Positions 1 through 24,181 of a stretch of DNA of 24,181 nt are shown piece after piece. Source of the stretch: a virus; the IMG/VR virus record IMGVR_UViG_3300045135_000418, positions 1-24,181 of that record; one strand, 5' to 3'. Position 1 is the first letter of the stretch. Each line of letters opens with the position of its first letter. Made by a program: the position numbers and the translations under genes. The notes beneath the pieces were generated by a model. That model was not told the DNA's origin. It saw nothing but the letters and a program-made list of their open reading frames with translations, and did no database searches.

Positions 1-140
1 AGATGAAGTGGTCCTCTGATGATATAGACGCTTCGCTTAACGCAGAAGTTCCGGCTAGCCCCCATCCGGGCGTTGCCTCTGCCGTAGTAACAATTAACTT
101 TATTTCCGCACTGCCTGAAGTGCGACCAACACCTCCGTAG
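1..140 (+). CDS. C-terminal end of an upstream gene (partial)
   Basis: An open frame enters from the left edge and stops at TAG 138-140. The visible 45 or so residues end in ...ISALPEVRPTPP. An ATG lies at base 3, but the frame is open at the edge, so this is more likely the C-terminus of a longer gene than a complete 45-aa gene. I do not recognise the family. The stop codon overlaps the AGG (139-141) that serves as ribosome binding site for the next gene, 7 bp away, so the two are probably translationally coupled and in the same late operon. The Pro-rich ending gives no function. Confidence 0.5.
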   Translation, partial: MKWSSDDIDASLNAEVPASPHPGVASAVVTINFISALPEVRPTPP

Positions 141-147
141 GTTTGAT

Positions 148-3100
148 ATGGGTACTACAGTAGCTCCAATTGCCGGTTCAGTTACCTCTTACGCAAAATC
201 AGGGGGTTTAGGTGGTTTCGCCGTGGACCTCGGCTCAGTATACAACATGCTGAGCGATAGCGGCGGGGTTATGGGCGCTGCGAGGGACGACGCAGGGCAG
301 GATGAAGATTTTAGAATGCAAGGGGTTAGGACCGCTTCGCTTGAAGCTGTTCGTGCTTTACCCGAAGAAAAAATAGTTTCGATGCTAAACGCGGGAGAGA
401 TAAGCCCGCAACAAGTAGCTGACGCTTATGGAGTAACTGTAACGGATGTAAACAATTCTCTAGCAGATATAAACATGCAAGCTAGCTTAACCCCTGCTAA
501 TACTGGTGTTGAGACTGGTACCCCCTCGGCGGAAGCGGAAGCCCTTACTGCGTTAGGAGAAGAAGTTTCTGAACTTGTAAGTACCATAGCTAATTCTGAA
601 ACCGCTACAGAAATAAAAAACGCAGTAGAAGGGGCCGCTGAATACCTTAATACCGATTTTGCGGACGATATAGAAAGCGTCAAGGCTATAACCACTAATA
701 CAGTTACTGACTTACTAAATCCACAAGGCGTTACAGCGGGAGAAAAGTTTGGTAGCGCGCTTGAGTCTAACTTTGCTGGGAAAATTGCCGCCGATACAAT
801 TTCATCTACTCCTATTATTGGGGACTTATATGATGCGGTTACTGATTCTAATGTAACTTTTAAAGACGCGGCAGTTAACATAGCGTTTGACCAAGCAGGT
901 CTTGGTCCGGTTAAAGATATATTTGATAGTACCGGTATTTCTCAAGCTACCGGACTACAATCTGAAGACCGAATTAGCTACGCTGACGACATACTAGAGT
1001 TTCTTGACGAAACAGGAACTTTCTTTCAAGACCAAGGATTTAACTTTGCGAACGGGGTTCTTCTCGGTACTGAGATGATTTCTAACTCAGTAGGGGCCAG
1101 CAATGCTTTTTCTGACCTGTTACAAGAAGGACAAGATATATTATCAAACTCGATGTCCGAAGGCGCTAAAGCTAAAGCCGCCGAGATGTCTCAAATTATA
1201 AACGACGCTGAAGGAACCGGCTGGCAGAACGAGTTACAAGCGGGATGGGATGCGTTTTTAGTAGACCCTGTAGGGATGACGGTTAACGCTGCGGGTACTA
1301 TTGTACCTAGCGTAGCTGCGGCTGTAGCTGCTGGGCCTGCTTTAGGTGGGGTAATAGCGGGCGGTATAATGGGTGCCGGTACTGCTAAAGGTGCTTTATA
1401 TGAAGCTACGTATAATGGGTTAATAGAACAAGGTGTTTCCCCAGCGGAGGCTGAAGCTGCGGCGTTTGAAGCTCAAAGTTATACTGGGGACAACTTAGAT
1501 GCTATAGGGCTAAGCACTGTAACCGGATTACTTGCGGGTTCTACAGGTTCTGAAAGGTTAGTAAGTGGGGTATTAAGAAATATAGGCACTAAAAAGGGTC
1601 TAGCAAACGTAGTAAAAGAGGGGTTAATAGAAGCAGGTCCTGAAAGTTTAGAAGGTGCGGCAGAAGCAATAGCAACTAACAAAGCGCGCATAGCTAACGG
1701 CGAAGACATAAATATCTTAGATGGAGTATTTACTAACGCTGCTTTAGAAGGACTTGCTGGGAAAACTACCGGTGCTAGTGTTGCTGCTGTAACTAACGCC
1801 GTTGGAAGTGATGCGGAACTTGATGCAGAAATAGCTAACGCCATAACTGAAGCCGCCGTTGGGGATACTAGTACTCTTACTGGCGATGCTGCTACGGCGG
1901 CTGACATAATTGCAGGTACTGCTGATACAACTTCTGCCTCCAACGCTACTACTGACACAAATGTTGAAGCTGATGCGCTTACCGGGCTTACTGTACTCGG
2001 GAATGCAAACAACCAACTCAACAAAAAAATAGCAGAAATCAAAGGCATTGCAGATACCGTTATAGCCGAACAAGGTACAACCGACGCGGCTGTTGATTCT
2101 TTCCTTGAAGCAGTTGCCAGTATAGATGGTGTTACTTCTTCGGATATATCCGCAGCTACCGGACTCGACCCAGCTACCATAGATGCTCTTATTGCAGAAC
2201 GGGCTGTAAACGTAGTGGATGCTGCGGCGGACACTAGTAAAGGTATACCCACAAGTATTAGTGTTAACGGTACTTCTGGCGCCACTGTAGACTCTAACGC
2301 CTACCCAACAATGGGACCTCTTACATTAGAGCAACAAACTGCCCTTGATGCCGCCAATTCAAGCCTCACTACTGGCACTGGAGATACTACCCTTACTGGC
2401 ACTGGAGATACTACCCTTACTGGTGGAGATACTACCCTTACTGGTGGAGATACTACCCTTACTGGAGACGCAGCTACAGCGGTTGACATAATTACTGGCG
2501 GGACTGCTGATACTACTGTTACTGGCGGGGCCGCAGATACAAATGCTTTAAGTGCGGTGGATCAAATTCTTGTTTCTGAGTACGGGTATACAAATAACGG
2601 TGACGGCACGGTGTCTCCTCCTGCTAGAACAACCACAACCACAACCACAGCCGCAGATACAACCACAGCCGCAGATACAACCACAGCCGCAGATACAAAC
2701 GCTTTAAGTGCGGTGGATCAAATTCTTGTTTCTGAGTACGGGTATACAAATAACGGTGACGGCACTGTATCCCCACCTGCTAGAACAACTACTACCGTTA
2801 CTGGAGATACTACCCTTACTGGTGGAGATACTACCCTTACTGGCGCTGGAGATGCTGCTACGGCGGCTGAAATAATTGCAGGTACTGGAGATACTACCCT
2901 TACTGGTGGAGATACTACCCTTACTGGTGGAGATACTACCCTTACTGGTGGAGATACTACCCTTACTGGCACTGGAGATGCAGCTAGTACTACCAACGCT
3001 AGTACAAATGCGGCTATTACTACGGCAGCTACAGTGGCGGCAAATACGGCTGCAACAGCAGCAATAGCTTCAGGATCAACTGTAGCGGCAGCTACTACGG

Positions 3101-3960
3101 CAGCTACAAATGCGGCAGTAAATGCAGGGGCAAACGCTACGGTAGCAGCTAGTATAGGAGTCACCGCAGCTACAAACGCCAATACAAACGCCAATACAAA
3201 CGCCAATACAAACGCCAATACAAACGCCAATACAAACGCCAATACAAATGCGAACACAAACGCCAACACAAACGCCAACACAAACGCCAACACAAATGCG
3301 AACACCAATGCGAACACCAATGCGAACACCAATGCGAACACCAATGCGAACACCAATGCGAACACCAATGCGAACACCAACGCCAATACAAATGCGAACA
3401 CCAATGCGAACACCAATGCGAACACCAACGCCAATACAAATGCGAACACCAATGCGAACACCAACGCCAATACAAATGCGAACACCAACGCCAATACAAA
3501 CGTTAATACCAACGCCAATACAAACGTTAATACCAACGCCAATACAAACGTTAATGCAAATACGAACACCAACGCTAATACAAATGTTAATACAAATACG
3601 AACCCAAACGTCAACCCGAACCCGAACCCGAACCCGAACCCGAACCCGAACCCGAACCCGAACCCGAACCCGAACATAAACGTCAACGTCAACCCAGACC
3701 CGGACCCGGACCCGGCATTAACTCCTCTTACCGGTTTATCAAGTTCTGGGCAAGGTATGCGGGGTATGGGTACGGAACAAGTGGGGCTTGCGGATATTAA
3801 CGCTTACTACGACCCTGCGTTAAGTTTTGAAGAAAACATGGCTCGTATACTAGGCGTAATAAATACAAACAACCAAGATAGCACTCCGTACTACGGTGGT
3901 GGTATGATCCAAAACACTGATTTAGTTGACGAAATAGACCGTCTAATACGAGGATACTAA
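148..3960 (+). CDS. Large repeat-rich putative virion protein (1270 aa)
   Basis: No enzymatic motif is visible. The non-repetitive N-terminal half (about 1-700) holds two short HTH-like stretches (residues about 85-106, ISPQQVADAYGVTVTDV, and about 661-683) and a hydrophobic Gly/Ala segment at about 378-412 that could touch a membrane. The segment from about 365 to 550 has the same layout as residues 105-280 of the 2230-aa protein downstream. From about 745 the chain is repetitive: ten DTTLT units in three clusters, a duplicated block of about 34 residues (copies 52 codons apart), 35 tetrapeptides of NTNA type, ten NP dipeptides and DP dipeptides. A unique tail of about 80 residues follows (ending DEIDRLIRGY). 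AGG 139-141 sets the start. The next ATG is 1 bp after its stop. The context of large structural genes suggests a virion protein: internal/ejection protein or fibre-like spacer. The repeats have no TM or signal character. Function is inferred only. Confidence 0.75.
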   Translation: MGTTVAPIAGSVTSYAKSGGLGGFAVDLGSVYNMLSDSGGVMGAARDDAGQDEDFRMQGVRTASLEAVRALPEEKIVSMLNAGEISPQQVADAYGVTVTDVNNSLADINMQASLTPANTGVETGTPSAEAEALTALGEEVSELVSTIANSETATEIKNAVEGAAEYLNTDFADDIESVKAITTNTVTDLLNPQGVTAGEKFGSALESNFAGKIAADTISSTPIIGDLYDAVTDSNVTFKDAAVNIAFDQAGLGPVKDIFDSTGISQATGLQSEDRISYADDILEFLDETGTFFQDQGFNFANGVLLGTEMISNSVGASNAFSDLLQEGQDILSNSMSEGAKAKAAEMSQIINDAEGTGWQNELQAGWDAFLVDPVGMTVNAAGTIVPSVAAAVAAGPALGGVIAGGIMGAGTAKGALYEATYNGLIEQGVSPAEAEAAAFEAQSYTGDNLDAIGLSTVTGLLAGSTGSERLVSGVLRNIGTKKGLANVVKEGLIEAGPESLEGAAEAIATNKARIANGEDINILDGVFTNAALEGLAGKTTGASVAAVTNAVGSDAELDAEIANAITEAAVGDTSTLTGDAATAADIIAGTADTTSASNATTDTNVEADALTGLTVLGNANNQLNKKIAEIKGIADTVIAEQGTTDAAVDSFLEAVASIDGVTSSDISAATGLDPATIDALIAERAVNVVDAAADTSKGIPTSISVNGTSGATVDSNAYPTMGPLTLEQQTALDAANSSLTTGTGDTTLTGTGDTTLTGGDTTLTGGDTTLTGDAATAVDIITGGTADTTVTGGAADTNALSAVDQILVSEYGYTNNGDGTVSPPARTTTTTTTAADTTTAADTTTAADTNALSAVDQILVSEYGYTNNGDGTVSPPARTTTTVTGDTTLTGGDTTLTGAGDAATAAEIIAGTGDTTLTGGDTTLTGGDTTLTGGDTTLTGTGDAASTTNASTNAAITTAATVAANTAATAAIASGSTVAAATTAATNAAVNAGANATVAASIGVTAATNANTNANTNANTNANTNANTNANTNANTNANTNANTNANTNANTNANTNANTNANTNANTNANTNANTNANTNANTNANTNANTNANTNANTNANTNANTNANTNANTNVNTNANTNVNTNANTNVNANTNTNANTNVNTNTNPNVNPNPNPNPNPNPNPNPNPNPNINVNVNPDPDPDPALTPLTGLSSSGQGMRGMGTEQVGLADINAYYDPALSFEENMARILGVINTNNQDSTPYYGGGMIQNTDLVDEIDRLIRGY
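2383..2967 (+). repeat. Ten exact copies of a 15-bp unit encoding DTTLT
   Basis: The 15-mer gatactacccttact starts at 2383, 2407, 2428, 2449, 2806, 2827, 2890, 2911, 2932 and 2953. Copies within a cluster are 21 or 24 bp apart, so each period is a whole number of codons (linkers GG or GTG). Between the clusters lie related copies of a GDAATA.(D/E)II module, which also occurs near 1881. The DNA copies are identical and not merely synonymous, which points to recent expansion or homogenisation. Confidence 0.95.
2530..2789 (+). repeat. 104-bp direct repeat pair flanking an 18-bp triplet repeat
   Basis: Copies lie at 2530-2633 and 2686-2789, offset by 156 bp (52 codons). They encode the same peptide, which includes the stretch EYGYTNNGDGTVSPP. 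I count five differences, all at third codon positions and all synonymous. Between the copies is a tandem repeat of the 18-mer acaaccacagccgcagat, three times (TTTAAD units, about 2647-2697). The frame is kept throughout. Confidence 0.93.
3181..3600 (+). repeat. 35 tandem 12-bp units encoding Asn-Thr-Asn-Ala
   Basis: Thirty-five contiguous 12-bp units, all in frame: 29 encode NTNA, four NTNV, one NANT and one NTNT. A partial unit precedes them (3172-3180). Synonymous subtypes form blocks: aatacaaacgcc five times (3181-3240), aacacaaacgcc three times (3253-3288), aacaccaatgcg six times (3301-3372). Then a mixed higher-order pattern combines aacaccaacgcc, aatacaaatgcg and aacaccaatgcg. The blocks indicate growth by slippage or unequal recombination. 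The strand is rich in A and C and poor in T. Because the period is 12, changes in copy number leave the frame intact. Confidence 0.97.
3613..3672 (+). repeat. Ten tandem AACCCG hexamers encoding Asn-Pro
   Basis: Ten perfect 6-bp units follow the NTNA array directly. After a short N-I-N-V-N-V interruption the pattern turns into Asp-Pro dipeptides up to about 3714. The Pro-alternating chain should be extended and non-helical, which suits a spacer or stalk. That structural role is inference. Confidence 0.95.
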
Positions 3961-3961
3961 C

Positions 3962-4654
3962 ATGGGGATTATTGCGGACCTTAGAGACATAGGTAAAGAT
4001 TTTTTTACTGACGACGACGGACTTGATTGGAGTAACATCCTTAAGACAGGGGCCGGTGCTGCGGCAATATACGGAATCCTGAACCCCAACAACTCTCAAG
4101 GACTAGCTAGTTTCTTTGGTACTGGCGGGCGGCAACAACCGGTGGGGTACACTGAAGGCATACCTAAGTACACCCTAGGTAATGTATTAGACGATGGCAG
4201 TAGGCAACTTGCTGACGGGGCTTTTGCTACAACTATACCTCAGCAAATAGCAAACGAGCAGGGCACTATGGAAACAGTAAACGTGCCCCGCACTCCGGGA
4301 TCAATGGGTCGTAGGTACTTTACTGATACTTCTTTTTTACCCGCCACAGAAATGGCTATGGGCGGGATTGTAGGGTATGCAGAAGGGGGGCAACCTCAGA
4401 TTCAAAACTACTATTTAGGTGGCGCAACAGATGGTATGGCGGATCAAATCCCTGCTACAATCGACAATAGACAGCCCGCAGCGCTAAGTGATGGGGAATT
4501 TGTCATTCCTGCTGATGTGGTTAGCCACTTAGGGAACGGTAACTCTGACGCTGGAGCGAAGAACCTGTACAGCATGATGGAAAGGGTGCGCAAAGACCGC
4601 ACTGGCAACCCCAAACAGGGCAAGCAAATTGACCCTAACAAATACTTAGCGTAG
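3962..4654 (+). CDS. Putative phage virion/tail-associated protein (230 aa)
   Basis: I cannot assign an enzymatic role. Residues 131-145 carry MAMGGIVGYAEGGQP, a Gly-rich motif seen in many phage tape-measure and structural proteins. Residues 174-190 or so carry LSDGEFVIPADVVSHLG, another short module that commonly ends phage tail or tape-measure-like proteins. A basic tail (MMERVRKDRTG...) follows. The N-terminus is acidic with one short Ala/Gly hydrophobic stretch near residues 28-40. The start lies 1 bp after the upstream stop, and AGGA at 3951-3954, inside the previous gene, is its ribosome binding site. The GGIVGYA motif recurs in the 725-aa protein two genes on, so the two may share an assembly partner. 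That it is a virion component is inferred from motif and position. Confidence 0.75.
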   Translation: MGIIADLRDIGKDFFTDDDGLDWSNILKTGAGAAAIYGILNPNNSQGLASFFGTGGRQQPVGYTEGIPKYTLGNVLDDGSRQLADGAFATTIPQQIANEQGTMETVNVPRTPGSMGRRYFTDTSFLPATEMAMGGIVGYAEGGQPQIQNYYLGGATDGMADQIPATIDNRQPAALSDGEFVIPADVVSHLGNGNSDAGAKNLYSMMERVRKDRTGNPKQGKQIDPNKYLA

Positions 4655-4663
4655 GTAAGGGCT

Positions 4664-5584
4664 ATGAAATATTTTAATACTGGTGGTATTACAAACACAG
4701 GGCTAACGGGAGCTACTACAACAGCAGAAGAGTCCTCGCTATCTAGTTGGGCAGGCCCCTATGTAACCGATATGCTCGGGCGGGGGCAAGCGTTAGCTAC
4801 TCAGATGCCCTATACCCCATACACTGGACCTCTTACTCCGGGGGCATCTAGCCTACAAACTCAAGCGTTTCAAGGACTTGGTTCACTAAACATGCCTACT
4901 GCTGGTATGGGTGCGTTTAATCCTCAGTCTTTTACGGGCGCAGGGTACGCTGCACCTACTACACAACAGGCAGTGGCGGGAGAAATGGGGGCTTATACTC
5001 CGGCTTCAGATAATGTCGTACAGCAGTACATGACACCCTATCTACAGGGCGCACTTCAGCCACAGTACGATGCGGCAAACCGCCAAGCTTTAATAGCTGC
5101 TCAAAACCTTCAAAGCCAGTACGGTAAAGCGGGTGCCTACGGTGGGTCGCGTCAAGGTATTGCAGAAGCTGAGTTACAGCGCGGTTTACTAGATCGGATG
5201 GCGGGCATTACAGGCCAAGGCTACCAAGATGCGTTTAGCGCAGCCCAGAACCAGTTCAACACTGAACAAGATCGTCAGATAACTGCGCAACAAAACACCA
5301 ACCAATACGGTTTAGACGTATCTAGGGCCATGCAAGACGCTGGTATGGCGCAAAGAAACATTGCAGGCCAAGGCATTGCCGCAGACATTGCACAGTTTGA
5401 ACAAGAGCGAGACTACCCCTACAAGCAAGTGCAGTTTATGCAGTCATTACTACAGGGCTTACCGCTTGAAACTCAAAGCTATCAATACTACGAGCCTAGC
5501 GGCCTGCAAAGTTTGGCTGGCGGAGCGGCAACTGTAAAAAACATTCTTGATATATTGAATCCACCAGCCGAGGGCGAAAGCTAA
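4664..5584 (+). CDS. Conserved phage virion-type protein (306 aa)
   Basis: It resembles a family common in marine podovirus-like genomes, probably structural, with no known catalytic activity. Visible hallmarks are YTPYTGPLTPGAS near residue 50, a YMTPYLQGALQPQYDAANRQ segment at about 122-141, and a GAYGGSRQGIAEAELQRG segment near 157. A long Gln/Ala-rich helical stretch follows to about residue 255. There is no signal peptide or TM segment, and the C-terminus (VKNILDILNPP) is helical. AAGGG just ahead of ATG 4664 is the ribosome binding site, and the upstream stop is 9 bp away. The Gln-rich helices and the position between virion genes suggest a tail or internal particle component. Family resemblance is from memory and the role is inferred. 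Confidence 0.78.
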   Translation: MKYFNTGGITNTGLTGATTTAEESSLSSWAGPYVTDMLGRGQALATQMPYTPYTGPLTPGASSLQTQAFQGLGSLNMPTAGMGAFNPQSFTGAGYAAPTTQQAVAGEMGAYTPASDNVVQQYMTPYLQGALQPQYDAANRQALIAAQNLQSQYGKAGAYGGSRQGIAEAELQRGLLDRMAGITGQGYQDAFSAAQNQFNTEQDRQITAQQNTNQYGLDVSRAMQDAGMAQRNIAGQGIAADIAQFEQERDYPYKQVQFMQSLLQGLPLETQSYQYYEPSGLQSLAGGAATVKNILDILNPPAEGES

Positions 5585-5604
5585 TCTAGGTATAGGATAA
5601 AATT

Positions 5605-7782
5605 ATGAACGGACTACAATCTCTCATGCCCCCTCGCCAGCAGCAGCGCGAGCAAGCTCGGCCTAGGCCAGCTCCTACACAAAATGACCCTCGTATGGCG
5701 GCAGCTATGAACGTGGTAAAAAACGACGTGCCTGAACCCTTGCAAGGTTTAGTAGACGAAAGTAAGTTTGCGCAAAAAGCCATGGAGCTACTACAGTCCG
5801 CAGGCGGCCAAGCCGCCATGGGCCAAGCTCCCGTTAACCCCCCTACAGTAAAGCAAAGGGTGGAGCAGCAGGCTATGGAGGGCGTTGCAGGATTACTATC
5901 TCGTCTAGCTCCGGGTATGCAGCAGCGTGGTAAACAAGTACAGCGTGCTCAAGCCCGTAAAATGCTGGGTGGCGGTATGCCTGCTATGCGCGCTCCTAAT
6001 ATGCAGCGTATGGCTGATGGCGGTATTGTTGGTTACGCAGACGGGGGGCAGCCTATGATGGGGCCGCCAGAACCTAATCTGCTACAGCGCATGGGTCAAG
6101 GGCTTAAAAACATAGGTGGCAACGTGGCGGAAAGCAGTGACATACTGCGAGAAGCTAAAGCTGGTATTGGTGTGCCCTACGAAAACCGCGCAGCCGCAAT
6201 ACAGCAAGTGCGCGATGAAATAGAAGCGCAGAAGCAAAACAGAGACCCTAACTTTATACAGCGCATGGGTCAAAAGCTTATGGATATAGGGCTTGACGTA
6301 CAAGAAAGTAATCGCATCTTGAAAGAAGCCTACAGCAATATAGGTAAGACCTACGAAGAAAAAGCCAAAGGCATGGCTATGGGCGGTGAGGTTAAAAGCT
6401 ATCAAGAAGGTACGGAAGTAGAACTTGATCCCGAATTGGCCGCTATAGCGCGAGCTATGCAGACGGACGGGGCAGAAACACGTTCTGGTCTTGAAGGAAG
6501 TCAAGAAACAGCGGCCTTCCTTAAAAATCTTTTTAGTCCTAATGAAGAGCTTATAGCGGCTCGCGAAAAACGTCGGGCAGAAAGAACGGCTTTGGCTAAG
6601 GCTGGAGTGGGAGTTCCTGAAATAAATGCCGCTCTAGAACGCCGAGACCAACAAAGAGCTGGAAGGGCCGCTGTTGGAGTCAATAGACCCATAGACTTAG
6701 GCGGAGTAGCGGGGCTTCTAAAATCTAGAACTAGTTCTTCTATACCTCCACGTCTTATAGACGACACCCCAGTCGGTACTGCTGAAGGTGGCCGAGGTGA
6801 CGTACAAAGTTCTACCCCCACTCCTGCGGCTAAACCTACGACTCGGGAACGGATGGGAAGTAGTATTGAAGACCTTCTCCGTACGATAAACCAGCCACAA
6901 GATACTACACGTCCGGAAATCGACAGTAGGCTAGAAGGTTTACGTGAGCCGACAATAGCGGCAGTTACTGAACGTATGACTCCGGGCTACGAAGAAAATG
7001 TAAGAAACCGCATACAGCAAGAAGCTGAGAAAGCCTATGCCGTACCGCAAGAGTACAGAGACTTAATAGAAGGACGCTTAAAAGAACTGGACGCCCCGCT
7101 CTATACTCCAGAAGAAGCTAAAAGTCGTAAAATTGACGAGTTACTTATGGGACTGGCTAGCTCTAATATGATCGCTCAAGGTGGGCCAAGAGCTACTAGG
7201 GGTATTAACGCCGTTACTGATGCAATTAAGAAAGACAGCCTTGACCGTGCGGGTAAAAAGTTTGAACTATCTAGTGGCCTACTCGGAAAAGACATGGAAG
7301 CTAGCCGCCAAGCGTTCGGTGAGGGGTTGGGAGTCTTAAAAACAGCAATGAACCAAGTATCTGTGGCTACGCAAATGGCGGGAAGCCTGCTAAACCAAGC
7401 AGACAATGCCGCGGCGGCTGAGGCGCTCCAGAAAAGGCAGGAGCGACTATCGACTATAACCAGTACTATCTCTGCGCTTGGGGTAATTGGTCAGCTAGAA
7501 CGTGCGGATTTGAATGCTTTGTCTAGTTCACAGCGCGCTGCCACTACGGAGCTATCTACTATACAGAGAGAGATTGGCGATCTGACTAACACTCTATCGT
7601 TTACCCCTGAAGAAAACAGAGCACCGATACAAACACAACTTGACGCGCTTAGAACGCAAGAGAGTGCCGCACGTAGGATTATTCAAGCAGTTAACAGTAT
7701 GCTAAACCTTGAAACAGATGGGGGTAGCGGAGCGGCGTCAAGTACTGCGGGAATCCAAACAGCCGCGGACTATTTTAAATAA
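5605..7782 (+). CDS. Putative internal virion / tape-measure-like protein (725 aa)
   Basis: The chain is mostly predicted helix rich in Gln, Ala, Arg and Glu. Residues about 136-150 carry MADGGIVGYADGGQP, matching the 230-aa protein upstream, and a degenerate copy (MAMGGEVKSYQEG) lies near 257-269. Between them is an internal duplication: NLLQRMGQGLKNIGGNVAES... (about 158-199) and NFIQRMGQKLMDIGLDVQES... (about 216-257). The C-terminal third (about 450-715) has EAKSRKIDELLMGLA, then long heptad-like helices that may form coiled coils. No catalytic motif, signal peptide or TM segment is visible. AGGA ahead of ATG 5605 is a good ribosome binding site. Length, composition and place suggest an internal or ejection protein, or a short tape-measure analogue. 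I cannot tell which. Confidence 0.75.
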   Translation: MNGLQSLMPPRQQQREQARPRPAPTQNDPRMAAAMNVVKNDVPEPLQGLVDESKFAQKAMELLQSAGGQAAMGQAPVNPPTVKQRVEQQAMEGVAGLLSRLAPGMQQRGKQVQRAQARKMLGGGMPAMRAPNMQRMADGGIVGYADGGQPMMGPPEPNLLQRMGQGLKNIGGNVAESSDILREAKAGIGVPYENRAAAIQQVRDEIEAQKQNRDPNFIQRMGQKLMDIGLDVQESNRILKEAYSNIGKTYEEKAKGMAMGGEVKSYQEGTEVELDPELAAIARAMQTDGAETRSGLEGSQETAAFLKNLFSPNEELIAAREKRRAERTALAKAGVGVPEINAALERRDQQRAGRAAVGVNRPIDLGGVAGLLKSRTSSSIPPRLIDDTPVGTAEGGRGDVQSSTPTPAAKPTTRERMGSSIEDLLRTINQPQDTTRPEIDSRLEGLREPTIAAVTERMTPGYEENVRNRIQQEAEKAYAVPQEYRDLIEGRLKELDAPLYTPEEAKSRKIDELLMGLASSNMIAQGGPRATRGINAVTDAIKKDSLDRAGKKFELSSGLLGKDMEASRQAFGEGLGVLKTAMNQVSVATQMAGSLLNQADNAAAAEALQKRQERLSTITSTISALGVIGQLERADLNALSSSQRAATTELSTIQREIGDLTNTLSFTPEENRAPIQTQLDALRTQESAARRIIQAVNSMLNLETDGGSGAASSTAGIQTAADYFK

Positions 7783-7800
7783 GTTTAGTCGGGGTACGAC

Positions 7801-10800
7801 ATGCCTGTAGTTAGAATGCCAGATGGGGTACTAGTTAACTTCCCTGACGATATGCCTCGTGAAGAAATAAAGGGGTTAATAGCCAGTAAATTTCCTGAAC
7901 TTGCCGCCTCCGCTGCACCGGAAGAAGATACCTCACTACTGGGGTATGTTCCTGAAACATTTAAGGCTATCGGTGCGGGTGGTGCTGGTATGCTTGAGTC
8001 CGCGCTTACTGGTGCTGCCTTTCTATTGCCTGAAGAGCAAGAACAAGCTGCTCGCGCTCGCATTGCCGAAATCGGTGGGGGTGTACAAGAGTTCCTTGCC
8101 CCTGACGAAGCCTACGAAGGTACCTACCTAGACCTGATGCGTGGTGTGGGGTCTACCCTACCTTTCCTTGCTACTGGTTTTCTTGGCGCTCCCGGCCTTG
8201 TTGCTGGCGCCACTATGGGTGTTGGCGCAGGTGCAGGTGAAGCTGCCCAACGTGCTACTGCTGCGGGTGCTACTGAAGAAGAAATAAGTACTGCTGCTGG
8301 CTACGGTATGATTCCGGGCGCGTTTGAAATGGTAGGTCCGGCAAGGATTATTCGCCGTGCCCGTAGGGCGTTAGGTGGAAATACCGAAGAAGTAGCAGAC
8401 GCATTAAATAACAGTTTCAAGTCCAGACTTGCTAGGGTAAGTGAAGGCAGACTTGGCCGTGTAACTAGAGCAGCGATGGAAGAAGCAGCCCAAGAAGCCT
8501 CTTCAGAAGTACTCCAGAACTTAATTTCACAGGGTGTCTATGACCCCGATACCGGAACCTTCGAGGGTGTAGGTGAGTCCGCTAAGATTGGCGGCGGTGT
8601 AGGCGGTATCCTCCAGTTATTTACAGACCTCATAGTCGGTGGAAATCGCAGAGTGGGTAGGGCTGAAGGCGACGAAAGCGTATTTGAAGACGAACCCGCA
8701 ACAGAAACTCCTGCACCCAGTACTTTAGAGAGGCAGGATTCTCCTACCGTCCTTTCAGCAAACGACCTTGAGGGGCTAGGACTAGATTTAGACAAAGCCA
8801 CAGCAGATAAGCTGTTTGGGCTAGACTTGGCCGACCCAGAACAAAAAACACAAGCTAAGCGGATTCTTACTAACTACCGTAATAATCAAGCAGTACAGAA
8901 TAACAAGCCACAAACTGTGTCGCGCATAGACTCCTTGCTTCGCAGTGAGATATTCCAAGAGCCTGAAGAAGCTATTTTACGAAAACGTGAAGAACTCCCC
9001 CTAGAAGAAAGGATTAGGGTAAGACCCCCTGCTGAAGTACAGCCTGACCTTATTGACATCGCCGAAACTGAGCAGATACAGGAGGCGCTAGACGAAGAAG
9101 AACTAGCACAAATGCAGGCTGAAGAAGATGCGCAGCTAGCCTCCCAAGAAAGAGCAAAATCCGAAGTTGCCGCCGTACAGCAAGAAATGGAACTTGGTGA
9201 AGCTGACCGTCGTGTAGCAGAAAGGCGAGAGATGGAGACGGCCGAGAAACGTAGGCAAGTCCTCCTCCCCATCTTGGGTCGCGAAGATATTACAGACGCC
9301 GGAAACATCGGTAGGGCGTTTAGTGCTGAACTACGTAGGCAAGGATTCACAGATACTGAACCTACACAGGATGAGCTTGCAGCAATCACTCGCCGTTCGT
9401 ATGAACTGGAGCAAGCCGCAGGGGTAGAAACCGCGCAAGCTGCTGAACAGGCCGCAGGAACCGCCGGGCTAGAGGCTCTTATACCCGAACGTAGGACGAC
9501 TCCTGCCGCTCCAGAACTTACCGAGCAGGAACTCCAACGCGCAGAAAAAGCTCGTCTTAATAGGGAGCAGATGGACAGTGTTGGTCGTGGGGTAGAAGGA
9601 CAGCTCGAAATACCAGCCATTGAACGCCCTGAGCGCGCCGCCGCTCGTGCTGCCGAACCAGAAGCTACAGTAGCAGAAACTCCAAAAGCACAAAAAGTTA
9701 ATAAGGTGTTCTTCGATAAACTTAATGTCGCCCCTGCTGCCCCCATACGTAGGCGCACTCAGGGTATGGACACTGACAGCCCTGAATTCCGTGCCGAGCT
9801 GACTAATTTTGCGCGTAGTGCTCGCGTACCCGAACAGACTAAAATTAATATAAACAACTTCTTACAAGCCAGCCCAGAAGCTGCTGCGCAACAAGATTTG
9901 TTTGCTCCTACCACACCAAGGCGCACTATTTATGAGCGCGATGTAGCACGTCGTAGAGAAGAAAGAGCCGCTAAAAAAGTAACGGAAAGTACAACTACTG
10001 CGCCCGAAACTACTGCGCCCGAAACTACTACTCCTGTTGCTCCTGCTCCTGCTCCTACTCCTGCTCCTACTCCTGTTGCTCCTAAACCCGCACCCAAAAA
10101 GGCTACGCCACTAAAAGAAGAGGCCAAACCTAGCACCCCACCTAGGGTGCGCGCGCGTGCAAAGAAAGCTGCTACTACACCGCTGGAGAAAGTACAGGCG
10201 ACCAAGGTAACCAAGAACAATAAGTACACCCCAGAAGGGGCGATGAAAGGGTACTTAGACCTTGCGGATCAAGACATTGATCTAGCACTCCGTGAAATAG
10301 CATTCGATGCGGTTGTGCCTAAAGAATCTACCATCAAATCTGTAACTGCTAGACGCCAATCAAAGAGTGCCAGAAAGTGGGTAGAAGAAAACATGCCCGA
10401 GAATGTTCCGGCATTGGAGGCACTTACTGAAGAAGCGACTACAGAAGAGACTAAACGAGTACAGGAAGACCTACGCCGTTCCCCTAAGCGTCGGGCTGAT
10501 AATGTAGCGGCACGCAAGAAAAAAGAGGCGGCTGACCTTGAGGCTGTTAAGAGCTACATAAACCCGAAAGAAGATATAGCGGAAAACGACAGCCTGACCA
10601 TGGAAGTTGTGGACGACGTAATAGACTTTCAAAATGAGCCGTTACGTGCCCCAGAAGAAGTAGAACTAGATGTCGATAAGGCGGCACTCCGCGAACAGCT
10701 AGACATAGACATGGCCGCGTTTGAGGGCGATGTAAACCAATACCTGCGTGCGGATGCAGTAGCAGCTACTATGGCGACGGCTGACGCTTCGGTTGCCGAA

Positions 10801-13800
10801 GCAGTAAATAGAGGCAGCGTACTAAACGCGCTAGGCGCTATCTTCAAAACTTCCAAGAATTCCCAAGTCCGTAGTGTTGCCACGACTCTAGCCAAAGCTA
10901 TTAAAGCAGCAGGCGGAGTGCGAGTTACTGTAGTAGAAGACCTGACTGACTCTAGGGGCAACCAACTTGCGGGGGTTTACGACGAATCCACCGACACCAT
11001 ACTTATCAACAAAGCCATACCAGTAAGCACCCACGTTGTTCTTCACGAGGCGGGCCATGCAGCGACTGCTCAAGTACTTAATAACCCTAGTCACCCGACT
11101 ACTGTGGCGCTTACGAAACTATACAACGATCTAAAGGAATCTCTGCCAGACGAATACGGTATGACTTCACTTAAGGACTTTGTTGCCGAGGCGTTTGTTA
11201 ATCCCGAATTCCAAGCCAAGCTGGCTGCGTTTAAACCTAAAGGCCAACCCAAAACTGCATGGGATAAGTTCTGGTCCGCAGTGGGGCGTTTGTTTGGTAT
11301 AGACACAGCTTCTGCTAATACAGAAGTACAGGAACTTATAAACACACTCCTAGCCACTGCGCCAAATACTAGAAAGGTAACCACAGTACCCTCGGCTATC
11401 GCGAAAGGGAACAACGCAGAAGCAGCGACTCACCTAATGAGTAACGGTAAGGACTTCCTAAAAGACGCTCCGCCAAACACTGCTGAAGAGATATTTTCAT
11501 GGGGCAGTAAGACTGAACAACGCGTACGAGCTAACTTTTTGAATGGCGTGGGGCTTGAAGCTATTACTGACCTGCTCAAGATTAAAATCCCTGAAGCCAA
11601 AGACGTTGAGAAGATACTATATAAGATCGACGGCGCCCGCGTCGAAGGGATGAAAACATACAATGCGCTACGTGACGACATTATCAAGGCGTTTAAGGGT
11701 AGTCCTACAGATAAGAAAGCCTACAATCAGTTAGTATCTTTCTCTACCATCAACAAAATTGATCCTACTATTGACGAAGATAGGGTTAAGAAACATTGGT
11801 TGGTGTACGGAGAGCGTGACAGCAGCGGTAACCTTGTGCGCAAAGAAGTGTCGTTTGACACCAAGGCCAAGATGGGAGTCGCTAAGCGTAGGTTAGAGGA
11901 TAGGCTGGAACGAGAAAAGGCCGCTAATCCTGACAATGTTTCCCTTACTGAAATAGAGGCTATAGAGCCTACAAATGAGAACATTGCTAACTACGAAGAA
12001 GCCAAACGCTTGTACAACTCGCTATCCACAAGTACTCAGCGCGCGGCCTACACGAAATTAAGAGACTTTTATAAGGACATAAACGACCAGATTATTGCGG
12101 CAGAAGAATCCAACATAGAAAAATTGGAGCTGGATAAAGGCGCCAAAAAGACGATACGCGATACGCTGTTCCTTAAAAGACTGAAGACCGGGTTTATTGA
12201 CCCGTACTTCCCGCTAACACGTTCTGGAGATAATTGGCTAGAGTTCTCCTACACCGACGACAACGGACAAACAGTCTATGGCACAGGCTCTTTCGACACA
12301 GAGCTACAACGTGATCGCGCTATAGCCAAGCTCAAAGACCTACCTAACGTCGATGAGAACACCGTAAGAAAGCGGTCGCTGGCAGAGATACAGACTAAGA
12401 CCTACGATAACTCTATACCCATACCTTTCTTGACAGATTTAAGGAAGCAGATACAGGGGTTGGAAGTAAAGGACGCTGCCGCTAAAAAGCAAGTCGATGA
12501 GTTTTTGGCTGACCTTACGTTGCGCGCTTTGCCTGACCAGAGTCTCATACAGTCTAGGATGGTACGCCAAAACATCGCCTTCTTTGAGGGGGACGCAGTA
12601 GAGTCTTTTGATAAACGTGGTCCTCAATTTGTAAACAGTCTAGCTAACCTTACCTACCTTGTGGACCTAGAAAACGCTGGTAGAGTTGTTCGTGAGAAAC
12701 GTGATGCCCTACCGGAAAGCGAAGAGCTAGCGCGCGAAGCAGCTACGATAGTGGCGGGCACCAAAGAAGAAACAGGAAGGATGCAAGCCTTCGGCAGCTT
12801 GCCGAGCTATGTCCAGTTCTCTAAGAATCCTTTCTTGCCCGAATACGCTAGGTGGATGCGAGCGGGTACGTTTGTGTGGACCTTGGGGGCAAACATAAGT
12901 TCTACCGTAGTTAACGCGTCGATAATTCCTATCGTACTTCAGTCTAGGTTGTCTGGACAGTACGGACCTTTACGTGCGACTAAGGCTACATCTAGAGCAA
13001 GTGCGCTGTATGCAAGCTCATTCGGCAAAACCTCCAGAGAAGGATTAGAAGGAGAAGTACGAGAGCTAGGCGGGTTCTCTACTACAAACGATTTCTCCCA
13101 AGACCCAAAGAAAGAAGCAAAATTCGCTCCCATCGCTCCGCTTAACAAGTTGTTTAAAGAGCGGGGCATCGACACGCGTACAATATCGGGGGAGACATCT
13201 CAGATAGATAACCCTGTAACTCCTTGGATAAATAAACTTTCTTACTACTCAGGTTTCTTATTCAACCATTCAGAGCGCGCCATCCGTCAGATAAGCGCAA
13301 TCAGTACCTACATATTGGAGATCGAGAACCTTGTGGCTAAGGCCCGAGGAGTCAAAGAAGGTAGCGTCGCGTTTAAGGATATAACCCCAGAAGAGATCAA
13401 TACTTTTGGCGAACAGGCCGCAGAGACTGCGATAGACACCACTACCTACGTCAACACTTCAGCGTTGCTTACTACTGCTCCTCGCATAGCGCAGACAGGT
13501 GTAGGCTCTTTAATCTGGCAATACAAACGAGTTCCCGGCCAGTTCCTGTACACCCACCTGAGCATGATTAAGACGTTGTTCGACGACATGACAGGCAGGG
13601 CTAGAAACGAGGCGGAGCGAGAAGAAGCTAGAGTGCTAAGGAACACGTTCTTCTATCTTACTGCTACGGGTGCGGCGCTGGTAGGCGTTAAGGGTATACC
13701 CATGTACGGTACGGCGGTTGCGTTGATGAACTTGTTCCTTGAGGATGACGAGGACGACGCTAACACTATCATCGCTAAAATGATTGGGGAAGATAAGTAC

Positions 13801-14493
13801 TATGGGTTGATAGCTAGTATGGCAGGCATCGACATCACTGACCGTATTGCATTGACCAACCTTATGGTGCGTGACCGTGGCAACTATAAACCCAACAGCC
13901 AGATAGAAGGCTTACTTGAATCGTGGCTCGGCCCAACTTACGGGGTAGGCACGCGAGCTGCCGGTGGTTTTATAGACTTGTTTAGCGATGACCCCAAGAA
14001 TAAGGACAGAGCGATTGAAGCTATATTACCTACAGGCGCCTCCAACGTAGTTAAGTCTTATCGTTTTGCGACCAAGGGTTATGAGACAGGCCGAGGGGAC
14101 GCCATCATTACTGGCGAACTACCGGCAGGAGATGTGTTTAAGCAAGCATTAGGCTTCTCTCCCATCTCGACTAGAGCCGCACGAGATAAGCTATCGGTTA
14201 ACATCCGTAAGGATAGAGGCAGGAAAGAACGACGCAGCCGCATAATCGAGAAGATTACTTACGGCCTACAAAACGACAGGCCCGAACTAGTGACAGAAGG
14301 GTATAGTGACGCAGCCGAGTACAACGCAGACCACCCGTCCACTGCTATCAAGGCGTCTACAATAGAGCAGTCCATATCCGGAAAAGCTAGACGCTCAGCA
14401 ACTGCTAGAATAACGGGCGGCGCTCCGGTAGACAGGAACGTGCTTAACGAGATACTGGAATCGAACCGAGAGTTTGAGGAAGGGTTAGACTAA
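7801..14493 (+). CDS. Giant polyvalent virion protein with embedded HEAGH metallopeptidase motif (2230 aa)
   Basis: The N-terminus MPVVRMPDGVLVNFPDD is a short module frequent in large phage internal proteins. A Gly/Ala hydrophobic module follows (about 105-280). A charged coiled-coil region lies at about 414-490, and a Pro/Thr/Ala linker with basic end at about 729-792. The zinc-peptidase signature HEAGH is at 1082-1086, with a likely third ligand Glu1130 in FVAEAF. YFPLTRSGDNWLEF (1469-1482) is a motif typical of large phage polyvalent proteins. Hydrophobic segments lie at about 1691-1712 and 1949-1980, the latter followed by an acidic EDDEDD stretch. Known relatives are multidomain proteins thought to be injected with phage DNA. 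The peptidase could process virion proteins, the protein itself, or host targets. Start: GGGG 6 bp before ATG. It ends the rightward operon, with its stop codon touching the terminator. No transglycosylase motif was recognised. Confidence 0.85.
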   Translation: MPVVRMPDGVLVNFPDDMPREEIKGLIASKFPELAASAAPEEDTSLLGYVPETFKAIGAGGAGMLESALTGAAFLLPEEQEQAARARIAEIGGGVQEFLAPDEAYEGTYLDLMRGVGSTLPFLATGFLGAPGLVAGATMGVGAGAGEAAQRATAAGATEEEISTAAGYGMIPGAFEMVGPARIIRRARRALGGNTEEVADALNNSFKSRLARVSEGRLGRVTRAAMEEAAQEASSEVLQNLISQGVYDPDTGTFEGVGESAKIGGGVGGILQLFTDLIVGGNRRVGRAEGDESVFEDEPATETPAPSTLERQDSPTVLSANDLEGLGLDLDKATADKLFGLDLADPEQKTQAKRILTNYRNNQAVQNNKPQTVSRIDSLLRSEIFQEPEEAILRKREELPLEERIRVRPPAEVQPDLIDIAETEQIQEALDEEELAQMQAEEDAQLASQERAKSEVAAVQQEMELGEADRRVAERREMETAEKRRQVLLPILGREDITDAGNIGRAFSAELRRQGFTDTEPTQDELAAITRRSYELEQAAGVETAQAAEQAAGTAGLEALIPERRTTPAAPELTEQELQRAEKARLNREQMDSVGRGVEGQLEIPAIERPERAAARAAEPEATVAETPKAQKVNKVFFDKLNVAPAAPIRRRTQGMDTDSPEFRAELTNFARSARVPEQTKININNFLQASPEAAAQQDLFAPTTPRRTIYERDVARRREERAAKKVTESTTTAPETTAPETTTPVAPAPAPTPAPTPVAPKPAPKKATPLKEEAKPSTPPRVRARAKKAATTPLEKVQATKVTKNNKYTPEGAMKGYLDLADQDIDLALREIAFDAVVPKESTIKSVTARRQSKSARKWVEENMPENVPALEALTEEATTEETKRVQEDLRRSPKRRADNVAARKKKEAADLEAVKSYINPKEDIAENDSLTMEVVDDVIDFQNEPLRAPEEVELDVDKAALREQLDIDMAAFEGDVNQYLRADAVAATMATADASVAEAVNRGSVLNALGAIFKTSKNSQVRSVATTLAKAIKAAGGVRVTVVEDLTDSRGNQLAGVYDESTDTILINKAIPVSTHVVLHEAGHAATAQVLNNPSHPTTVALTKLYNDLKESLPDEYGMTSLKDFVAEAFVNPEFQAKLAAFKPKGQPKTAWDKFWSAVGRLFGIDTASANTEVQELINTLLATAPNTRKVTTVPSAIAKGNNAEAATHLMSNGKDFLKDAPPNTAEEIFSWGSKTEQRVRANFLNGVGLEAITDLLKIKIPEAKDVEKILYKIDGARVEGMKTYNALRDDIIKAFKGSPTDKKAYNQLVSFSTINKIDPTIDEDRVKKHWLVYGERDSSGNLVRKEVSFDTKAKMGVAKRRLEDRLEREKAANPDNVSLTEIEAIEPTNENIANYEEAKRLYNSLSTSTQRAAYTKLRDFYKDINDQIIAAEESNIEKLELDKGAKKTIRDTLFLKRLKTGFIDPYFPLTRSGDNWLEFSYTDDNGQTVYGTGSFDTELQRDRAIAKLKDLPNVDENTVRKRSLAEIQTKTYDNSIPIPFLTDLRKQIQGLEVKDAAAKKQVDEFLADLTLRALPDQSLIQSRMVRQNIAFFEGDAVESFDKRGPQFVNSLANLTYLVDLENAGRVVREKRDALPESEELAREAATIVAGTKEETGRMQAFGSLPSYVQFSKNPFLPEYARWMRAGTFVWTLGANISSTVVNASIIPIVLQSRLSGQYGPLRATKATSRASALYASSFGKTSREGLEGEVRELGGFSTTNDFSQDPKKEAKFAPIAPLNKLFKERGIDTRTISGETSQIDNPVTPWINKLSYYSGFLFNHSERAIRQISAISTYILEIENLVAKARGVKEGSVAFKDITPEEINTFGEQAAETAIDTTTYVNTSALLTTAPRIAQTGVGSLIWQYKRVPGQFLYTHLSMIKTLFDDMTGRARNEAEREEARVLRNTFFYLTATGAALVGVKGIPMYGTAVALMNLFLEDDEDDANTIIAKMIGEDKYYGLIASMAGIDITDRIALTNLMVRDRGNYKPNSQIEGLLESWLGPTYGVGTRAAGGFIDLFSDDPKNKDRAIEAILPTGASNVVKSYRFATKGYETGRGDAIITGELPAGDVFKQALGFSPISTRAARDKLSVNIRKDRGRKERRSRIIEKITYGLQNDRPELVTEGYSDAAEYNADHPSTAIKASTIEQSISGKARRSATARITGGAPVDRNVLNEILESNREFEEGLD

Positions 14494-14514
14494 AAAATGC
14501 CCCCCGTGGGGGGC
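14492..14514 (-). terminator. Intrinsic terminator of the leftward operon
   Basis: On the minus strand GCCCCCC-AC-GGGGGGC (plus 14499-14514), a 7-bp all-GC stem with a minimal loop, is followed by A and TTTTTT (plus 14492-14497), the canonical form. On the plus strand the same hairpin is followed by TAAGTCCTCT and lacks a U-tract, so it should be weak for rightward transcripts. The A-run overlaps the TAA stop of the 2230-aa gene. Confidence 0.9.
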
Positions 14515-14543
14515 TAAGTCCTCTGACAAGGAAACTACCAAAC

Positions 14544-14765
14544 TTACTTTACGCGCCAAACACGTACCCCATACTTACCATCTTCTATACGAACGCGTTT
14601 GGTCATTTCTTGCTTAGTCACCCCGGTGGCTTTCACTATGTCTTCTATTGCTTTGGCGGTATTTACGCAGGGTACAAAGACGGAAGCACCGGGGATAAAC
14701 TTAGACCAGTCTATTACTATACGTACGCCGTCCGGCGAAATATCAGTTACCATCAACCTCGTCAT
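14544..14765 (-). CDS. Small conserved-looking hypothetical protein (73 aa)
   Basis: I do not recognise it. It is a soluble, basic-ended protein without Cys or TM segments. The first half looks like beta strands (VRIVIDWSKF, ASVFVPC), then a helix (TAKAIEDIVKATGVTKQEM) and a basic VRVWRVK end. Its start ATG (14763-14765) overlaps the end of the primase-helicase gene by 23 bp, with GGAAG about 6 bp ahead of it. A second ATG at 14751-14753 would shorten it by four residues. It is the last gene before the operon terminator. The overlap suggests coupling to the replication genes and perhaps a small accessory role. Function unknown. Confidence 0.65.
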   Translation of the reverse strand: MTRLMVTDISPDGVRIVIDWSKFIPGASVFVPCVNTAKAIEDIVKATGVTKQEMTKRVRIEDGKYGVRVWRVK

Positions 14766-17643
14766 CGGCTTCTTCCCACTCTAGTACCCATAGGTGCTGT
14801 ACAGGGGTCTTAATTTTTGTCCCCTTACCGAGACGCCCTTTAGTTTTAACCATGTTCATCTCTTCTTTCATTTGCGCCTCAATGGTAGGGAAGTACAGAC
14901 CTCTGGCCATAACCCACTTCTTCCAACTAGTAGGGGGCATATACATCTTATTCACGTCCCCTTCTATGCGCGCTATCCAGTTAGTTATAGGGACGGCATC
15001 CGGTAGGATTAGATTGTCCATTTCTGGGTCCCCAGAGCGTGCATCCGCAGTGCTCTTTACACGTAAGATACCGCGCGGGTGTTCATTCAAGTACTGTGCT
15101 ACCAAATCGTGTATATCTACGACCATGTCGTTCATGCTTTGCTTTGCTCTCACTAATTCTGCTACCTCCCATTTATATAGCGCATCTAAGTCCCAGTCAT
15201 GTAGCCCCAACTTCTTCGCAATAAGAGTACCCGCGTACACACAAGTAGTTTCTGCTAGCCAGAACCGATGCTGAGAATCCAAATCCGCCGCTTCCATTAG
15301 CCTGTCTCTTGTTGCAAGCACGAGCTTCTCAGTGGCCTTCATGTTCTTAAGTATGTGCTGTATGAACACCTCACCGGCATGCCCGTAGTTAGCGGCTAAG
15401 TCGTCGTTCAATGTGTTAGCTCGCAATGTGTCTTCCCTAGAAAACAACTTCTTTGTGGCAGTAGCCTCAAGCATTCGACCTATTTCGCCTTTGGCGTGCT
15501 CCCTATGCTTAGAAACAATATCCTGTAGGCTAGTGTTACCGTTGGTACCAATCAACAACGCCCACTCCATACCACGATAGCGTTCAGAGTTTTGGCCAGA
15601 ATTGTTAAGTCGGTTCTTCTGCTCGCCATCCACAGCGGCATAGCAAAACTCACTAGCTGCTTTAGGTTCGTAGTTTGTTATCTCGTCTATGTAGAGCGGC
15701 AGGTTCTTCCATATCTCGGCACGGTTCCACGCTGAGTTACCCGTATCTTTACCCCGCATGACTAGCTTCTTCGGGTTCCCCCAAATAGACGCGCCCCCGT
15801 ACATACCCGTGGTTTTACCATAGCCAGAATCGGGACTCATTAGGTGGTATATAGCCCCCGCAATGTTGGGGATAAAAGCCATAAGTGGGGCGCCAAACCC
15901 CAAGCCAAACATGTACTGGTGCTCTTCAAAATTGGGGCGGTTATAGAAATCTGTAACTTTCTTCCAACCCTCTAACGTTCCCCTCTTCTTAAACATAGGA
16001 AAGTACTGTGCCGTACGAGAGCTAGCAGGGTTAATTACTATCTCGTCTGCTTTTATCTCCCTATCCCCCAACACAAACCCGCTCATGTCTTCCGTCCAAC
16101 CAAACTGGACGTGGACGTTTACAAAGTCTTTGCCGAATTCTTTGCTTTGTAGCCTGTTAATCCATGCGCCAACGTAAGTCATAAGAGCATCCGCTTGTTT
16201 GCGAAGAACAAAAATATCGTTCATACCCATAGCTTTGCGGAACGCTTCTGGTGAAGTTAGCTCGGCCATAGGGATTACAAAAGTCTGTATGCCCTCTCTA
16301 TCGGTATGATGTTTGAATTCAAACGAGGGGCCTTCAAACGGGTCTAGCAATCTTTTAGTTATATACAGTGGACGTTTGTATATAGTTTCTTCAGAAGTAG
16401 TCCCGTCCTCGTGCTCTATGGTCACGTATATACTCCCGTTGACCGAGCGTTTATAAGGAAAGGGATAGTCCGGTATTTTGCTTGTAGTAACCAACGGCGG
16501 TGGAGTTTCTTCTTCCTCTTCACCTTCGGCTAACACTTGTGGAGTCTGCTCGACAACAACCTCTACGATGTCGGACTGAGCTTCTTTCATCTCCATGCAC
16601 AGCTTTATAGGAGATTTTATCTTCCCCTTGTGCGGGCATCCTTCACATCCAGACGGATTGTCTTTCTCAAAAGTCATGCACAGGTGAGGGGTCTCGATGG
16701 AGTTGGCTACCTTAGTTGTTTCGTTCTCACTGTAGCCGTCGTATCTACTAGAGATTAGATGTATCGCCTGTTCTCCATCCTCTTCACAGTGCTTTGCGAT
16801 TGACAGTACGTGGAGCCAGTCGGTATAGGATAAATCATTGGGTTGCATGATAGCGCGATGCACCTGCCCACAACCTTTACCCGCAGCCGTCGAAGCTAAT
16901 AGTTTAGAAAACTTCTTCGTGTAATTCTGATTACCTTTAGCCCGCGAAATATCTTGGGTGTCCTCAGCACTGTAGTCTCTTGCGATGAGAACTGGCTTCA
17001 CTGAGGCAGGAAGTTTTGCAGTAAAATCTTCTAGGGTAACGTACCCCGCAAGCTCTTTACCGACTAACTTAACGTCAAGAGGAGGTGCCCCTTTAAAGTT
17101 GTGGGTGTTTGGGACGCGCAAAATCCTAGCCGCATCCGCTGTTACTACGGGATCAGCTTCCAAACCGAACTCATAGCAAGCTGCCTTGAGTTGCTCCGCT
17201 ACCGGAACCCATTCTTCGCGTGAGTACGGGCGAGTAAGAACCCAATACACATGCAGCCCACGGCCCGAATTTACTACCGCAGTACATTTAGGGAGATCGT
17301 AACCTTTCCTAAACTCTCGTAGCGCCTTCAGTGCGTCAGCCTGTGTAGCGTAGGGCTTACCTTCTCCACAGTCTAAATCTAGAAATAAAGCCTTAACTTG
17401 CAGCGCGTTGTCGGCTTTGCGTCCTTTGCTGCTATCCTTAAACGTAGCAGGAGTGTAATAGGCGTCGAATCCGTTTACATCAAACTTGTGTGCTGCTTCC
17501 GCAGCTTCGTCCGCCGAGGTATAAAATTCAGGTATTGCTCGTGTCTGTTCTTTACCATCGCCATCTGTAAATTTTTGTATGCCTACTACGCAGTAGTACC
17601 CCTCATTACCGACGACAGCACTAAGAAACTCTTTGGTCTCCAT
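14743..17643 (-). CDS. Primase-helicase fusion: archaeo-eukaryotic-type primase with SF3/DUF927-like ATPase (966 aa)
   Basis: It likely makes primers and unwinds DNA at the phage fork. The N-terminal part shows the three archaeo-eukaryotic primase motifs: acidic FLDLDCGEG (Asp89, Asp91), SGRGLHVYW (126-134) and RVPNTHNFK (176-184). A PriCT-like helical region (W...VLSIAKH, about 275-310) and a Cys cluster (C322, C333, C336, C349, in CEGCPHKG) follow and may bind zinc. An acidic/Pro linker at about 365-390 leads to the ATPase, with Walker A SPDSGYGKTT (603-612) and Walker B LPLYIDE (648-654). It resembles the DUF927/SF3 group of phage and plasmid replicative helicases. Start: ATG with GGA 6-8 bp upstream, behind a stem-loop. 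It works with the neighbouring SSB-like protein and the family A polymerase. Activity is inferred from motifs; oligomeric state is unknown. Confidence 0.9.
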   Translation of the reverse strand: METKEFLSAVVGNEGYYCVVGIQKFTDGDGKEQTRAIPEFYTSADEAAEAAHKFDVNGFDAYYTPATFKDSSKGRKADNALQVKALFLDLDCGEGKPYATQADALKALREFRKGYDLPKCTAVVNSGRGLHVYWVLTRPYSREEWVPVAEQLKAACYEFGLEADPVVTADAARILRVPNTHNFKGAPPLDVKLVGKELAGYVTLEDFTAKLPASVKPVLIARDYSAEDTQDISRAKGNQNYTKKFSKLLASTAAGKGCGQVHRAIMQPNDLSYTDWLHVLSIAKHCEEDGEQAIHLISSRYDGYSENETTKVANSIETPHLCMTFEKDNPSGCEGCPHKGKIKSPIKLCMEMKEAQSDIVEVVVEQTPQVLAEGEEEEETPPPLVTTSKIPDYPFPYKRSVNGSIYVTIEHEDGTTSEETIYKRPLYITKRLLDPFEGPSFEFKHHTDREGIQTFVIPMAELTSPEAFRKAMGMNDIFVLRKQADALMTYVGAWINRLQSKEFGKDFVNVHVQFGWTEDMSGFVLGDREIKADEIVINPASSRTAQYFPMFKKRGTLEGWKKVTDFYNRPNFEEHQYMFGLGFGAPLMAFIPNIAGAIYHLMSPDSGYGKTTGMYGGASIWGNPKKLVMRGKDTGNSAWNRAEIWKNLPLYIDEITNYEPKAASEFCYAAVDGEQKNRLNNSGQNSERYRGMEWALLIGTNGNTSLQDIVSKHREHAKGEIGRMLEATATKKLFSREDTLRANTLNDDLAANYGHAGEVFIQHILKNMKATEKLVLATRDRLMEAADLDSQHRFWLAETTCVYAGTLIAKKLGLHDWDLDALYKWEVAELVRAKQSMNDMVVDIHDLVAQYLNEHPRGILRVKSTADARSGDPEMDNLILPDAVPITNWIARIEGDVNKMYMPPTSWKKWVMARGLYFPTIEAQMKEEMNMVKTKGRLGKGTKIKTPVQHLWVLEWEEADDEVDGN

Positions 17644-17666
17644 AAATTTTCCACATCAGAGAAATG

Positions 17667-17684
17667 GGGGCACCGGAGTGCCCC
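17667..17684 (-). promoter_or_regulatory. Stem-loop between the SSB-like and primase-helicase genes
   Basis: Perfect 7-bp inverted repeat GGGGCAC-CGGA-GTGCCCC in the 48-bp gap. On the minus-strand transcript it begins 7 nt after the SSB-like stop and is followed by CATTTCTC, not a proper U-tract. That makes it a weak terminator, attenuator or RNA-processing site rather than a full stop. It could set a lower primase-helicase level relative to the SSB-like protein. Function is inference. Confidence 0.55.
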
Positions 17685-17691
17685 ACAGGTT

Positions 17692-18612
17692 TTAGTCATC
17701 GAACTCATCAAGTAAGCTCGCAAGATCAACATCTGCCGGTGCTGCCGGTTTCTTCTTTTTGCTGGCCTTGACCGTTGGTTCTTCTATTTCTTCCGCTACA
17801 GCCTCTACTGCCTTTGGCGCCTCGGGTGCCGGTGGTATTTTTAGATCGGGCAGTTTAGGTTCTGCAACGGGGGTACTATCTTCCTTTGGTTTAACACTAA
17901 GCGCAATAAGTTTTTCTGTCTCTTCCGCTTTTTGTTTATCCAAAGCCATAACTAGTTCGTTCTCCGCTAACATACGGGTAGGCTTAAAGCACAGCTTGGG
18001 AGTAGAAGACTCGGTATCAAAACGTATTTCTGTAAGTACCGCAGCCAAGGGAGCGCCTTGGCCATCTAAGTGCCGCGCGTAAGTCTGTAACCCCATCTTC
18101 TGCTTGTTATCGCCAAACACACTGGTCGCAGGAAGGGAGAGTTGGTAGGTTTGGTTAGACTTCACGTTGCCGTCTGCGTCAGCTAGCAGTAACGCCACCC
18201 GCTGAGAGAATCGGCAAGCTCGACCTTCGCCCATACCAGACCCTTTAATGTTTTGTGGGCAATCAAAACACGTATCCGACTGCCTGTCAGAAGCAAGCAC
18301 GTCGTCAGAAGGGCGACCACTACTTGTATCCGCAGACCAACATTTAGGGGGGTTAGTCTGTCCGGCCACATACTGGCCTTCGTAGTACATACGCGATACG
18401 GGTGCGGTCTTTACTATAACTGCACCTATGGCACGCTGCTCTATTTCGCCAACCTCTTGACCGTTAACGACTTTCCGGAAAACGCCTCCTCGGATGCTTA
18501 GTCGATTCATACCCCCCGACTGGCGCCCAGTTGCGTTAGTGTCCGGCTGTAGCTGAGCCAAAAGATTCTTGTACTCATCCGGCATGTTTTCAAACAAAGT
18601 TAATTCACTCAT
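17692..18612 (-). CDS. Putative single-stranded-DNA-binding protein with Cys cluster (306 aa)
   Basis: It probably coats single-stranded DNA during replication. Residues about 36-210 look beta-rich (LSIRGGVFRKVV, AIGAVIVKTAPV, TYQLSLPA, AVLTEIRF) and contain Cys91, Cys115, Cys118 and Cys133, a possible zinc site (CFDCPQNIKG). From about 235 the chain becomes Pro/Glu/Lys-rich and disordered, with a KKKK stretch, and ends DLASLLDEFDD. Acidic tails with an aromatic residue near the end are characteristic of phage SSBs such as T7 gp2.5, where they recruit partner proteins. Its ATGA overlap with the HTH gene upstream and its place just before the primase-helicase gene fit this role. I see no sequence signature that proves an OB fold, so the assignment rests on tail, Cys cluster and context. 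Confidence 0.6.
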   Translation of the reverse strand: MSELTLFENMPDEYKNLLAQLQPDTNATGRQSGGMNRLSIRGGVFRKVVNGQEVGEIEQRAIGAVIVKTAPVSRMYYEGQYVAGQTNPPKCWSADTSSGRPSDDVLASDRQSDTCFDCPQNIKGSGMGEGRACRFSQRVALLLADADGNVKSNQTYQLSLPATSVFGDNKQKMGLQTYARHLDGQGAPLAAVLTEIRFDTESSTPKLCFKPTRMLAENELVMALDKQKAEETEKLIALSVKPKEDSTPVAEPKLPDLKIPPAPEAPKAVEAVAEEIEEPTVKASKKKKPAAPADVDLASLLDEFDD

Positions 18613-18857
18613 ACATCTTCCTCATCGCTGAAATCCAGTTCTAGCTGTACTGGCTCGTTTTGGTTATCGTAAGTAGGTTCTGGCACTTCTTCCTTCAAAG
18701 CTGCTACCACCTGCGGGATACTAAATCGGTACGTATTGGCCACCTTAATAAAAGTGTGCTTTGGTATATACCCTTTAGCTACCCATTCGCGGACGGTAGG
18801 TACTTTGACGCAAAGATATTTAGCTAGCTCTTCTACTGGAACGTAGCTATCAGTCAT
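18609..18857 (-). CDS. Excisionase/MerR-type HTH DNA-binding protein (82 aa)
   Basis: A small DNA-binding protein with a winged HTH of the excisionase/helix_turn_helix_17 kind: YVPVEELAKYLCVKVPTV (about 5-22), then REWVAKGYIP and the wing around TYRFSIPQVVAAL. The acidic tail (QLELDFSDEEDV) is unusual for a DNA binder and may contact a partner. Its start and stop both overlap neighbours by 4 bp (ATGA), with GGAGG 5 bp before ATG, so it is tightly coupled to the coiled-coil and SSB-like genes. There is no integrase in the window, so a recombination-directionality role is not supported. A regulator or origin-binding factor fits as well. The fold is fairly sure, the role is not. Confidence 0.75.
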   Translation of the reverse strand: MTDSYVPVEELAKYLCVKVPTVREWVAKGYIPKHTFIKVANTYRFSIPQVVAALKEEVPEPTYDNQNEPVQLELDFSDEEDV

Positions 18858-19258
18858 CGCTTCCTCCGTACAGTTACAGTGTATTCGCTATCACAATTTA
18901 ATCCCGGTGGTAGCACTTCGGGGTTATCCTCAAGGAACTGCTTTAGGTTACCTTGGTGGATTCTTTTCTCTAGTAGGTCGGGGACCTCGTTTTCGAGAAT
19001 AAACTTGTTCATAGACTCCCAATCAGATGTCCAGAACTTTTGCCTGACTGAGCGGTAAAAAGTGCCTGACTCTGTGCGGACCGATTCGGTCCCCGTATCA
19101 GAACAATGCTCCAGTAGGGCGGACTCAATCTTCTTTAGCTTTTGATTAAGTAAGTCCTCTTCCTCTTTAGCCTTGGCAACCGCTTCGTTCTTCTTATCCC
19201 GTATCTTTATGTAGACCGAAACCAGCCTGTCAAGATCGGGCTTGACCTCTTCCGTCAT
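18854..19258 (-). CDS. Conserved phage coiled-coil protein (134 aa)
   Basis: I recognise the general type but no function. Residues about 10-52 form a charged helix, probably a coiled coil (KKNEAVAKAKEEEDLLNQKL). Then comes a strand-rich part (GTESVRTESGTFYRSVRQKF), a helix starting WESMNKFILENEVPDLLEKR, and the ending VLPPGLNCDSEYTVTVRRKR. Similar small proteins are common in phage replication cassettes. Helix first, then a GTF/TVRRK core, recalls Gam-like or host-nuclease-inhibitor layouts, but no diagnostic residue supports that. Start: ATG with a strong GGGGAG (plus 19265-19270) 6 bp upstream. Its stop overlaps the HTH gene start (ATGA). It is the first gene after a 74-bp gap in the operon. 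Confidence 0.7.
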   Translation of the reverse strand: MTEEVKPDLDRLVSVYIKIRDKKNEAVAKAKEEEDLLNQKLKKIESALLEHCSDTGTESVRTESGTFYRSVRQKFWTSDWESMNKFILENEVPDLLEKRIHQGNLKQFLEDNPEVLPPGLNCDSEYTVTVRRKR

Positions 19259-19332
19259 ACTTTACTCCCCCACATGTTTGTTATTGTTCGCCACTGTTTA
19301 GAGTGGTTTAACTTAGTTTATTATGGTGGAAA
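19259..19332 (-). promoter_or_regulatory. AT-rich gap with ribosome binding site and a weak promoter-like element
   Basis: The 74-bp gap is the longest within the leftward operon. On the minus strand TTGATT (plus 19338-19343, overlapping the end of the helicase gene) and TAAACT (plus 19315-19320) are 17 bp apart, each 4 of 6 matches to the sigma-70 consensus. A short inverted repeat CCACT-GTTTAG-AGTGG lies at 19291-19306, and the strong ribosome binding site at 19265-19270. This could be an internal promoter for the distal five genes, but the match is poor. Confidence 0.2.
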
Positions 19333-20874
19333 CTATAAATCAAGCACATTCTTGTACAGGTCGATCATTTGTGTATGGACGTTGATTCTCTGGTCTAGCA
19401 TCTTGTAGATATGCTTCTCTACTACTGACCCCTCCAGTTGAACCACGGTACAGGGATGCTTCTGCCCTGAGCGGTGTACACGAGCGTTAGCCTGTGCGTA
19501 GGTCTCAAGCGAAGATGTTGGCCCCCACCATACGATCGTATTCGCCGCAGTAAGTGTCACGCCGTGCGCAGCGGCTTGCGGTTGTATGATAAGTACGCGG
19601 GGATCGGGGGTAGTCTGAAAACGTTTGAAAATCTCCGTACGTTTTGCCGCGCTTACGTCCCCTCTGATAATGTCTGTGGTTATTCCCTCAGCAGATAACT
19701 TATCCGATAGCACGTCTATTACATGCTTAAACGGCACGAAGATTAGTACCTTCTGGCTAGATTCGGCAATGACTTCTTGCAGTACCTTGTAGCGGTTCTT
19801 AATATCAAACTCTACCGTCTCCCCAGTATCGGTATAGACCGCACCGCAGGAGATTTGTAGTAGCTTGTTCATATTAACCGCCGCATTAGCTGCTGATATT
19901 TGTTCCCCCGCAGCCGTCGCCATGAGCTGATCTTTCAGCATCTTGTAGTATTTCTTTTGTTGTGCGGTTAACTCTACTTCCCGCTTAACGTAGGTCATCT
20001 CTGGCAGGTCTAGGCATTCTTCTTTGGTAAACCTTATGGCAGGTTGCAGGGCGTTAAACACAATATCCTGAGAACCTTCTTTCGGTGCCCACTTAAACTG
20101 CGTCACCTTCATCATAACCATATCGCGGAACGCCCCAAAAAACTTAGGTACCCCCTTGGGGTTAACTAGTTTAGCTAACCCGTATGCGTCAACCGGAGAC
20201 TGAGCGGCAGGAGTACCCGTCATCATCCAGAGCCAAGTTTCGGGCTTGATAATTTTAGCTAGTACTTTCCACCTTTTAGACTGTGCGTTTTTGTAATGGG
20301 TTGCCTCGTCCACGATGATGAGGTCGAAACCCCCGTTAGCTATATCCTCCTGCACTATCTCTACACCGTCGTAGTTTATAATCACATACTCAGTGTCGCT
20401 GTTGATTATCTCTTGGCGTTTTTTCCTAGACCCATGCGCTACGTCTACTGTACGGTGCATAGCAAAATTAAATAGGTCCGCGCGCCATGCTGAATCCATA
20501 ATCGAGATAGGGCAGATAATAAGTACACGTTTAACTAACCCCTCTTTCATAAGAAAGTCCGACGCCCATATCGCTGAGCCTGTCTTTCCCGTGCCTTGTT
20601 CGTTAAAGCAAAACGCCCGCGTGTTTAAAGTTAAAAAAGAGGAAGTTGTTTTCTGATGGTCAAACGGAGCGTAACGCCCCGGCCATTCATACTTACCAAG
20701 AATAGGAGAGGGTACATCCTTTACGTTTAAGTTCTTGAGAACCCGCGCTTCATCCACTCCCCACTTGACTAAGACTTGGTTGTCACCTACTGGCTTACTT
20801 TTCGGAATAGCAGTTGTAATTTTATCAGGACTACGAACCCGCAGAAGCAAGCCTCTGTTGTCTACAATTTCCAT
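19333..20874 (-). CDS. SNF2/DEAD-like superfamily 2 helicase (513 aa)
   Basis: It is an ATP-driven DNA translocase or helicase, likely acting in replication, recombination or remodelling of stalled forks. Helicase motifs appear in order: FDHQ (71-74, Q-type site), motif I NEQGTGKT (91-98), motif Ia VLIICPISI (about 117-125), motif II DEAT (189-192), motif III TGTP (219-222), and in the second lobe KVLIFVPFKHV and GDVSAAKRTEIF, ending with motif VI ARVHRSGQ (464-471). The RxHRxGQ form marks the SNF2 group. At 513 aa it is a minimal two-lobe enzyme without accessory domains, as in many phages. AAGGG 5 bp before ATG 20874 sets the start. It sits between nuclease genes and the SSB/primase genes in the same operon. 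Confidence 0.92.
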   Translation of the reverse strand: MEIVDNRGLLLRVRSPDKITTAIPKSKPVGDNQVLVKWGVDEARVLKNLNVKDVPSPILGKYEWPGRYAPFDHQKTTSSFLTLNTRAFCFNEQGTGKTGSAIWASDFLMKEGLVKRVLIICPISIMDSAWRADLFNFAMHRTVDVAHGSRKKRQEIINSDTEYVIINYDGVEIVQEDIANGGFDLIIVDEATHYKNAQSKRWKVLAKIIKPETWLWMMTGTPAAQSPVDAYGLAKLVNPKGVPKFFGAFRDMVMMKVTQFKWAPKEGSQDIVFNALQPAIRFTKEECLDLPEMTYVKREVELTAQQKKYYKMLKDQLMATAAGEQISAANAAVNMNKLLQISCGAVYTDTGETVEFDIKNRYKVLQEVIAESSQKVLIFVPFKHVIDVLSDKLSAEGITTDIIRGDVSAAKRTEIFKRFQTTPDPRVLIIQPQAAAHGVTLTAANTIVWWGPTSSLETYAQANARVHRSGQKHPCTVVQLEGSVVEKHIYKMLDQRINVHTQMIDLYKNVLDL

Positions 20875-20888
20875 AGGTGCCCTTATCG

Positions 20889-21170
20889 TTACTTCTTACT
20901 AGATTTCTTTTTGTAGTTTCTAGCTCGGTTTTTGCTACGGCTTTCTACTTTCACGCCGTCTTTGTTGCTACCACCTTTGCTAAGTGCTTTCTTATGGCTA
21001 ACGTCTTTTCCTTCGCGCTTGTCGGCCTTGCCGTTGTTGTTCTTGTCTTCGCCCTCTTTATCCATCTTGCGTCTAGCGCGTTGGCGTTCCATACGAGCTT
21101 CGTGCTCGCCGCGTGCTTTCTGTTGCTCGTACTCTTTTTTATACGGGCGGGGTTTGTTTTTGTATGGCAT
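20889..21170 (-). CDS. Small basic HNH-like protein with EF-hand-like loop (93 aa)
   Basis: A very Lys/Arg-rich protein, likely a nucleic-acid binder and possibly a nuclease. Residues 56-67 (DVSHKKALSKGG) match the first strand and His of the HNH family consensus (usually DxDHxxPLSKGG), and SRSKNRARNYKK (77-88) matches its end (SRSxNRS). The middle Asn position is not clear (KDGVKV), so catalysis is uncertain. Just before it, D42-K-N-N-N-G-K-A-D-K-R-E53 fits the 12-residue EF-hand loop pattern (ligands at 1, 3, 5, 9 and 12, Gly at 6). The N-terminal half is a charged helix. Start: ATG with AGGA 9 bp upstream, 2 bp after the previous stop. Small HNH proteins of this kind are frequent in phages. 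The role (packaging, homing or DNA processing) is unknown. Confidence 0.7.
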   Translation of the reverse strand: MPYKNKPRPYKKEYEQQKARGEHEARMERQRARRKMDKEGEDKNNNGKADKREGKDVSHKKALSKGGSNKDGVKVESRSKNRARNYKKKSSKK

Positions 21171-21172
21171 GG

Positions 21173-21628
21173 CTATTCATCCTCGTTAGGCTCCGCATCC
21201 TTTGCGTATTCTTCGCGTTGTTTATAACGCACTGTATCTTCGTCTTGAATAATATAGGGGTATATCTCAGCAAATGTTACTGGTTTAGTACGCTTTTTTG
21301 CTTTTTGGGGTAGCTCTACCGGCTCACCTCGGTAGGAGGCTGCATGCGACATAACCGCAGTTTTGCCCTCTACAAAGTTTTCCCCCGCCCCAGTTAGTTC
21401 CCACACCCCGTTCTTCTTGCCATCGCAGTTGCGCGCTAGCCCCCAGTAACGTAGTTTTTGGAAGTTGCATCTTTGGTCGTAGGTTAAACCCAAAAGTTTT
21501 AAGTGCGACTGCCCGCCTGCGTCGTATAAACGTTTCATTGCAATAGAAGCGCCTTTGTTTAGACGGTGTATATAGGTAACCATCTTGGCGTTACAATAAC
21601 TACAATACGTATTCTTTTCTTCGTTCAT
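21173..21628 (-). CDS. Zinc-ribbon/winged-helix-like small protein (151 aa)
   Basis: Cys9 and Cys12 (YCSYCNAKM) form a zinc-knuckle half; the partner ligands may be in His19 or the later Cys residues. The middle shows CNFQKLRYWGLARN, then GVWELTGAGENFVEG, the helix and wing layout of winged-helix proteins (KLRYWGL...G.W.LT..G..F). A Lys/Arg-rich segment (PQKAKKRTKP) and an acidic tail follow. It may bind DNA or RNA; no enzymatic motif. The frame stays open to an ATG at 21682, but that start would overlap the upstream nuclease gene by 40 bp. The ATG at 21626-21628 has a perfect AGAGGT 5 bp ahead and lies 14 bp after the upstream stop, so I chose it. The DNA-binding role is an inference. Confidence 0.7.
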   Translation of the reverse strand: MNEEKNTYCSYCNAKMVTYIHRLNKGASIAMKRLYDAGGQSHLKLLGLTYDQRCNFQKLRYWGLARNCDGKKNGVWELTGAGENFVEGKTAVMSHAASYRGEPVELPQKAKKRTKPVTFAEIYPYIIQDEDTVRYKQREEYAKDAEPNEDE

Positions 21629-21633
21629 TTTAT

Positions 21634-21639
21634 ACCTCT
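21634..21639 (-). promoter_or_regulatory. Shine-Dalgarno AGAGGT deciding the start of the zinc/winged-helix gene
   Basis: On the minus strand AGAGGT-ATAAA-ATG places a strong ribosome binding site 5 nt before ATG 21628, and favours the 151-aa form over the 169-aa form. Confidence 0.75.
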
Positions 21640-21642
21640 GCT

Positions 21643-22323
21643 TTATCGCCTCCCATTGTGGGGGCACTCGGTTATGATGCAATGCGCTTTACATAAACCT
21701 GTTGGTCTAGGGTTCCACACATCGTTTTCGTACGACTTCTCTAGCGTACCGTAAGCCGTCATCCACTTACGCCACAGTTCTGGCTCGTTGTCTATGGTGT
21801 AAGACTCCTTTACGAATGCGTTACACACTACAAATAGCAACCCGCCCTTCACTACTTTTATTTCGGGGAAGTGCTTAAATATGCACAGGGCCATAAGTTC
21901 TAGCTGCCCCTTATCCGCATACTTCGCGGACTTGCCGGTCTTGTAATCAAATACTTTAGCTACCCCCGATTCTCTGTCTAGGATAACTAGGTCAGCAATA
22001 CCCCTATACCAAACATCTTTGGCAAAAAACTCGCACGGCTCTAAGTTCTCGGTAAGGCCCATGCGGTATTCGCACAGTTTATCCCCCTTCATACCTATAA
22101 GCCTGTCTAGCGCCGCCTTGGCGTAACCAAACCTTGGGTCTAACTCTTTTACTACTCCGCCGACATACTCTTCGGCAGCCTTGTGGAACTCGTTACCGTA
22201 AAGTATGGCTTCTGTATTGAAGTCCTCTGCGTAATCTTTAGCTACCTTTAAGTGGTAGTACTTTTTTGGGCATTGATCGAACGTCTTTATGCTACTGAAG
22301 GACCATGCGGGTTTGGTATCCAT
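21643..22323 (-). CDS. Cas4/RecB-like PD-(D/E)XK nuclease with probable Fe-S cluster (226 aa)
   Basis: Likely a DNA exonuclease or end-processing enzyme in replication or recombination. It starts SFSSIKTFDQCPKKYYH, the classic opening of the RecB/PDDEXK_1 group, with Cys18. His47 (GNEFHKAAEEY), Asp111 (GIADLVIL), Asp126-Tyr-Lys128 (KVFDYKTGK) and Gln140 (KGQLELMAL) form the catalytic core. The C-terminus carries C211, C215 and C220 (CKAHCIITECPHNG). With Cys18 this gives the four-Cys layout that holds a 4Fe-4S cluster in Cas4 and AddB. There is no CRISPR array or cas gene nearby, so this is a phage replication nuclease, not CRISPR adaptation. Its start overlaps the polymerase gene by 37 bp in another frame. 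GGAG about 10 bp upstream is a modest ribosome binding site. Confidence 0.9.
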   Translation of the reverse strand: MDTKPAWSFSSIKTFDQCPKKYYHLKVAKDYAEDFNTEAILYGNEFHKAAEEYVGGVVKELDPRFGYAKAALDRLIGMKGDKLCEYRMGLTENLEPCEFFAKDVWYRGIADLVILDRESGVAKVFDYKTGKSAKYADKGQLELMALCIFKHFPEIKVVKGGLLFVVCNAFVKESYTIDNEPELWRKWMTAYGTLEKSYENDVWNPRPTGLCKAHCIITECPHNGRR

Positions 22324-24155
22324 TCAATACAGTCTCCGTAGTTTTTTCCGATTTCCACGTCACCACGGACTGGAAGGCCGTCTGCCCAGTCCGGTACGTA
22401 ACGCATACAAGAGTCGATATAATGAGCTGCCTCATCAACCTCCTCGTCTCGGACACAGCATACCACAGAATCGTGTACTGTTAGCAGAACCCTATATTTT
22501 TTAGATATTTGCAACATCTGATCTGACATCACGCAACGTGCTATAGCCTGACACACGTTCTCTACAACCTTACCACCGTATATCTTCACCCACCCCCTAC
22601 GCGTCTTGTATGAAAACTGTAAGCCTTTCTCGCCTTCTTCCGCACTTATCCCGTTGTAGTACATCTTAAGGCCGGAGGGTATTTGTATGGCTTTGAGATG
22701 GCCTCTAACGTCTAGCACTCCCTCGCGCCCTAGATCAGAACTGTAGTCTTGGTACATATTACCTAGCATGCTCTGAGCCTGACGCCATAGGTTAGTTATA
22801 TGGCCGTTCCTCTCTCTATAAACTCTAATGATCCTAGCCGCTTCTTCTTGTTCTATCTCTACCCCCATACCCTTTAGTTGCTCACGGAATCTTATAGCCC
22901 CCATACCATATCCGGCTCCGAGAATCGTAGTCTTACCCACGAACCGCTCACTGCCGCTAATCTCACCCACTGGTTTGTTGTAGATAGCAGAAGCCATGAT
23001 TTTGTACACATCCTCACCCTTGGTAAATGCCTCGACTAAATCATTCTGTCCAGCTAGCCACGCTAGTACGCGTGCCTCAATTTGTGCGGAGTCGGCTTGG
23101 ATTAAAGTATGGCCTTCGGGGGCGCAAATACAGGATTTCAATACCTTTGCATTTTCCCCACGAGATGGTAGGTTTTGTAGGTTTATCTTATCCAAACCAC
23201 CCCACCGTCCAGTGTGAGCGGCGTAGTACTTGATAGGCACCGGAAGCGTCCCACGTAGCCCAATGTCAATAAATCTTTCTGTACGTGTTTCCTCTAGCGT
23301 GCTCTTAAGCCCGATCCGGGCAGCTACTAACGCTTGTACTTTTGGGTCTTCGTGCTCTTGCAGGGCTTTGAACGCCTCATCACTTTTGGCGAAAGCAAAA
23401 GCCTCCTTGCCCGTACGGGGACTTATTTTAGTGGGGGGCACAACGCCCAATGCTTCTAACGCCTTAGCAAACTTCGGGTTAGACATTAGTTCGTCCTTAC
23501 CAATGCCGCACTCTTCCAGTAATCGGTCTTTCTGCTCTTGCAGTGTGTCTAGGTGCCCCTCTAATTTATCGACATCCAGTTCTAGCACGGGGTCGATAAA
23601 CATACGCAGGGTCATGTCGATTACTTTGAGTTCCTTTTTAGGGAACGACTTGCGCATAAATATATTAAACAGGTTGTAGGTAAGCTCTACGTCTTGTATG
23701 CAGTAATCCCCATAGCGTTCTAATTCGGCGCCGTCAAAATCTTCCCTGCGCTTCCCCAATGCGTGGATTACTTCGTCTCCTTTTTCTCCAATGGCGTACC
23801 GCTCAGCAAGAAATTTAAGCGAGCCGCCCACCTCAACACCATGGAGTGCACGCGCCATGCAAAGTGTGTCAAGCCATAACCTAGGATGAATATCAAACAG
23901 CCAACTAAGAATAGCGCCATCAAAAAGAGTATTGTGGGCAAGTACAGCAGCGTTTTCCCAATCGTAGTTAGCATGCAAGTACTCCTTTATCGCGTCGAAC
24001 GGTCCGCTAATCCAATCTGTTTCTCCCCCGTTGACCTTCACGCCAAGCCCGATGACTTCAAACTCTGGGCTGCGCACGTACTGCTCTGTTGTTAGTTTCG
24101 AGAGACTAAACTGTTTGTCGTAGTACGTCTCGAAGTCTACCGTTATTATGTTCAC
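22287..24155 (-). CDS. Family A DNA polymerase with 3'-5' proofreading exonuclease (622 aa)
   Basis: The phage replicative polymerase. The DnaQ-like exonuclease has VDFET (Asp7, Glu9), NTLFD (Asn75, Asp79) and YCIQD (Tyr151, Asp155), all complete. The polymerase domain has the TGRWGG...NLQNLPSRG segment (about 315-333), motif A QADSAQIE (Asp355, Glu360), motif B R404...K408...Y416-G, and motif C VHDS (His561, Asp562). By alignment with E. coli Pol I, the Phe762 position is Leu412, and the Glu of the usual HDE is Ser563. There is no 5'-3' exonuclease domain, as in phage T7. The start is GTG (24153-24155): the codon just before it in frame is TAG, and the exonuclease motif begins at residue 6, so no other start works. 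GGGG lies 9 bp upstream. It heads the visible part of the leftward operon. Confidence 0.95.
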   Translation of the reverse strand: MNIITVDFETYYDKQFSLSKLTTEQYVRSPEFEVIGLGVKVNGGETDWISGPFDAIKEYLHANYDWENAAVLAHNTLFDGAILSWLFDIHPRLWLDTLCMARALHGVEVGGSLKFLAERYAIGEKGDEVIHALGKRREDFDGAELERYGDYCIQDVELTYNLFNIFMRKSFPKKELKVIDMTLRMFIDPVLELDVDKLEGHLDTLQEQKDRLLEECGIGKDELMSNPKFAKALEALGVVPPTKISPRTGKEAFAFAKSDEAFKALQEHEDPKVQALVAARIGLKSTLEETRTERFIDIGLRGTLPVPIKYYAAHTGRWGGLDKINLQNLPSRGENAKVLKSCICAPEGHTLIQADSAQIEARVLAWLAGQNDLVEAFTKGEDVYKIMASAIYNKPVGEISGSERFVGKTTILGAGYGMGAIRFREQLKGMGVEIEQEEAARIIRVYRERNGHITNLWRQAQSMLGNMYQDYSSDLGREGVLDVRGHLKAIQIPSGLKMYYNGISAEEGEKGLQFSYKTRRGWVKIYGGKVVENVCQAIARCVMSDQMLQISKKYRVLLTVHDSVVCCVRDEEVDEAAHYIDSCMRYVPDWADGLPVRGDVEIGKNYGDCIEWIPNPHGPSVA

Positions 24156-24181
24156 CTAGATCAATCCCCGTTGTTTGAGTA
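24156..24181 (-). CDS. Possible 3' end of a gene upstream of the polymerase (partial)
   Basis: On the minus strand a frame entering from the right edge reads LKQRGLI and stops at TAG, directly abutting the GTG start of the polymerase. Another frame ends in TGA 6 bp earlier (YSNNGD). With under 30 bp visible, either, or a non-coding leader, is possible. The direct abutment would fit the tight coupling of the operon. Confidence 0.25.

Follow-up and report, generated by a model that had tools for sequence, protein, structure and literature searches.

A length-variable, asparagine-rich tandem array in a candidate ejection-apparatus gene of a probable short-tailed phage

Phage ejection-protein genes are described as highly variable in a review of the subject (PMC8954989). 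Low-complexity regions have also been surveyed across 102 phage proteomes, where the largest region was 115 aa long and Asn was under-represented (PMC6821194). The locus described here lies in the window, by which we mean the whole stretch of viral DNA that was analysed (24,181 bases), and probably comes from an uncultured, short-tailed phage. One of its genes, the array gene, encodes a spacer of the same kind as the surveyed regions, but 182 aa long and 48% Asn. Gene order and the class of phages matched suggest that the source is a P22-like podovirus. The reading that we favour, and consider somewhat probable, is that the array is the chief component of a low-complexity, uncharged tether of variable length, which holds the C-terminal domain of a virion protein belonging to the ejection apparatus, within a P22-like gene order.

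The array, its gene and the gene neighbourhood

The array gene carries several tandem arrays ahead of a conserved C-terminal domain and is followed by a block of genes on the same strand (Table 1). A sequence-only reading of the window had described 35 in-frame 12-bp units at 3181-3600, and this exact count was reproduced. The description of these units as Asn-Thr-Asn-Ala holds for 29 of the 35 but not for the rest, which lie at the 3' end (four NTNV, one NANT and one NTNT). When read in the TNAN phase the array begins at 3172, and its 27 peptide-perfect units follow one another with every nucleotide difference among them at a third codon position. TRF scores for the array were 331-368, far beyond chance. 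Blocks of five, three and six identical neighbouring units were found as described, and adjacent units were identical 13 times versus 4.6 expected in shuffles (P = 5e-5), a block structure that bears out the proposal of recent expansion. The higher-order pattern was also recovered, with an excess of identical units at lags 2, 3 and 4; together with the adjacent excess, this is consistent with local duplication, one or a few units at a time.

Table 1. Features of the window and of the array gene with its downstream neighbours
Feature	Position	Strand	Basis or remark
Window	24,181 bases		virus record IMGVR_UViG_3300045135_000418
Array gene	148..3960	+	1270-aa ORF; no Pfam or PHROG match
Gly/Ala-rich predicted helical module, aa 356-585 of array protein	1213..1902	+	phmmer, alignment, AF2
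GDTTLTG x4, 21-bp array	2379..2465	+	TRF
TTTAAD x3.2, 18-bp array	2641..2698	+	TRF
GDTTLTG, 21-bp array, ~8 copies	2802..2969	+	TRF
TNAN (=NTNA) 12-bp units, 27 in succession	3172..3495	+	only synonymous third-position variation
Degenerate 3' array end	3496..3603	+	TNVN/TNAN alternation, ANTN, TNTN
(AACCCG) x10.5, Asn-Pro repeat, (PN)n	3613..3675	+	TRF, 100% match
INVNVNPDPDPDP, PD repeats, spacer end	3676..3714	+	
Conserved C-terminal domain (TEK/QxGLADI ... YGGG ... DEIxRLI)	3718..3957	+	phmmer and alignment
230-aa gene, SDGEFVIPADVVSHLGNG domain	3962..4654	+	fused to array gene product in several relatives
306-aa protein, phrog_4287 'DNA ejection protein'	4664..5584	+	E 1.3e-9
725-aa gene, same block	5605..7782	+	no family match
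2230-aa giant protein	7801..14493	+	distantly like PLxRFG / 'DarB-like antirestriction' proteins of ~60-kb cultured phages

The whole spacer runs from the NTNA array through the PN array into a brief stretch of PD repeats, contains 87 Asn residues and adjoins the conserved C-terminal domain of ~65 aa. Charged residues make up 1.6% of it versus 18% of the first 740 aa of the array protein. Only 3 contigs among 2.9 million in IMG/VR had runs of at least four consecutive NTNA codon units, in a scan that possibly left out the window's own record and its near twins. NTNA runs in 15 bacterial genome contigs had only 4-10 units, and the runs themselves, to which this comparison was confined, revealed no link to the window phage. 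Since the 12-bp unit is stop-free, long open frames also cross the array in other frames (2718-3692 on the minus strand and 3248-3679 in a second plus-strand frame), and these show no signs of being genes. Elsewhere in the array gene, a NALSAVDQILVSEYGYTNNGDGTVSPPARTTTT segment occurs twice (2545-2636 and 2695-2790) with a 65-bp exact repeat, and a single copy was seen in the truncated relative L002.

Relatives of the window were gathered via the gene for the 306-aa neighbour, which yielded 54 loci, most of them with a counterpart of the array gene upstream. The order in relatives is a gp10-like gene, a gene for ~219 aa, the array gene and the ejection gene; the window itself starts just upstream of its array gene. 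The upstream genes in relatives encode a phrog_3287 / P22 gp10-like 'stabilization protein', a label based on the annotation of matches and on the PHROG category 'virion structural protein', and the ~219-aa protein. The array gene thus sits between tail and ejection genes, in keeping with the earlier placement of the array among phage virion genes, and a virion role is predicted for it from this context. In searches of PHROG and Pfam the array protein resembled no known ejection protein, its only common feature being a module that it shares with the giant protein of relatives, and tblastn of its first 717 aa against 50,697 phage records gave no match.

For this module (aa 356-585), phmmer found homology to the N-terminal part of the relatives' giant downstream protein (E ~1e-22 to 1e-17). 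AF2 predicted it to be all-helical, with a pLDDT of 42 that is too low to support a fold search, and its profile gave only chance-level matches to PDB sequences (E 0.3 or worse). In relative L008, the array gene (2942-5569) has a different module from that in the window's array gene, one akin to the N-terminus of the giant protein of the window (E ~5e-29). Modules thus seem, from their sequence similarity, to have been shuffled between array genes and giant-protein genes. The window's giant protein matched the cultured-phage proteins at tblastn E values of 1e-22 to 1e-8 among the matches listed, and its gene contains short 15-, 6- and 12-bp arrays at 9993-10075. Further along the window, an 82-aa protein (18609-18857, minus strand) resembles by eye a putative MerR/excisionase-type helix-turn-helix protein.

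The array had also been proposed to form a length-variable and perhaps surface-exposed spacer; an adhesin-like segment is a related possibility. Its length polymorphism does resemble that of repeat-bearing surface proteins. However, the gene order is that of tail-tube-like and ejection proteins rather than fibres, the array protein shares a homologous module with the relatives' giant downstream protein, and no fibre or adhesin family was matched in PHROG or Pfam. We therefore regard a surface location as very improbable; of the original proposal, the in-frame length variation described below stands and surface exposure finds no support.

Length variation among close relatives

Array lengths were compared among related phages, as the sequence-only reading had suggested, and they differ: the spacer is 182 aa long in the window, 238 aa in L013 and 246 aa in L007. 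The latter two loci, from different samples, are 99.3% identical over 11 kb. Outside the spacer they differ by 25 substitutions and zero indels in 10,293 bp, while inside it a pairwise alignment with costly gap opening placed four indels of 36, 36, 12 and 12 bp; MAFFT had introduced scattered, spurious compensating gaps. As all four indels are whole units and all lie in the spacer, its length varies naturally with the frame kept, and the expectation that copy number changes without frameshift holds for these near-identical phage contigs. In a homologous gene of another close pair (L055 and L056), the sole indel in 6.4 kb was one 15-bp APVAQ unit. Both pairs thus show what defines a coding minisatellite, namely in-frame units whose number varies between close strains. 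Alignments of two further near-identical pairs (L025/L026 and L015/L017) were without indels, so length change is not constant; in L025/L026, 6 of the 33 substitutions clustered in the array. Very close phages therefore differ in spacer length and unit order, in steps of whole in-frame units.

The compared loci are all metagenomic assemblies, and their short-read origin is a caveat for exact unit counts, which are provisional because exact internal repeats reach 74 bp. These repeats could mean that the number and order of units are products of short-read assembly. In addition, L013 and L007 start, and L002 ends, inside the upstream array, which indicates that arrays do break assemblies. Independent samples nevertheless show arrays with the same 5' unit order and clean in-frame ends, 74 bp is below the usual read length, and the order is anchored by many distinct unit subtypes. 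An assembly artefact is consequently the least probable account of the array, and a very remote one.

Different arrays in homologous genes

The NTNA array is one case of a wider pattern in which differing arrays occupy the same gene. Counterparts carry SVTP followed by SP (L008), PTST (L044), APVAQ (L055), TTP (L015), poly-G (L010 and L037), KAAAD (L014), KLAAD (L045) and other repeats. Since the KAAAD and KLAAD arrays are charged and helix-like, disorder is not universal. In L008, L010, L037 and L014, the repeat or poly-G is immediately followed by a homologue of the window's C-terminal domain; this domain was found at 36-90% identity in 7 relatives by phmmer and alignment. Many relatives have their array at another position in the gene, which, like the charged arrays, counts against the tether reading, and in others its homology is not clear. 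Lineages thus differ in their unit sequences, and some of them retain the C-terminal domain. A distant phage (L005) has a short NTNA array in the gene directly after its gp10-like gene, which may reflect common ancestry or convergence. In a tree of the neighbouring gene, array types, with labels assigned by eye, did not track deep clades on inspection. L002 and L010 share 93.5% identity for 2.6 kb until the array gene starts; from there on their proteins look very different by eye.

Tandem repeats cover 10.2% of array genes and 0% of the ~219-aa and phrog_4287 neighbours; in gp10-like genes, picked by homology, they cover 42 of 65,820 bp. A separate 12-bp array (GAGCCCGTTGTG x12.6) lies downstream of the ejection gene in L040, at 12337-12486.

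The main rival to the tether is that the array is a neutral product of slippage, which grows and shrinks without function and is tolerated between domains. Whole-unit indels and block structure are what such a process would leave, and so is the difference in unit sequence between lineages. Against this, two independent arrays show point changes within their units that are all, or nearly all, synonymous. Random point changes in the units of the window's array would be expected to be synonymous in 22-30% of cases, whereas the 27 perfect units differ from one another only synonymously. In the unrelated L008 array, the SVTP units vary as CCG/CCT, TCA/TCG and ACA/ACG, which is again synonymous except for two units with CCA for ACA/ACG. 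Peptide units are thus kept while their codons drift. As a sign of selection on the units this bias is suggestive rather than proof, because few independent point changes underlie it. It also counts against neutrality that nearly all relatives with the array gene have some low-complexity stretch there. We consider a purely neutral array unlikely, though it deserves to be taken seriously.

Function of the spacer and comparison with known systems

Structure prediction of the array, which had been suggested earlier, drew a helix and so counts against a disordered tether. In single-sequence AF2 of the array region, the NTNA part became a helix of 147 residues (fragment residues 45-191; pLDDT ~80), and the PN part was left without structure. 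Asn and Thr are poor helix formers. We judged the predicted NTNA helix unreliable, both for this reason and because single-sequence AF2 is not to be trusted on repeats. Taken at face value, the helix would favour a rigid ruler or rod, in which a long helix, or some other regular fold, would fix one dimension of the injection device through its length. A possible further hint is the counterpart of the array protein in DSL-LC04, a complete genome from lake water, as this protein (WJZ48115.1) is annotated as a 'tail tape measure protein'. It matched tape-measure PHROGs only via residues 684-750, in its C-terminal SDGEFV region, and the window proteins had no such match. The poor helix propensity of the NTNA residues, the adjoining PN part, predicted to lack structure, the Pro-rich or Gly-rich arrays of relatives, which are unlikely helices, and the variation in length between near-identical phages all argue against a rod, which we hold to be quite improbable.

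Returning to the tether, we suggest that replication slippage or unequal recombination among units of 6-12 bp would generate the length variants. Selection may then keep a hydrophilic, non-globular chain of no particular sequence, with composition conserved instead. The spacer would tie the conserved C-terminal domain to the rest of the protein as a flexible tether, and the chain might be easily threaded through the tail channel at ejection. A role in the virion, a disordered spacer and its possible tuning to the host are all points that we infer. More speculatively, and with rather little confidence, repeat turnover could be a general property of the array gene across a large group of aquatic phages, in whose lineages new short-peptide arrays are repeatedly invented and the length and chemistry of the tether are quickly tuned, perhaps to host envelopes. 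At this locus the rapid evolution of in-frame repeats in a putative phage virion gene can be measured on a concrete example, since both length variants and independent replacements occur in nature. It allows one to ask whether a spacer of the ejection machinery is selected for length, composition or neither.

Among individual genomes, DSL-LC04 provides a syntenic counterpart, which lies before a phrog_4287 protein and ends in an SDGEFV C-terminal domain. In contrast to DSL-LC04, the window has its SDGEFV domain in a separate gene. The DSL-LC04 protein has no NTNA array but its own array of ~5 copies of GPSYAGMDLSSAQGTLG. Its gene order is the same as in the relatives, except that two other small-to-medium genes replace the ~219-aa gene.

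The circumsporozoite protein of Plasmodium contains the NANP repeat, an Asn-rich tetrapeptide array. The likeness is in form only, as organism and setting differ, and we claim no homology. Our limited literature search found no direct precedent for arrays of variable copy number in phage virion proteins, which is weak evidence of absence. The array protein has no sequence match to any P22/T7-type ejection protein, and the part of the review available to us does not mention long tandem arrays (PMC8954989). Like the P22/T7-type systems, the locus has a neighbour that matches phrog_4287 'DNA ejection protein' and an order that follows a gp10-like protein, and the array gene shares the high variability noted in that review (PMC8954989). 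Neither coding repeats nor the variability of ejection proteins is new in itself; the apparently new element is that one putative virion gene has had its array type replaced repeatedly and also shows whole-unit polymorphism.
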